From Sanyastnella coralliicola (lineage in GTDB: Bacteria; Bacteroidota; Bacteroidia; Flavobacteriales_D; Sanyastnellaceae): 64,000 bases of DNA. The DNA is taken from positions 575,501 to 639,500 of the forward strand of contig NZ_CP132543.1 in assembly GCF_030845195.1 (NCBI RefSeq), written 5' to 3'. The notes beneath the pieces are model-generated. The model had not been told where the DNA came from, did no database searches, and saw only the letters and a list, made by a program, of their open reading frames with translations. The translations under genes were made by a program, and so were the position numbers. Below are positions 1 through 64,000 of the stretch, one piece after another; the stretch's first letter is position 1, and each line of letters opens with the position of its first letter.

Positions 1-1
1 G

Positions 2-823
2 CAGAAGTACCTACCTAAACTTGCTTCAGGTGAATGGATCGGAGCTTGGGGCTTAACAGAAGCAAACACAGGTTCAGACGCGATGCGCATGAAGTGTGTA
101 GCTAAGAAGGAAGGAAACGAATGGGTGTTGAACGGAACAAAGAACTGGATTACTCACGGAATTAGTGGTGATGTGGCTGTAGTTCTTGCCCGTACCGGAG
201 ACCTTCTTGATTCAAACGGCATCACCGCATTCGTTGTAGAACGCGGAACGCCAGGATTCAAAGGAGGGAAGAAGGAAAACAAATTAGGAATGCGCGCCAG
301 TGAAACGGCGGAGCTTATCTTCGAAGATTGCCGCATTCCAGAAGAAAATGTACTCGGAGAGATCGGAGCTGGTTTCAAGCAAGCGATGAAGATTCTTGAT
401 GGCGGACGTATCAGTATTGGAGCGTTGGCATTGGGAATTGCGAAGGGAGCGATGGAAGCAAGTGTTCGCTACTCAAAAGAGCGTGAGCAGTTCGGACAAC
501 CAATTGCAAACTTCCAGGCAATTGCCTTTAAGTTGGCAGATATGGCTACAGAAATTGAAGCATCTGAGATGTTGCTTTCTGAGGCAGCCGATTTGAAGAA
601 CCGTGGAGAGAACGTCACCAAGGTATCAGCCATGGCAAAGTACTACGCGAGTGAAGTTTCAGTGAAAGTAGCGACGGAAGGTGTGCAAATCTTCGGTGGT
701 TATGGATACACGAAAGACTTCCCTGTAGAGAAGTTCTACCGTGATAGTAAGCTATGTACTATCGGGGAAGGAACCTCAGAGATCCAGAAATTGGTGATTT
801 CGAGGGAAATATTAAAAGATTGA
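2..823 (+). CDS. Acyl-CoA dehydrogenase, C-terminal part (5' end outside window)
   Basis: The frame is open from base 2 without a start codon, so the gene begins before the window; 273 codons are visible. It encodes a flavin-dependent acyl-CoA dehydrogenase, which makes the alpha-beta double bond in fatty acyl-CoA in the cytoplasm. Seen: the FAD/substrate segment [11 protein letters not shown] near the visible start, the C-terminal helical domain with QIFGGYGY, and EGTSEIQK close to the end, whose Glu matches the usual catalytic base. The length and motifs fit the short/medium-chain class. Chain-length preference cannot be read. It is followed 57 nt later by rpsU with its own promoter, so the two are probably separate units. 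Confidence 0.93.
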
Positions 824-824
824 T

Positions 825-854
825 TTGGAGTACGTAGATAATTGCGTATCTTTG
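825..854 (+). promoter_or_regulatory. Bacteroidetes-type promoter of rpsU
   Basis: TTG at 825-827 and TATCTTTG at 847-854 are separated by 19 nt. This matches the known Bacteroidetes sigma-A pattern of a -33 TTG and a -7 TAnnTTTG. The -7 box ends 26 nt before the rpsU ATG. The -33 element lies directly after the stop codon of the acyl-CoA dehydrogenase gene. Confidence 0.75.
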
Positions 855-880
855 CGCTCCATTTTAGACGAAGGAATATT

Positions 881-1072
881 ATGTTGATCATACCAGTAAA
901 AGAAGGAGAGAACATCGAACGTGCTCTCAAGAAGTTCAAGAAGAAATTCGATCGTACGGGAACAATGCGTGAGCTTCGTTACCGTCAAGAGTATGTGAAG
1001 CCATCTATCGAACGTCGTGAGGCGAAGAAGAAAGCTGTTTACAAAAACACGCTTCGTCAGCGCGAAGAATAA
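881..1072 (+). CDS. rpsU: 30S ribosomal protein S21
   Basis: A 63-residue small basic protein of the 30S subunit platform, involved in start-site base pairing of 16S rRNA. The start at 881 gives MLIIPVKEGENIERALKKFK, the usual Bacteroidetes S21 N-terminus. An in-frame ATG at 842 lies in front of the -7 promoter box and is rejected. The C-terminal half is rich in Lys/Arg (REAKKKAVYK), as in the family. It has its own promoter (825-854) and terminator (1099-1128). The gene order rpsU-xerC-hpf-tRNAs-tuf is the usual one for this phylum. Confidence 0.97.
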   Translation: MLIIPVKEGENIERALKKFKKKFDRTGTMRELRYRQEYVKPSIERREAKKKAVYKNTLRQREE

Positions 1073-1098
1073 GAGCGAACAACCTTTTCACTATATTA

Positions 1099-1128
1099 AG
1101 CGGAGTCTTTACGGCCTCCGCTTTTTTT
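1099..1128 (+). terminator. Intrinsic terminator after rpsU
   Basis: AGCGGAG (1099-1105) pairs perfectly with CTCCGCT (1116-1122), followed by seven T (1122-1128). The next base, 1129, is the first base of the xerC start codon. Confidence 0.85.
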
Positions 1129-2016
1129 ATGTCTAGAATTGATCTATTCCTTCAGTACCTCCGCTCGGAGAAACGTTCTTCGGAACACACAGTAAAGAGT
1201 TACGCCACCGATCTGGGGCAGTTTCAAGACTATTTAGCGTCTCAATACGAGATGGATGACCTGACGTCGTCAACGAGCATGATGATTCGTTCTTGGCTTG
1301 CGGATATGAAGTCGCGAGGGATCAGTGCGAAGTCTATGCATCGGAAACGATCAAGTCTTTCTACCTATTTCAAGTTTGCCCGAAAGCAAGGCTGGGTTGA
1401 TCACGATCCTGTGAAGAAAACCGTGGCTCCGAAAATGGAGAAACGACTGCCAGTATTTGCGAGTGAAGATCAGATGGGCAAGTTGCTCGATGAGGTCATG
1501 AAGGGAGGCGAAGACTTTTCGTCGAAAAGAGACCGTTTGATGGTAACCATCTTCTATGAAACGGGTATACGCTTATCAGAGCTGATCGGTATTACGATGC
1601 AAGCGATTGATTTTCAACGCGGCATGTTAAAGGTGCTTGGAAAGCGAAACAAAGAGCGGCTAATTCCGTTATCTAAAGAGACATTGGATCTAACGAAAGA
1701 TTACATCGAATCAAGGCAAGCGATCACCGGATCTGGAGACGCTTATTTACTCTGTACAGACCGGGGCGCCAAACTCTATCCAAATTTTGTTTATCGCAAG
1801 GTGAATGCTTATCTTGGAGAGGTAAGCAGCCTGGATAAGAGAAGTCCGCACGTCTTACGTCACACATTCGCGACGCATATGCTAAACAATGGAGCACAAC
1901 TGAATACAGTAAAAGAGTTGTTAGGGCATGCGAATCTTTCAGCGACCCAGGTGTATACTCATAACACGATCGAAAAGCTCAAGAATATTCATGAGCAGAA
2001 ACACCCTAAGGGATAA
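1129..2016 (+). CDS. xerC: Tyrosine recombinase XerC/XerD-type
   Basis: 295 residues, the usual length. Site-specific tyrosine recombinase that resolves chromosome dimers at dif with a partner Xer protein. The N-terminal SAM-like core-binding domain covers about 1-100, the catalytic domain about 105-290. All catalytic residues are visible: Arg148 (TGIRLSEL), Lys172 (GKRNKERLIP), His241 and Arg244 (HVLRHTFATHML), His267 (LLGHANL) and the nucleophile Tyr276 (ATQVYTH). The start codon follows immediately after the T-run of the rpsU terminator, so translation depends on read-through of that terminator or on a promoter inside rpsU. The next ATG in frame would remove the first binding helix. hpf follows 15 nt downstream. 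Confidence 0.95.
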   Translation: MSRIDLFLQYLRSEKRSSEHTVKSYATDLGQFQDYLASQYEMDDLTSSTSMMIRSWLADMKSRGISAKSMHRKRSSLSTYFKFARKQGWVDHDPVKKTVAPKMEKRLPVFASEDQMGKLLDEVMKGGEDFSSKRDRLMVTIFYETGIRLSELIGITMQAIDFQRGMLKVLGKRNKERLIPLSKETLDLTKDYIESRQAITGSGDAYLLCTDRGAKLYPNFVYRKVNAYLGEVSSLDKRSPHVLRHTFATHMLNNGAQLNTVKELLGHANLSATQVYTHNTIEKLKNIHEQKHPKG

Positions 2017-2031
2017 ATAAATTATAGCAAT

Positions 2032-2331
2032 ATGCAGGTACAAGTTCATTCAATCCATTTTGATGCTGATCAGAAGCTGATCACTTTCATTAACGAGAAA
2101 CTGCAAAAGCTGACCACCTTTCATGACCAGATTATTGGTGGCGAAGTTTTTCTTCGTCTAGAGAAGTCTGACGTGAATGAAAACAAGGTGGCAGAGATCA
2201 AATTGCACGTGCCAGGAAAAGATCTATTCGCTAAGCGTCAGTGTCGTACGTTCGAAGAAGCGACAGACGATGCAGTAGAGGCACTGCGACGACAAATTCG
2301 AAAGCAGCGCGACAAGGCTAGATCGCACTGA
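2032..2331 (+). CDS. hpf: Ribosome hibernation promoting factor, short HPF/RaiA type
   Basis: A 99-residue protein of the short HPF/YfiA family, without the C-terminal dimerisation domain of long HPF. It binds the 30S decoding region in slow growth and blocks translation. Seen: the beta-alpha start MQVQVHSIHFDADQKL, the helix IINEKLQKL-like segment, and a Lys/Arg-rich C-terminal helix (DAVEALRRQIRKQRDKARSH) expected to contact 16S rRNA. It lies 15 nt after xerC, probably in one transcript, and ends just before a hairpin at 2341-2376. Confidence 0.92.
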   Translation: MQVQVHSIHFDADQKLITFINEKLQKLTTFHDQIIGGEVFLRLEKSDVNENKVAEIKLHVPGKDLFAKRQCRTFEEATDDAVEALRRQIRKQRDKARSH

Positions 2332-2340
2332 TCAAAAAGA

Positions 2341-2376
2341 CGATCAAAAAGCGAATTTTTTTTCGCTGATCGTTTT
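2341..2376 (+). terminator. Probable terminator after hpf
   Basis: CGATC (2341-2345) and AGCGAA (2350-2355) pair with TTCGCT (2362-2367) and GATCG (2368-2372), with AAAA bulged on one side. Four T follow at 2373-2376. The weak U-run makes this less certain than the other terminators. Confidence 0.6.
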
Positions 2377-2403
2377 GTACGGAAAAAAAACTTCTTACAT
2401 TTG
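2375..2403 (+). promoter_or_regulatory. Promoter of the tRNA-tuf operon
   Basis: TTG at 2375-2377 and TACATTTG at 2396-2403 with an 18-nt spacer give a full match to the Bacteroidetes -33/-7 pattern. Transcription should begin a few bases after 2403, inside the hairpin at 2403-2433, about 55 nt before the first tRNA. Confidence 0.85.
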
Positions 2404-2433
2404 CACTCCCTTTTGCGAGGGAGTGCTTTTTTT
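2403..2433 (+). terminator. Terminator-like hairpin directly at the tRNA operon start
   Basis: GCACTCCC (2403-2410) pairs perfectly with GGGAGTGC (2419-2426) across the loop TTTTGCGA, followed by seven T (2427-2433). It has the form of an intrinsic terminator but lies immediately after the promoter, ahead of four tRNAs and tuf. It could cap or stabilise the 5' end, or abort early transcripts. Its function is unknown. Confidence 0.7.
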
Positions 2434-2464
2434 AGCACAAAAAAGTTCATTGATACAATGATAG

Positions 2465-2538
2465 GCCGATGTAGCTCAGCTGGCTAGAGCAGCTGATTTG
2501 TAATCAGCAGGTCGGGGGTTCGAGTCCCTCCATCGGCT
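2465..2538 (+). tRNA. tRNA-Thr (anticodon TGT)
   Basis: 74 nt. Acceptor GCCGATG (2465-2471) pairs with CATCGGC (2531-2537), with discriminator T at 2538. The anticodon stem CTGAT/ATCAG encloses TTTGTAA, giving TGT. The T arm contains GGTTCGAGTCC. No CCA is encoded. First of four clustered tRNAs ahead of tuf. Confidence 0.96.
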
Positions 2539-2564
2539 CTCCTTTTTTGGAGAAGGAATTGAAA

Positions 2565-2647
2565 GGGGATACGCCGGAGTTGGAGAGCCGGGGCAGACTG
2601 TAAATCTGTTGTCTCAGACTGAATAGGTTCGAATCCTATTATCCCCA
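2565..2647 (+). tRNA. tRNA-Tyr (anticodon GTA)
   Basis: 83 nt, class II with a long variable arm. Acceptor GGGGATA (2565-2571) pairs with TATCCCC (2640-2646), discriminator A. The anticodon loop CTGTAAA gives GTA. The T arm contains GGTTCGAATCC. No CCA is encoded as such; the bases after the discriminator are CCCC. Confidence 0.96.
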
Positions 2648-2669
2648 CCCCTTGAAGAAAAAATTATTA

Positions 2670-2743
<74 letters not shown>

Positions 2744-2761
2744 TTTTTTTTTTCTATACCA

Positions 2762-2833
2762 GCCGATGTAGCTCAGGGGTAGAGCGCTTCCTTGGTAAGG
2801 AAGAGGTCACGGGTTCAATTCCCGTCATTGGCT
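2762..2833 (+). tRNA. tRNA-Thr (anticodon GGT)
   Basis: 72 nt. Acceptor GCCGATG (2762-2768) pairs with CATTGGC (2826-2832) with one G-T pair, discriminator T. Anticodon stem CTTCC/GGAAG with loop TTGGTAA gives GGT. tuf begins 52 nt later, so tRNA and EF-Tu are probably cut from one transcript. Confidence 0.96.
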
Positions 2834-2885
2834 CAAAGGAATTTATTAGAAAACGAACAGGAACAATTAATTAAACATTCTGGCT

Positions 2886-4073
2886 ATGGCTAAAGAAACA
2901 TTCGACCGTTCGAAGCCGCACGTGAATATTGGAACCATTGGTCACGTTGACCACGGTAAGACCACTCTTACAGCAGCGATCACTAAAGTACTTGCTGACG
3001 CTGGTCACTCTGAGGCACGTAGCTTCGACCAAATTGACAACGCACCTGAAGAAAAGGAGCGTGGTATTACAATTAACTCTTCACACGTAGAGTACGCAAC
3101 TGCAAACCGTCACTACGCACACGTTGACTGTCCTGGACACGCCGACTACGTGAAGAACATGGTAACTGGTGCTGCTCAAATGGACGGAGCGATCCTTGTG
3201 GTTGCTGCAACTGATGGGCCTATGCCACAGACACGTGAGCACATCCTTCTTGGACGTCAGGTAGGTGTACCACGTATCGTTGTGTTCCTGAACAAAGTTG
3301 ACATGGTAGATGACGAAGAGCTTCTAGAGCTTGTTGAAATGGAGGTTCGTGACCTTCTGTCATTCTACGAATACGATGGTGATGAAACTCCTGTAATCCA
3401 GGGATCTGCACTTGGTGCATTGAATGGAGAAGGGAAGTGGGTTGAAACTGTACTTAACCTTATGGAAGCAGTTGACAACTGGATCGAAATCCCACCACGT
3501 GATAACGAAAAGCCTTTCTTGATGTCTGTTGAGGACGTATTCTCGATCACTGGTCGTGGTACTGTAGCAACAGGACGTATCGAAACAGGAGTAATCAACT
3601 CTGGTGAAGAAGTTGAGATCGTAGGTATGCAGGAAGAGAGCCTTAAGTCTACAGTGACTGGGGTTGAGATGTTCCGTAAGATCCTTGATCGCGGTGAAGC
3701 TGGAGATAACGTAGGTCTACTTCTACGTGGTGTTGACAAGAAGGAGATTCGCCGTGGTATGGTGATCGTGAAGCCTGGGTCAATCACTCCTCACACGAAG
3801 TTCAAAGGAGAGGTTTACATCCTTAAGAAAGAAGAAGGTGGACGTCACACTCCATTCCACAACCGCTACCGTCCACAGTTCTACTTCCGTACGACGGACG
3901 TAACTGGTGAGATCATCCTTGGTGATGGACGCGAGATGGTGATGCCTGGTGATAACGTAACCATCGAAGTGAATTTGATCGCTCCTGTAGCGATGGACAA
4001 AGGACTTCGTTTCGCAATCCGCGAAGGTGGACGTACAGTAGGAGCTGGACAGGTGACTGAGATCATCGAGTAA
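2886..4073 (+). CDS. tuf: Translation elongation factor Tu
   Basis: 395 residues, the normal length. GTPase that carries aminoacyl-tRNA to the ribosome. Seen: P-loop GHVDHGKT at 19-26, switch I RGITI at 59-63, DCPGH at 81-85, NKVD at 136-139, then the two beta-barrel domains, ending in [11 protein letters not shown]. The start at 2886 gives [20 protein letters not shown], typical for the phylum. It lies in the tRNA-tuf-tRNA(Trp)-secE-nusG order and is closed by a hairpin at 4101-4130. This is the only tuf copy in the window. Confidence 0.99.
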
Positions 4074-4100
4074 AAGTCCTTTACAATAACTGAATTTGGT

Positions 4101-4130
4101 AAAGAAGGTGATTTTCGAGTCACCTTCTTT
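4101..4130 (+). terminator. Hairpin between tuf and tRNA-Trp
   Basis: AAAGAAGGTGA (4101-4111) pairs perfectly with TCACCTTCTTT (4120-4130), an 11-bp stem with an 8-nt loop. The T-run is part of the stem and no long U-tail follows. It may end most tuf transcripts or act as a processing site before tRNA-Trp, which begins 10 nt later with no clear promoter of its own. Confidence 0.65.
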
Positions 4131-4140
4131 CGCCTTATTC

Positions 4141-4213
4141 ACGGGTGTAGCTCAATTGGTAGAGTAGCGGTCTCCAAAACCGTTGGCTGTAGGTTCGAGT
4201 CCTACCACCCGTG
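4141..4213 (+). tRNA. tRNA-Trp (anticodon CCA)
   Basis: 73 nt. Acceptor ACGGGTG (4141-4147) pairs with CACCCGT (4206-4212), discriminator G as usual for Trp. Anticodon stem GCGGT/ACCGT with loop CTCCAAA gives CCA. The T arm contains GGTTCGAGTCC. secE starts 15 nt after it. Confidence 0.96.
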
Positions 4214-4228
4214 CTTAACAAGCTAGCT

Positions 4229-4447
4229 ATGGCAGGAATTAAATCATATTTCGAAGAGTCTTACCAGGAATTGGTAAACAAGGTGACTTGGCCTACTTGG
4301 AAAGAACTTCAGGAAGCGTCTGTATTGGTATTCATTGCTTCGCTCATTTTCGCTGGTATTATCTTCTTGATGGATTACGTGTTCGGAGTGAACGCTGAAG
4401 ACTCTTTATGGAGAGGAATTATTGGCTTCTTGTACGACCTACTGTAA
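4229..4447 (+). CDS. secE: Preprotein translocase subunit SecE
   Basis: 72 residues with one membrane segment near residues 32-52 (VLVFIASLIFAGIIFLMDYV), the short single-span SecE form. It clamps SecY in the SecYEG channel. The conserved amphipathic part ELVNKVTWPTWKE precedes the membrane segment. The start is set at ATG 4229. An upstream in-frame GTG at 4211 lies inside the tRNA-Trp acceptor stem and is rejected. nusG follows 27 nt later, the usual neighbour. Confidence 0.95.
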   Translation: MAGIKSYFEESYQELVNKVTWPTWKELQEASVLVFIASLIFAGIIFLMDYVFGVNAEDSLWRGIIGFLYDLL

Positions 4448-4474
4448 TCCACAGACTAAACGCCCTAGCGCCGC

Positions 4475-5026
4475 ATGGCTGAGATAAATAAGAAATGGTA
4501 CGTTGTTCGCGCAATTAGCGGACAAGAGAAGAAAGTGAAAGACTCGATTGAGAGTGAGATCGCAGCACAAGGTCTTCAAGACTACGTGGGGCAGATCCTT
4601 ATTCCAATCGAAAAGATATATCAGATCCGAAACGGGAAGAAGGTAAGCAAAGAGCGTAGCCTTTTCCCAGGATACGTTTTCATCGAGTGTTCACTCGTTG
4701 GAGAGGTGCCACACACGATCCGAAACGTCACCAACGTTATCGGATTCCTCGGAGCTGAAAAACGCGGTGAGCCACTACCGTTGACAAACGCAGAGGTGAA
4801 CCGTATGCTCGGTAAAGTTGATGAACTCGCTGAGTCTGACGAAGAGTTGAACATCCCATTCATCGTTGGTGAAACTATCAAGGTGATCGACGGACCGTTC
4901 AACGGATTCAACGGAACGATCGAGGAGATCAACGAAGAGAAGAAGAAACTGAAGGTGATGGTGAAAATCTTCGGTCGAAAAACTCCTGTAGAACTAGGCT
5001 ACCTGCAGGTAGAAAAAGAAGCCTAA
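4475..5026 (+). CDS. nusG: Transcription termination/antitermination factor NusG
   Basis: 183 residues. Binds the clamp of RNA polymerase and links it to Rho or to the ribosome. The N-terminal NGN domain starts KKWYVVRAISGQEKKVKDS and contains LFPGYVFIE. The C-terminal KOW domain holds VIDGPFNGFNGTIEEI. Length and order of domains are normal. It lies between secE and rplK. An 86-nt gap with a possible folded leader separates it from rplK. Confidence 0.97.
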   Translation: MAEINKKWYVVRAISGQEKKVKDSIESEIAAQGLQDYVGQILIPIEKIYQIRNGKKVSKERSLFPGYVFIECSLVGEVPHTIRNVTNVIGFLGAEKRGEPLPLTNAEVNRMLGKVDELAESDEELNIPFIVGETIKVIDGPFNGFNGTIEEINEEKKKLKVMVKIFGRKTPVELGYLQVEKEA

Positions 5027-5040
5027 TAAATAAGGAATCT

Positions 5041-5095
5041 TCAGCCGTCAAGTACAATGTTCCAATAATGCTTCCCATTGGACACTGACGACTGA
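5041..5095 (+). promoter_or_regulatory. Folded leader upstream of rplK (candidate)
   Basis: TCAGCCGTCA (5041-5050) can pair with TGACGACTGA (5086-5095) at nine of ten positions, and inside it CCAAT (5062-5066) pairs with ATTGG (5077-5081). The structure ends 17 nt before the rplK start. L1 is known to repress L11-L1 operons through an mRNA site near rplK, so this could be such a site. That link is inference from position; no L1-site consensus was verified. Confidence 0.4.
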
Positions 5096-5112
5096 CCAAC
5101 TATAAAGTAAAA

Positions 5113-5550
5113 ATGGCTAAAGAAGTAGCTGCTCTGATCAAACTGCAAGTACGCGGTGGCGCAGCCAACCCTTCGCCACCTGTCGGCCCAGCACTGGGTG
5201 CGAAAGGTGTAAACATCATGGAGTTCTGTAAGCAGTTCAATGCTAGAACCCAGGATAAGCAAGGGAAGGTTTTGCCTGTAGTGATCACGGTGTACGGTGA
5301 TAAGTCTTTTGACTTCATCATCAAAACACCACCGGCTGCCGTTCAACTCCTCGAAGCTGCGAAGATCAAGAAAGGATCGTCGGAGCCTAACCGAGTGAAG
5401 GTGAAATCGGTGACTTGGGATCAAGTGCGTGCAATTGCAGAAGACAAGATGCCAGACTTGAATTGCTTTACTGTGGAATCTGCGATGAGCATGGTTGCTG
5501 GTACAGCAAGAAGTATGGGTATTACAGTATCCGGTGAACGGCCATTTTAG
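5113..5550 (+). CDS. rplK: 50S ribosomal protein L11
   Basis: 145 residues. Part of the GTPase-associated centre, binding 23S rRNA helices 43/44. Seen: [20 protein letters not shown] at the start, [20 protein letters not shown] with the prolines of the flexible N-terminal domain, and the C-terminal rRNA-binding domain ending with [11 protein letters not shown]. Length is normal. rplA begins 20 nt after it in the same transcript. Confidence 0.98.
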
Positions 5551-5570
5551 TCAGATCAAAAAGTAAAACG

Positions 5571-6266
5571 ATGGGAAGATTAACCAAAAACAGGAAAGCA
5601 GCCCTCGAGAAGTATGATCCAGAATCAAGCTATAGCTTGTCTGATGCGGCTTCGATCGTAAAGACATTGTCTAATAGCAAGTTCGATGCTTCTGTGGACA
5701 TTGCAGTTCGTCTTGGTGTTGATCCCAGAAAGTCTAACCAAATGGTTCGTGGAACAGTATCACTGCCCCACGGTACCGGAAAGAACGTTCGCGTTCTTGT
5801 ACTCTGTACACCTGACAAAGAGCAGGAGGCGTCTGACGCCGGTGCAGATTACGTTGGACTGGATGAGTATCTGACTAAAATCAAGGGCGGATGGACCGAC
5901 GTTGACGTTATTATTACCACCCCTAGCGTAATGGGGAAAGTTGGTGCACTAGGACGAATCCTCGGACCTCGTGGACTAATGCCAAACCCGAAATCGGGTA
6001 CCGTTACGATGGAGGTAGGAAAGGCTGTTACAGATGTAAAAGCAGGTAAAATTGACTTTAAGGTAGATAAGTATGGAATTATCCATGCATCTGTTGGAAA
6101 GGTCTCTTTCGATGCGAAACAACTTCAAGATAATGCTGCAGAGCTTATCTCGACGTTGATGAAGCTCAAGCCTGCTTCGGCAAAAGGGGCATACATTAAG
6201 AGCATCTCTTTGAGTGCGACAATGAGCCCTGGAGTGAAGGTAGAACCCAAATCAGTTGCATCGTAA
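5571..6266 (+). CDS. rplA: 50S ribosomal protein L1
   Basis: 231 residues, the usual size. Binds the L1 stalk of 23S rRNA and moves with E-site tRNA. In many bacteria it also represses its own operon. Seen: [20 protein letters not shown], the family signature, and [19 protein letters not shown]. It lies between rplK and rplJ, with 28 nt to rplJ. Confidence 0.98.
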
Positions 6267-6294
6267 GAGGTAACTGGCTTAAAACTTTGGAAGA

Positions 6295-6822
6295 ATGACC
6301 AGAGAAGAAAAAACCCAGATGATCGAAGATTTGCAAGCCGTGTTGGCAGAGAACGATGTTCTCTACCTAACTGACGCTTCAGGTCTAGACTCTGTTTCGA
6401 CAAGCCAACTGAGAGGGGAATGCTTCAAAAACGGAATCACACTACGCGTGGTGAAGAATACACTTCTGAAGATCGCTATGGATCGCACAGAAGGAAAAGA
6501 CTTCAGCCCACTGTATGATGAGACGCTCAAAGGACAAACTGCACTGATGATTGCATCTGTGGGGAATGCTCCAGCTAAGCTGATCAAAGAATTCCGTAAG
6601 AAGTCTGATCGTCCTACACTCAAAGGCGCTTACATTGAAGAGGCATGTTTTGTTGGAGACGACAAACTGGAAACGCTATCACAGATCAAATCAAAGGAAG
6701 AAGTTATTGGAGAGATCATTGGTCTTCTACAGTCACCTGCGAAAAACGTTCTGTCTGCACTACAGTCTGGAGGATCTACAATTGCTGGCCTCGTAAAAAC
6801 GCTTCAAGAGCGTGAATCTTGA
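6295..6822 (+). CDS. rplJ: 50S ribosomal protein L10
   Basis: 175 residues. L10 forms the base of the stalk and carries L7/L12 dimers on its C-terminal helix. Seen: an N-terminal rRNA-binding part starting MTREEKTQMIEDLQAVLAEN, the motif RVVKNTLLKIA, and the C-terminal helix region with SPAKNVLSALQSGGSTIAGL. The gap to rplA is only 28 nt, too short for a classical L10 leader, so feedback control would have to use sequence inside rplA. Confidence 0.97.
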   Translation: MTREEKTQMIEDLQAVLAENDVLYLTDASGLDSVSTSQLRGECFKNGITLRVVKNTLLKIAMDRTEGKDFSPLYDETLKGQTALMIASVGNAPAKLIKEFRKKSDRPTLKGAYIEEACFVGDDKLETLSQIKSKEEVIGEIIGLLQSPAKNVLSALQSGGSTIAGLVKTLQERES

Positions 6823-6867
6823 AAAACAATACACATTTAATTTAGAATCTTTTTAAATCATAATAAA

Positions 6868-7245
6868 ATGGCGGATTTGAAAGCATTTGCTGAAGAGCTA
6901 GTTAACCTAACAGTAAAAGAGGTGAACGAGCTTGCAGAAATCCTCAAGGAAGAATACGGTATCGAACCTGCTGCTGCTGCTGCAGTAGTTGCTGGTCCTG
7001 CTGGTGGCGGAGACGCTGGAGGCGGTGACGAGAAAACTGAGTTCGACGTAATCCTTAAGGCTCCAGGTGGAGCGAAGCTTGCAGTAGTAAAGCTTGTTAA
7101 GGAACTAACTGGTCTGGGTCTTAAAGAAGCGAAAGGAATCGTTGACTCAGCACCTGCTCCAATCAAGGAAGGTGTACCTAAAGATGAAGCTGATTCATTG
7201 AAGTCACAACTTGAAGAAGCTGGAGCAGAAGTTGAGGTTAAGTAA
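6868..7245 (+). CDS. rplL: 50S ribosomal protein L7/L12
   Basis: 125 residues. Forms the mobile stalk that recruits translation GTPases. Seen: the N-terminal dimerisation helices ([20 protein letters not shown]), an Ala/Gly-rich hinge around residues 37-55, and the C-terminal domain with [20 protein letters not shown] and [15 protein letters not shown], including the lysines that contact factors. It is followed by a strong hairpin before rpoB. Confidence 0.98.
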
Positions 7246-7266
7246 GAATACTATCCAACTCTGATG

Positions 7267-7323
7267 GGGTTTAGGCCGGGCCGCAGGTCCAGGCCTAAAC
7301 CCTTTTATACCCCCTAGGTATAA
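7267..7323 (+). terminator. Attenuator-like hairpins between rplL and rpoB
   Basis: GGGTTTAGGCC (7267-7277) pairs perfectly with GGCCTAAACCC (7292-7302), followed by TTTT (7303-7306). A second small hairpin, TTATACC (7305-7311) with GGTATAA (7317-7323), follows directly. rpoB starts 53 nt later without a clear promoter. Partial termination between rplL and rpoB is known from E. coli and would lower polymerase relative to stalk protein. The same role here is inference. Confidence 0.7.
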
Positions 7324-7376
7324 AGAACACGAAACCTGCACCCCTCTTTGTTGTTGTACCCTAGTCTGTAAACCTC

Positions 7377-10300
7377 ATGGCCTTGGTTAAAAAAAATGTT
7401 CCGGAACGCGTCAATTTCGCCTCAGCACGACGTGACTTTGACTACCCGGATTTCCTAGAGATCCAACTCCGTTCCTTCCAGGAATTCTTCCAGTTGGAAA
7501 CCAATCCCGAGGATCGTACGAATGAAGGTTTGTTTAAGGTGTTCAGTGAGAACTTCCCGATCACCGATACGCGTAACCAATTCGTACTCGAATTTCTCGA
7601 CTACTTTATTGATCCACCACGATACTCTATCGAAGAATGTATCGAACGTGGACTAACATACAGTGTACCGCTAAAAGCGAAGCTTAAGCTTTACTGTACG
7701 GACCCAGAACACGAAGATTTCGAAACCATCGTTCAGGATGTGTACCTCGGAACAATCCCTTACATGACTCCACGCGGGTCTTTCGTTGTGAATGGGGCTG
7801 AGCGTGTGATCGTGAACCAGCTTCACCGATCTCCAGGTGTGTTCTTCGGACAGAGCCGCCACGCGAACGGTACAAAACTGTACTCAGCGCGTATCATTCC
7901 TTTCAAGGGTTCTTGGATCGAATTCGCGACTGACATCAACAGTGTGATGTACGCGTACATCGACCGTAAAAAGAAATTACCTGTTACTACACTCCTCCGC
8001 GCGATCGGTTACGAAAGCGATAAGGAGATCCTTGAGATCTTCGACCTAGCGGAAGAAGTGAAAGTGACGAAAACAGGTCTGAAGCGTGTAATGGGACGTC
8101 GTCTCGCAGCACGTGTTTTGAAGACTTGGATCGAAGACTTCGTAGATGAAGATACTGGTGAAGTAGTATCTATCGAACGTAACGAAGTGATCATCGACCG
8201 TGAAACTACTATCGAGAAGGAGCACGTTGAAATGATCCTTGACTCTGGAGCGAAAACGATTATCCTTCACAAAGAGGATATCAACCAGAGTGATTACACA
8301 ATCATCTACAACACACTACAGAAAGATACTTCTAACTCTGAGAAGGAAGCCGTAGAATACATCTACCGCCAGCTTCGTAACGCTGAGCCACCAGATATGG
8401 AAACAGCTCGAGGCGTTATCGATAAGCTATTCTTCTCTGAGCAACGTTACGATCTTGGTGAAGTAGGACGTTTCCGCATCAACCGCAAACTAGGGGTGGA
8501 TGATAGCGTTGAAAACCGCACACTAACCAAAGATGATATCCTGTCGATCATCAAATACTTGATCGACCTTGTAAATACTAAAGCTGATGTCGATGATATC
8601 GACCACCTTTCTAACCGTCGTGTACGTACAGTAGGGGAGCAGCTTTACTCTCAGTTCGGTGTCGGACTTGCGCGTATGGCTCGTACGATCCGTGAGCGCA
8701 TGAACGTTCGTGACAACGAGGTATTTACACCAACCGATTTGATCAACGCGAAGACACTTTCTTCGGTGATCAACTCATTCTTCGGAACGAACCAGCTATC
8801 GCAGTTCATGGACCAAACGAACCCGCTTTCTGAGGTGACGCACAAACGTCGTATCTCAGCACTCGGGCCTGGTGGTCTTTCTCGTGAACGTGCAGGATTC
8901 GAGGTTCGTGACGTTCACTACACACACTACGGTCGTCTTTGTACGATTGAGACGCCTGAAGGTCCAAACATTGGATTGATCAGTTCATTGTGTGTATTCG
9001 CGAAAGTTGACCGTCTTGGATTCATCGAGACTCCATACCGTAAGGTAGAAAACGGTACAGCGAAGTACGGTGAGGATGCCATCACTTACCTCTCTGCAGA
9101 GGAAGAAGATGAAATGATCATCGCACAGGCGAACGCCGAAGTAGACGACAAAGGAAACTTCAAGACAGACGTAGTGAAGGCTCGTCTGGAAGGAGACTTC
9201 CCTGTTGTTCCTCCAACTGAATTGAAATTGATGGACGTTGCGCCGAACCAGATCGCTTCGATCGCAGCATCATTGATTCCATTCCTTGAGCACGATGATG
9301 CCAACCGTGCCTTGATGGGATCGAACATGATGCGTCAGGCCGTTCCATTGATGCTTCCACAATCTCCTATCGTTGGTACAGGACTAGAAGGACGAGTAGC
9401 TCAAGACTCTCGTGTACTTCTTACTGCTGAAGACGAAGGACAAGTGGTATACGTTGATGCAAAAGAGATCCACGTTAAGTACAAGTCTACTGACGAAGAT
9501 CGCTTGGTAAGCTTCGAAGACGATACAAAGGTGTACAACATCACCAAGTTCGCGAAGACTAACCAGGGTACGAGCATTAACCTTCGTCCGATGGTTGCCC
9601 TGGGACAGAAAGTCAACAAAGGAGATGTACTTGTAGAAGGATACGGAACAGAGAAAGGAGAACTTGCTCTTGGACGTAACCTGAAAGTGGCCTTCATGCC
9701 ATGGAAAGGGTACAACTTCGAGGATGCGATCGTGATCTCTGAAAAAGTAGTTCGCGAAGACATCTTCACTTCGATCCACGTTTCTGAATACGTACTTGAA
9801 GTACGTGACACGAAGCGAGGTGTGGAAGAGTTGACTGCAGATATTCCGAACGTAAGTGAGGAAGCAACAAAAGATCTAGACGAGAACGGATTGATCCGCG
9901 TCGGAGCTGAAGTAGCAGAAGGTGACATCTTGATCGGTAAGATCACTCCGAAAGGAGAGACAGATCCTTCTCCAGAAGAGAAACTTCTTCGTGCGATCTT
10001 CGGTGACAAGGCAGGTGATGTGAAGGATGCTTCATTGAAGGTTCCACCATCAAGCCGTGGTGTAGTTATCGATAAGAAACTATTCTCGCGTGCTATCAAA
10101 GACCGTAAGTCGAAAGCTGCTGATAAGGCGGTGATCGAAGCGCTAGACAAAGAATTCGATAAAGAGGCAGCTGAATTGAAGAAGCTGCTTGTAGAGAAGT
10201 TGATGAAACTGGTTGGAGGTAAGTCTTCGCAAGGGGTATTCAACTACTATAAAGAAGAGCAGATCAAGAAAGGAGTGAAGTTCTCAGGAAAGGCACTTCA

Positions 10301-11195
10301 AACACTTGATTATGCAATCGTGAATGCTGACGGTTGGACGCGTGACCAAGACGTAAACGGATTGGTGAAGCGTTTGGTGCACAACTACAACTTGAAGTAC
10401 AACGATCTTCTAGGACACTACAAGCGCAAGAAGTTTGCGATCACAGTTGGAGATGAACTTCCAGCAGGTATCGTGAAACTTGCGAAGGTGTACATCGCAC
10501 AGAAGCGTAAGCTGAAAGTGGGAGATAAGATGGCAGGACGTCACGGTAACAAAGGTATTGTTGCGAAAATCGTTCGTCAAGAAGACATGCCATTCCTCGA
10601 AGATGGAACACCAGTAGATATCGTACTTAACCCGCTAGGGGTACCTTCTCGTATGAACCTTGGACAGATCTACGAAACGGTACTAGGATGGGCTGGATTG
10701 AACTTGGGCGTGAAGTTCGCAACACCGATTTTCGATGGTGCTAGCATCGCTGAGATCAACCAATTCACTACGGATGCAGGAGTTCCTGAATACGGAGTGA
10801 CTCACCTATACGATGGTGGAACAGGTGAGCGTTTTGACCAACCAGCTACGGTAGGGGTGATCTACATGATCAAACTGAGCCACATGGTTGATGACAAGAT
10901 GCACGCGCGTTCAATCGGACCTTACTCACTTATTACTCAGCAGCCGTTGGGTGGTAAGGCACAGTTCGGTGGACAGCGTTTTGGAGAGATGGAGGTTTGG
11001 GCACTCGAGGCATTCGGTGCTGCTCACATCCTACAGGAAATCCTCACCGTGAAGTCTGATGATGTTATCGGACGTGCTAAGGCTTATGAATCAATCGTGA
11101 AAGGGGAAACTCTTCCGACTCCGGGTATTCCGGAATCGTTCAACGTATTGTTGCATGAGCTTCAGGGACTCGGATTGACCGTGACCCTAGATTAA
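7377..11195 (+). CDS. rpoB: DNA-directed RNA polymerase subunit beta
   Basis: 1272 residues, the usual Bacteroidetes length. Forms one pincer of RNA polymerase together with beta'. The rifampicin region lies near residues 470-505, with [20 protein letters not shown] and [20 protein letters not shown]. Residues at the positions commonly changed in resistant strains look wild type. Near the C-terminus are [12 protein letters not shown] and [20 protein letters not shown], the parts that approach the active centre. rpoC follows 42 nt later in the same transcript. Confidence 0.99.
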
Positions 11196-11237
11196 TGGTC
11201 GTTGACCGCATTTATCCACTTTTTGACCTGATTCGAT

Positions 11238-15530
<4,293 letters not shown>

Positions 15531-15551
15531 GCCAAGCCCAATGATATAGTT

Positions 15552-15580
15552 AAAAGCCACCTGAAAGGGTGGCTTTTTTT
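15552..15580 (+). terminator. Strong terminator after rpoC
   Basis: AAAAGCCACC (15552-15561) pairs perfectly with GGTGGCTTTT (15568-15577) across TGAAAG, and the T-run extends to 15580. It ends the ribosomal protein-polymerase operon. Confidence 0.92.
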
Positions 15581-16088
15581 GTGCTTGGGAAGCGCGAAAA
15601 CTGTGGGAGTGCATTAATACGTGTAAGAGAGGGCTTTTTGCAGGCTGTATGCAGTATGCGGTAGGCTGTTATTGGTAGACCGAAGGGAGAATAATTAAGA
15701 ATGAATAATGAATCGTGATTGGTGATTGGGTAGACGGTTGACGGAACGTCATAGATTCAATGAGTCGTCCAAGGCACTTTGGGTTAATCACCCCTGAAAC
15801 AGGCGCAAGATTGCGCCGCTAAAGGACCTAAGGGATGGCATCAAAGTCCTTTAGCGGTGCACCTGTCCCGTGAATTCGGGATTCATGCACCATTTAATTC
15901 CCCGATGAGGGTGGACGGTGGACAGTGAACAGAACCTAACTAACCACCCCATCCGCCTTAGGCGGACTGACCATGCTACCGCCGAAGGCGGCCTAATCAT
16001 GCTAATCCGGCTTCCGGCATCCGGTGTCCGTTTGTTTCTATTTCAAATCAGGCGAGGCTCTAGCTACAATTGGTACAATCAACATTTT
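15581..16088 (+). repeat. 508-nt intergenic repeat island 1
   Basis: No gene is seen. From left to right: a heptad-like stretch (gcagtat-gcggtag) near 15648-15665, AT-rich aataatg units near 15690-15715, a folded element at 15791-15890 (listed separately), gtggacg units near 15910-15926, the shared phrase cagaacctaactaacca, two palindromes (ccgcc-tta-ggcgg and ccgcc-gaa-ggcgg) separated by gaccatgcta, and tccggct/tccggca heptads at about 16010-16035. The order gtggac, palindrome, tccggc is the same as in the island at 20.2-20.6 kb. The island separates two convergent transcription units. Confidence 0.75.
15791..15857 (-). repeat. Dispersed palindromic repeat, copy 1
   Basis: The 38 nt at 15791-15828 are the reverse complement of 34497-34534 with one mismatch. 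The unit holds a tight hairpin (ggcgcaa/ttgcgcc with a 2-nt loop). Here it is extended: CCGCTAAAGGAC (15816-15827) pairs perfectly with GTCCTTTAGCGG (15846-15857). Two nearly identical copies about 18.7 kb apart in opposite orientation indicate a dispersed repeat family. Confidence 0.8.
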
Positions 16089-17654
16089 TCATTCCGCATA
16101 CATTCTCAAAGTAATCCTTCTACGTTCCGAGAAGTCCACATTTCTTAGAATTGCTGTCACTCCTTGATTTGTTGACCATATGATTTCTCGATATCTACCA
16201 TTCGATGAACGCTTTGTTGGAGCCCCTAGTTTTTCACTCATTACCTTATCGAGCCAATTAAACTTTTCATTGAATACTGTTATCAATAAGCTATCGCCTT
16301 TAGTGCGGCTTATACCATAGTTGTACTCATTCGTTTCCTTCCATTCGTACATGCTCACCCGAACGATATCGTCACTGCGAGAATAGTAATAGTCAACAAG
16401 CATAGTTACCGTTGAATCTTCAATGACCTTGAAGACCTTCGGTGTTCCGATTTCAAACTCATCAGCTTGAGGATACATATCGGTTCCTATGTACATGCGA
16501 TGATTCGGTGTGACATCTATACCTTCTAGGTCTTCAAGCCGATTCGAGATATTAGCTAAAGAGAGGTCATCAATGTTGTCTAGTTGAAAGTGAACTAACT
16601 GGGTAAATGATTCGTGTGCTTTCTCCGACCCAACTATTGGCAGTTCATAAAGGTTTTCCAATCGAAGGACATTGATTGCTCCGTCATCAATTTCCAAAAA
16701 GCCATTTAGATTGAATCCACTTGAGTAGAGATTGAAAACTCGTGAGCTGCTTGATGGTAGACCGCTTCGATATTCGTAATGACGCCTGCTAACACTTACA
16801 TTATCAAGTATGTCTTCATGTTTCACGATGTGTTCATCCTCTATAACACCGATAGATGTACCTGCTTCATCTACGTAGATGACATATAGACTGTCATTCG
16901 AAACAAATGATGTGGCGATATGGATCTTGGAGTCCACCCAATAAGATGTGTCTCGATAGAGAATTTCAACACCTTGATCACTCGTACTCCTGTAATGTTC
17001 ACCATTAAGTGCTACTTTTTGATAATAGTCAGATGGTGCGCATTCTGGCAATTGAGTTGGGTCAGCAATCTTGTATACAGCTTGACTATTTGAGAGAAAG
17101 TATGTGCCATCAATGACGTTTATCGTTGGAGTTGTTGTGGATACGGCATATTCTAGTCCTGTTTTTCTATCTCTAAACCAGGCTGTGCTTCCCCATTCTC
17201 CGAAATCAAGAAAGTTCACATAGAACCTTTCATCCTCGTATACAACATCATCTACTTCCTCAATTTTGATCCATTGCATATCGTTTGGCGAGAGATAGAA
17301 GGTTTCACCTCCCATATAAGTTTTGACCATGATGCTATCGTGCCGAACATGCAAATCATAATATGTGGAGTTCATCTCTTCCGGTACATCAATACGATGT
17401 TGAATGTTGCCTGATGAGGAAAGAACATAGAAGTGCTTGAAGGATTGACTACTAAATGGATTGTCTGATTCAACCATACAATAAAACTGCTGGTTGTGCC
17501 TGATCATGGAAGCGATTCGCCCTTGTAGGTTAACTTTAAGGGTATCATAAGAGACCAGTTCGTCAACAGGATTTTGAGAATCTGATTCTCCCCTTGCGCA
17601 AGCGGAGAGTAAAAGAACCGTGATGGCAATCCATATTTGTTTAATTGTTCTCAA
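16089..17654 (-). CDS. Secreted lipoprotein of unknown function, possible beta-propeller
   Basis: 521 residues. The N-terminus MRTIKQIWIAITVLLLSAC has a lipoprotein signal with LLSAC, so Cys19 would be lipidated. The start is TTG; no ATG precedes the signal. The rest is rich in beta-strand patterns with recurrent aromatic and Asp-containing strands (DSLYVIYVDEAGTSIGVIED, FEIGTPKVFKVIEDSTVTML). This resembles 6-bladed propeller lipoproteins of Bacteroidetes, but no diagnostic motif was found. Base use looks richer in A/T than in the polymerase genes. It stands alone, convergent with rpoC, next to a repeat island. Confidence 0.7.
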   Translation of the reverse strand: MRTIKQIWIAITVLLLSACARGESDSQNPVDELVSYDTLKVNLQGRIASMIRHNQQFYCMVESDNPFSSQSFKHFYVLSSSGNIQHRIDVPEEMNSTYYDLHVRHDSIMVKTYMGGETFYLSPNDMQWIKIEEVDDVVYEDERFYVNFLDFGEWGSTAWFRDRKTGLEYAVSTTTPTINVIDGTYFLSNSQAVYKIADPTQLPECAPSDYYQKVALNGEHYRSTSDQGVEILYRDTSYWVDSKIHIATSFVSNDSLYVIYVDEAGTSIGVIEDEHIVKHEDILDNVSVSRRHYEYRSGLPSSSSRVFNLYSSGFNLNGFLEIDDGAINVLRLENLYELPIVGSEKAHESFTQLVHFQLDNIDDLSLANISNRLEDLEGIDVTPNHRMYIGTDMYPQADEFEIGTPKVFKVIEDSTVTMLVDYYYSRSDDIVRVSMYEWKETNEYNYGISRTKGDSLLITVFNEKFNWLDKVMSEKLGAPTKRSSNGRYREIIWSTNQGVTAILRNVDFSERRRITLRMYAE

Positions 17655-17752
17655 ACCAAAGGGGCGTTATTGCTGATTACGGTATGGCTAAGAAGTGCAG
17701 GAACGGTTCGGTTGGTTGGATCGTTGTTTTATAGCCATTGTTGGCAAAAGTT

Positions 17753-18148
17753 CTACTCTTCCCATTTTAAGTCTTTTGGAACATATAGATCACCATTTCG
17801 GTACTTATCGAAATACAGAATTCTCGGCTTTTTAAAAGATGGGCAATCTATACTGAAGCAAGTCAAAACTCCTTTTTTAAAATTAGTTAATGTCGAATCT
17901 GGATTATCGTAGTCTCCGCAACTTCCAATTCTGCTTGTTACTAGCTTTTCACCATTAGGCCCCCTAAGGTGTTCGAGGAATTGAAAATGGTGTCCTGCAG
18001 AAGATCCTCCACCAACCATAATTGGTTTCTTTTCTGAATATCCATATTTCTTACTTTCTGCTTGTCCTTTAATTTCAAAATCGATTCCAATTCCTGAAAT
18101 AAATGACGTTAGTAGAATGCCCAATGTTAAAAAGAGTATTTGTTTCAT
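17753..18148 (-). CDS. Small exported protein of unknown function
   Basis: 131 residues with a signal peptide (MKQILFLTLGILLTSFISG). The mature part contains YGYSEKKPIMVGGG, FLEHLRGPNGE, RIGSCGDYDNP and PRILYFDKYRNGDLYVP. From memory this pattern (YGYSEKNPI..GG, GPNGE..RxGSC, ILY...LYVP) recurs in short exported proteins of Flavobacteriia with no known role. Two or three cysteines could form disulfides. It stands 98 nt from the lipoprotein gene on the same strand. A/T-rich like its neighbour. Confidence 0.7.
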   Translation of the reverse strand: MKQILFLTLGILLTSFISGIGIDFEIKGQAESKKYGYSEKKPIMVGGGSSAGHHFQFLEHLRGPNGEKLVTSRIGSCGDYDNPDSTLTNFKKGVLTCFSIDCPSFKKPRILYFDKYRNGDLYVPKDLKWEE

Positions 18149-18817
18149 ATCTCTTAGTTATTGCCAAGTAGTTCATATGTGCACCTTACCTTTAAACCTG
18201 AGTAGAATATGCCAATCTCAATAGGGATGGTAAGAATAACCTAGGTGCATTACAGACTAATATGGTATGTTTTATGCCATGAGACAATATATTCACATTA
18301 GCTCAAAAGGACATCTTATTTCCCTGAGTTCTCACTTCTGATATGAATGCAGATTTCTGTGTTACAGGATGAATACCCTGACAACATAGGAATGTATCTA
18401 AGGTCATCTCTGTTTCAACTTGATCCCATCATCACTGCGCATTTAGCCAAAACTTTTTTCGAATAATTTTCCCCTTTGGGACTGCTCTCAGCATCACTCA
18501 AACCCCTCAATTGAGATTCCCTCGAACTGAAGGGAGTACCAATCCAATGACTTTCGACGCTTTTCTTTCTGCTCTTGCCGAGATTCCATTCCTGATTCAA
18601 AATCTGGCTGTACTTAGGACTACTCAAATGACCAAGGTTGATTACGTCTGGGTTTCCAATGCTCTTCTTTTCCTCTCTAGAGAATAGAAAATCTGGCTTT
18701 CCAAGCGCCCTGTGGGCAGGGCTATCACACCCGGTAGGGTAAGTCTGTCAGCTGATTGAAATAGGTATAAGAGCTCTACCACTGCCTGCTCTTACTATAC
18801 AACCAAAACAACAAACC
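18149..18817. other. 669-nt gap with no clear gene
   Basis: No convincing gene. On the minus strand one frame is open from about 18735 to 18415 (roughly 105 codons) but has no ATG; it contains SPKYSQILNQEWNLGKSR and KKSVESHWIGTPFSS. It could be the remnant of a gene or chance. None of the heptad or octad repeats of the neighbouring islands occurs here, which is notable for this part of the window. The 80 nt before 18818 presumably hold the promoter of the next gene, but no good -7 box was found. Confidence 0.4.
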
Positions 18818-20227
18818 GTGAGAACCCTTTGTACCATTCTACTGGGGTGCCTCCTGCTCATCGATCTCGGTCACTCGGCATTGCAACACTTTTACATGCC
18901 ACTCGATGGAGATCTACCATGCGGAGTCATTCCTGACCACGACGTCCAGGCAGTGCTAGACGACCCACTTGGCTGGAAGGCCATGACCGACCAACGTCAT
19001 GTCAATCCCAATCGTTTCTTTTCCCATGCTGCACTCTTTCATTTTTACCAAGAGGTACCGGTGCACCTTCATTCCTTCGTCGAACCAACGAACACGCCCT
19101 ATCTAGCGAATGCCATACTCAAGACCATGCTACAACTGGCATTTGTCCTTGTCCTAACCCGACTCGTCATCGGTCGACAACGGTTTTTTCAACCTTCCAC
19201 CTTTGCTATTGCACTACTCATTGAACTATGCTTCGTCAATTACGATTTCGGACTCGGGCTCGGCATCATTGATTCGGCGTCTAGCTATTTGTTCTTTTAT
19301 GCGATTCCGCTGTTCTTTTTCCTGTGGTTTGTTTCGCCAATGGCGGAACGCTTCGCTTCCCTCAAGCGCATTCCTACCTATCGAGCAGTTTTAGGAATAA
19401 TATTGATCCCTGCGCTCTTTTTAAGCGGCCCACTTAACCCAGCGATTCTATTAGTGCTCTTTGCCTCATTTGCTATTGCGGTTATCTTTCCTTCGTTTCG
19501 TTCATATCTCTTCCCTCATGGCTTCCCATACCTGTCAGGACTCGAACACTCACTGTTCTTCATTAGCGTCTTATTCGCCGCCTATTCCTTCTATCTCGGC
19601 CTCTTTGATACCATCGCCTCCGCCCAAGCGATCCCGGTAAGTGAACGATACTATCGTTGGTTATTTGGTGTACAAAATCAGTTGCTGAGTAAAACGACCT
19701 TCCATGTGCTACTCGGAGGTATCTTACTCTCTTCATTGACACTACGTTTGTTCACTTCACTAGCGTGGAAGGGGTTTAGTCGTTTGTGTTTATTCCTCGG
19801 TCTATTTTCTATTCTCTATATCGTCCTGCTCCCTTTGGGAGGCTTCAGAGTATGGCGTCCAGAGATACTACGCAACGATGTCCTTAGTCCAGTAACCATC
19901 GCACTGATCATTTGCCTAGCACGAGGATGCTGGTTAATCCTAACAGAAGTGAAAGCGATTCGAGTTCGAACGATCAGCACCGCATTGATTTTCCCTGCCA
20001 TCCTCTACTTAGGGTTCAATGACAAGTTGGTTACCACCTTCTATGACTGCCAACAAGAAGCACTGCAACAAATCGCCAATAGCAAAGGCCAAACAGTCAT
20101 CATCTCAGGAGACTGCACCCTTGCCCATTGGTGGCTAGTCAAAGACCCAGAAGAATCAAGAAATGCTATGCAAATGTTAGAGTTGTGGGAGATAGCAGGG
20201 GAGGCAGAGGTGTTTGTGCAGGAGTGA
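18818..20227 (+). CDS. Polytopic membrane protein of unknown function
   Basis: 469 residues with about ten to eleven hydrophobic segments spread over residues 1-410 (for example LAFVLVLTRLVIG, YLFFYAIPLFFFLWFV, AILLVLFASFAIAVIF, LCLFLGLFSILYIVLLPLGG) and a hydrophilic tail of about 60 residues. The start is GTG at 18818; no better start is near. A large extracytoplasmic loop after the first segment is rich in His, Asp and Cys (MPLDGDLPCGVIPDHD). No motif of a transporter or glycosyltransferase is recognised. It stands alone, with unrelated sequence upstream and a repeat island downstream. Confidence 0.75.
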   Translation: MRTLCTILLGCLLLIDLGHSALQHFYMPLDGDLPCGVIPDHDVQAVLDDPLGWKAMTDQRHVNPNRFFSHAALFHFYQEVPVHLHSFVEPTNTPYLANAILKTMLQLAFVLVLTRLVIGRQRFFQPSTFAIALLIELCFVNYDFGLGLGIIDSASSYLFFYAIPLFFFLWFVSPMAERFASLKRIPTYRAVLGIILIPALFLSGPLNPAILLVLFASFAIAVIFPSFRSYLFPHGFPYLSGLEHSLFFISVLFAAYSFYLGLFDTIASAQAIPVSERYYRWLFGVQNQLLSKTTFHVLLGGILLSSLTLRLFTSLAWKGFSRLCLFLGLFSILYIVLLPLGGFRVWRPEILRNDVLSPVTIALIICLARGCWLILTEVKAIRVRTISTALIFPAILYLGFNDKLVTTFYDCQQEALQQIANSKGQTVIISGDCTLAHWWLVKDPEESRNAMQMLELWEIAGEAEVFVQE

Positions 20228-20500
20228 GTTTTTGGTGGACGGTAGACGGTGGACGGTGGACGGTTGACTGGGGAATAATGAATAATAAATAATGAATCGT
20301 GAATTGGTGGACTGTGGACTGTGGACTGTGGACCGTGGACAGAACTTAACTAACCATGCTATCCGACTGAGTCGGACTGACCATGCTACCGCCGTAGGCG
20401 GACTGACCATGCTACCGCCGCAGGCGGACTAATCCTAATTCCGGCGTCCGGCATCCGGCGTCCGTTCTATTTGCATGCCAAGAGTCGATTAAGCACCTTT

Positions 20501-20576
20501 CGCCATTTCGCCATTTCGCCATTTCGCCATTTCGCCATTTCGCCATTTCGCCATTTCGCCATTTCGCCATTTCGCC
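20501..20576 (+). repeat. Octamer array cgccattt, 9.5 copies
   Basis: 76 nt of perfect tandem cgccattt (ggcgaaat on the other strand), period 8. It ends 34 nt before the -33 element and 90 nt before the start of the next gene. The same octamer occurs in shorter arrays at 26570-26600, 28580-28615, 29195-29300, 33230-33254 and 34245-34276. Confidence 0.95.
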
Positions 20577-20609
20577 CTTAAGCCCAGGACCAGGAGAGAA
20601 AAACCACAT

Positions 20610-20644
20610 TTGACGGGCTATTCAATTTTTTACGCCTAACTTTG
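20610..20644 (+). promoter_or_regulatory. Probable promoter of the 479-residue conserved gene
   Basis: TAACTTTG at 20637-20644 matches the -7 consensus fully and ends 22 nt before the GTG start. TTG at 20610-20612 is a possible -33, but the spacer of 24 nt is slightly long. Confidence 0.6.
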
Positions 20645-20666
20645 AGTAAACACAGAGAAATTAGTA

Positions 20667-22106
20667 GTGGACATAGATCGCGTGGTATTATCAGCGAAGC
20701 AGAAAGCGCTTCGGATAAACTTGAATCAAGACCTTTACGGGACCTTTGCTGAAATTGGAGCAGGACAAGAAGTTGTGCGTCATTTCTTCCAGGCTGGAGG
20801 GGCATCAGGAACGATCGCGAAGACGATCTCGGCTTACGACAAGGATTTCAGTGATGCGATCTATGGTCAAGAGAACAAAGGTCGCTATGTGTGTAAACCT
20901 CGATTGGCGAAAATGCTCGATTACGAGTACAACTTGATCGAGGAGCGTTTAACACGCGACAAGCACCCAACAAAACGATTCTTTGCTTTTGCAAACACCG
21001 TTGCTACCATCAACTTCCATAAGACCATTCAAGGTCATGGTTGGTTTGGAGTAAAATTCCAGACGGAACCTGGGAAGGCAGCGAACTCTGTGATTCTTCA
21101 CGTTCGGTTCCATGAGAATGATGCGCTTTTGCAGCAGGCCTCTGGTGGTGTGCTTGGAGTGAACCTCATTTACGGTTGTTTCTTCTTCTACAAGAAGCCA
21201 AAAGACCTCTTGAAGAGTCTGTATGATAACCTCGACCGTGATCAGATTGAGATCGACATGATCCAAATGACAGGTCCGGATTTCGAAGACGTCGACAACC
21301 GCTTGATGAGTTTGCAGCTGGTGAAGAACGGCATGACCGATGCAGTAATCTTCTCACCTGACGGACGAAACCTTCAGGCTGCTGACCTACTTTATAAAAA
21401 GAATATCCTCGCGATTCGCGGAAGCTTCCGTCCAGTGACGAAGGTGAACATCGATATGATCATGAAAGGTTATAAGATGTTCGAGGCCGAGAATCGTGTC
21501 GACCCAGATAACATCCAGGTTCTGTTTGAAATTACCCTCAACAACCTGAAAGCCGATGGTGACATTGACGAAAAAGACTTCCTTGACCGAGCAGACATTC
21601 TGTGCTCGCTAGGGCAGACCGTATTGATCTCAAACTACCAGAAGTACTACAAGCTGGTAGAATACTTCTCTCGATACACGAAGAAGCGTATGGGATTGAT
21701 CATGGGAACCAACAACCTTCTGGATGTCTTTAACGAGAAATACTACCGAAACCTGAATGGAGGTATTCTAGAAGCCTTCGGTATCCTATTCTCTCGAGAT
21801 CTTAAGATGTACCTCTACCCATGGCGCGATAGCATCTCTGGTGAACTCCTTATCACCGATAATGCTCCTATCTACCCACGATTGAAACCGCTTTATGATT
21901 ACTTGATCTTTAACAAGCGTATCATTGATATCGAAGACTACGATAAAGACATCCTCGATATCTACTCACGCGAATGCCTTGAAATGATCCGCGAAGGTTC
22001 AGAGGGCTGGGAAGACATGGTACCGACTTACGTTGATACGATTATTAAGGATAAGCGGTTGTTTGGGTACTCGGAGGATGCGAACGCGGTGAAGACTAGT
22101 AGTTGA
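20667..22106 (+). CDS. Conserved Bacteroidetes protein of unknown function
   Basis: 479 residues, soluble, no signal peptide. Start GTG at 20667, placed 22 nt after a good -7 box. From memory, this family (beginning DIDRVVLSAKQKALRINL-like, with NTVATINF, GWFGVKFQ and GTNNLLDVFNEKYY) is widespread in Bacteroidetes and carries unreliable labels such as nicotinate-nucleotide adenylyltransferase or TonB-dependent receptor. No nucleotidyltransferase HxGH motif and no receptor barrel are seen here, so neither label is supported. Codon use resembles the core genes, suggesting a highly or stably expressed housekeeping gene. It stands alone between two repeat islands. Confidence 0.85.
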   Translation: MDIDRVVLSAKQKALRINLNQDLYGTFAEIGAGQEVVRHFFQAGGASGTIAKTISAYDKDFSDAIYGQENKGRYVCKPRLAKMLDYEYNLIEERLTRDKHPTKRFFAFANTVATINFHKTIQGHGWFGVKFQTEPGKAANSVILHVRFHENDALLQQASGGVLGVNLIYGCFFFYKKPKDLLKSLYDNLDRDQIEIDMIQMTGPDFEDVDNRLMSLQLVKNGMTDAVIFSPDGRNLQAADLLYKKNILAIRGSFRPVTKVNIDMIMKGYKMFEAENRVDPDNIQVLFEITLNNLKADGDIDEKDFLDRADILCSLGQTVLISNYQKYYKLVEYFSRYTKKRMGLIMGTNNLLDVFNEKYYRNLNGGILEAFGILFSRDLKMYLYPWRDSISGELLITDNAPIYPRLKPLYDYLIFNKRIIDIEDYDKDILDIYSRECLEMIREGSEGWEDMVPTYVDTIIKDKRLFGYSEDANAVKTSS

Positions 22107-22305
22107 ATAGGCCACCTGCGGCGGTTAGCATGATTAGTCTGCCTTCGGCAGTAGTGTGATTAGTCTGCCTTCGGCAGTAGTGTGATTAGTCTGCCTTCGG
22201 CAGTAGCATGATTAGTCCGCCTGTGGCGGGAGTGTGATTAGTTATTTTCCGTCCACCGTCCACCGTCCACCGTCCACCGTCCACCGTCTACTATTTCTGA
22301 ATTTA
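22107..22305 (+). repeat. Repeat island 3: palindrome array and ccgtcca heptads
   Basis: Five palindromic units follow one another from about 22111 to 22240; three are ctgcc-ttc-ggcag, in a 26-nt period with the spacer tagtgtgattag. The outer two are of the cacctgcggcgg/ccgcctgtggcgg type. Then comes a ccgtcca heptad array (22249-22288, 5.7 copies). The island lies between the convergent ends of the 479-residue gene and the four-helix-bundle gene. Confidence 0.85.
22126..22153 (+). repeat. Left copy of a perfect 28-bp inverted repeat
   Basis: The 28 nt at 22126-22153 are the exact reverse complement of 22815-22842. They contain tagcatgattag and the palindrome ctgccttcggcag. The two copies enclose the four-helix-bundle gene. 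Confidence 0.9.
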
Positions 22306-22671
22306 CTATTTAGCATTCTTGAGTGTTTTCTTGAGGCCGGTGAGCATCTTGTTAATTTCGATACTCTTGGCTTGGAGTTCTTTGACAACTGAGGGTTCAA
22401 GGATCTCGTAATCGAGATAGGCATAAAGATGACTTCTAATTTCTGAACTGGACCCTGATGCCATATCTATGAACCTAGCATAGTCTGCTTTGGTGCCTCT
22501 GGATGATCCTTCTGCGATATTTGACATCACACTATTGCTGGCGCGTTTGATTTGGCGGTTTAAGTCGTAGTCAGTTTTGGAGGCTGGAATTTTATCAAGC
22601 TCCAACTTAATACGCTTGTTTAACGAACGTGCCTTTTGCCAAACGACCAACGATTCAAATGTTCTTGCCAT
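22306..22671 (-). CDS. Four-helix-bundle protein of the 23S rRNA intervening-sequence (IVP) family
   Basis: 121 residues, all helical. It starts MARTFESLVVWQKARSLNKR and carries FESLVVWQKA, NRQIKRASNSVMSNIAEGSS and the RGTKADYARFIDMASGSSSE block; these are the hallmarks of the IVP/avd-like four-helix-bundle family. Members are known from intervening sequences in 23S rRNA genes and, as Avd, from diversity-generating retroelements. Most Bacteroidetes copies stand alone with unknown role. No reverse transcriptase or rRNA is near. The gene is flanked by perfect 28-bp inverted repeats and by heptad arrays. The C-terminal LKKTLKNAK tail is basic, consistent with RNA or nucleic-acid contact. Confidence 0.88.
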   Translation of the reverse strand: MARTFESLVVWQKARSLNKRIKLELDKIPASKTDYDLNRQIKRASNSVMSNIAEGSSRGTKADYARFIDMASGSSSEIRSHLYAYLDYEILEPSVVKELQAKSIEINKMLTGLKKTLKNAK

Positions 22672-22814
22672 TTTTATCTAAGATGCCTAGGAGGTAAGAC
22701 TTTATGAAATTTATTTTTCCATCGTCAACCAAAACTTTATACTCGAGTGATTGCACATTGTAGATCATCAAAACGCACCCAAAAAACTAACCGCTTTAAA
22801 CCGACTGATCATGC

Positions 22815-22842
22815 TACTGCCGAAGGCAGACTAATCATGCTA
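22815..22842 (-). repeat. Right copy of the perfect 28-bp inverted repeat
   Basis: Exact reverse complement of 22126-22153. It continues directly into the two 26-bp direct repeats before the GNAT gene. Confidence 0.9.
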
Positions 22843-22893
22843 ACCATGCTAACCCCTAAATCATGCTAACCATGCTAACCCCTAAATCATGCT
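22835..22893 (+). repeat. 26-bp direct repeat, two full copies plus the start of a third
   Basis: Copies at 22835-22860 and 22861-22886 are identical (tcatgctaaccatgct plus aacccctaaa). A third begins at 22887 (tcatgct), and its ATG at 22889 is the start codon of the GNAT gene. Together with the upstream 22672-22814 this fills the 217-nt divergent gap; no promoter was recognised. Confidence 0.9.
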
Positions 22894-23401
22894 CCCTTTC
22901 CAAACCCAAAGACTAGAACTCAGAGAATTCCTAAGTTCGGACGCTCCCTATTTTTTCAAAATGAATAACGACGCCGAAGTTCAGCGTTTCACCGGCGATG
23001 GTGCCTTTGAAAGTGTGGCGGCAACACGTGCGTTTATTGAGGCGTATGACGCTTATGATAAATGGGGATTCGGCAGGTGGACTGTCGTTCGGAAAGCGGA
23101 CGGTGCAGTGATGGGATGGTGCGGATTAAAAGATCATCCTGAAGAAGGATACGTTGACCTAGGGTTCCGTTTGCTACCTGAGTATCGTGGGAATGGTTAT
23201 GCTACTGAAGCTGGGAAGGCGTGTATTGAGTGGGCATGGGAGAACGGTATTCCGAGACTCGCAGGACGAGTGATGGAGGAGAACGTTAAGTCTATTCGTG
23301 TTCTTGAGAAGTTAGGGTTTGGAAACTGGCAAGTGCTTGAAGCGGATGAGCATTGTGGTCTAATCTCGATCATCGAGAATCCCAAGTTATCTTCTATGTA
23401 G
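22889..23401 (+). CDS. GNAT N-acetyltransferase, RimJ/RimL type
   Basis: 170 residues. Acetyl-CoA dependent transferase; the acceptor is unknown, RimJ/RimL-like enzymes act on protein N-termini or small amines. Seen: LETQRLELREF-like start (MLPFQTQRLELREF), then GWCGLKDHPEEGYVDLGFRL, the acetyl-CoA loop PEYRGNGYATEAG, and ENVKSIRVLEKLGF, the family C-terminal motif. Length is normal. The start codon lies in a repeat copy. The 3' end overlaps the convergent reductase-like gene by 15 nt. Confidence 0.9.
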   Translation: MLPFQTQRLELREFLSSDAPYFFKMNNDAEVQRFTGDGAFESVAATRAFIEAYDAYDKWGFGRWTVVRKADGAVMGWCGLKDHPEEGYVDLGFRLLPEYRGNGYATEAGKACIEWAWENGIPRLAGRVMEENVKSIRVLEKLGFGNWQVLEADEHCGLISIIENPKLSSM

Positions 23402-24004
23402 TTTGAATCCGATTTCACGTCCCATCCCTTGGAACATAGCTAGGTTAATCCAGAAGCGCGCGAAATTCTCCATCTGATCAAACTGATCTTCTCCGCCAAT
23501 ATCATAACATTCTGCAAAGCCTGCATCTCGAGCTAAGGATGCTACGGTCTCTTTGGCTTCAGAGCTTGCACCACACATGAAAAGATCAAGATGTACATCG
23601 CCATAAGTAGCATCTTTCATATTGTTGAAGCCGGTGGTATTAAAGCACTTTACAATGTGTGCTCCTTCTGTATGATCTGTGAGTGCCTGCGCAGTGTTTG
23701 AATACCCTTCTGGACCATTGCCGCGGACAATATTCATGACGTCGATAATGATCTTGCCTTGGACATTCTTCAATTGCGAGCACAATTCTACTGCGTATGG
23801 CGCACCAATGGCAACAAGGATGACCTCTGCACTTTGTACGCTTTCTTCAATACCCGTAACCTGCATTGATTCAATCCCTTGAAGTGCGTTGCCTTTAAAG
23901 TTGTTAGTGTCGCGAACACCGAGTGTAATATCATGACCTTTGGCAAGCCATTTTTCAGCAAGTGTGCCGCCTACATTCCCTGTTCCGATGATGGTGATTT
24001 TCAT
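23387..24004 (-). CDS. NAD(P)-binding protein of the NADPH-dependent F420 reductase-like family
   Basis: 205 residues. The start MKITIIGTGNVGGTLAEKW is a Rossmann GxGxxG fold, then LGVRDTNN replaces the usual NADP loop. Further motifs are AEVILVAIGAPYAV, KIIIDVMNI and HIVKCFNTTGFNNM; the latter two are typical of the F420 reductase/NADP oxidoreductase family. Flavobacteria do not make F420, so the real substrate is likely another metabolite or a metal-related electron carrier; this is unknown. Same strand as, and 35 nt after, the small outer membrane protein gene; convergent overlap of 15 nt with the GNAT gene. Confidence 0.85.
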   Translation of the reverse strand: MKITIIGTGNVGGTLAEKWLAKGHDITLGVRDTNNFKGNALQGIESMQVTGIEESVQSAEVILVAIGAPYAVELCSQLKNVQGKIIIDVMNIVRGNGPEGYSNTAQALTDHTEGAHIVKCFNTTGFNNMKDATYGDVHLDLFMCGASSEAKETVASLARDAGFAECYDIGGEDQFDQMENFARFWINLAMFQGMGREIGFKLHRR

Positions 24005-24039
24005 GAAGTCTGATGTATAGAATTGATCTTAGGTAAAAG

Positions 24040-24645
24040 TTAAAAAGCTTTGCGGACAAAGACCCCTGGAAGCTCTTTTCCCTGGGTGAATTCATTTCCG
24101 ATGCTGCTGACGTTGTAGCCGATTCCGACTTGAGCTCCTTTGAGTGTGATTCCAGCTCTTAGTCCAATGAAGCTGAATCGATGGCCGCTTTCGCGCCACA
24201 TCGTGAACAATTCCGCGCTAGCGTAAAATGGAATACTCTTAATCTCAGGGTACCAACGGGCAATGGTAAACCAACGATAACTCCCTTTCAATTTAAAGTC
24301 GGTAAAGACTTGCGAGAAAATGGATCCTTTGACTGATCCTTTGAAGAAGTGTACCCCGAAGAAATTGTCATTCCCACCATTGGAGATGCTACCGATGACT
24401 GTGGGACCGACATGCCAGCTCGTGGTGTAATTCAAAAAGAGACCGCTGAAGTAATTGGCTGATCCATCATCCAACTGGATCTCTGCGCGTGTGCGGAAGA
24501 AAGTTGAAACACGATTCGCCTTTTCAAATTGCGTTAGGAACTGTACATCGGCAAATGAAGCCTCTGTTCCTTGGAGCAATTCAAGACTTTGCGCTTCCGC
24601 GCTAGCGAAAACAGCGACAAATAGAAATGAAAGCAGGTAACGCAT
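24040..24645 (-). CDS. Exported beta-barrel-like protein of unknown function
   Basis: 201 residues. The signal peptide is MRYLLSFLFVAVFASAEAQ. The rest shows alternating strands with aromatic ends (SGLFLNYTTSWHVGPTVIG, FFGVHFFKGSVKGSIFSQVF, GSYRWFTIARWYPEI) and ends VFVRKAF with a terminal Phe, as in outer membrane barrels. Eight or so strands fit its length. No family name can be given. It is followed by the reductase-like gene after 35 nt and preceded by the DJ-1-type lipoprotein gene after 36 nt, so the three may be one transcript. Confidence 0.75.
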   Translation of the reverse strand: MRYLLSFLFVAVFASAEAQSLELLQGTEASFADVQFLTQFEKANRVSTFFRTRAEIQLDDGSANYFSGLFLNYTTSWHVGPTVIGSISNGGNDNFFGVHFFKGSVKGSIFSQVFTDFKLKGSYRWFTIARWYPEIKSIPFYASAELFTMWRESGHRFSFIGLRAGITLKGAQVGIGYNVSSIGNEFTQGKELPGVFVRKAF

Positions 24646-24681
24646 AACAAGAGGAAGGGGGGATTGCTCCCCCCTGATGAA

Positions 24682-25569
24682 TTACTGAGTCAATAGCTCT
24701 ACTACGAGACGAGCCGCCGCTGCACCCGAGTTCTGTTGCTGTCCTGTTATCAAGTTTCCATCCGCGATAGCGTATGAAGAAAAAGGAGCTGCCACCTTGA
24801 AGTTCGTGCCTTCAATCTTGCTTGCCTCTTCTTGAATACGGTAAGGCTGGATCTTCTGACCCACAGCTTGGTCAGCAAAGTCTTCTTCTGCATCTGCAAA
24901 ACCTGTCCAAGTCTTGTTATTCACCAAAAGCTCTCCATTGGAAGTAGTTGCTTCCAGAAGTAGTGTGGTGCTGTGACACACTGCAGAACTTGGCTTTCCG
25001 CTCTCGTAGAAATCCGCGAAGAGCTTCTCCAAATCATGATTTCCACGGAAAGTGTACATTGGTGCTTGTCCGCCGACGAGGAAGATGGCATCATATTCAT
25101 CTGCGTTGACTTCTGTTATTTTCTTGGTGTTCTCTAGCATTTGATTGAACCAATCAAGCTGCATGTAGCCAAGCGAGATGACATCATGTGCAGAGTAACC
25201 ACTCGCATCTGTTGGGTTCGAGTAGCCATCCATGACAATCTTTCCACCTTCTGTTGATGCAAGTTCTACTTCATAACCTGCTTCCTGGAATACGTGCAAG
25301 GGGTGTGTGAGCTCTGCCGCCCAAAAGCCAATGGGCCATCCTGTTTGTTCTGATACTGAAGGACTACTTGCCACCATGAGGATCTTTCCTTTGAAAGGCA
25401 TTCCGTGAGCGTGGACGTAGTGTTCCGTTTCAGTGATTGACTTAGTCATAGTCATTTCTGAATCTGTAGTTGACGTTGACGCTTCAGCAGTGTTGTCTAC
25501 TTGAGCGTGGTTGGTGCAAGACACAAATAGAAGTGTGATGACACCGATAAAACTGAGTTGCATTTTCAT
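24682..25569 (-). CDS. DJ-1/PfpI-family lipoprotein (Hsp31-like)
   Basis: 295 residues from the ATG at 25569. An in-frame TTG at 25590 is further upstream, but the lipoprotein signal MKMQLSFIGVITLLFVSC favours 25569. Cys18 would be lipidated. After a Ser/Thr-rich linker (to about residue 50) comes a class-I glutamine-amidotransferase-like domain with GFWAAELTHP (Glu86), AIFLVGGQAPMY and the nucleophile elbow SAVCHSTT (Cys198). Hsp31-type proteins are glyoxalases or deglycases and holding chaperones; the substrate here is unknown. It is divergent from an hxlR-type regulator gene that probably controls it. Confidence 0.87.
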   Translation of the reverse strand: MKMQLSFIGVITLLFVSCTNHAQVDNTAEASTSTTDSEMTMTKSITETEHYVHAHGMPFKGKILMVASSPSVSEQTGWPIGFWAAELTHPLHVFQEAGYEVELASTEGGKIVMDGYSNPTDASGYSAHDVISLGYMQLDWFNQMLENTKKITEVNADEYDAIFLVGGQAPMYTFRGNHDLEKLFADFYESGKPSSAVCHSTTLLLEATTSNGELLVNNKTWTGFADAEEDFADQAVGQKIQPYRIQEEASKIEGTNFKVAAPFSSYAIADGNLITGQQQNSGAAAARLVVELLTQ

Positions 25570-25587
25570 TGAGTTGATTTCTTTATG

Positions 25588-25618
25588 CAAATCTCAGACG
25601 GTATCGTACTTTTGGCAA
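25588..25618 (-). promoter_or_regulatory. Probable promoter of the DJ-1-type gene
   Basis: On the minus strand TTG (25618-25616) and GAGATTTG (25595-25588) are 20 nt apart, seven of eight matches to TAnnTTTG in its fixed positions allowing one change. It ends 18 nt before the ATG at 25569. Confidence 0.5.
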
Positions 25619-25632
25619 GAGACTTTCCTATA

Positions 25633-25659
25633 ATAGTGCTACTATCAAATAGGTTAGTA
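25633..25659. promoter_or_regulatory. Candidate HxlR operator
   Basis: Two overlapping inverted repeats lie between the divergent genes: ATAGT-gct-ACTAT at 25633-25645 and TACTA (25640-25644) with TAGTA (25655-25659). HxlR/DUF24 regulators such as YodB of Bacillus bind TACT...AGTA repeats, so this is a plausible binding site of the product of the adjacent gene. The site lies just upstream of the DJ-1 gene promoter. Confidence 0.5.
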
Positions 25660-25678
25660 ATGAGTATATCAATGAGTT

Positions 25679-26029
25679 ATGCCTGAGTTTCTATACAAGA
25701 ACAAACTGTACTACAACCCTGTGGAGTTCGCCATGGATCGAATTGGGGGTACATGGAAGATGCCAATTATCTGGCGTTTGAAAGATCGAACCTATCGATA
25801 TGGTGAGTTGAAGAAGTCTATTCCTCACATCACTGACAAGATGCTAACAACTCAGCTTCGCATCTTGGAAGAAGAGGGCTTCGTAGAAAGAAAAGTATAC
25901 GCAGTAGTGCCTCCGAAAGTGGAGTATTCAATGACCGAGAAAGGCAAGACCTGCATTCCTTTGGTCGAGAAAATTAGAGAGTACGGCCTATTCCTGATGG
26001 ATCTCGAGGGAATAGAACACGAAGAATAG
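25679..26029 (+). CDS. HxlR-family transcriptional regulator
   Basis: 116 residues, winged helix of the HxlR/DUF24 family. Seen: NPVEFAMDRIGGTWKMPIIW, RYGELKKSIPHITDKMLTTQ and LRILEEEGFVERKVYAVVPPK followed by VEYSMTEKG, which are the usual family blocks. Unlike many redox-sensing members it lacks the N-terminal Cys, so its signal is not a thiol at that position. The start ATG at 25679 lies 20 nt after the candidate operator. Divergent from the DJ-1-type gene and convergent with osmC; both neighbours handle electrophile or peroxide stress. Confidence 0.92.
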   Translation: MPEFLYKNKLYYNPVEFAMDRIGGTWKMPIIWRLKDRTYRYGELKKSIPHITDKMLTTQLRILEEEGFVERKVYAVVPPKVEYSMTEKGKTCIPLVEKIREYGLFLMDLEGIEHEE

Positions 26030-26038
26030 AATGGGTGC

Positions 26039-26479
26039 TTATTTCAGCACCGCATTCATTTGAATATCAACTGAGCTCAACGCTTTCGAAATCGGACAAC
26101 CGTTCTTTGCATTATTGGCTAGTTCCATGAACTTGTCATTATCAAGCCCTGGAACCTTCGCCTGGAGATCAAGAACAATCTTTGTTACTCCAAAGTCATT
26201 CCCCCCCACGTTTTCCAAGGTAACGGTACACTTCGTTTCCAACATCTCTGCTTCGTATCCAGCACCAACCAACTGAAAGCTCAATGCCATATTAAAGCAT
26301 CCGGCGTGTGACGCTGCAAGTAGCTCTTCTGGGTTCGTTCCAGAACGTCCTTCCTCGTCTTCAAAACGCATCTTGAATGAGTATGGCGTCTCGTTCAATA
26401 CTCCACTTGTCACGGTCAATTGTCCTTTACCTTCAAGTCCTGATCCTTGCCAAGTAGAAATGGCTCTTCTGTTCATCAT
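26039..26479 (-). CDS. OsmC-family peroxiredoxin
   Basis: 146 residues. Thiol peroxidase that reduces organic hydroperoxides in the cytoplasm. The two catalytic cysteines are visible: Cys61 ([12 protein letters not shown]) and Cys128 ([12 protein letters not shown]). The N-terminus [20 protein letters not shown] and [15 protein letters not shown] are typical of the OsmC subclass. The start may be either of two adjacent ATGs at 26479 and 26476. It is convergent with the hxlR-type gene, 9 nt apart. A repeat island lies upstream. Confidence 0.93.
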
Positions 26480-26754
26480 GGTGAAATAGATTAAGTGTAT
26501 GGAACAAGAACAGGAATTTTGGGGGAATGTTCCGTGGGGGTGTTGAAATCACTCTTTTCTCAATTAGGGCGAAATGGCGAAAAGGCGAAAAGGCGAAATG
26601 GCTAAAGGTGCTTAACCTACTCTTGGCACGCAAATAGAACGGACGCCGGATGCCGGAAGCCGGGATTAGCATGATCAGTCCGCCTGCGGCGGTTAGCATG
26701 ATTAGCATGGTTAGTTAGGTTCTGTCCACTGTCCACTGTCCACCGTCAACCAAT
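26480..26754 (-). repeat. Repeat island 5, inverted relative to island 2
   Basis: Read on the plus strand: octads ggcgaaat/ggcgaaaa at about 26568-26600, linker 26600-26641 (38 of 42 positions identical to the inverse of 20463-20504), gccggat heptads to about 26665, tagcatgatcag, palindrome ccgcc-tgc-ggcgg, three tagcatg-attag units, the phrase ttaggttctgtcc, and gtccact/gtccacc heptads to about 26745. The module order is the exact mirror of island 2. The last bases run to the stop codon of the next gene at 26755. 26480-26567 holds the upstream region of osmC, with no clear promoter. Confidence 0.82.
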
Positions 26755-27636
26755 CTAATCCCAAGTCTTCGGCCTACCCGCCGGGCCTTCGCAATTCCGG
26801 TACCCGTTCTTCCCGAAGATCCAGCCAAATACCACATTCACCTGGCTGAAGCCGAATTGTTGGCTGGCGCGATCACTTTCGCGGATGGTAGTGCGGATGT
26901 CTGGCATATTCATCCAACCGAGTTTGCCTTCGAATTGGACGATGAAGTGTCCTTTAATGAGCGTGCGGAGACCGCCGACAGCACCGAAACCGTAGCCGGC
27001 CCAGTGGAAGTCGTCGTAGCGTTCGATGTTGAGGAGGGTGCAGTTGGTCTTTGGGTAGAGACCACCCACGCTTAACCCACCGAAGGCGCTGAAATCAAAG
27101 AATTGATTCATGTATGAAGGCGAGCTGAATCGACCTTCAATGTTGATGTAGTTCAGTCCGTCAGTATGCTCGAACTCTACGAATTTCGGTCCGATGTACA
27201 CTTCTTGGTTATCGTAGTTGCCGTCGTAATTACTACCAGTGCGGATGTAGCCGTCGATGTTCACGATCTGCGTTCGCGCCATGACGTACTTCATATGATC
27301 GATTCCAGCTGAAAGCTCGAAGCGGTCGGTCAAGTAGTAACCAACTCGGAAGTTGTATTGTGGGGTTGTTGCCCACTTCGGATTGAAGTAGATACGCGGA
27401 AGGAAAGTTGTTTGATTGTCACTGGCATCTACATCATACATGGTGAAGTCATGATCATCGCCGAAAAAGCGAATGTCTGATTCTGTGTATGCACTGCGAT
27501 TCCACCCCCAGTAGAAGTAAAACCGTCCTTTATTGACCTTATTCTTCTCCCATCTGAACTGCTCTTGCGCCTCAAGTGTTGAAGTCAGTGTGAGCAATAT
27601 TAAGAGTCCGATTATGTTCAGCGAAGTCTTTCCCAT
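26755..27636 (-). CDS. Predicted outer membrane beta-barrel protein
   Basis: 293 residues with signal peptide MGKTSLNIIGLLILLTLTSTLEAQ. Strand-like segments with aromatic girdles follow (GRFYFYWGWNRSAYTESDIRF, YNFRVGYYLTDRFELSAGID, FIVQFEGKLGWM, GFSQVNVVFGWIFGK), as in small outer membrane proteins of Bacteroidetes. The family resembles uncharacterised proteins with KGRFYFYWGWNR near the N-terminus. No receptor plug domain. It is divergent from a metallo-hydrolase gene; the two promoters lie in the 42-nt gap. Confidence 0.78.
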   Translation of the reverse strand: MGKTSLNIIGLLILLTLTSTLEAQEQFRWEKNKVNKGRFYFYWGWNRSAYTESDIRFFGDDHDFTMYDVDASDNQTTFLPRIYFNPKWATTPQYNFRVGYYLTDRFELSAGIDHMKYVMARTQIVNIDGYIRTGSNYDGNYDNQEVYIGPKFVEFEHTDGLNYINIEGRFSSPSYMNQFFDFSAFGGLSVGGLYPKTNCTLLNIERYDDFHWAGYGFGAVGGLRTLIKGHFIVQFEGKLGWMNMPDIRTTIRESDRASQQFGFSQVNVVFGWIFGKNGYRNCEGPAGRPKTWD

Positions 27637-27644
27637 CCAGCCCG

Positions 27645-27672
27645 CAAAGGTAAATCTTTGCGCTTACCTTTA
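27645..27672. promoter_or_regulatory. Divergent -7 boxes
   Basis: Minus strand: TACCTTTG at 27652-27645, ending 8 nt before the ATG at 27636 of the outer membrane protein gene. Plus strand: TACCTTTA at 27665-27672, ending 6 nt before the ATG at 27679. No clear -33 was found for either; the two promoters would overlap and may compete. Confidence 0.5.
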
Positions 27673-27678
27673 CACCCG

Positions 27679-28440
27679 ATGAAGATACGAATGCTCGGTA
27701 CGGGAACATCGCAAGGGGTGCCAGTCATTGCCTGCGATTGTGAAGTGTGCACATCCACTGATTCTCGCGATAAACGCTTGCGTTCCTCTATCCAAATTTC
27801 TGAGGGCGACACCAATATTGTCATCGATACCGGACCTGATTTCCGCCAGCAAATGCTCGCCAGTGGAATCAAGAACTTGGATGCAGTAGTCTTCACACAT
27901 GAACACAAAGATCACATCGCTGGTCTCGATGATATCCGTGCCTTCAACTTCCGTCAGAAGAAAGACATGGATGTCTACGCTACGGAACGAGTACAAGAGG
28001 CATTGAAACGCGAATTCCATTATGTATTCGCGCCAATCCGTTATCCAGGCATCCCTCAAATCGCGCTGAAGACCATTGATTTGACCCCTTTTGAAATCAA
28101 TGGTATTGAGTTCATCCCTATCGAAGTGATGCACCACAAGCTCCCGGTCATGGCCTTCCGTATCGGTGATTTCGCCTATGTTACTGATGCTAATTCTATC
28201 GCTAGCGCGGAACTCAACAAGTTGCGTGGTGTCAAAACACTCGTCATCAATGCTCTCCGAAAGGAAACTCACATCTCTCACTTCAACCTCGAAGAAGCGC
28301 TAGAGATCATCTCCATCATCAAACCAGAACGAGCGTACTTGACACACATTAGTCATCTATTAGGAAAGCACGAAGACATTTCAAAGGAGTTGCCGGAAGG
28401 GGTGGAGTTGGCCTACGATGGACTTGAGTTTACTGTTTAA
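27679..28440 (+). CDS. MBL-fold metallo-hydrolase, PhnP-like
   Basis: 253 residues from ATG 27679. A TTG at 27658 would add seven residues, but MKIRMLGTGTSQGVPVIACD is the normal family start. The zinc motif THEHKDHIAGLDD is present, with further ligands at VMHHKLP and VTDAN and a final THISH. CDCEVCTSTDSRDKRLRSS near the N-terminus is the Cys-rich zinc region found in PhnP, a cyclic ribosyl phosphate phosphodiesterase. A phn cluster is absent, so the physiological substrate may be another cyclic phosphate. Downstream comes the largest repeat island. Confidence 0.88.
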   Translation: MKIRMLGTGTSQGVPVIACDCEVCTSTDSRDKRLRSSIQISEGDTNIVIDTGPDFRQQMLASGIKNLDAVVFTHEHKDHIAGLDDIRAFNFRQKKDMDVYATERVQEALKREFHYVFAPIRYPGIPQIALKTIDLTPFEINGIEFIPIEVMHHKLPVMAFRIGDFAYVTDANSIASAELNKLRGVKTLVINALRKETHISHFNLEEALEIISIIKPERAYLTHISHLLGKHEDISKELPEGVELAYDGLEFTV

Positions 28441-30080
28441 AGGGCGAACGGGCTAAAGGGCGAAATGGCTAACGGAGTCTTGGGCATATGGCGTAAGGCT
28501 TAAGGCCTAAGTTGGCTAAAGGGCGAAAAGGCGAAATGGCCAACGAGGTTCGGGCATATGGCCTATGGCTTAAGGCCTAAGTCGGCTAAAGGGCGAAATG
28601 GCGAAATGGCGAAATGTTATTTGAGTATTCGGAGAGAAAGACAAACTAAAATCGGATGCCGGACGCCGGATGCCGGAGTTAGCATGATTAGTTCCGCCTG
28701 CGGCGGATAGCACGTTCAGGCTGGTTCTGTCCACAGTCCACGGTCCACTGTCTACCATCAGATTTAGGGGTGTTCTCAGCAAAGCTCAATCTAAAATCGG
28801 ATGCCGGACGCCGGATGCCGGACATAGCATGATTAGTTCCGCCTAAGGCGGATAGAATGATCAGGCTGGTTCTGTCCACAGTCCACAGTCCACCGTCCAC
28901 CATTTCAGAGACTGCACTTCGTAAAACGATATCTCGTATTCTCCACGAACCACGAACCACGAACCACGAACCACGAACCACGAACCGAATTTTCGTCACC
29001 TGTAAAACAATGTCCAACACACACAAAGTCGTGCGGTATTAAACGTTTAAAGTGCTAGGAAACAGATGGTTTGAGTCTAAATTGTGCCTGCGTCTGGGGG
29101 TGGGTGGGCCCGCGGCAGCGATGGGCTCAAGGTGGGTGGTGGTTTCTTTTTTTTTTAAGGCTAAAAGGCTAAAAGGCTAAAAGGCTAAATGGCAAAATGG
29201 CAAAATGGCGAAATGGCTAACGGGGTTTGGGCATATGGCGTAAGGCTTAAGGCCTAAGTCGGTAAAAGGGGCTTAAGGGCGAAATGGCGAAATGGCGAAA
29301 TGTTTTAGGGGTGTTCGCAGCTTAGCTCAATCTAAAAACGGATGCCGGATGCCGGATGCCGGACATAGCATGATTAGTTCCGCCTGCGGCGGTAGCATGG
29401 TCAGCCCGCCTGCGGCGGATAGCACGTTCAGGCTGGTTCTGTCCACAGTCCACGGTCCACTGTCTACCATCTGATTTAGGGGTGTTCTCAGCAAAGCTCA
29501 ATCTAAAATCGGATGCCGGACGCCGGATTCCGGACATAGCATGATTAGTTCCGCCTGCGGCGGATAGCACGTTCAGGCTGGTTCTGTCCACAGTCCACGG
29601 TCCACTGTCTACCATCTGATTTAGGGGTGTTCTCAGCAAAGCTCAATCTAAAATCGGATGCCGGACGCCGGATGCCGGACATAGCATGATTAGTTCCGCC
29701 TGCGGCGGTAGCATGGTCAGCCCGCCTGCGGCGGATAGCACGTTCAGGCTGGTTCTGTCCACAGTCCACGGTCCACTGTCTACCATCAGATTTAGGGGTG
29801 TTCTCAGCAAAGCTCAATCTAAAAACGGATGCCGGACGCCGAATGCCGGACATAGCATGATTAGTTCCTCCTAAGGCGGATAGCATGATCAGGCTGGTTC
29901 TGTCCACAGTCCACCGTCCACAGTCTACCTTTTCAGAGACTGCACTCCGTAAAACGATATCTCGTATTCTCCACGAACCACGAACCACGTACTAGGTCCG
30001 TTAAAGAATTTTAACAGCTCGAATGCTTGCATACTATTTCAGAGTTCGCATCTTAGTCTCAACATTAATTCTTAGAACTC
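28441..30080 (+). repeat. 1640-nt repeat island 6 with macro-repeats
   Basis: The largest island; no gene is supported. Two blocks, about 28441-28990 and 29157-29995, have the same plan: ggctaaa/ggcgaaat octads; taaggct/taaggcc heptads; then macro-units of about 145-170 nt. Each macro-unit reads: linker ending gctcaatctaaa, gccggat/gccggac heptads, tagcatgattag, one or two ccgcc..ggcgg palindromes, caggctggttctg, gtccac heptads, tctaccat. Units begin near 28618, 28763, 29300, 29473, 29618 and 29788. Both blocks close with the same tail (ttcagagactgcact, then tccacgaa heptads). Between the blocks lies a G-rich stretch. The last 85 nt lead to the HTH gene at 30081. Confidence 0.88.
29041..29156 (+). 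other. G-rich stretch with T-run between repeat blocks
   Basis: This unique stretch contains GGGGG (29096-29100), GGG (29102-29104), GGG (29106-29108), GGG (29123-29125) and GGG (29134-29136), followed by ten T (29147-29156). It could form a G-quadruplex or the end of a small RNA. It matches none of SRP RNA, tmRNA or RNase P motifs known to me. Low confidence in any function. Confidence 0.3.
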
Positions 30081-30986
30081 ATGATAAGTACACTACTGCA
30101 AGCGCGGGTATTCCGTGCGGTGCGAGAGGAAAATCACATGTCTCTCCGTGAAATGGCCCAAGCTCTTGGATGCTGCCATTCTACACTCCAACGAATTGAA
30201 CGTAATAACTATGCTGCTCCAAGCGAAGTGGTGAAGGCCCTGGAAAAATTGACCGGGACACCCATTGAAACGCTGCGCAAATTGGTGGCGAAGGAGACCT
30301 CTGGGGTCGACTTAAACGCTCCGATTAAATTGGCGGTGGAGTTGGATCAGATGGAACTCAAAGATTTGGAGTACCTACGTTCTACTTGGATAGCCGACAA
30401 GGAAGACCTTCGAGAGAAGGCGGCTACCCAACGCTACAAACTGATGAAACGCGTGGGGAAGACCGAACAACGTCAGGCGGATATCGACGAGCTGAATCTT
30501 CAGATTGCGCACTTCGACAAGCTCATAGAATTGAGCAAAGCATCTGGAAATGACGATCAATTGGCCTTTTGTAAAACGATGATGCGCTCTTGTTACGAGC
30601 AACTCTCGAAAATTGATTCTTCTCGAGGAATGACCTCACCCAGAGAAGTACAAAAGTCGTTGCATAAGATCGACCTCATGCTGATGGAAGCGGATTTCCT
30701 CGAAGGCAAGGTCAAGCAAATCGAAGGCTTGATCAATCGCAAGAAAGCCGATACCGTGCGCAGCTCAATGAAGAAAGTGTCGGATCCTTCCAAGGCACTG
30801 ACCATTGTGAAGCCGACCGTCACTGAAACGACAAACGATTCCGCGCTAGCGACATTAGCAGAACCAGAAGAAACCGATCACATCTTGGTGTTGCCAAACC
30901 AATTCAACCGGCAACAAGGAAAATCACGACGCATTCCACCTACACAGGCAGAATTGCAAGTGATGCTGCGGCAAATGATCTCGTAG
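30081..30986 (+). CDS. XRE-type HTH protein with coiled coil, unknown role
   Basis: 301 residues. Residues about 8-65 form a Cro/C1-type helix-turn-helix (FRAVREENHMSLREMAQALG, then STLQRIERNNYAAPSEVV). The middle, about 80-235, is helical with heptad-like charge patterns (DKEDLREKAATQRYKLMKRV, LNLQIAHFDKLIELSK), so a coiled coil or helical bundle. The last 70 residues are low complexity and end with ELQVMLRQMIS. No ligand domain is recognised. It stands alone, directly after the largest repeat island and before the desaturase pair. The start ATG at 30081 gives MISTLLQARVFRAVREENHM. Its targets are unknown. Confidence 0.72.
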   Translation: MISTLLQARVFRAVREENHMSLREMAQALGCCHSTLQRIERNNYAAPSEVVKALEKLTGTPIETLRKLVAKETSGVDLNAPIKLAVELDQMELKDLEYLRSTWIADKEDLREKAATQRYKLMKRVGKTEQRQADIDELNLQIAHFDKLIELSKASGNDDQLAFCKTMMRSCYEQLSKIDSSRGMTSPREVQKSLHKIDLMLMEADFLEGKVKQIEGLINRKKADTVRSSMKKVSDPSKALTIVKPTVTETTNDSALATLAEPEETDHILVLPNQFNRQQGKSRRIPPTQAELQVMLRQMIS

Positions 30987-31084
30987 CCCCCTCATCTCAC
31001 CAAATAAAACCAACATAGTAACTGCAGGAAAGAGGCAGCTAGCCCTGCTATTGCCCAAACTTTCCTTCGATTAAATACAGAACA

Positions 31085-32182
31085 ATGCAAAAACTTAAGT
31101 TCACACAGGACCGTGGCTCTCTCTTCTACAAGGAACTGAGAGAACGCGTTGACGCCTATTTCACCGAACGGAACATTCCGAAGACGGGGAACCGACGTTT
31201 CAAGTTGAAAATGTTCTTCTACCTCGCGATGAATGTCGTGCTCTATACATTAATGATTACTTCAGGTAGCTTGATTGCATTTTATGCGTTCTACCTTGGA
31301 ATGGGGATCTCGGTCTTGCTGACCGCCTTCAATATTTCTCATGATGCCTCGCATCAAGTGGCAGTGAAGAGTAAATTTTGGAACAAGATTCTGTTCCAGA
31401 TCTCCTTTAATCTGCAAGGTAATAACGCCTACGTCTGGGGGAAACACCACACGGAATCACATCACCTCTACACCAATGTGGAAGGGAGTGATATCGACGT
31501 GTTGAATAACCCGCTTTTTCGAATGACAGAAACGCAGGAACTGAAATGGTTCCATCGCTTTCAATGGTTGTACGCGCCGGTTCTCTACCTCTTGTATTCG
31601 ATCAATTGGTTCTTGTTCCGCGACACCTTGATGTTGATCAATTACTCGAGTCGAACCATCAATATCGATATACCGAAAATAGAAGTGTTCAAACTCTTGT
31701 TGTTCAAGGTGCTTTACATCGGCTACATGATCATCCTTCCAATCATGGTGCTGCCATTCGGTTGGGAACATGCGATCATTGCCTTTGTGGCGAATCACTT
31801 CTTGGTCTCGTTGATTTTTGTGGGAGTCCTCGGTGTTTCGCACGTCTCTGATTTTGTAAGCCACCCAGAACCCAATGCCGACGGAAGCCTAGAAATGAGC
31901 TGGCCGATGTTGCAAATGAAGACTTCAGTCGACTACAATTCTGATAGTCGATTCTGTAACTTCATTCTGGGTGGTTTCAATGCACATGCCCTGCATCATC
32001 TGTTGCCGAATGTATGTCATATTCACTACCGTGAGATCCTTCCGATCTTCCGTGAATTGGCAGAGAAGCATGAGGTAACTTATATGGAGATGCCTTACGG
32101 ACAGGCACTCAAATCACACTTTCGCCATCTGAAGAATATGGGGAAGCATACGAACTATCAAATCCGTGAGTATGCGAAATAA
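31085..32182 (+). CDS. Membrane fatty acid desaturase A
   Basis: 365 residues, COG3239-type integral membrane desaturase. It introduces a double bond in acyl chains with a di-iron centre on the cytoplasmic side. Histidine boxes: HDASH at 86-90, HTESHH at 122-127 and HALHH at 301-305. Hydrophobic pairs lie around 45-82 and 205-265. The third box has His where front-end desaturases have Gln, so it is not a cytochrome-b5-fusion type. The paralog overlaps its 3' end, so the two are co-translated. Likely role: membrane fluidity or production of unsaturated lipid. Confidence 0.9.
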   Translation: MQKLKFTQDRGSLFYKELRERVDAYFTERNIPKTGNRRFKLKMFFYLAMNVVLYTLMITSGSLIAFYAFYLGMGISVLLTAFNISHDASHQVAVKSKFWNKILFQISFNLQGNNAYVWGKHHTESHHLYTNVEGSDIDVLNNPLFRMTETQELKWFHRFQWLYAPVLYLLYSINWFLFRDTLMLINYSSRTINIDIPKIEVFKLLLFKVLYIGYMIILPIMVLPFGWEHAIIAFVANHFLVSLIFVGVLGVSHVSDFVSHPEPNADGSLEMSWPMLQMKTSVDYNSDSRFCNFILGGFNAHALHHLLPNVCHIHYREILPIFRELAEKHEVTYMEMPYGQALKSHFRHLKNMGKHTNYQIREYAK

Positions 32183-33227
32183 ACACCTCCATATCGCCAA
32201 AGACAGTCAGTTGCTGAAGTTAATTCGCACCTCTGTCAGAGAAGGTCTAGACCAATCTAGATCACGATTAATCATACTACTCACCCTGAAGTTCATCGTG
32301 TTCTTTGGAGGTGCCGTAGCCTGCTATTCACTCTTGTTCAGTGAATTAAGTACATCCCTATTCATCCTCAGTTATACCGGATTCGGCTTGTGCACGATCT
32401 TGTTTGCTTTCAATTTTGCGCATGACTTCTCCCACAACACCGTGTGGAGAGGGGATAAGTGGAATCACTACTGCTTTGTAGCCATTTACACTTTGGTTGG
32501 CGCTCACGCGGAAGCCTGGAGAGAACGTCATGTGAATTCACATCACTTCGCTCCCAACGTAAAGGAGTACGACTCCGACCTCCAGATCACCAGTCTGATT
32601 CGAGTTTCTCCCGACATGCCCAAGCGCTGGTACCATCGTTTTCAGATCGTTTATGCCCCCATCGCATACACGACTTATTCGCTCTACTGGATCTTCGTGA
32701 AAGATGCATTGATCTTCATTCACGAACTCAAGAGCGGACGAATGACCGGAAAGTACTTTAGTGGCTTCTTCCTTCAAAAGGTGTTTTACGTTGCCTACTT
32801 GTTGGTGCTTCCTCTCGTCCTTGCCCCTCAAGCATGGTGGCTCATCGTCGTCGGTTTCTTGATCATGCACCTGGTGCAATCGATCTTCCTCTTGCTCACT
32901 TTCTTCATGACTCACCATGTAGAAAGCACCGCCTACCCAGAAACCACTGAAGATGGAATCATCCAAGAATCGTGGCTAATGAATCAAGTGAAAAGCTCCA
33001 ATGATATGCACCCTTTCAGTGAACTCGCAAACTTCATCCTGGGAGGGTTCAACAATCACATCGCCCATCACTTGTTCCCACACATTCACCATGTCTACTA
33101 TCCTCAACTCAACCGGATTCTCTACGGTGTACTACTCGCCCACGGAGTCAGACCCAATCAGACGAGTTATTTGGGTGGGGTGGTGAGTCATTTGAAACTA
33201 CTCAATTCTCTGGGGCGCAGGGGCTAA
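32172..33227 (+). CDS. Membrane fatty acid desaturase B
   Basis: 351 residues from ATG 32172; a GTG at 32166 is also possible. It overlaps desaturase A by 11 nt. Histidine boxes are HDFSH at 84-88, HVNSHH at 120-125 and HIAHH at 296-300, each at the same spacing as in desaturase A, so the pair arose by tandem duplication with much later divergence. Four hydrophobic segments are placed as in the paralog. The two may act on different positions or form a heterodimer; neither can be decided here. Repeats begin a few nucleotides after the stop. Confidence 0.9.
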   Translation: MRNKHLHIAKDSQLLKLIRTSVREGLDQSRSRLIILLTLKFIVFFGGAVACYSLLFSELSTSLFILSYTGFGLCTILFAFNFAHDFSHNTVWRGDKWNHYCFVAIYTLVGAHAEAWRERHVNSHHFAPNVKEYDSDLQITSLIRVSPDMPKRWYHRFQIVYAPIAYTTYSLYWIFVKDALIFIHELKSGRMTGKYFSGFFLQKVFYVAYLLVLPLVLAPQAWWLIVVGFLIMHLVQSIFLLLTFFMTHHVESTAYPETTEDGIIQESWLMNQVKSSNDMHPFSELANFILGGFNNHIAHHLFPHIHHVYYPQLNRILYGVLLAHGVRPNQTSYLGGVVSHLKLLNSLGRRG

Positions 33228-33570
33228 AAGGCGAAATGGCGAAATGGCGAAATGGATTGGGCTTAGGGCTTATGGCTTAAGGCGTAGGGATGACCGGCTA
33301 AATGGCTAAATGTTTGAGGGGGTACTCCGAATGAAGACCTGTTCGAAATCGGATGCCGGACGCCGGATGCCGGAACTAGCATGATTAGGCCGCCTTCGGC
33401 GGATAGCATGGTTAATTAGGTTCGAACCGCGAACCACGAACCACGAACCACGAACCACAATCCGCAATCCGCGCTCCGCGTTCCGCGCTCCGCGTTCCGC
33501 GTTCCGCGCTCCGCGATCCTCGAAGATTTCTTAGATTGCAAGTACCATAGGAAACACCAAACGATTTAAC
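33228..33570 (+). repeat. 343-nt repeat island 7
   Basis: Order: ggcgaaat octads (33230-33254); ggcttag/ggcttat/ggcttaa heptads (about 33259-33288); ggctaaat octads; a linker; gccggac heptads (about 33351-33374); tagcatgattag; palindrome ccgcc-ttc-ggcgg; tagcatggttaattag; then a 14-unit heptad array at 33423-33520 that changes from cgaacca through caatccg to cgctccg/cgttccg. The remaining 50 nt before the carbonic anhydrase ATG show no clear -7 box. Confidence 0.85.
33423..33520 (+). repeat. Mixed heptad array in one phase
   Basis: Fourteen consecutive 7-nt units without phase break: cgaaccg, cgaacca x4, caatccg x2, cgctccg, cgttccg, cgctccg, cgttccg x2, cgctccg, cgatcct. Positions 5-6 are CC in every unit except for the changing flanks. 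Confidence 0.93.
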
Positions 33571-34137
33571 ATGACTATTTCAGAGATTAAACAGCGATTG
33601 ACCGATGGAAACGGTCGATTCGTAAATGATCAGCTTGAAGGAAATTTACAAGACGGAGCACGCAGAGATGAGCTTACAGGTGGACAAGCACCGTACGCGA
33701 TTATCTTGAGTTGTGCGGATAGCCGTGTTGTTCCTGAATTAGCGTTTGACGCTGGTATCGGAGAGCTTTTCGTTATTCGCGTTGCCGGAAACGTAGCCAA
33801 CAGTTCTTCTCTTGCAAGTATAGAATACGCCGTAGCTCACCTGGGATCCAAAGTGATTGTAGTGCTCGGACACCAGAGCTGTGGAGCTGTTACTGCAGCG
33901 GTACAAGGAGGAAACAACGGATACAACCTGAACCACCTACTTTCTCACATCACTCCAGCCGTAGCAGCTGCAGGTGAAGGTGCTGAAATTAACGACGTGG
34001 TAAAGAAAAACGCAATGCTCACAGTAGACGATATGATGGCACGCTCATCAATCGTACGCAACGCAGTAGAATCTGGCGATGTTGAGATCGTACCAGCCTA
34101 CTACAACCTCGATTCAGGAAGAGTAGACTTTCTCTAG
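33571..34137 (+). CDS. Beta-class carbonic anhydrase
   Basis: 188 residues. Converts CO2 and water to bicarbonate in the cytoplasm. The zinc ligands are visible: Cys48 with Asp50-Arg52 (SCADSRVVPE), His101 and Cys104 (GHQSCGA). RVAGNVAN is also typical. No signal peptide. The protein is at the short end of the family. It is followed by a terminator at 34198-34228 and stands alone between repeat islands. Confidence 0.95.
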   Translation: MTISEIKQRLTDGNGRFVNDQLEGNLQDGARRDELTGGQAPYAIILSCADSRVVPELAFDAGIGELFVIRVAGNVANSSSLASIEYAVAHLGSKVIVVLGHQSCGAVTAAVQGGNNGYNLNHLLSHITPAVAAAGEGAEINDVVKKNAMLTVDDMMARSSIVRNAVESGDVEIVPAYYNLDSGRVDFL

Positions 34138-34197
34138 ACGTAGGCAGTAAGCGGTAGGCAATATGCCGAGGCTTGCTACTAGCTAATTGGAATATTG

Positions 34198-34228
34198 ATC
34201 AGGGTGCCCAGTGGTGCCCTGATTTTTT
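34198..34228 (+). terminator. Terminator after the carbonic anhydrase gene
   Basis: ATCAGGG (34198-34204) pairs with CCCTGAT (34217-34223), with weak pairing of the inner bases, followed by six T (34223-34228). Confidence 0.85.
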
Positions 34229-34387
34229 CTTTCTGTTTTTTAAGGGCGAAATGGCGAAATGGCGAAATGGCGAAATGTCTTAGGTGTTTTCCAACTGAGG
34301 CCCTGTCTATAAACGGACGCCGGACGCCGGATGCCGGAAATAGCATGATTAGTTCCGCCTGAGGCGGATAGCATGATTAGTTAACTT

Positions 34388-34478
34388 CGTACCACGTACC
34401 ACGTACCACGTACCACGTACCACGTACCACGTACCACGTACCACGTACCACGTACCACGTACCACGTACCACGTACCA
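34388..34478 (+). repeat. Heptamer array cgtacca, 13 copies
   Basis: 91 nt of perfect tandem cgtacca, exactly 13 copies. The unit contains the palindrome GTAC once per seven bases. Confidence 0.96.
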
Positions 34479-34496
34479 CTTATATGTCCTGTCCTT

Positions 34497-34534
34497 GGTC
34501 CTTTAGCGGCGCAATCTTGCGCCTGTATCAGGGG
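34497..34534 (+). repeat. Dispersed palindromic repeat, copy 2
   Basis: Identical to the reverse complement of 15791-15828 at 37 of 38 positions. Contains the hairpin ggcgcaa/ttgcgcc. Confidence 0.85.
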
Positions 34535-34580
34535 AGATAAACTTTCAATGGCAAGGATAATTGGGTGAATTTGTTTGGTT

Positions 34581-34664
34581 CCGTCCACCGTCCACCGTCC
34601 ACCGTCCACCGTCCACCGTCCACCGTCCACCGCTAACGCCTATAGCCTAAAGCCTAACGCCTAA
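34581..34664 (+). repeat. Mixed heptad array running into the HAD gene
   Basis: Twelve units in one 7-nt phase: ccgtcca x7 (34581-34629), ccgctaa, cgcctat, agcctaa x2, cgcctaa. The stop codon and last five codons of the HAD gene (minus strand, from 34647) lie in the final units. Confidence 0.92.
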
Positions 34665-35303
34665 GTACGAAGAAATAACCCGTTCCGCCCCCAACGCCTT
34701 CAGTTTCCCATTCAAGTGCACATCTACACCGATGAATTCAATTTCGAGGAGTTGGCATGTTTTATAGTCCCAGGTGCCATCGCCGAAGTAGATGATGCGT
34801 TCGGGTTCTTCGCCCGTGCGTTCTTTGAGTTGGTCGATAACGTCTTGAGTAATTCCTGCGCGGGTTTTGTGGTAATCGCTGTTAGAGAAACACACACCTT
34901 GGATATCGATCCCACCTGTATTTAGCTTCACCATAGCTGATTGCTCCCAAGAGCCCGTAGCGACGCCTAGTCCGATGTTTGGATCATTCTTCAACGAGTT
35001 GAAGAATTCTTTCGCTCCAGGCACTTCCTTGAATTTCTCCGGATGGTGCTCTTGCTCATACTTCAGCAAACGAATGAAATTGTCATGCATCCGCTGAAAC
35101 TCTTCATCCGAAGGAAGTCGACCAAATTCGCGTTCGAAGATTTCTTCTGTAATCCCCCAATCGGTCACATTTTGAAGTCCTTCCCAACTCTGATTCCAAG
35201 AGTTAATTTCAAAAGTTTCCTGAAAGGCACGCACAAAGCAATCATCATCCACCGCAGTGGAATCTGTAAGGGTGCCGTCGATGTCGAAGATGATGAAGTG
35301 CAT
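34647..35303 (-). CDS. HAD-family hydrolase
   Basis: 218 residues. Phosphatase-type HAD protein: motif I FDIDGTLTDS (Asp7, Asp9), motif II near VATGSWE, Lys in YHKTRAG, motif IV YFGDGTWDYKT. A helical cap lies between about 20 and 90. The substrate is unknown; sugar phosphate or phosphoglycolate phosphatases look alike. Both ends touch heptad repeats: the last codons (LGVRL and stop) are made of cgcctaa/agcctaa units, and gtttgtg/gttcgtg units begin directly upstream of the ATG. A promoter must therefore lie in or beyond the repeat array. Confidence 0.9.
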   Translation of the reverse strand: MHFIIFDIDGTLTDSTAVDDDCFVRAFQETFEINSWNQSWEGLQNVTDWGITEEIFEREFGRLPSDEEFQRMHDNFIRLLKYEQEHHPEKFKEVPGAKEFFNSLKNDPNIGLGVATGSWEQSAMVKLNTGGIDIQGVCFSNSDYHKTRAGITQDVIDQLKERTGEEPERIIYFGDGTWDYKTCQLLEIEFIGVDVHLNGKLKALGAERVISSYLGVRL

Positions 35304-35518
35304 GTGGTTTTGGTTTGTGGTTTGTGGTTCGTGGTTCGTGGTTGGGCTTTGGGCTTTAGGCTTTAGTATTGCAGTGTAGACTTGGAGGATCTTAAACTCA
35401 AGAGTTGACCGTTAGTTCATCTTTCAGAATTCACCAATTATTAATCACTATTTCAAGGGTTCGTAGTTGACCTTCATGAGTACCCTCCTAACGCCTAAAG
35501 CCTAACGCCTAACGCCTC
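35304..35518 (-). repeat. Repeat island 9
   Basis: An array in one 7-nt phase occupies 35306-35361: ggttttg, gtttgtg x2, gttcgtg x2, gttgggc, tttgggc, tttaggc. It touches the HAD start codon. 35370-35485 is unique sequence without a gene. 35487-35517 has cctaacg/cctaaag heptads that end next to the stop codon (35519-35521) of the following gene. Confidence 0.85.
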
Positions 35519-35980
35519 CTAAAAGATTCCCCTAGCCGTCCACTCCTGCTGAATGCGAATCATTTTGAGGTAGTAGGGGATGAGGAAGAGAATTTCAAAT
35601 CGAAAACTGAATTTAACTACATCAGTTACGAAAGGGAGGAGTACCATGGCGAGAAAGCAAATAATGATACCAACAATGGCGTCGATTTGCGCGTATTTGA
35701 CACCCCAGTCTTTTTCAAACCACAATCCGTAGGCTACCAGTCCTTTGAAAAGGTATATCGCGCTAACAATGAACGAGGTGATAGAAAGACTAGAAGATGA
35801 AAGAAGGCCATAAATACTAGAACTGTGTTTTTCGAATATTATGCCAAACACATGTACGAAAGGCGTAAGGATCCCTGATATTAGGAAGAACCAAATGAAT
35901 ATCTTGATCCATACAGGAAGCAACTTTCTTCGGCGTTCCATTCCGTTCTCACGTGGGTTGTCAAGGATCATTTCTTCCAT
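35519..35980 (-). CDS. Small membrane protein of unknown function
   Basis: 153 residues from ATG 35980; a GTG at 36025 is possible but would add 15 residues of no membrane character and overlap the divergent gene's promoter. Four hydrophobic segments are visible (VWIKIFIWFFLISGILTPFV, ITSFIVSAIYLFKGLVAYGL, AIVGIIICFLAMVLLPFV, FRFEILFLIPYYL). No family recognised. A/T-rich compared with the core genes. It is divergent from the large secreted protein gene. Confidence 0.7.
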   Translation of the reverse strand: MEEMILDNPRENGMERRRKLLPVWIKIFIWFFLISGILTPFVHVFGIIFEKHSSSIYGLLSSSSLSITSFIVSAIYLFKGLVAYGLWFEKDWGVKYAQIDAIVGIIICFLAMVLLPFVTDVVKFSFRFEILFLIPYYLKMIRIQQEWTARGIF

Positions 35981-36041
35981 CGGTGTAGTTTTTGAGAAGG
36001 TGAAGATAGCCAAGGAGAGCTTCACACTGGTCGTCTTTTTT

Positions 36042-36049
36042 TATCTTCG
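36042..36049 (+). promoter_or_regulatory. -7 box TATCTTCG next to the start codon
   Basis: TATCTTCG ends four bases before the ATG at 36054. No good -33 TTG was found, so confidence is moderate, but the position matches the pattern seen at maf and mnmH. Confidence 0.5.
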
Positions 36050-36053
36050 CTCT

Positions 36054-39000
36054 ATGCCTTCTTATCTAAAACTCGTTCTACTGCTATTGCTTGTAGGAAC
36101 GGCCTCATTTATTCAAGCTCAAGAAGATTGTGATGGATGGAATTTCCAACTGTTTTATGGGTTCCCAGATTGCAACACAGGAAACTTGGAAGTTAACCTG
36201 AACATTGTAGGGACAGATGATGATGATGACGCCTGGACTGTATGGTTCTCATACGGGTACGGTTATCAACCAATCTTATGGTATGTTGTTGCTGAACCGG
36301 GTGATAACTACTTTAATCTTTCTGGATTTGAGGACTATCCTTTTGAATCTGAATTATTGATTGTAGAGGTGGCGACATCTCCATCTCCCAATTATCCGTT
36401 CGGTCATTGCGTTGAGGAGGAACAGTACAGCTTATCGTATGTATTTAACAATGTAAAGGAACCTGCATACGGAAGCATTCAAGAAGAACAAGGCCCTAGC
36501 TGTGATGGTGCTTTCGACGGATGGATCAGGTTATACAAACAACAGGAGTACGATGATTTCACTCTCAATATTTATCCCGAGAATCCTTATTTAGAAATTG
36601 AATCCTCTGATCAGTACATCGACATCTTCGGAATAACTAATGCAGAATATTCCATAGAGTTGTCCCTTCCAGCTGTTGATGATGCGTTTAATTGCACCCA
36701 ATTATTTGAGATTGATATTCCTGTCAACAATGGAAACTCGATTATTGACTCATATGAAGTTTCGACGGTTGAATGCGTAAATGGTCAATTAGGGTCACGT
36801 GTTGTTACCATTGAACACGATGTGTATCATCATGAAATACTCATCCTTGAAATAGTTGATCAAGAAACGGGAGTAACCGTACCAATATCAACAGAATGGA
36901 ATAGCTCTATTTGGGGGTCTAGTGTGGATGTTTCTGGCTTAAATCCTGGTGAGTACTGTGCCCAGTTTAATCTAATTGGTTCGAGTTGTGTTCAGGAGCT
37001 CTGTTTTGAAGTTGAGAATTCCCCTTACGAATTTACCCTGTCACAACCTGACGTGGAATCCTCTTGCAATTCTGAAGGAGAATATAGTGGTAGCGCAGAA
37101 ATCTCGTATTCTTTGATCGAATCTCTTGAACCTTACATATGGGAAGTAATTGATCAGGAATCAATGGAAGCAATTGAGGCTGAAATTGAGTTGTTAGAGA
37201 ATGAGACGTTTCTTGTTTCGGAATTACCGCCTGGCGATTTTTGTTTTAGAATGGGGTATGAAAACATGGATTGTGCCCGACAATCGTGCTTTACCGTTGA
37301 CCCACCGCCAATTAGTTTCTCTATCGAACAGTCATACTTGAGTCCTTCTTATTGTGATCAAAACGGAGAGGTAGAAGCATGGGCATCATTTACTTATGAA
37401 AATCTAAATGAAGGGATTGGTTTCTCTGCTGAGTTGTTTACAATATTCGGGGCACCTGTTCCAACTTCAATTGCTTGGTACTCCGACTCATTATTGGTCT
37501 TCGCACCCGAAGCCGGAAATTACTGCCTAAGAGTCACCAATAACCAAACGTTGTGTTCAGTTGAATCATGCTTCGAATTGGTTGATTGGACCCCGAATCC
37601 AATTAACGTCGGAGCAATTCAATTAGCTGAGACCTGTGGTGATCCTGATGGAGTAGCTAGTATTCTTTTTGAAGGACCATTAAGTGACTTCCTAATTGAC
37701 AATGTGGAGATTTTTGTTGACCATCCATTTGCAGGTTACTATTCACCGCAGATTCTAGAATTTCAGTACAACGCGATCATTGTTGGATCACTTTATGGTG
37801 GCTATCAAGATATCATAGTGAAGCTGTTCGGATGTGAATGGAGTTTCAATAAGTACATGGGTGAGACTCCGGGTTTAACATTTGAAGGATATACCGCAGA
37901 TCTGGTAACAGTGACCGACGAGAGTTTTATTCTAGATATAGATGTCCAATCGAGTGGTGAGCAGTTTTTTTTGAGCTACGATGGAGTCACCCATTATCTG
38001 CCAGGATTTGTTGAATTCCCTCTAGGAACTGAGCCCGTTGTCAGTTTTTGTCTTTTTGGAGACCCAAATTGCTGCCATGATGTGACGATTCCATTAGAGG
38101 AAATAGCGGGTCTTTACGGAACACCTGTTGGAAGCTATTGTCCGGAAGAACCTGGAGGATTTATTCTCTCTTATTTCTTTTCGGATTATGACATGAGTGA
38201 TTTAGAAATTGATTTAACTCCTCCAGTAGCAGATGCACAGTATGAATATTCAAGTGGGAGCGTTCAAATAGGCAATCTCCCTCAAGGTGAATATACCATC
38301 AATGTTACTTCAGAAATTGACCCGGAATTAACTTTTACAGAGGAGTTTTCGGTAGAATCAACTGACGTTCTCACCCCGCTAGCGATTTGGACCATTGATT
38401 TTCCGGAATGTCATTTAAACCCGACTGGTGTAGCTAAGGCCGTATTTTCCTTCGATGCGAACGCCGCTATTTTGGAGGGTATGGAGATAACCATTAATCA
38501 TCCAGAATTTGGTATTCATGAGGCTGAAATTTTATCTGTAAGCAACAACGAAATTACATTCACAGGACTTTACGGAGGAGTCCAACTGGTAGAGTTCAAT
38601 TATGGAGTATGCCAATGGATACTTTCGAAATCCATGCTCTCTCAACCAGGTGGAAGTTATGACGGCTTTTCGTATTCAATTGGGGAGATTGGTGTGGAAT
38701 TGACTGAAATCTCTGTTGACGTAGATGCGAATGAGAACTTCCAAATGCACTTTCAAGAAGAAGTGTACGATCTGCCTTTGAATGATTATTTCCCTGTTGG
38801 AGAAGAAACGAACGTCTCATTCTGCCTAACAAACGATAATACCTGCTGCGTAGATGAAGTTATTTCCATTCCAGCTTTGGTGTTGATCTATGGTTGTCTT
38901 GATTCAGATGCATGTAATTACAGCCCCACGGCAAATACCGACGATGGATCATGCGCCTACGGGGTGAATTGTGGAGACCTCAATGGCGATGGCAATACGA

Positions 39001-39128
39001 ACGCAGGAGATTTGCTTGAGTTCCTTGCACAATATGGCCAAACCGGTTTTGACCTAACTGCTGATTTCAACGGTGATGGTTTAGTTAACGTAGCAGACTT
39101 ACTAATCTTACTTGGTTACTATGGCTGA
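36054..39128 (+). CDS. Large secreted multidomain protein with dockerin-like C-terminus
   Basis: 1024 residues from ATG 36054. The frame is open to 35841, but MPSYLKLVLLLLLVGTASF is a signal peptide and the upstream part is antisense to the divergent gene. The body has repeated beta-sandwich modules with paired cysteines (PGEYCAQFNL, PGDFCFRMGY, AGNYCLRVTN are equivalent turns). A module of about 160 residues occurs twice (around 505-700 and 770-950), with GLYGG/SLYGG and VSFCL. The end has GCLDSDACNYSP...DDGSC and then two calcium-loop repeats, DLNGDGNTNAGDLLEFLAQY and DFNGDGLVNVADLLILLGYY, like a dockerin. No T9SS sorting domain is seen. Likely a cell-surface or released adhesin; ligand unknown. 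A/T-rich. Confidence 0.85.
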   Translation: MPSYLKLVLLLLLVGTASFIQAQEDCDGWNFQLFYGFPDCNTGNLEVNLNIVGTDDDDDAWTVWFSYGYGYQPILWYVVAEPGDNYFNLSGFEDYPFESELLIVEVATSPSPNYPFGHCVEEEQYSLSYVFNNVKEPAYGSIQEEQGPSCDGAFDGWIRLYKQQEYDDFTLNIYPENPYLEIESSDQYIDIFGITNAEYSIELSLPAVDDAFNCTQLFEIDIPVNNGNSIIDSYEVSTVECVNGQLGSRVVTIEHDVYHHEILILEIVDQETGVTVPISTEWNSSIWGSSVDVSGLNPGEYCAQFNLIGSSCVQELCFEVENSPYEFTLSQPDVESSCNSEGEYSGSAEISYSLIESLEPYIWEVIDQESMEAIEAEIELLENETFLVSELPPGDFCFRMGYENMDCARQSCFTVDPPPISFSIEQSYLSPSYCDQNGEVEAWASFTYENLNEGIGFSAELFTIFGAPVPTSIAWYSDSLLVFAPEAGNYCLRVTNNQTLCSVESCFELVDWTPNPINVGAIQLAETCGDPDGVASILFEGPLSDFLIDNVEIFVDHPFAGYYSPQILEFQYNAIIVGSLYGGYQDIIVKLFGCEWSFNKYMGETPGLTFEGYTADLVTVTDESFILDIDVQSSGEQFFLSYDGVTHYLPGFVEFPLGTEPVVSFCLFGDPNCCHDVTIPLEEIAGLYGTPVGSYCPEEPGGFILSYFFSDYDMSDLEIDLTPPVADAQYEYSSGSVQIGNLPQGEYTINVTSEIDPELTFTEEFSVESTDVLTPLAIWTIDFPECHLNPTGVAKAVFSFDANAAILEGMEITINHPEFGIHEAEILSVSNNEITFTGLYGGVQLVEFNYGVCQWILSKSMLSQPGGSYDGFSYSIGEIGVELTEISVDVDANENFQMHFQEEVYDLPLNDYFPVGEETNVSFCLTNDNTCCVDEVISIPALVLIYGCLDSDACNYSPTANTDDGSCAYGVNCGDLNGDGNTNAGDLLEFLAQYGQTGFDLTADFNGDGLVNVADLLILLGYYG

Positions 39129-39538
39129 TCTCCAGGATGGAAATTTTTGATTGATAGTTGCTACCGTCGAGTTCAACTAAATATACTATCCGCCAGAGGC
39201 GGACTAATCACGCTATCCAGCCGAAGGCGAACTAATCATGCTGATTCCGGCGTCCGGCGTCCGGCATCCGTTATGATCCGTCACAATTCAGGTTTCCCGT
39301 TAATCATGCTACCCCTAACCACCGCAATCCGCAATCCGCAATCCGCAATCCGCAATCCGCAATCCGCGATCCGCGATCCTCTTTCCGCATTCTCCACGGA
39401 CGCCGGACGCCGGATGCCGGATTCAAATGTTAAAATCCACCCCCCTCTGTAAACTTTCGTGTTAGCAATTCGTCTAACGGCATATATGCCGCTTTGGATA
39501 GTTCCCTAACTTACTTAGCGGTACGAAACTGACCAGTC
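39129..39538 (+). repeat. 410-nt repeat island 10
   Basis: Starts with two palindromes (ccgcc-aga-ggcgg type and a degenerate one) joined by actaatcacgct, then tccggcg/tccggca heptads (about 39245-39268), a linker, tacccctaacc, and a long heptad array 39325-39420. The remaining 118 nt lead to the DUF1800 gene; no clear -7 box. Confidence 0.83.
39325..39420 (+). repeat. Mixed heptad array joining caatccg and gccggac families
   Basis: Units in one phase: caatccg x6, cgatccg, cgatcct, ctttccg, cattctc, cacggac, gccggac, gccggat, gccgg. The array passes from one family to another through intermediate units without shifting phase. Confidence 0.9.
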
Positions 39539-41389
39539 ATGAAATACTCACTCCTCGCCGCCATGGCGCTGTGGTGTTTGTCTGCGCAATCCCAGATCTT
39601 TCAAGATCATTTTGGGGCCGGACAAGACAACGGCGTCACGGTCACCTCGTCGAGCCAGTCGAATGGTACTAGCCACCAAGCGACAATCAATGGTCTCGGC
39701 CTCAACCAACACCTGAAGGATGCGTCTCGCTTCCTGGGGCAAGCATCACTCGGTGCAGATTATGAATTGATTCAAGATGTAGCTTCTGTAGGACCAGAGT
39801 TCTGGATGGAACAGCAGTTTGAAGCACCACTCGTTTCCTTCCGCGATACGATGGATATGGTGTGGAACGACTTCCTCCAACAGTATTACGATATCTATGG
39901 AGAAGAAGAGGTCTACGAAAACCCAAACATTTTCCCATTGTCGATCTATTGGCGTCAAGCTTGGTGGCATAATGTGATGCACTCGGAAGACCAGTTGCGA
40001 CAGCGAATCGCCTTGGCGCTTTCTGAAATCTTCGTGGTTTCGGAACGCAGTGACTTGGAAATCGCAGGACATGGGTTGGCAGCGTACTATGATATGCTCT
40101 ACCAAAATTCTTTCGGCAACTTCCGCGACTTGATTGAGGATGTGACGATGCACCCCGTGATGGGCTACTACTTAAGTCACCTCAACAACGAGCGAACCGA
40201 TGAAGAGAACAACATCCAACCCGATGAGAATTATGCGCGTGAGGTCATGCAGCTGTTCACGATCGGTTTGTATGAGCTAAATAACGACGGTAGTATCCAA
40301 TTCGACGATGACAATGAACCGATTGCATCTTATGATAACGATGACATTCAGGAGTTCGCTAAGATCTTCACCGGACTAGCACCAGCAGAATACTGGTGGC
40401 ATTGGGATGATATCAGTGATATCCCAGTCCAATGGGATGGTGAGTTCAACACCATTCCAACCATCAATACGTGGTTGCCAATGGAGATCAACGAAGCATG
40501 GCACGAACCAGGGGAGAAGTACCTACTCAACGGACAAGTAGTTCCTTCAGGTCAATCAGGGGCAGAAGATATTTCTGATGCCATGGACAACCTCTTCAAT
40601 CACCCGAATGTGGGGCCTTTCATTGGTAAGCAGTTAATTCAGCGCCTAGTGAAGTCGAACCCTTCACCGGAATACGTTTCGCGTGTCGCAGATGCATTCA
40701 ACGATAACGGGGAAGGCGTACGTGGAGATATGAAAGCAGTGATTCGCCAAGTCTTACTGGACCCAGAAGCTCGTGACTGTGAATGGATCGAACTTCCTTC
40801 GAGCGGTAAGATGCGTGAGCCGATGATTCGTATGACACAGATCCTTCGCGCCTTTGACGCGGCGAATGAGTCAGGAGATATGTGGGCCGTTGGTGGATGG
40901 TACCAAGAAGCGACCTACCAATCGCCACTCGGGGCCCCTTCGGTATTCAATTTCTTCCTGCCAAGTCACTCACCTCACGGACCAATCTTCGATGAAGGAC
41001 TCGTAGCTCCTGAGTTTGAGATCTTGACTTCGGCGACAGCCATTAACTATGTCAATCTCGTGTACTTCATGTTCCTGGGTGATTTCTATCTAGATGTGAG
41101 TACTGAAGCCAGCGAAAACAACATTGGTTTCCCTGAATTCAACTGGGATCTTTTGGCAGAAGAAGATCGCGTTGATCTTGACCTCAGTGATGAGGTCTTA
41201 CTCTCCACGCAAGGAGAAGTCTTGATGGATCGTTTGGATATACTCCTGACTGGAGGAACCATGTCAGACGAGACCAAAGAAGAGATCGGCGACGCAGTCG
41301 AACTGATGGCCCTCTTTGATGATGAGGCCGCGGTGAAAGCAGGTATTTTCTTAACACTAATCAGCCCAGACTATGTCATCCAAAAATAA
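39539..41389 (+). CDS. DUF1800 family exported protein
   Basis: 616 residues with signal peptide MKYSLLAAMALWCLSAQSQ. DUF1800 features: LKDASRFLGQASLGADYELI, LRQRIALALSEIFVVSE, YYDMLYQNSFGNFRDLIEDV, MHPVMGYYLSHL and DENYAREVMQLFTIGLYELN, then GVRGDMKAVIRQVLLDPEAR. DUF1800 proteins are nearly always encoded beside a DUF1501 protein, as here; the role of the pair is unknown. The family usually starts its fold at the same place, so length is normal. It overlaps the next gene by 17 nt. Confidence 0.92.
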   Translation: MKYSLLAAMALWCLSAQSQIFQDHFGAGQDNGVTVTSSSQSNGTSHQATINGLGLNQHLKDASRFLGQASLGADYELIQDVASVGPEFWMEQQFEAPLVSFRDTMDMVWNDFLQQYYDIYGEEEVYENPNIFPLSIYWRQAWWHNVMHSEDQLRQRIALALSEIFVVSERSDLEIAGHGLAAYYDMLYQNSFGNFRDLIEDVTMHPVMGYYLSHLNNERTDEENNIQPDENYAREVMQLFTIGLYELNNDGSIQFDDDNEPIASYDNDDIQEFAKIFTGLAPAEYWWHWDDISDIPVQWDGEFNTIPTINTWLPMEINEAWHEPGEKYLLNGQVVPSGQSGAEDISDAMDNLFNHPNVGPFIGKQLIQRLVKSNPSPEYVSRVADAFNDNGEGVRGDMKAVIRQVLLDPEARDCEWIELPSSGKMREPMIRMTQILRAFDAANESGDMWAVGGWYQEATYQSPLGAPSVFNFFLPSHSPHGPIFDEGLVAPEFEILTSATAINYVNLVYFMFLGDFYLDVSTEASENNIGFPEFNWDLLAEEDRVDLDLSDEVLLSTQGEVLMDRLDILLTGGTMSDETKEEIGDAVELMALFDDEAAVKAGIFLTLISPDYVIQK

Positions 41390-42809
41390 TGCACACAAGA
41401 ACGGCATGTCGCGCCGTAAATTCCTCGGGCAAGCTAGTTGTGCCCTGGTAGGATCAGCGACCTTCCTCAATTCTTACTTCAACTTGGGGATGATGAATGC
41501 GCTCGCAAAACCAGCGATGAGCTCACCGTTGATGCCATTGACGGGTGACTATAAGGCTACAGTATGTATTCTTCTAGCAGGAGGAAATGACAGCTACAAC
41601 ATGCTGGTTCCTTCTACAACGGAGATCTACAATAACTACGCTGCTTCTCGTTCGAATCTTGCGTTACCGCAAGGAAGCTTACTTCCTTTGAACTTCACAG
41701 ATGGAGACGGCTATAGTTACGGTCTACACCCAAGCATGCCGGAACTTCAAGGTTTGTTTAACACTGGAAAGGCGGCCTTCATTTCGAATGTCGGCACGCT
41801 TCGTCAGCCAACCACCAAGCAACAGGTGATCGATGGTACAGCGCTGCTTCCGCTCGGATTGCTTTCGCACTCGGATCAAATTCAACAATGGCAGACGAGC
41901 TTGCCTCAAGAGCGTACCTCGAAAGGTTGGGGTGGACGAATGGCCGATATCCTGCACACCTTGAATGACAATCAGGATGTGAGTATGAGCATTTCACTCA
42001 GTGGGGTAAACACTTTCCAAACTGGAAACGAGATCATTGAATTTGCGATTGAGAATTCTGGAAATGGAAGTGTGGGAATCAACATCTTCGAAGAAGAAGA
42101 CCCATTCAACCAATTGCTTGGAAATACAGCGCAAAGTGTACTTGAGCAAGAGTACCAAGACATCTTCAAGCAGACCTACCGCGACAAGGTATTGAACGCA
42201 CAAGGGTCACACGAAGCCTTTAGTTCTGCGATTGCAGGGGTGAGTGAGTTTGTAACGCAGTTCAACCCTCAGAACCCAATTTCACAGAACATGCAGATGA
42301 TTGCGAAGAGTATCGCAGCAAGCTCTGTTCTAGGACATACGCGCCAAACCTACTTCCTTACTTTCGGGGGGTGGGATCACCACGATGAGGTTCTTGAGAA
42401 TCAACAAGCGATGCTTGCCCTCGTGTCTCAAGCCCTCGGAGAATTCCAAGCAGCAATGGAAGAGATCAACATGGATGATTGTGTAACCACTTTCACCATC
42501 TCTGATTTCGCCCGAACACTCACTTCAAACGGAAACGGAACGGATCACGCATGGGGCGGAAACGCTATCGTGATGGGCGGCGCAGTTAACGGCGGACAAA
42601 TCTATGGTCAGTACCCGAACCTCGGATTGGGATCAGACCAAGAGGTAGGAAATGGAATCATCCTTCCAACAACATCCGCTGATGAGTACTTCGCTGAACT
42701 CGCCTTATGGATGGGCGTGGAACCAGGAGACATGGAGTACATCCTCCCGAACCTGGGTGAATTCTTCGACATTAATAATGGCCAGCCAATCGGCTTCATG
42801 AATATCTAA
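41373..42809 (+). CDS. DUF1501 family protein with Tat signal
   Basis: 478 residues. Twin-arginine signal near the start (MSRRKFLGQASCALVG), so it is exported folded. DUF1501 belongs to the alkaline phosphatase/sulfatase-like fold; seen are VCILLAGGNDSYNMLVP, LHPSMPELQGLFNTGKAAFI, SHSDQIQQWQ and SDFARTLTSNGNGTDHAWGG near the C-terminus. The overlap of 17 nt with the DUF1800 gene indicates coupled translation. Substrate unknown. Confidence 0.92.
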   Translation: MSSKNNAHKNGMSRRKFLGQASCALVGSATFLNSYFNLGMMNALAKPAMSSPLMPLTGDYKATVCILLAGGNDSYNMLVPSTTEIYNNYAASRSNLALPQGSLLPLNFTDGDGYSYGLHPSMPELQGLFNTGKAAFISNVGTLRQPTTKQQVIDGTALLPLGLLSHSDQIQQWQTSLPQERTSKGWGGRMADILHTLNDNQDVSMSISLSGVNTFQTGNEIIEFAIENSGNGSVGINIFEEEDPFNQLLGNTAQSVLEQEYQDIFKQTYRDKVLNAQGSHEAFSSAIAGVSEFVTQFNPQNPISQNMQMIAKSIAASSVLGHTRQTYFLTFGGWDHHDEVLENQQAMLALVSQALGEFQAAMEEINMDDCVTTFTISDFARTLTSNGNGTDHAWGGNAIVMGGAVNGGQIYGQYPNLGLGSDQEVGNGIILPTTSADEYFAELALWMGVEPGDMEYILPNLGEFFDINNGQPIGFMNI

Positions 42810-42813
42810 GACC

Positions 42814-43539
42814 ATGAAAAAGACACTCTTTCTATTTTCATTGATCACATCAAGCTTGCTGGCCTCAGCGCAATGTGATTTCGGCTCACACAGCATTAAC
42901 TGGGAAGACGCCTGGTTGTCATGCTCCACTTCCGAAAACCCAAACCCAGAACGCGGTGAAGGACATTGGATCATGTACGATCTCGGTTCACCACATGCTT
43001 TCTTTGAGTCACACATCTGGAACTTAAACGTACCAGACCAAACAGGACAAGGCGCACGCAACTGCTACTTTGATTTTTCTGTTGACGGAGAGACATGGGA
43101 GAACTTCGGAACCTTCGAGGTAAACGAAGCCCCAGGAAACGATGACTACTCCGGAGAATCAGGCCCCTATTTCGACGGCATCGTCGGACGATACATGCTC
43201 ATCACCATCGACACCAACTGGGATGGAAGTGAATGCTCAGGTATCTGCGAGATCAAGGTAGACGTAGAAGACACCACAGTCGATATCGAAGAAATCACGG
43301 CCTCTCTTGAGTTCAGCGCGTTCCCTAACCCGGTACGTGACGTCCTCACCATCCGCCACTATGAAAGCGGTACCCTAGACCTCGAAGTCTACAACAGCTC
43401 CGGCCAACTCGTCCACAGCGACCAAGTATTCGGAACGACATCTTTCCTTGAGGTAAGCTCTTGGGAAGGAGGGTTGTACCTCGTTGTATTGAAGAATTCA
43501 GAAGGGGTGCGGGCTGTTAGGAGAGTGGTGGTAGAGTGA
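42814..43539 (+). CDS. Secreted protein with T9SS type A sorting domain
   Basis: 241 residues. Signal peptide MKKTLFLFSLITSSLLASA. Residues about 20-150 form a discoidin-like jelly roll (WIMYDLGSPHAFFESHIWNL, CYFDFSVDGETWENFGTF, GRYMLITIDTNWDGSECSGI). The last about 80 residues are a T9SS sorting domain: FSAFPNPVRDVLTIRH, DLEVYNSSGQLVHS, GGLYLVVLKN, ending RAVRRVVVE. It starts 4 nt after the DUF1501 gene, so the three genes form one operon. The protein should be displayed on or released from the cell surface by T9SS and may bind a polymer. Confidence 0.92.
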   Translation: MKKTLFLFSLITSSLLASAQCDFGSHSINWEDAWLSCSTSENPNPERGEGHWIMYDLGSPHAFFESHIWNLNVPDQTGQGARNCYFDFSVDGETWENFGTFEVNEAPGNDDYSGESGPYFDGIVGRYMLITIDTNWDGSECSGICEIKVDVEDTTVDIEEITASLEFSAFPNPVRDVLTIRHYESGTLDLEVYNSSGQLVHSDQVFGTTSFLEVSSWEGGLYLVVLKNSEGVRAVRRVVVE

Positions 43540-43721
43540 TGTTAGTCCGCCTGAGGTGGATAGCATGATTAGGACCGCCTAAGGCGGATAGCATGGTCAG
43601 GCAGATAGCAGTAATTCGATTGTTATGGAAACGGATGCCGGACGCCGGATGCCGGAATTAGCATGATTAGGCGGATAGTAATTATTCGATTGGTATGGAA
43701 ACGGACGCCGGACGCCGGACG
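43540..43721 (+). repeat. Repeat island 11, left part
   Basis: Two ccgcc-type palindromes with tagcatgattag, then two similar stretches (gcggatagtaat-tcgatt-gttatggaaacgg) at about 43605-43633 and 43674-43703, each followed by gccggac/gccggat heptads. The array stops at 43721, where the IS3 element is inserted, and resumes at 45045. Confidence 0.83.
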
Positions 43722-43761
43722 AGTCCCATCCTGAAATAGGTTGACATTAAAACCAAACACA

Positions 43762-44124
43762 ATGTCACAAACCTATTCAATCCGCCAGCGCTTCAGTTTA
43801 GCGCTAAAACATGAGATCTGCGACCTAGTGAGCAGTGGTGAAATGAGCATGACAGAAGCACGTAGACACTTTCATATCAAGGGTCATAGTACAATCCTAG
43901 ATTGGATGCGTAAATTTGGTTATCTCGAGACCCATCAAGCCATGTCACATCCATCTAAGAAAGAAGATCCAGAAGCTCTAGCAGCTCGTATTCGTGCCTT
44001 AGAAGCGCAGCTAAAAGAGGAAAAACTCAAGACTCAGTTACTTGATGCGATGATCGATATAGCTGAAGATCAGCTGAAGATCAACATCAGAAAAAAGTCC
44101 GATACCAAGCAGTCGAACAAGTAA
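43762..44124 (+). CDS. IS3 transposase OrfA
   Basis: 120 residues from ATG 43762. Helix-turn-helix protein that binds the IS ends: IRQRFSLALKHEICDLVSSG, MTEARRHFHIKGHSTILDWM, then a leucine-rich coiled coil LAARIRALEAQLKEEKLKTQ. A TTG at 43741 lies in the inverted repeat and is not needed. The frame carries the slippery heptamer A AAA AAG at 44091-44097, in phase, so part of the ribosomes shift by -1 into OrfB. Confidence 0.93.
   Translation: MSQTYSIRQRFSLALKHEICDLVSSGEMSMTEARRHFHIKGHSTILDWMRKFGYLETHQAMSHPSKKEDPEALAARIRALEAQLKEEKLKTQLLDAMIDIAEDQLKINIRKKSDTKQSNK
44091..44097 (+). promoter_or_regulatory. Programmed -1 frameshift site A AAA AAG
   Basis: The codons of OrfA here are AGA-AAA-AAG, giving X XXY YYZ exactly. 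The -1 frame is open from 44097 without stop to the OrfB end at 44999, so a fused OrfAB protein can be made. This arrangement is well known in IS3-family elements. Confidence 0.9.
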
Positions 44125-44150
44125 AACAGGAGAATGCAAGCACCTCCCTG

Positions 44151-44999
44151 GTGGTGTTATGCAGGCTACTTGGTGTAACCAGACAATCGTATTATAAATC
44201 ACAGAAGACAAGGGAGCGAACGCTTTTGCAAGAGGAAGTGGTTCTATCTCTGGTGTCTGAAGTCCGTTCCAAGCTACCACGAGTTGGTACACGCAAGCTG
44301 TACCATATGATCAAGTCAGAAATGGATGAAAATGAGTTGAAAATCGGTCGAGACCGTCTGTTTGATATTCTTCGCTCTAATGGGATGTTGGTAAAGGTTC
44401 GTCGTAACAAGGCCAAGACGACGTTCTCCTACCGTTGGTTTAATCGCTTCGATAATCTCACAGAAGGAATCCGGCTTAGTGGGTCTAACCAACTGTGGGT
44501 GAGTGATATTACCTATGTTCGAGTAGGTAGTAAGTTCTTGTACTTATCCTTGATTACGGATGCTTACTCAAGACGAATCGTGGGTTATCATCTATCGCGC
44601 TCCTTGGATCGTTCAGGATGTATAGCCGCCTTGCGAATGGCGCTATCAACGACAACCAGCACGGAAGGTCTTATCCATCATTCAGATCGCGGAGTCCAAT
44701 ACTGTTCGAGTGAATACACAGCATTGCTGGAACAACACGGAATCCGAATCTCAATGACTCAGAACTCCCAACCGTTGGACAATCCTAAAGCTGAACGAAT
44801 CAATGGTATCATCAAAGGAGAGTTCTTAGATAGCTACAACTTAAGAGGCTTAGATGACGCACGAGAAGGAGTCCGCAAAGCTGTTGCACTGTACAACTCG
44901 CTTCGACCACATGAAAGCTTAAGGCTAGCTACGCCCAACCAAGTTCACTTTGAAAAAGACAACCTAAAACAGGAAACAAGAACACTTGTAAACCTATAA
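44151..44999 (+). CDS. IS3 transposase OrfB (integrase core)
   Basis: 282 residues if started at GTG 44151; more likely made as an OrfAB fusion by frameshift. DDE domain of the rve type: WVSDITYVRV (first Asp), LIHHSDRGVQYCS (second Asp), and QNSQPLDNPKAERINGIIKG with the Glu. The N-terminal part RLLGVTRQSYYKS is an HTH_21 domain. All catalytic residues are present, so the element is probably active or recently was. Confidence 0.95.
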   Translation: MVLCRLLGVTRQSYYKSQKTRERTLLQEEVVLSLVSEVRSKLPRVGTRKLYHMIKSEMDENELKIGRDRLFDILRSNGMLVKVRRNKAKTTFSYRWFNRFDNLTEGIRLSGSNQLWVSDITYVRVGSKFLYLSLITDAYSRRIVGYHLSRSLDRSGCIAALRMALSTTTSTEGLIHHSDRGVQYCSSEYTALLEQHGIRISMTQNSQPLDNPKAERINGIIKGEFLDSYNLRGLDDAREGVRKAVALYNSLRPHESLRLATPNQVHFEKDNLKQETRTLVNL

Positions 45000-45044
45000 C
45001 AGTAAATTAGTACAAACACTGTCAACTTTTTTTAGGACGGGTCA

Positions 45045-45114
45045 ACGCCGGACGCCGGACGCCGGACGCCGGACGCCGGACGCCGGACGCCGGACGCCGG
45101 ACGCCGGACGCCGG
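45045..45114 (+). repeat. Heptamer array acgccgg, 10 copies
   Basis: 70 nt of perfect tandem acgccgg (= gccggac), ten copies, directly after the IS right end. It is the right half of the array in which the element landed; hemF ends 9 nt after it. Confidence 0.95.
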
Positions 45115-45122
45115 TGTATGTG

Positions 45123-46025
45123 TCATTTTCTAATACCCAGATAATCAATCCCCTTCCTCAGCCCCGCAAGCGTCTCCGCCTCACGACTACCCTCTTCCGG
45201 TTCGTGCATGTATTCCCAGTTGGCAGTAGCAGGGAGGCTCATGAGGATCGACTCTGTTCGTCCGTTGGAGATGAGGCCGAAGCGGGTGCCGCGATCATGG
45301 ACGAGGTTGAACTCAACGTAGCGTCCGCGGCGTAGGAGTTGCCATTCTTTTTCTGAAGATGTGAAAGGAAGGTCTTTCTTCTTTTCCGCGATAGCGATAT
45401 ACGTAGGAGCGAAAGTTCGTCCGACGGCGCAAGCGAAGTCAAAGAAGTCTTGTTTGTTGCCGCCTTCTCGTCCGAGGTCATCGAAGAAGATACCTCCGAT
45501 ACCGCGTGTTTCATTGCGATGCGGGAGGTAGAAGTAGTTGTCTGCCCAGTCTTTAAATTTCGGGTAATAGGCTGCATCAAATCGATCACACACGCCTTTC
45601 ATTTGTTCGTGGAAGAAGCGTGCTTCGTCACGATCAATGTAGTGTGGAGTCAGGTCAATTCCGCCGCCGAACCAGTACGTCCCGTCGCTCAATTCGAAGT
45701 AGCGAATGTTCATGTGAATGATGGGAACTGGCGGGTTGTTCGGATGAAGTACAATGCTCACCCCAGTGGCAAAGAAGGTCTCAGAATCGTTTTTAAGCTG
45801 GGCTTTCAACTGAGGCGAACAAACCCCATGGACTTCTGAGAAGTTCACTCCACCTTTCTCAATAACGGCGCCATCACGCATCACGCGTGACCGACCTCCG
45901 CCTCCGCCTTCGCGGTTCCATGAATCTTCTCTGAATGTTCCTTTTCCATCAAATTCCGCTAGCGCGGAACAGATCTCATCTTGAATCGACTGATATGCCG
46001 AGGTGATCTCTTGTCTAGTGGGCAT
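45123..46025 (-). CDS. hemF: Oxygen-dependent coproporphyrinogen III oxidase
   Basis: 300 residues. Converts coproporphyrinogen III to protoporphyrinogen IX with O2 in heme synthesis. Seen: WNREGGGGGRSRVMRDGAVI, EKGGVNFSEVHG, the conserved YFELSDGTYWFGGGIDLTPH with the metal-linked His residues, and GRYVEFNLVHDRGTRFGL. The length is normal. The start overlaps the end of the LysM gene by 11 nt, so it is last in the guaA-LysM-hemF unit. Its 3' end lies 9 nt from the gccggac array. Confidence 0.97.
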   Translation of the reverse strand: MPTRQEITSAYQSIQDEICSALAEFDGKGTFREDSWNREGGGGGRSRVMRDGAVIEKGGVNFSEVHGVCSPQLKAQLKNDSETFFATGVSIVLHPNNPPVPIIHMNIRYFELSDGTYWFGGGIDLTPHYIDRDEARFFHEQMKGVCDRFDAAYYPKFKDWADNYFYLPHRNETRGIGGIFFDDLGREGGNKQDFFDFACAVGRTFAPTYIAIAEKKKDLPFTSSEKEWQLLRRGRYVEFNLVHDRGTRFGLISNGRTESILMSLPATANWEYMHEPEEGSREAETLAGLRKGIDYLGIRK

Positions 46026-47844
46026 GGAGATTTTCCAGTTTCATTTCGTGGTGACGAAGCAGGTAGACGTGTTCGTTTTCATACCCGCTTTCCATTCCCG
46101 TTTTGCGGTAATCGAAGGCAATATGAAGAAGGCCGCTTAGGTCGATAGACTCGAAGTTATTCGGGAAGTTGATACCGTATTGGATCAATCCGCAGCCATA
46201 GAACATCATGATGTCATACCCGAGGAAAGCGTACTTGCTCGGGTCTACTTGGAACTCCTTTTGGTATGCATCAGCAAAGTGCGTTACCGAAGGGTTTTCG
46301 TAATCGAGGTATTGTGCTGAAGGTACAGCCAATTGCGTTCGATTCTTGTATGTGATATCCAAGAAGTCGTAGTTCAACCAATCATCTGGAGCATATACCA
46401 AGACTTGGAATTCTTCTTCATTTAGAAGTTGAATTTTACTCTGCAAATTGGCAATCATACTGCGGCTCTGGTTTCCAGCCGGAACCACAATAATGTTGCG
46501 TTGCGCTTTGCTCAGCTTCGCTTCAAACTCTCCAACGAACTTGCTACTTCCTTCGATCTCGGTGTAGCCCTTAAGCGTCATGTTCGGAGAAGCTTTCAAG
46601 GCTTGATCGTAGTACTTCTTGAAGAGCTGCACCATACGAGCATCCTTCACATCTTTACTGTTGATGAGGATGACGTTTTCACCGGCATGCGTATTCGCTA
46701 CATGCTCTGCCATGGCCTTCATTTCCGACTCCATAGAAGGAAACACCTTACTGAGATTCGGGTTGCTCAAGAGAACCTTGTTCGACTGCGGTACAGGACA
46801 AACAACGTGAATCCCTTTACGTGACGCGTAAGAAGAAACTTTCTCGATGGACTTGCGCTGAAGTGGGCCGATAATGAGGTTAGCGTTCTTCACTTCATCG
46901 CGTTGCAGTGCGGCCAATACATCGGCCTCAGTTGTCGCGTCAATGAAAGTCACATTGAGATTCGCGCCGCGTTTCTGAAGGCTATCTAAGGCGAATGTCA
47001 TTCCGCGGTAGAAGCTCATTGAAATTTCGCGGAGACGTTCCGTTTTTCCTTCTCGATCGTATCCTTCTTCTCCTTCTTTAATGAAAGCAGTTTGCAAGCC
47101 AAAAGGCATCATTACGACCACGTTGTAACGTGATTTAATGAATACCGTGTCTTTCATTTCAAGATTGTATTCAATCTCCTCAGTTTGCTGCACAAAAAGC
47201 TCGTTGCGAATAGGGATCAAAATCTCTTCTCCGGCTTTCAGTCCTTCTGGCAGGCCATCATTCAACTTCGCAATTTCGTCTGGGTCAACGCCGTACTTTC
47301 GAGAGATACCGTAAAGGGTTTCTCCCATTTGAACGAGATGCTTTTCCCAACCGTCATTAGGCCCTGGTTCAATAACCTCTGTTGACGGCATGTCAAGATC
47401 GTTTTGAGGGATCTTCAATTCTGTGCCTGGCTGTAGGCTTAGTTCGACACCTGGATTCAGTTCTAGAATGCGGTTGATATCGCAATTGTACTGACGGCTA
47501 ATACCGTAAAGCGTCTCCTTTCTCTTTACGCGGTGAATCATAAACCCGCCTTCAATGCGCACAGGATTCGTCCAAACATCGCTGTTGACTTCTCCTTGAG
47601 CTGGGATGTAGAGGGTTTGACCAATTTGAAGTCCATTCTTCGCCATTGGATTCTCGGCGGTGATGGTTTCCACGGTAGTGTTATACAGCTTAGAAATACC
47701 GTACAGCGTATGACCTTGCTCTACTGTATGCACGTAGTAGGTCTTACCGTTTTTCTCGATAGTCACCTTGTCACCTTGAGCTTGAAGGTCAGCGACCAAC
47801 AGTAGCATCAGCGAGCAAAGTAGGTATGTCAGTAGTCTTTTCAT
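46015..47844 (-). CDS. LysM-repeat protein with periplasmic-binding-like domain
   Basis: 609 residues from ATG 47844, where MKRLLTYLLCSLMLLLVADLQA is a signal peptide. An ATG at 47883 is 13 codons upstream and overlaps guaA by 10 nt. Three LysM domains follow: VHTVEQGHTLYGISKLYN, IHRVKRKETLYGISRQYN and HLVQMGETLYGISRKYG, then from about residue 235 a type 1 periplasmic-binding-like domain (RYNVVVMMPFGLQ, NLIIGPLQRKSIEKVSSY, KYAFLGYDIMMFYGCG). Known family in Bacteroidetes, role unclear; it probably binds peptidoglycan and a ligand in the periplasm. It lies between guaA and hemF on one transcript. Confidence 0.87.
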   Translation of the reverse strand: MKRLLTYLLCSLMLLLVADLQAQGDKVTIEKNGKTYYVHTVEQGHTLYGISKLYNTTVETITAENPMAKNGLQIGQTLYIPAQGEVNSDVWTNPVRIEGGFMIHRVKRKETLYGISRQYNCDINRILELNPGVELSLQPGTELKIPQNDLDMPSTEVIEPGPNDGWEKHLVQMGETLYGISRKYGVDPDEIAKLNDGLPEGLKAGEEILIPIRNELFVQQTEEIEYNLEMKDTVFIKSRYNVVVMMPFGLQTAFIKEGEEGYDREGKTERLREISMSFYRGMTFALDSLQKRGANLNVTFIDATTEADVLAALQRDEVKNANLIIGPLQRKSIEKVSSYASRKGIHVVCPVPQSNKVLLSNPNLSKVFPSMESEMKAMAEHVANTHAGENVILINSKDVKDARMVQLFKKYYDQALKASPNMTLKGYTEIEGSSKFVGEFEAKLSKAQRNIIVVPAGNQSRSMIANLQSKIQLLNEEEFQVLVYAPDDWLNYDFLDITYKNRTQLAVPSAQYLDYENPSVTHFADAYQKEFQVDPSKYAFLGYDIMMFYGCGLIQYGINFPNNFESIDLSGLLHIAFDYRKTGMESGYENEHVYLLRHHEMKLENLHAH

Positions 47845-47873
47845 TGTCTTTGAGACGTTGCTGATCAGCTTCG

Positions 47874-49406
47874 TCACTCCCATTCGATCGTCGCAGGGGG
47901 TTTCGAGCTGATATCATATACAACGCGGTTAATGCCTTTAACCTTGTTGATGATCTCGTTCGAAACCTTTCCAAGGAATTCATAAGGCAAATGACACCAG
48001 TCTGCGGTCATTCCATCAGTAGAAGAAACCGCGCGCAGTGCTACCGCTTGTTCGTAAGTGCGTTCATCTCCCATAACGCCCACACTTTGCACCGGAAGCA
48101 AGATAGCACCTGCCTGCCATACATCATCATACAAATCGTGTGCCTTAAGTCCATTTATCCATATGTGATCCACTTCTTGCAGTATTCGCACTTTATCTTC
48201 AGTAATATCACCGAGAATACGAATTCCGAGTCCTGGACCTGGGAATGGGTGTCTTCCAAGGATGGATTGTTTGATGCCTAATGCACGTCCTACACGGCGA
48301 ACTTCGTCTTTGAATAGTAGGCGAAGTGGCTCCACAACCTCCAATTTCATGAAGTCTGGCAATCCGCCAACGTTGTGGTGGCTTTTGATTGTCGCACTAG
48401 GTCCACCTGTAGCGCTCACTGATTCAATCACATCAGGGTAAATAGTTCCTTGTCCAAGGAATTTCACGTCGGAAATCTGATTGGCTTCGTCGTCGAATAT
48501 TTCGATGAAGGTTTTACCAATGGCTTTTCGTTTTCCTTCGGGGTCTGAAATTCCCGCTAGCGCGGAATAGAAACGATTGGCAGCGCGCACTCCTTTTACA
48601 TTCAAGCCCATGTCTTGGTAGCTCTGAAGTACGTCTTCGAATTCATTTTTACGGAGTAGCCCATTGTCTACGAAGATGCAGTAGAGGTTCTTTCCGATGG
48701 CTTGATGCAAGAGAACAGCTGCCACTGATGAATCAACACCACCACTCAATCCAAGAACAACCTTGTCGTTGCCAATCTTGTCCTTGAGTTTGCCAACGGT
48801 TTCATCGATGAACGATTGTGGTGTCCAATCTTGAGCGCATCCACAAATCTTCACGGTGAAGTTTTCGAGGAGTTTTGTTCCTTCTTCACTGTGGTAAACC
48901 TCAGGGTGGAATTGGATGGCGAAAGTTTCGTCAGTCGTGCTTTCGAAACCGGCATACTTGACGTCATTCGTAGAACAAATCAAGCGGTAATCGTCGCCAA
49001 TGGATTGAATCGTGTCAGCGTGCGACATCCACACCTGAGACCCTTCAGTCATGCCTTGAAGTAGTCGGCTCTCCGTATTAATCGTAGCTAGATGAGCGCG
49101 TCCGTACTCACGGGTATTTGAGGCTTCTACTGAACCCCCGTAGTTCTGAGCGATGTATTGTGCTCCGAAACATACGGCGAGCATTGGAACATTTCCGCGG
49201 TAGCGATCAAGATCAGGAGTTGGAGATTTTTCATCTCTCACAGAAAACGGACTCCCTGAAAGAATCACGCCTTTCACGGATTCATCAAGCTCAGGCGCTT
49301 TATTCCATGGAATGATCTCTGAATAGATATTCAGTTCGCGAATTCGGCGTCCGATCAACTGAGTGTACTGTGACCCGAAGTCAAGGATGAGGATCTTCTC
49401 GTGCAT
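47874..49406 (-). CDS. guaA: GMP synthase (glutamine-hydrolysing)
   Basis: 510 residues from ATG 49406, giving [20 protein letters not shown]. It turns XMP to GMP using glutamine and ATP. The N-terminal amidotransferase has the nucleophile Cys in [17 protein letters not shown] and the His in [10 protein letters not shown]. The ATP pyrophosphatase domain has [15 protein letters not shown]. The C-terminal dimerisation part ends [16 protein letters not shown]. Frame is open 46 codons further up but no better start exists. A -7 box TAATTTTG ends 5 nt before the ATG. Confidence 0.98.
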
Positions 49407-49411
49407 GGGCG

Positions 49412-49419
49412 CAAAATTA
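49412..49419 (-). promoter_or_regulatory. -7 box of guaA next to the start codon
   Basis: TAATTTTG on the minus strand (49419-49412) ends 5 nt before the ATG at 49406. A -33 is weak (TTA 21 nt upstream). Predicts a very short or absent leader. Confidence 0.6.
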
Positions 49420-49467
49420 CACTTTGCATTAGGCTCAGCATAACTTTTGAGGCGCTTCTTTTCAACT

Positions 49468-49497
49468 TTGTATGCCCACTTTATGGATGTATTTTCG
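49468..49497 (+). promoter_or_regulatory. Promoter of maf
   Basis: TTG at 49468-49470 and TATTTTCG at 49490-49497 have a 19-nt spacer. The box ends 4 nt before ATG 49502. Divergent from guaA. Confidence 0.65.
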
Positions 49498-49501
49498 CGG
49501 C

Positions 49502-50083
49502 ATGATCTTAAGCAATCTCGAAGGGAAGCGTGTGATCCTTGCAAGCAAGAGTCCGCGACGTCAACAACTCATCCAAGGATTAGGTATCGAAGTAGAGATT
49601 CGTACCAAGGAAGTGGAAGAGGATTTTTCGTCGGAGCTCAAGCGTGAAGAGGTAGCGCGTTATTTGGCAGAGAAGAAAGCCAATGCTTTCCTTGAGGACC
49701 TTAAAGAAGATGAGGTCGTCATCACAGGCGATACCACCGTTTACCTCAATGGTGATATCCTCAACAAGCCTGAAGATCGCGACGACGCAGTGCGCATGTT
49801 GAAACTACTTTCGGGGCAAACGCATACTGTGATTACCGGCGTTTGTTTGATTTCGCTAACGCGGAAAGTAGTACTCCACGATGAGACGGATGTTACCTTT
49901 CGAGAACTCACAGACGAAGAGATCAACTACTACATCGACGTTCACCAACCTTTCGACAAAGCCGGCTCCTATGGCGCTCAAGACTTCATCGGCTTCGTTG
50001 GAATTGAAGACATGCATGGGTCATTCTACAATGTCATGGGCTTCCCCCTCCATAAGGTCTACTCCGAATTAGCGAAGTTCTAA
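49502..50083 (+). CDS. maf: Maf-family nucleotide pyrophosphatase
   Basis: 193 residues from ATG 49502, giving [20 protein letters not shown]. Maf proteins hydrolyse non-canonical or pyrimidine nucleoside triphosphates and affect septation. Seen: [35 protein letters not shown], and the C-terminal [13 protein letters not shown] followed by [15 protein letters not shown]. Length fits. An ATG at 49472 would put the start before the promoter and is rejected. Divergent from guaA. Confidence 0.93.
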
Positions 50084-50170
50084 TCCTCACTTAGGGGGAT
50101 GTGTAATTCGCGCATTTACTGGAAATTGTCCCTGTAAAGACGTAACTTAAAGGAGTCTGAAATTAACTCT

Positions 50171-52804
50171 ATGAAGTCTGTAAAGGGATATCTCCACCCT
50201 GATGCTGTGGATATGCTGTTCCGTACCTCGGAACGTGCGACCAATACCGGAACGATTCTTCGCGATATGAACGACGGCGAGATCATTCTGTCCTTGGGTG
50301 CACAGCATATGCTTAGAACAGATTCACGATTTCCTGAAGATCATCAAGCTACTTTTCATCGATTTGGTCAACACACTATTCAACGCATTGAATTGGCAAT
50401 GCAGGATGCTGTGTCATACAAACGCACAACTGAACTTCTTCTTGAAGATCAGTCAGACAAGGCGATGCAGTTTTTTCGACTGGTCGTAAGCCCTTCAGAA
50501 AAAGTGGAATCACAAGGTTTGGTGATTGCGACGATTTCCGATGTTACACAAGAGCAAAAAATCCGGCACGATTTCAAGTTGCAGTCTATGCTACTCGATC
50601 AAATCCAGGATAGCATTATTGCAGTCGATAAGTTTGGGACGATTTTCTACTGGAATCAAGGAGCTGAGCGAATTTTTAAATTACCAAAGTCAGAAATGTT
50701 AGGGGCGCATATTGATCGACTCGGCCCTGGCTTTGATGTGGCTATCTATGAAGAGATGCATCGAACAGGTGAAGCATTCAGGAAAGCCGAATGGTGCCAT
50801 GAGCAAGCCGAAGACGGTGATGTATGGGTACGTGTGACTACCTGTCCAATTTCAGATGAGCATGGAGACTTTGCGGGTGTGCTCGGGGTATCGAAGTGTA
50901 TCACCGAAGAGAAGAGACTATCTCTGGAGAACGAACGTCAGCGCTCGTACCTAGAAGCGGTTTATGAGGCAACGGGCCTTTCGATTATATGTCTTAAGAC
51001 CGATCGAAAGATCATCATGATCAATTCCCTCGCAAAAGAACTCTTCTATCAAGTAGAAGGGGTAGATGTGGTTGCAGGGATGAGTACGGATCAATTGCAT
51101 GTGGGAGAATGTCACCTGAAAGATTTGGTGGATGGCTTCCTGCGTGGAGAGTTGAACTCACATGAGTCTTTTGCTAAAATTGATGGAAAACCACATTGGT
51201 TAAACTGCGAAATTCGTCCGCTTGTCATTCCTGGAAAGGAGAGCGAAGAAGCCGATTTGGTCATCACTTTCAAAGACATTACTGATCTCAAAACAAGCGA
51301 GATCAACCTGATCGATACTGAGTCTCGTTTCCGCAAGCTCTTTGAGAACAACTCCTATGGAATAGCGGTCTACAGCCTGGAAGGATTCGCCATCGAAACG
51401 AATGAAGCCTATCAGAAATTGACGGCTCGTTCAAACGAAGAATTGAGGCAAACGAATGTTCATGAAATTCTCCATCCAGAAGACGTTCCAGATTCTGATT
51501 GTGCGACTTACATCGCCAAGACCGAGTTTCCGCGTTTGAAGCGATTTGTCGGAAAGGATGGATCACTTCGCTATGGTAACCTTCACCTGAGCTTGATGCA
51601 AAACATCGCCGGTGAAGATGAATACATCTTGGTTATGGCCAGGGATGTGAGTTTTGAAGTAGAGCTCGAACAAAGCAAGCGCAGCCTTGAAGATCGCCAG
51701 CGTGTTCTTCTCGAGGATGGATTAGACGCCGTATTCCTCGTAAACGAAGAAGGACTTGTTCAGTATGCGACTTCATCAGTCAACAATGTACTTGGTCTTC
51801 GTGATCAACAAGTGCAAGGGAACAGAATAGATTTCTTACTCGGGATAGCGCCTGCTGATTTGAGCACATTACTCTCTGATGTGCTTCAGGTGAATGAACA
51901 AGGATCTATTGTGTTCTACACCCCTTGCAAGCAATCCAATGACAGAAAATGGCTCGAGGTACATGTCTCCAACCGAATGAATACTCCGGCGGTGTCTGGA
52001 ATTGTCATGGTGGTCAGAGATGTCAGCCTTGAACGACAATACCTCATGGATCGTTGGCAGTTTACTATGAAGCTGGAAAAGGAGAAAGAAACGGCAGAAG
52101 AAATTGGTCGTTTGAAGAGCGCTTTTTTAGCAAACATGAGTCATGAAATACGTACGCCACTCAATGGTATCATCGGCCTTTCGAATCTCATTAGCCACGA
52201 ATCACTCGAAGAGCAAATCCAAGAATACGCGGGGATACAGAAAGAGTCGAGCATGCGACTCCTTGATACGGTAAACAGTATTTTGGACATGGCCAGGTTA
52301 GAAGCCGGCAAAACACAAGCACATCAAGAAAGAACGGCCTTGCTCGATAACGCACAACGCATCGTGAAGCCTTTCATCTTCTCAGCGGAAGGGAAAGGAC
52401 TAGAATTCATATTCGACGCGGAAATATCACCAAAGAGTGAGGTGATGGTCGCTCCCGGCGTATTGAATTTGATCTTGAATAACCTCATTGGTAACGCGAT
52501 TAAGTTTACTGATGAAGGACGGATTTCGGTCGTGCTTCGGGAAGAAGGCAGCACTCACTTGTCTATACAAGTAAGTGATACGGGGATCGGAATTGCGGAA
52601 GAGAACTTCGACCGAATGTTCCAGCCCTTTGAACAAGAGAGTTCAGGGTTTAACCGCCGTTACGAAGGAACTGGATTAGGATTGGCGATCACAAAACGAT
52701 TTGTGGAATTGGCCAATGGAACCATAGAAATGCAGAGTACCAAGGGGATGGGCACCTCGTTTAACGTACGTCTGCCAAAGTATACCAATACAACCAATGA
52801 TTAA
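50171..52804 (+). CDS. Multi-PAS sensor histidine kinase, soluble
   Basis: 877 residues, no signal peptide or membrane segment, so it senses in the cytoplasm. Four PAS-like domains cover about 140-250, 258-375, 383-495 and 505-620; the first 130 residues may hold a further one. The dimerisation helix has His658 (ANMSHEIRTPLNGIIGLSNL). The ATPase domain has the N box with Asn775 (NNLIGNAIKFTDEG), DTGIGIAEE (Asp803) and GTGLGLAITKRF. It overlaps the receiver gene by 8 nt, so they are translated together. Signal unknown. Confidence 0.95.
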   Translation: MKSVKGYLHPDAVDMLFRTSERATNTGTILRDMNDGEIILSLGAQHMLRTDSRFPEDHQATFHRFGQHTIQRIELAMQDAVSYKRTTELLLEDQSDKAMQFFRLVVSPSEKVESQGLVIATISDVTQEQKIRHDFKLQSMLLDQIQDSIIAVDKFGTIFYWNQGAERIFKLPKSEMLGAHIDRLGPGFDVAIYEEMHRTGEAFRKAEWCHEQAEDGDVWVRVTTCPISDEHGDFAGVLGVSKCITEEKRLSLENERQRSYLEAVYEATGLSIICLKTDRKIIMINSLAKELFYQVEGVDVVAGMSTDQLHVGECHLKDLVDGFLRGELNSHESFAKIDGKPHWLNCEIRPLVIPGKESEEADLVITFKDITDLKTSEINLIDTESRFRKLFENNSYGIAVYSLEGFAIETNEAYQKLTARSNEELRQTNVHEILHPEDVPDSDCATYIAKTEFPRLKRFVGKDGSLRYGNLHLSLMQNIAGEDEYILVMARDVSFEVELEQSKRSLEDRQRVLLEDGLDAVFLVNEEGLVQYATSSVNNVLGLRDQQVQGNRIDFLLGIAPADLSTLLSDVLQVNEQGSIVFYTPCKQSNDRKWLEVHVSNRMNTPAVSGIVMVVRDVSLERQYLMDRWQFTMKLEKEKETAEEIGRLKSAFLANMSHEIRTPLNGIIGLSNLISHESLEEQIQEYAGIQKESSMRLLDTVNSILDMARLEAGKTQAHQERTALLDNAQRIVKPFIFSAEGKGLEFIFDAEISPKSEVMVAPGVLNLILNNLIGNAIKFTDEGRISVVLREEGSTHLSIQVSDTGIGIAEENFDRMFQPFEQESSGFNRRYEGTGLGLAITKRFVELANGTIEMQSTKGMGTSFNVRLPKYTNTTND

Positions 52805-53174
52805 GGTACTCTACGTAGAAGATGATAAGATAAACCGTCTCGTACTCGATAGATACCTTCATGAAGATTTTGATGTCACCATGGCCGCTACGTCAGGTGA
52901 TGCATTGAAGTTGATGAAAGAAGGGGAGTTCGACGTGGTGTTATTAGACATCAATTTGGGAATTGACGACTTAGACGGAATCGCGTTGTTGAAGCAAATG
53001 CGTAAAGAATTTCCGTCGGTTGATTCGCGCTTTATCGCCGTGACAGCCTTTGCAGGAAGCGGTGAAGAACAAGAGATTATTAAGGTGGGCTTTGATGCTT
53101 ATCACGCTAAACCCGTAGATAAATGGAGTCTCATCGATCAAATCAAAGCTGAGAACGCTAAGCGATCACACTGA
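52797..53174 (+). CDS. Single-domain response regulator (receiver only)
   Basis: 125 residues, a receiver domain without output domain. Seen: VEDDKINRL with the acidic pair, the phospho-acceptor in VVLLDINLG, Thr in AVTAFAGSG, and the Lys in HAKPVD. It overlaps the kinase by 8 nt and forms the phospho-acceptor of that pair. The output must lie in another protein, such as an Hpt relay or a direct target. The 3' end overlaps selD on the other strand by 17 nt. Confidence 0.95.
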   Translation: MIKVLYVEDDKINRLVLDRYLHEDFDVTMAATSGDALKLMKEGEFDVVLLDINLGIDDLDGIALLKQMRKEFPSVDSRFIAVTAFAGSGEEQEIIKVGFDAYHAKPVDKWSLIDQIKAENAKRSH

Positions 53175-54198
53175 TCTTGCCTGCTTCTCCCGCGACCATT
53201 TTTCCAATCGCTTCATGATGTAATCCGTGCTGCTGTAATAGTGCAGCCACTTGATTTGCACTTGAAGGATCGCAGCTTACCAACAAACCGCCACTCGTTT
53301 GAGGATCGCATAGAAGATCGCGCTCAAACCCTTCATTGGCCTCAACGTAGTGACCATAACTCGCGAAGTTCCGCTTGGTTCCACCCGGAATAGCCCCTTG
53401 CGTATGGTAGTGTAGCAATGACTCACGATCCAAGACCGTCGGGATCGATGCGAAGTTGATCTCTGCCTTTAAGCCGGCCGCTGTAGTCAGTTCGCTTAAG
53501 TGACCCAGTAAACCAAATCCTGTAACATCTGTCATGGCGTTGACGCCATCAACTTTCCCCAACTCAGCACCAATCTTGTTCAAGGTTTTCATGCTGTTCA
53601 CAGCAGCTTCCACGTGTTCATCAGAAGCTAATGATCGCTTCTGTGCAGTGGTGATCATTCCAACGCCAAGACCCTTTGTCAAGAAAAGAATGTCACCTTC
53701 CTTCGCCTTGTCGTTTTGTTTCAGCTGATCTACTCCAACGATACCTGTCACAGCCAATCCGAAAATAGGTTCCGGACTGTCAATGCTGTGTCCGCCAGCC
53801 AATGGAATGCCTGCAGCTGAGCACACTTCTCGTCCGCCCTCTAGTACTTGACCAGCTACCTCAGTGCTTAGTTTGTCTATCGGCCAACCAAGAATAGCGA
53901 TGGCCATCATTGGCGTACCACCCATAGCGTAGATATCACTGATCGCATTCGTTGCGGCGATTCGTCCGAAGTCGGCGGCATCGTCTACGATTGGCATAAA
54001 GAAGTCTGTTGTGCTGACTACAGCTTGACCGTTTCCAAGGTCGTGAACGGCAGCATCATCCTTGGAGCTGTTTCCAACAAGGAGCCCAGGGAAATGCTGA
54101 CTACGATCTACTTTACTGAGGATATCATCAAGAACAGCAGGAGAGAGTTTGCATCCGCATCCGGCTCCATGGCTGTATTGGGTGAGTTTTACTTCCAT
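53158..54198 (-). CDS. selD: Selenide, water dikinase
   Basis: 346 residues. Makes selenophosphate from selenide and ATP. The active segment is HGAGCGCKLSP with Cys14 and Lys17, the Cys form and not the selenocysteine form. Also seen: DDAAVHDLGNG, VSTTDFFMPIVDDAADFG and DVTGFGLLGHL. The start overlaps the 3' end of mnmH by 10 nt, so both are one transcript. In this window selenophosphate has only the tRNA route as user. Confidence 0.96.
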   Translation of the reverse strand: MEVKLTQYSHGAGCGCKLSPAVLDDILSKVDRSQHFPGLLVGNSSKDDAAVHDLGNGQAVVSTTDFFMPIVDDAADFGRIAATNAISDIYAMGGTPMMAIAILGWPIDKLSTEVAGQVLEGGREVCSAAGIPLAGGHSIDSPEPIFGLAVTGIVGVDQLKQNDKAKEGDILFLTKGLGVGMITTAQKRSLASDEHVEAAVNSMKTLNKIGAELGKVDGVNAMTDVTGFGLLGHLSELTTAAGLKAEINFASIPTVLDRESLLHYHTQGAIPGGTKRNFASYGHYVEANEGFERDLLCDPQTSGGLLVSCDPSSANQVAALLQQHGLHHEAIGKMVAGEAGKISVIA

Positions 54199-55208
54199 AT
54201 GTTTGAGGCAAGCAGCGCTTTGGCTGTTTCTTCGGGGTTCATTCCTTTGCCGTCAAAGGTCTGAACTTTTTCTTCTTCTCGTTTGCTAAGTCCGTGTGAA
54301 TAGGTCTTATCATAGTAACGCAAACCGATGGTGGCAGCGCCTGCAAGATCACCTTGATCGATCAGTTCGAGGGCGAGTTGTACGTTTTGTCCGCCGAGTC
54401 GTTTGGTGATTCGTTCGAATCCTAACTTCAAGAGATCGGGATCAATGTTACCATAGTCTTCGGCTAGGAATTCTGCTCGTTGCTCCATGGTTCGTTCGAT
54501 GAAAATCAAACGAGAATTCTTGATCTGAAAGAGGAGTTCATCAGACACGTATACGCGTCCAATGGTTCTGCTTTCATCTTCCATCCAGATCACCTCGTTG
54601 GCATCGAGTCTGCGAAGGACGTCCCAGACTTCTACGATAAATGCTTCTGTTCCCGGTTGCTCTTCTTCGAGAAGGTTTCCAAAGGAAGACCCTTTGTGTT
54701 TGGCAATACCTTCTAAATCAATCACCTGAGCTCCTTGTTCTTTCATAGCATGAAGAACCTGGGTTTTCGCGCTTCCTGTGAAGCCTCCTAGTACTCGAAA
54801 GTCAAAGTCGTTTGAAATAGCTCGTCGGATCTCATTGCGAAAGGCCTTATAGCCTCCTTCGAGCACGTCAACTTGGAATCCAGCTGTAGTCAACAACCAC
54901 GCCATCGAGTTTGAACGCATGCCGCCACGCCAGCAATGCACACGCACTTTGCCTTCTGGAGCTAAACGTTGGGCTGAATTGACGAAGGAAGACATCTTAG
55001 GACCTACGATGTCCAATCCGATTTTAAGCGCTTGATCTGGACTGTGGTTTTTGTAGACCGTTCCAACCAAGGCGCGTTCGTTATTATCGAAAATGGGAAG
55101 ATTGATCGCCCCCGGAATATGCGCCTCCTCAAACTCTGCTGGTGTACGGACATCCAGAATAGGAGAGTCGAGTTCTAGGTTTAGGAATTCTTGGGGGGAA
55201 ATCACCAT
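54189..55208 (-). CDS. mnmH: tRNA 2-selenouridine synthase
   Basis: 339 residues. Converts the 2-thiouridine at the wobble position of tRNAs (Lys, Glu, Gln) to selenouridine by geranylation and selenation. N-terminal rhodanese domain: SPILDVRTPAEFEEAHIPGA and Cys92 in VHCWRGGMRSNS. P-loop GGFTGSAKT at 141-149. Length is slightly shorter than in E. coli. It precedes selD with a 10-nt overlap. A -7 box TACCTTCG on this strand (55220-55213) ends 4 nt before the ATG. Confidence 0.95.
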   Translation of the reverse strand: MVISPQEFLNLELDSPILDVRTPAEFEEAHIPGAINLPIFDNNERALVGTVYKNHSPDQALKIGLDIVGPKMSSFVNSAQRLAPEGKVRVHCWRGGMRSNSMAWLLTTAGFQVDVLEGGYKAFRNEIRRAISNDFDFRVLGGFTGSAKTQVLHAMKEQGAQVIDLEGIAKHKGSSFGNLLEEEQPGTEAFIVEVWDVLRRLDANEVIWMEDESRTIGRVYVSDELLFQIKNSRLIFIERTMEQRAEFLAEDYGNIDPDLLKLGFERITKRLGGQNVQLALELIDQGDLAGAATIGLRYYDKTYSHGLSKREEEKVQTFDGKGMNPEETAKALLASNIWK

Positions 55209-55212
55209 GTGG

Positions 55213-55220
55213 CGAAGGTA
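55213..55220 (-). promoter_or_regulatory. -7 box of mnmH next to the start codon
   Basis: TACCTTCG on the minus strand ends 4 nt before the ATG at 55208. The -33 was not clear. Same spacing as at maf and at 36042. Confidence 0.5.
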
Positions 55221-55299
55221 GGGTTTTTCAGAGCGCGTCAGCGAACAGAAGGGCCCCTTGAAATCTTAATTTCCTGTTACATTTTTGAACAAAGTGTCA

Positions 55300-55326
55300 A
55301 GTGTACACTAAGTATTAGTAATTTTG
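55300..55326 (+). promoter_or_regulatory. Promoter and palindrome upstream of glgE
   Basis: TAATTTTG at 55319-55326 is a full -7 match, 73 nt before the glgE ATG; the -33 is not clear. AGTGTACACT at 55300-55309 is a perfect 10-bp palindrome placed between the -33 and -7 positions, preceded by a half-site (aagtgtcaa). A repressor or activator site is likely. Confidence 0.5.
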
Positions 55327-55399
55327 CCTCGAAGCTTCCCTCAAGGTGCTGAGGATTAGTGTGTAGAGTGTTAAATTGAGAGGGTGAATCACCTGAAGT

Positions 55400-57337
55400 A
55401 TGAAAGGAATTCAAGGACAAGTGCGAACTGTTGTTCGCGATGTATGGCCAACGATTGAAAGTGGCAGATACGCAATCAAGCGCGTCGTAGGCGAAACCGT
55501 CACTGTTTGGGCCGATGTATTTGCCGATGGACATGACATCGTTCGCGCTGCGATTCAATACAAACATCAGTCTGAGCGCAAATGGCGAGAGGTACCTGCA
55601 AGATTAGATAATGCAGACCGTTGGACTGGAACCTTCACAGTGGAGAAGCAAGGTTGGTATAGCTATCGTGTCGCTGGCTGGGCAGACAGTGCGCTTTATT
55701 GGCAATATGGAATTACCAAGAAAGCGGATGCCGGGGTAGATGTTACTGTAGAATTGATGGAAGGAATCGAGTTTATGTCATTCCTTCAGAAGAAAACGAA
55801 AGGAGAAGAGAAGGCATTTGTCCAAGAATGTAAAAAGGCGTTTTCAGACAAAGAGAATATTGATCATGCCATTTCGCTAGCCAAGAGTGAAAGACTCACG
55901 GCTCTTTTTGAAGCATACCCAAATCGTCCGTTCGTTGCTTATAACGAAGGCGAACTTCGCATTTATGTCGACCGTGAGAAAGCGGCATTCAGCACATGGT
56001 ATGAGTTCTTCCCGCGCAGCGCGGGGAAAAAAGGACACGGAACCTTTAAGGATTGCATTAATCTTCTTCCTCGAATTGAAGAGTTTGGCTTTGATACGGT
56101 GTATTTGCCTCCGGTTCATCCTATCGGAATCACGAACCGCAAAGGAAAGAACAACACAACGACAGCTGAAGCGGGAGACGTAGGTTCATGCTGGGGCATC
56201 GGAGCAAAGGAAGGTGGTCATACCGATTTGCATCCGGAATTGGGCTCACTGAAGGACTTCAAGAAATTGATTAAGGAAGCGAAGAAACGAGGCATCGAGA
56301 TTGCGATGGACTACGCGCTTCAAGCTACACCAGACCATCCTTGGGTGAAATCAAATCCTGAGTGGTTCAAACAACGTCCTGACGGCAGCATTCAATACGC
56401 CGAGAACCCTCCAAAGAAGTACCAAGACATTTACCCAATCTGGTTTGAAACAGAAGATTGGAAGGCGATGTGGCAAGAGTTTCTAGACGTCTTGCTCTTC
56501 TGGATTGATCAAGGAATTAATGTCTTCCGCGTAGACAACCCACACACAAAACCGTTCCGTTTCTGGGAGTGGATTATTGATGAGGTGAAGAAGAAGCACC
56601 CTGATGTATTGTTCCTTTCGGAGGCATTCGCGCGTCCTGCAGTGATGCAAGAACTAGGTCGTTTAGGGTTCACTATGAGCTATACCTACTTCACATGGCG
56701 CAACAGTAAAGAGGAGATCATTGAATACATGAATGAGCTCACTACAGGCGCTACCAGCGAGAGTTTCCGTCCAAACTTCTGGCCGAATACTCCTGACATT
56801 CTACCATTTCCTCTGCAAAATGCCAATGAGCATCAATACGTCACACGTTACTTCTTGGCCGCGACCTTGAGTAGCAACGTAGGTGTCTATGGTCCAGTGT
56901 ATGAATTGATGGTCAACACTGGTCTTCCGGGCAAAGAAGAGTATTTGGATAGCGAGAAGTTCCAGGTATCTCACTGGGATTGGGATATGCGTACGCCTGT
57001 GACGCAAGTGTATACCGTGGTGAATCACGCGCGTAAGGCGCAACGAGCACTTCAGCGTACCAATAACATTCGATTCATCGATGTTGACAACGACCAACTC
57101 CTAGCCTACCTAAAGACAGGTGATGACGGTAGTAAGGTGCTTTGTGTGGTTTCATTAGACGGGCACCATGCACAAGCCGGTCAGGTACGACTAAACCCTG
57201 GTGACATTGGGAAGGAAGGGCACGAAGCCATTGAGCTTCATGATCTCCGAGATGACCACCGCTACACATGGCATGGAGATTCTCATTTTGTCATGCTCGA
57301 GCCAAGTGCTCCTTACCACCTGTTTGTGCTTTCATAA
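55400..57337 (+). CDS. glgE: Alpha-1,4-glucan:maltose-1-phosphate maltosyltransferase
   Basis: 645 residues, GH13 subfamily 3 type. It extends alpha-glucans with maltose 1-phosphate. Seen: N-terminal beta domain to about 120, helical insert, GH13 core with LPPVHPIGITNRKGKNNT, NVFRVDNPHTKPF (nucleophile Asp379), FLSEAFARPA (acid/base Glu408) and NTPDILPF. This set is diagnostic for GlgE. The next gene codes for the kinase that makes its substrate, 9 nt later. Confidence 0.95.
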   Translation: MKGIQGQVRTVVRDVWPTIESGRYAIKRVVGETVTVWADVFADGHDIVRAAIQYKHQSERKWREVPARLDNADRWTGTFTVEKQGWYSYRVAGWADSALYWQYGITKKADAGVDVTVELMEGIEFMSFLQKKTKGEEKAFVQECKKAFSDKENIDHAISLAKSERLTALFEAYPNRPFVAYNEGELRIYVDREKAAFSTWYEFFPRSAGKKGHGTFKDCINLLPRIEEFGFDTVYLPPVHPIGITNRKGKNNTTTAEAGDVGSCWGIGAKEGGHTDLHPELGSLKDFKKLIKEAKKRGIEIAMDYALQATPDHPWVKSNPEWFKQRPDGSIQYAENPPKKYQDIYPIWFETEDWKAMWQEFLDVLLFWIDQGINVFRVDNPHTKPFRFWEWIIDEVKKKHPDVLFLSEAFARPAVMQELGRLGFTMSYTYFTWRNSKEEIIEYMNELTTGATSESFRPNFWPNTPDILPFPLQNANEHQYVTRYFLAATLSSNVGVYGPVYELMVNTGLPGKEEYLDSEKFQVSHWDWDMRTPVTQVYTVVNHARKAQRALQRTNNIRFIDVDNDQLLAYLKTGDDGSKVLCVVSLDGHHAQAGQVRLNPGDIGKEGHEAIELHDLRDDHRYTWHGDSHFVMLEPSAPYHLFVLS

Positions 57338-57346
57338 TTCGGAACG

Positions 57347-58942
57347 ATGATTTGGGATAAGCTAGAAAAGAGTGATCAAGGGTTACAGCAGCTCATCAAT
57401 AAAGAGATCTGTGACTATGTACTTCAATGCCGTTGGTATGGAGGAAAATCTAGTAGGCACAAGACCTTCACTGCTGATCACTTATTGCCTTTGGACGTAG
57501 AAGGCGAGCGCTTCTATTTTCTACTGCTTGAAATCCTCTACGACAAAGGATTCATCCATAACTACCTGCTTCCTATTGGCTTAGTTGATAAGAAGGATGT
57601 TGAGGATGAACGTGCTGTCATCTGCGATTTCCCAGGAACCAAAAAGGTACTCGTAGACGGAATTTATATTGACACTTTCCGAAAAGGACTATTCGAGATG
57701 ATGTCGAAGCAAAAACGTATTCCAGCAGGAAATGGCAGTCATATTGCCATTGAACGAGGGAATGCGCTTCGTCAATACTCAAAGCCAGAAGACTTCACCA
57801 CTAAAGTCTTAAATGCTGAGCAGAGCAATACGACCATCGTTTACAATGACACCTTCTACCTGAAGTTGTACCGTCGTTTGTTCCGTGATAAGAACCCTGA
57901 TATCGAGATGATTCAGTTTTTATCCGAGAACTCATCATTCCGAAATGTTCCCGCGTTTGCCGCGAGCATAATGTGGAGTAGACCCGGTGTGTATGACATC
58001 TCGTTCGGGATGATGCAACTCAAGGTAGAAAATCAAGGTGATGCATGGCCATGGATGCTTCACCAAATGAAGGAGACTTTTGATGCGTTCCATGCTAATG
58101 GAATGAAGGTGGGAGACTTACCAGACGTCAAGCCATTTGTGCGTGTAGAAGAAGAGGAGTTGCCAAGGAAGCTGAATAAGATTTTGCCTGAACAGTTGAT
58201 TCAAGGAGTGATCAAGATGGCACAGCGAACTGCTGAAATGCACATTAATCTCTCCGGAGATCCGATCAATCGACGTTTCCGAAAGAGCACATACAACAGC
58301 GACTATTCGGTGTGGCTGAAGAACCGTTTGATCTATCAATTCGAAGCGAGATACGGACTCCTCGAAGATAACTTTGACAAGCTTACGCCATACGGTCAAG
58401 AGCTTGCCAAGTATTTCCAATCAAAGAAAACGGATCTTCGAAACCATGTGTTTGCTTTTGATGAGGATCGTTTGAGCAGCCAACGCATCCGAATCCATGG
58501 AGACTACCACTTGGGCCAGGTGTTGGTATCAGACGATGACTTTGTTATTCTTGATTTTGAAGGTGAACCAGAGAGTACTATTCACGATCGATGCGTAAAG
58601 CAGAGTCCGTTGAAAGACGTCGCTGGAATGTTCCGTTCATTCCACTATGCGATCTATTCGACGATTTTCGAATTTGATCTCGAGACGGAAAAGAGAAACG
58701 CACTTTTTGATACCGGTGAACGAATCTACCACTGGATCACGAATCTATTCTTGACATACTACCTAGAGGTGGTGTACGATAGCCGCTTGAATCTTGGATA
58801 CAAGGGTGAAGTAGAATACCTCTTGAAATATCACCTCCTCGAAAAAGCCGTTTATGAACTCGGTTATGAATTGAATGCTCGTCCGGCTTGGGCGATTATT
58901 CCGCTTCGAGGAATCTTCACTCAAATGAACCTTGATGACTGA
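57347..58942 (+). CDS. Maltokinase (Mak/Pep2)
   Basis: 531 residues. Phosphorylates maltose to maltose 1-phosphate, the substrate of GlgE. The N-terminal intermediate domain starts QCRWYGGKSSRHKTF, typical for maltokinases. The kinase part has RIHGDYHLGQVLVS (His384, Asp386) and VILDFEGEPE. It is not fused to trehalose synthase, as Pep2 often is. glgB begins inside its end (ATGACTGA overlap). Confidence 0.93.
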   Translation: MIWDKLEKSDQGLQQLINKEICDYVLQCRWYGGKSSRHKTFTADHLLPLDVEGERFYFLLLEILYDKGFIHNYLLPIGLVDKKDVEDERAVICDFPGTKKVLVDGIYIDTFRKGLFEMMSKQKRIPAGNGSHIAIERGNALRQYSKPEDFTTKVLNAEQSNTTIVYNDTFYLKLYRRLFRDKNPDIEMIQFLSENSSFRNVPAFAASIMWSRPGVYDISFGMMQLKVENQGDAWPWMLHQMKETFDAFHANGMKVGDLPDVKPFVRVEEEELPRKLNKILPEQLIQGVIKMAQRTAEMHINLSGDPINRRFRKSTYNSDYSVWLKNRLIYQFEARYGLLEDNFDKLTPYGQELAKYFQSKKTDLRNHVFAFDEDRLSSQRIRIHGDYHLGQVLVSDDDFVILDFEGEPESTIHDRCVKQSPLKDVAGMFRSFHYAIYSTIFEFDLETEKRNALFDTGERIYHWITNLFLTYYLEVVYDSRLNLGYKGEVEYLLKYHLLEKAVYELGYELNARPAWAIIPLRGIFTQMNLDD

Positions 58943-60860
58943 GCAATCAATGACTATTGTCCACAGCCTTCTGACTGAGTTTGATATCGAGCTCTTCCGA
59001 GCAGGAAAGCACTTTCGACTCTATGAAAAACTGGGGTCTCACCCCTTGACATTAGACGGCGTAGAAGGAACCTACTTCGCCGTTTGGGCTCCGGGAGCAA
59101 CGAAAGTGAGTGTTATCGGAGACTTTAACGCTTGGAACAACGAAGCAAACCCTTTGAATGTGCGATGGGACAGCTCAGGAATCTGGGAAGGTTTCATCCC
59201 TGGCGCTGCCCATGGTCAGCGCTACAAGTATGCGATCAGTTCTGACCATGGGAAAGGATACTTTGAGAAGGGTGATCCTTACGCCCGCCTTTGGGAAAAT
59301 CCTCCAAATACAGCTTCGATCATTTGGGATCAAGAGTATGAGTGGAAAGATGCTTCTTGGATGAAAGAGCGTCATCAGCATAACAGCCTGGAGAGCCCGA
59401 TGACTGTTTATGAAATGCATGCAGGCAGCTGGCGCTGGAATGCTGATGAAGATCGACCGTTGACTTGGCGAGAGATGGCTGAACAGCTACCTCCCTACAT
59501 TAAGGAATTAGGTTTCACTCACGTGGAATTTATGCCTGTGATGGAGTATCCTTTTGATCCAAGTTGGGGTTATCAACTGGTTGGATACTTTGCACCTACA
59601 TCGCGCTTTGGTTCTCCAGAAGATTTCAAATTCCTCGTAGATACCCTGCACAAAGAAGGTATCGGAGTTATCCTTGATTGGGTGCCTTCGCATTTCCCTT
59701 CAGATGATCATGGATTGGCTTTGTTTGATGGTTCTGCAGTGTATGAACACCCTGATCCGCGCAAAGGCTATCACCCCGATTGGAAGAGTATGATCTTCAA
59801 TTACGGAAGGGCAGAGGTGAGATCTTTCTTGATCAGCAATGCCTTGTTTTGGCTCGATCAATTCCATGCGGATGGGCTTCGTGTTGATGCCGTAGCAAGT
59901 ATGCTCTACCTCGATTACTCTCGTGAAGATGGTGAGTGGATTCCAAATGAATACGGAGGGAGAGAGAACTTGGATGCCATCCAGTTCATGAAAGACTTGA
60001 ATGTTGCCGTTTATGGCAATTATCCTGATGTACAGACCATTGCAGAAGAGTCGACGGCTTTTCCAGGTGTAACTCGTCCTGTAGACCAGGGCGGACTTGG
60101 GTTTGGATTGAAATGGATGATGGGTTGGATGCATGATAGCTTGGAGTATTTCTCCAGAGATCCTATTCATAGGACACATCACCACAACGAGATCAGCCAA
60201 AGCTTAACCTATGCCTTCAGCGAGAATTACATGCTCCCAATCAGTCATGATGAGGTGGTTTACGGTAAGAAGAGCATGCTCGACAAAATGCCAGGAGATT
60301 CATGGCAAAAGCGCGCAAACCTCCGCGTTTTCTGGGCCTTGATGTATGGTCATCCTGGTAGCAAGTTGGTCTTCATGGGCAGTGAATTTGGGCAATGGGA
60401 AGAATGGAATTTCGGGAAGAGTCTTGATTGGCACCTGACCGAATATGACGATCACAAAGGAATTCAGCGTACGCTAAGCCGATTGAATGAAATCTATCGA
60501 TCAAACGCTGCGCTGTACGGAAAAGCATATGATCCTGAGGGGTACGAGTGGATAGATTGGAACGACAATGAAAACTCCGTGATATCCTTTATCAGAACCG
60601 ATAAGCAAGGAAAGGCTGTTGTCGTTGTTGCAAGCTTAACTCCGGTAGTAAGGGAACGTTACCGTCTGGGGGTTCCTTCGAATAGCACCTTAAAGCTTCT
60701 ATTGAATACAGACGACAAAGAGTTTGGAGGAAGCGGTTATGAAGTGGCCGAAACTTTCCAAAGTGAAGAGACAGGTTGGCATGGAAGACCACACAGTGTG
60801 TTGATCGATCTTCCGCCGTTGGCGTGTCTATTTTTTGAATTAGAAATGAACGAAGAATAA
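58935..60860 (+). CDS. glgB: 1,4-alpha-glucan branching enzyme
   Basis: 641 residues from ATG 58935; a TTG at 58932 is also in frame. Makes alpha-1,6 branches. CBM48 domain about 28-125 (GTYFAVWAPGATKVSVIGDF), GH13 domain with LRVDAVASMLY (Asp318) and TIAEESTAFPGVTRP (Glu371), and MPISHDEVVYGKKSML-like segment. The start overlaps the maltokinase stop by 8 nt. The GH31 gene starts 1 nt after its stop. Confidence 0.96.
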   Translation: MTEQSMTIVHSLLTEFDIELFRAGKHFRLYEKLGSHPLTLDGVEGTYFAVWAPGATKVSVIGDFNAWNNEANPLNVRWDSSGIWEGFIPGAAHGQRYKYAISSDHGKGYFEKGDPYARLWENPPNTASIIWDQEYEWKDASWMKERHQHNSLESPMTVYEMHAGSWRWNADEDRPLTWREMAEQLPPYIKELGFTHVEFMPVMEYPFDPSWGYQLVGYFAPTSRFGSPEDFKFLVDTLHKEGIGVILDWVPSHFPSDDHGLALFDGSAVYEHPDPRKGYHPDWKSMIFNYGRAEVRSFLISNALFWLDQFHADGLRVDAVASMLYLDYSREDGEWIPNEYGGRENLDAIQFMKDLNVAVYGNYPDVQTIAEESTAFPGVTRPVDQGGLGFGLKWMMGWMHDSLEYFSRDPIHRTHHHNEISQSLTYAFSENYMLPISHDEVVYGKKSMLDKMPGDSWQKRANLRVFWALMYGHPGSKLVFMGSEFGQWEEWNFGKSLDWHLTEYDDHKGIQRTLSRLNEIYRSNAALYGKAYDPEGYEWIDWNDNENSVISFIRTDKQGKAVVVVASLTPVVRERYRLGVPSNSTLKLLLNTDDKEFGGSGYEVAETFQSEETGWHGRPHSVLIDLPPLACLFFELEMNEE

Positions 60861-60861
60861 T

Positions 60862-63279
60862 ATGAATGCTGAGGAATTTTACGCGCCCGTAAGGCCGAAA
60901 GAACAGAAAGAATTTTTTCCTGGAGACATTACCTCAGTGAATCGAGATGGTTCTTCCATCTTGATCCAAAGTAATAATGGAGTACAACTAAAAATCACCG
61001 TTGAGACTGATTATATCATTCGTTGCCGTTACGCAACAGATGGCTTCTTTCAACCTGATTTTTCATACGCTACCTACAAAGGTTTTGAAGGAGGATATAC
61101 GCTCCTTGAGGTTGAGGAAATGGAAGATTGCTGGCAAATTAGAACGTCGGCAGTCAAGATTTGTGCTAAGAAGCGCAACATGAAACTCATTTTCTCAGAC
61201 GCGAAAGCGGGTAAAGAAATTAACCGTGACGAAAAGGGATTCCATTGGGAAGAACACCCGAGTTACGGAGGGAATATCGTGATGATGAGCAAGGTGGTGC
61301 AGCAAGGTGAGCACTACTACGGGCTAGGAGACAAAGCCATGCAAATGAACTTGCGTGGTAAGCGAGTGAAGAACTGGGGAACGGATGAATACGGATATGG
61401 AAAAGAACGTGACCCGCTCTACAAGAACATTCCGTTTTATACTGCCATCCACAACGGACTGTCTTACGGGATCTTCTTTGATAACTCCTTCAAGTCATTC
61501 TTTGATTTTGCTAGTGAACGTCAAAGCACGTGTAGCTTTTGGTCTCATGGTGGAGAAATGAATTACTACTTCATCTATGGGCCTAAGCCACTAGAAGTTG
61601 TAGAACGCTACGCGAATTTGACAGGGAAACCTGAGCTCCCACCATTGTGGGCGCTCGGCTTCCATCAGTGTAAATGGAGTTACTATCCAGAGTCCACAGT
61701 ACGCGAAATCTGTTCAGGATTCCGTGAGCGACAGATTCCATGTGATGCAATTTACCTCGACATCGACTATATGGATGGTTACCGCTGTTTTACTTGGGAC
61801 CCAGAGCGTTTTCCGGAACCAACCAAAATGGTTAGTGAACTCTTAGAAGACGGGTTCAAAACAGTAGCCATCATTGATCCAGGAATCAAGATTGATCCGG
61901 AATATGAAGTGTTCCGAGAAGGGTTTGAGAATGGATACTTCTGCAAACGCGCAGATGGGGATATGATGAAAGGAAAAGTGTGGCCAGGAGAATGCTACTT
62001 CGTTGACTTCACTAATCCTAAGGCACGCGACTGGTGGGCAGGACTCTTCAAGGGGCTGATTGCCGAGAACGGAATTCGTGGGATTTGGAACGACATGAAC
62101 GAACCGGCCATTTTCGATGTAGAAAGCAAGACATTCCCACCAGATGTGCGACATGACTACGATGGTCATCCTTGTAGTCACCGTAAAGCACACAACGTTT
62201 ATGGAATGCAAATGGCTCGAGCTACCTTCCATGGTGTGAAGGAAAATGGTCGTCCTAACAGACCGTTTGTGATCACACGTTCTATGTACAGCGGTGCACA
62301 GCGCTATTCTGCAACATGGACTGGAGATAACATCGCCACTTGGGAACACCTTTGGTTAGCAAATATCCAATGCCAACGATTAGCGATTAGTGGTCAGTCT
62401 TTGGTGGGATCTGATATTGGTGGATTTACCGAGCATCCGGGCAGTGAGCTCTTTGCGCGTTGGATCCAACTGGGAGTATTCCACCCGATGATGCGTGTGC
62501 ATAGTTCTGGTGACCACGGGGAGCAAGAACCATGGTCATTTAGTGATGAGACTACGGATATCTCACGCAAGTTTATTGAACTGCGTTACGAGCTCTTACC
62601 GTACTTGTACACTACATTCTGGCAGAATACGCGCTCAGGAATTCCAATGCTTCGTCCATTAGCTTTCTTGGATGCTAGTGATCAGAACGCGTTACATCGA
62701 AATGAAGAATTCCTCTATGGTGATCACATTTTGGCTTGTCCGATCGTGGAACCAGGAGCAACCCATCGTTTTATGTACTTGCCGGAAGGTAGATGGTATC
62801 AGTACTTCCACAATACAGTGCATAAAGGAGGTCGTGAGATCCAAGTGCAAGCCCCGCTTGATGAAATGCCAATCTTCGTGCGCGCAGGAGCGATTATTCC
62901 GATGTATCCGGTGATGCAGTATGTAGGCGAAAAGCCGGTGGAGACGCTTCGCTTACGCACCTACTTTGATACTTCGAAAACGCGCAGCGAACTCTACGAA
63001 GATGCTGGCGATGGATATGAGTACAAGAAGGGCAAGATGAACGTGAAGACCTTCACTCAGAACAGCTCACCGGAGCGTCTGACGATTCATCAGCACGTTT
63101 CAGGAAAATTCAAGACAACATACCAGGAGTATCAATTAGAGCTCATTGGACTTCCATTTGAACCGAAGACTTTGAAGATCGATGATTACGAAGTGGCTGC
63201 GAAGTTTGAGAAGCAAGCAGACGGCAGCTACCACGTGATTGTTGGACATGAATTTGCATCGATCAAGATCTCAGGATAA
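60862..63279 (+). CDS. GH31 alpha-glucosidase
   Basis: 805 residues, no signal peptide, so cytoplasmic. GH31 core: LPPLWALGFHQCKWSYYPES, DAIYLDIDYMDGYRCFTWD, the nucleophile Asp411 in GIWNDMNEPAIFD, then TGDNIATWEHL and GSDIGGF. The N-terminal beta-sandwich covers the first 240 residues. The position as fourth gene of the glgE operon suggests that it supplies maltose or trims the glucan, where trehalose synthase would stand in actinobacterial clusters. A terminator follows. Confidence 0.94.
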   Translation: MNAEEFYAPVRPKEQKEFFPGDITSVNRDGSSILIQSNNGVQLKITVETDYIIRCRYATDGFFQPDFSYATYKGFEGGYTLLEVEEMEDCWQIRTSAVKICAKKRNMKLIFSDAKAGKEINRDEKGFHWEEHPSYGGNIVMMSKVVQQGEHYYGLGDKAMQMNLRGKRVKNWGTDEYGYGKERDPLYKNIPFYTAIHNGLSYGIFFDNSFKSFFDFASERQSTCSFWSHGGEMNYYFIYGPKPLEVVERYANLTGKPELPPLWALGFHQCKWSYYPESTVREICSGFRERQIPCDAIYLDIDYMDGYRCFTWDPERFPEPTKMVSELLEDGFKTVAIIDPGIKIDPEYEVFREGFENGYFCKRADGDMMKGKVWPGECYFVDFTNPKARDWWAGLFKGLIAENGIRGIWNDMNEPAIFDVESKTFPPDVRHDYDGHPCSHRKAHNVYGMQMARATFHGVKENGRPNRPFVITRSMYSGAQRYSATWTGDNIATWEHLWLANIQCQRLAISGQSLVGSDIGGFTEHPGSELFARWIQLGVFHPMMRVHSSGDHGEQEPWSFSDETTDISRKFIELRYELLPYLYTTFWQNTRSGIPMLRPLAFLDASDQNALHRNEEFLYGDHILACPIVEPGATHRFMYLPEGRWYQYFHNTVHKGGREIQVQAPLDEMPIFVRAGAIIPMYPVMQYVGEKPVETLRLRTYFDTSKTRSELYEDAGDGYEYKKGKMNVKTFTQNSSPERLTIHQHVSGKFKTTYQEYQLELIGLPFEPKTLKIDDYEVAAKFEKQADGSYHVIVGHEFASIKISG

Positions 63280-63298
63280 GGATCGGGTACAACTAAGA

Positions 63299-63334
63299 AG
63301 GCCATCTCATTCGTAAGGAAGAGGTGGCTTTTTT
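63299..63334 (+). terminator. Terminator of the glgE operon
   Basis: GCCATCTC (63301-63308) pairs with GAGGTGGC (63321-63328), one T-G pair, followed by six T (63329-63334). The last bases overlap the stop codon of the convergent kinase gene at 63333. Confidence 0.85.
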
Positions 63335-64000
63335 ATTTGAAATCGGGATATGCTCCTCTGATCATTTGCTCTGTTTCGTCGAGCGATTTGAAGACCTCGA
63401 ATGTTGGTCCTTGTGTACGCTGGGCACCCAATGCGTTGGCGTACATAGCTGCCATGATGAAATTGTCTCCTCCGTCCTTCAGTCCATATGCAAGACCTCC
63501 GGCAAAAGAGTCTCCGCAACCTGTCGTATCAACGACGTTTTCCATGTAAATGGAAGGGACAAAGTCTTCTTTGAGTTGGCCGTGTTCCTTAGTAAAAACC
63601 TTACAGCCGCTTGAGTCCGTGGTAACGATGACTGATTTTGGTCCTCGATCGAGCACGTAGTCAGCCATAGGGGCGAGGTGCTTTTGATCTAGATCATCCA
63701 GAACGTCAGTGAGTTCGCTTTCATCGTACTCATGTTTGTACCAAGTGCACCAAGACTCTTCAAGGTTCATTTTTAGCACATCGATGTAGGGAATCCATAG
63801 GTCTCGTTCTACCCAGAACTTTTTGTGTCGGTCACCCCCAATGGTCATGGTGTGTGTTGGTCCGTGAGCATCAAAAATGATTGTTCCTTGACTGTGCTCT
63901 TTCAGGTATTTGAGTGTATCCAAGGTGATTTCATGATCTGTAATAGGCACAAACACGAAGGCGTCGCAATCTAGGTACGGAGCCATGTCTTTGGGCGTAA
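63333..64000 (-). CDS. PfkB-family carbohydrate kinase, C-terminal part (5' end outside window)
   Basis: About 222 codons visible; the frame is open to the window edge and the first Met at 63986 is internal. Ribokinase/adenosine-kinase fold: VFVPITDHEITLDTLKYLKE, SVIVTTDSSGCKVF, and the anion hole with catalytic Asp DTTGCGDSFAGGLAYG. GCGD replaces the usual GAGD, which other members also show. The acceptor sugar or nucleoside cannot be named. Convergent with the glgE operon. Confidence 0.92.
   Translation of the reverse strand, partial: TPKDMAPYLDCDAFVFVPITDHEITLDTLKYLKEHSQGTIIFDAHGPTHTMTIGGDRHKKFWVERDLWIPYIDVLKMNLEESWCTWYKHEYDESELTDVLDDLDQKHLAPMADYVLDRGPKSVIVTTDSSGCKVFTKEHGQLKEDFVPSIYMENVVDTTGCGDSFAGGLAYGLKDGGDNFIMAAMYANALGAQRTQGPTFEVFKSLDETEQMIRGAYPDFK

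Follow-up and report, generated by a model that had tools for sequence, protein, structure and literature searches.

In the genome sequence sampled here, the seven-nucleotide period of intergenic arrays outlives the sequence of their units, a conclusion supported by the phase kept between directly adjacent blocks of different heptamers. The stretch at 39325-39421, which an earlier note had read as one array passing in phase from CAATCCG to GCCGGAC units, is probably something else, an array and an unrelated 25-bp module that abut by chance, with arrays evolving by unit slippage, substitution and re-amplification. This junction, best read as a coincidence, matters less than the genome-wide pattern.

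The source genome (G000, Flavobacteriales) is a single contig (C1) of 4,097,636 bases, and the window is the whole stretch of 64,000 nucleotides that was analysed (G000:C1:575501-639500). Comparisons were made with a sister species of the same genus (G001), whose DNA identity to the source genome is about 93% over the longest aligned stretches, with a further member of the genus (G002), and with two distant Bacteroidota (G312 and G347) related to the source genome at phylum level only. L-numbers label individual sequence stretches that were examined; coordinates without a label are window positions.

Anatomy of the array site

The array site sits in a 410-bp intergenic gap between a dockerin-ended gene on the left and a DUF1800 gene on the right (Table 1). 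The earlier note had sliced 39325-39422 into 14 heptamers, and both its letters and its 7-nt slicing are borne out: the units read CAATCCG x6, CGATCCG, CGATCCT, CTTTCCG, CATTCTC, CACGGAC, GCCGGAC, GCCGGAT and GCCGGAT. Two of the intervening units, CTTTCCG and CATTCTC, are a degenerate array tail. The form CCTCTTTCC[GA]C[AT]TTCTC is also the end of a second CNNTCCG array, at L031:14354-14397, behind which no GCCGGAY module is found. The tail is not widespread: its pattern CCTCTTTCCNCNTTC is matched exactly at just these two sites in the source genome, and allowing one mismatch gives 16 matches, compared with 8 when the pattern is reversed as a control. The CNNTCCG array pattern TCCGCNNTCCGCNNTCC is matched 190 times in the whole genome (overlaps counted), and a strict hairpin pattern with the AGCATGATTAG motif 30 times in 864 kb. 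Arrays of 8-nt units (TTTCGCCA / GGCGAAAT) share gaps with heptamers at window 20498-20576 and 34245-34277.

Table 1. Coordinates of repeat features and genes in the window
Feature	Position	Strand	Evidence or remark
CCACGAA x6 array	28943..28986	+	Faces CCACGCA x5 in G001, left flank alike
Better phase-kept junction, CGAACCA units into CAATCCG/CGNTCCG units	33423..33523	+	Shift similarities 4, 1, 2, 2, 1, 3, 3; kept phase best
Upstream gene, dockerin type I at C-terminus	35841..39128	+	PF00404, E 5.4e-6
Hairpin unit of ~28 bp, two copies, TAATCAYGCT connector	39186..39242	.	TRF period 28, 2.1 copies
Inverted second copy of the 25-bp module	39246..39270	-	Pairs with 39397-39421 in centroid fold
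CNNTCCG heptamer array (CAATCCG x6, CGATCCG, CGATCCT)	39322..39380	+	TRF row 39322-39379, period 7, 98% matches; unit slicing
Degenerate array end (CTTTCCG CATTCTC C)	39381..39395	+	Recurs as end of the L031:14354-14397 array
A + 25-bp dispersed module CGGAYGCCGGAYGCCGGAYGCCGGA	39396..39421	+	One of 46 copies
Downstream gene, DUF1800	39539..41389	+	PF08811, E 4.7e-80
DUF1501 gene, after the DUF1800 gene	41373-42809		PF07394, E 3.5e-30

The right half of the stretch is a copy of a dispersed module. Among 46 distinct copies of CGGAYGCCGGAYGCCGGAYGCCGGA, 27 are 25 bp long, seven 24 bp, nine 17-18 bp, two 39 bp and one 66 bp, so that 34/46 measure 24-25 bp in varied surroundings; since the pattern fixes the end letters, length alone counts as an independent result. 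The pattern allowed no mismatches and copies 40 bases or less from a locus end were left out, and at least one of the short rows (window 29510) is really a full-length copy with one change. An exact 19-base module pattern was found at 46 places in the source genome and 8 in the sister species, and had zero matches in the other 58 genomes searched. The interior of the module happens to be 7-periodic, and the module itself may be derived from a heptamer array, as the two 39-bp copies and the 66-bp copy hint.

The earlier note had the CAATCCG and GCCGGAC families joining in one phase. A phase between unrelated heptamers requires a common register, and in the claimed register 0/7 letters agree; the seven shifts give 0, 3, 2, 2, 4, 2 and 1 agreements, which makes the claimed register the worst and 4 the best of the others. 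At lag 7 across the module boundary (39389-39395 vs 39396-39402), 2/7 positions match. Genome-wide, three sites including this one have a module within 30 bp behind an array on the same strand; their offsets are 5, 3 and 1. One further match of the search was an inverted module pair. The opposite-strand arrangement occurs 13 times (offsets 2, 1, 1, 2, 3, 3, 3, 5, 2, 0, 5, 5 and 5), several of these sites being local (tandem) copies of each other. Given this scatter, CNNTCCG arrays and GCCGGAY modules keep no single phase. At one same-strand site (L251) an inverted module also lies upstream of the array, and at L250 an inverted module pair has nothing array-like between.

These results bear on true drift, in which the GCCGGAC units would descend from CAATCCG via intermediates within one continuous array. 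Drift is favoured by the 11/22 positions that match at lag 7 over 39373-39394, a wider zone in which lags 4-6 and 8-11 match 4-8, and by real one-phase drifts elsewhere (see below); the zone falls mostly within the degenerate array tail. Set against this are the 0/7 letters shared in the kept phase and the 2/7 across the boundary, the mostly fixed length of the module that forms the right half, and the different offsets of the other two same-strand sites. We consider such a descent quite improbable. Register, module length and scattered offsets led us to reject drift from CAATCCG to GCCGGAC at 39325-39422, and the kinship by drift that had been proposed for the two families is unsupported, GCCGGAY being a mostly fixed-length dispersed module.

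The site has no counterpart for comparison in the sister species: window 36009-45126, including the DUF1800 and DUF1501 genes, is absent from the syntenic place, so the array at 39325-39422 cannot be compared there. A piece of the missing stretch, 44534-45087, matches a different contig of the sister species, C57.

Phase keeping between adjacent heptamer blocks

Phase was evaluated in 864 kb using perfect lag-7 cores (at least 7 matches; 264 cores, with identical junctions collapsed to leave 115). A junction between unlike neighbouring units was counted as phase-kept when, of all registers, the units resembled each other most in the one that continues the phase. At a best similarity of 5 or less, phase was kept in 8.0/11 junctions with a gap of 0 or less (expected 1.6) and in 5.5/9 with a gap of 1-7 (expected 1.3), so that directly adjacent dissimilar heptamers combined gave 13.5/20 vs 2.9 expected. 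At gaps of 8-150 bp the classes gave 1.0/5, 3.3/16, 3.2/15 and 3.5/27, or 11.0/63 in sum vs 9.0 expected. With the stricter best similarity of 4 or less, phase was kept in 2.0/4 and 4.5/8 junctions of the two nearest gap classes.

The direction of the effect was alike in the other genomes, on small numbers. Stretches of the sister species had 3.5/6 phase-kept junctions at gaps of 7 or less and 1.5/12 at 8-60, and four stretches of G312 and G347 had 3.0/3 at near gaps and 0.0/4 at wider ones; in G002, every gap class had fewer than two junctions. The proposal that what is maintained is the period and not the sequence thus stands for the sampled source genome and, on those small numbers, for the stretches of G001 and of G312 with G347, but the locus on which it was built, 39325-39422, is a poor example of it. 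One in seven, the rate of phase-kept junctions that the earlier note had named as fatal to its reading, is not exceeded by the CAATCCG/GCCGGAC pair at its few sites, but is exceeded by directly adjacent heptamer blocks generally.

Long tracts drift in one phase through many heptamers, as at L022:11783-11958 (176 bp) and, in G312, L265:885-1002 (118 bp). The latter and L254:950-983 place one-phase drift in a distant Bacteroidota genome as well, with units including GCCTAAA and CAATCCG. A polar series AGTTATT, GATTATC, CGTTTC, AGACCC (L025:4900-4995, L025:6361-6470) recurs at many places in the source genome and the sister species, its order and phase mostly constant from AGTTATT to AGACCC, and is perhaps an old dispersed element.

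Evidence for a genome-wide order of heptamer families is weak or mixed. With strict patterns the order was near-perfect, the one exception being families d and f, whose patterns overlap. With single-unit anchors, a count that left out d/f pairs and collapsed the L030 junctions, 66/77 were concordant in the source genome vs 56.1 expected and 53/66 in the sister species vs 47.9; the families were defined after the tracts had been seen, and most of the signal comes from the pairs f-g (13:4) and g-h (10:1). A literature search on phase-kept changes between heptamer families found no description in the listed titles and opening lines of abstracts, a level at which absence from print is unproven.

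Abundance, known heptamer systems and turnover

Period-7 tracts are abundant in the source genome. The window has 37 tracts at lag 7, and twenty 20-kb stretches taken at even spacing (400 kb in all) have 96, whereas a single first-order Markov draw made for each of the two gave 0. Over 800 kb (forty such stretches) we counted 179 at lag 7 and at most 19 at each of the remaining lags between 4 and 13; the lags up to 30 with at least 20 tracts besides 7 were 14 (112), 21 (55), 28 (35) and 27 (20). In 400 kb of G002, lag 7 gave 20 tracts and lag 6 gave 47, so the period-7 excess is not common to the whole genus. After prior removal of short repeat-rich ORFs, 205/216 tracts lay outside crude ORFs, non-coding DNA being 12% of the sequence.

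The arrays are diverse: the 165 in 864 kb represent 56 distinct heptamers. GG or CC is present in 147/165 arrays. As a rule for all heptamers, a GG anchor was rejected, since the 43/56 distinct units that have it are a modest excess over 35.4 +- 2.8 in composition shuffles. When units are read circularly, GGG or CCC occurs in 7/56 distinct units and 8/165 arrays, and the common units have GG only. In TCCGCNN arrays, whose fixed part was imposed by the search pattern, the 128 units had AA (44), GA (36), AT (27), GT (15) or others (6) at NN. Among 395 genomes drawn from the phylum, three contained the exact array CAATCCGCAATCCGCAATCC, namely the source genome, G312 (2 matches) and G347 (18).

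Heptamer arrays are already known, and the source genome is a rich, multi-family variant with phase-kept changes. Heptamers are the most abundant class of long simple sequence repeats (Mrazek et al. 2007, as quoted in PMC4679880 and PMC4692102), and the contact length of the polymerase has been proposed as a reason for slippage, as quoted in the same two papers. Like such repeats, the 7-nt tandem units here exceed chance and are mainly intergenic; unlike them, they comprise many different heptamers, with one-phase changes between them. The Xanthomonas (GGGANTN)n and Nostoc GGGGA(C/T)T repeats are described in PMC4692102 as heterogeneous G-rich heptamers of G4 type, with G runs, that lie between the same genes and differ in length and sequence among related species. 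The source genome shares with (GGGANTN)n the fixed and variable unit positions (TCCGCNN, with the caveat on its fixed part given above), and its arrays likewise vary in length and sequence from one related species to another, but its families are many, GG being usual in them where the others have GGG, and its units do not each carry a GGG/GGGG run. TAACTGA intergenic direct repeats, located just upstream of start codons, are reported from Beggiatoaceae, some Cyanobacteria and five Bacteroidetes, in a system of one heptamer whose relatives, by the account in PMC4679880, are seldom or never repeated. The arrays described here are likewise intergenic heptamer direct repeats in Bacteroidetes, but many heptamers are repeated, related ones included. 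The heptamer repeats of cyanobacteria are termed STRR. Calothrix PCC7601 has three tandem heptanucleotides (PMC4692102), and as in STRR several tandem heptamers occur within one genome here. With 56 heptamers, phase-kept changes and a ~93%-identical sister whose arrays have turned over, the two species offer many natural replicates, which let one measure whether a 7-nt preference in slippage would suffice.

Arrays in the sister species have lengthened, shortened or switched unit: between the two genomes, matching places carry GGTATGC x9 vs about 2 copies, CCGTCCA x6 vs about 2, and CNNTCCG x11 vs about 4. For arrays in general, drift combined with re-amplification is supported by this species pair, in which CCACGAA x6 faces CCACGCA x5 (Table 1); this does not extend to CAATCCG and GCCGGAC. 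Some short tracts are the same in both species (for example L127:7759-7788). Among orthologous arrays, 5/17 changed lengths were multiples of 7 (2.4 expected) with 10 rows unchanged, reciprocal duplicates included; a looser first count gave 10/42 rows (6 expected), with reciprocal and spurious rows among them. With so few multiples of 7, whole-unit steps are not cleanly demonstrated.

CNNTCCG arrays are more homogeneous inside than between arrays: adjacent units were identical in 46/106 cases (0.43), where pooling the 22 arrays predicts 0.256, and once array identity was accounted for, unit order within these arrays showed no clear influence of the neighbouring unit (p = 0.11). In L030 (G000:C1:3050001-3070000), repeated intergenic stretches have similar flanks around GGTTCGT, GGTTATT or GGTTTTT arrays. 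These stretches, whose array units differ, are spaced about 1.75-1.94 kb apart, with one gap of 3.6 kb.

Mechanism and alternatives

These data allow us to propose a mechanism. At the array site, two independent intergenic repeat elements would abut, a CNNTCCG array whose end is degenerate and one of the dispersed 25-bp modules, and the 7-multiple spacing between them would be a one-in-seven coincidence. Arrays would gain and lose whole heptamers by replication slippage or unequal exchange, while substitutions accumulate in them and altered units are re-amplified. Under whole-heptamer turnover with re-amplification of changed units, period and phase would outlast the sequence, and since units are gained or lost whole while single letters are substituted, phase would be kept without selection on sequence. 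We infer slippage as the step, and substitution rather than error-prone copying as the source of the changes. In a simulation of slippage and substitution with hand-chosen, hand-tuned rates, 35.7/42 junctions were phase-kept at one of four settings and the other three gave almost no cores, so it is no more than a demonstration that these two processes can suffice; an earlier version gave 7 junctions in 400 runs.

Alternatively, an enzyme copying in steps of 7 nt could lay down heptamers with errors, the step being fixed and the sequence variable. The strong period-7 excess over many different heptamers would fit such a templated process, as would tracts of 118-176 bp that drift in one phase, a unit differing from the next by several changes, and CAATCCG arrays in two distant genomes among the 395 searched. 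Arguing against it, slippage and substitution can yield phase-kept junctions in simulation, arrays are more homogeneous inside than between, and the sole enzyme sought, a Y1 transposase, gave one match (G000:C1:260062-260367), its gene preceded by a different palindromic repeat. An enzymatic writer of this kind is improbable. In its broader form, low-fidelity copying with a built-in 7-nt step would write or rewrite intergenic tracts in this genus and other Bacteroidota, with period and phase inherited and sequence free; this too we regard as unlikely. Were it true, one would see its traces in the polar series, AGTTATT to GATTATC to AGACCCT, that recur.

A selected function, with arrays as binding or structural sites where only the 7-nt pitch counts, seems very unlikely: the intergenic position of the tracts, the 52/187 classed intergenic tracts between convergent genes vs 105/623 gene pairs, and an inverted module pair around the array that folds better than 199/200 shuffles (centroid fold of 39240-39425, module 39246-39270 pairing with 39397-39421, z = -3.14) favour it, but the arrays differ strongly between the sister species, G002 has no array upstream of its DUF1800 orthologue, and the G-rich strand has no coding or template preference in tandem gene pairs (50 vs 48). 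The same strand counts left a transcription-linked role set by strand unsupported.

In the mechanism of slippage, substitution and re-amplification, the 25-bp module would spread by a route other than that of the arrays. REP/RAYT elements are palindromes adjoining a Y1 transposase gene, and neither the 25-bp module nor the hairpin unit was found in that arrangement. Ahead of the sole Y1 (RAYT-like) match, in L249, stand about eleven repeats of about 45 bp with the palindrome GGGCACGCATGCGTGCCC or one near it; these repeats and the Y1 gene look like a REP/RAYT pair, distinct from the 25-bp module.
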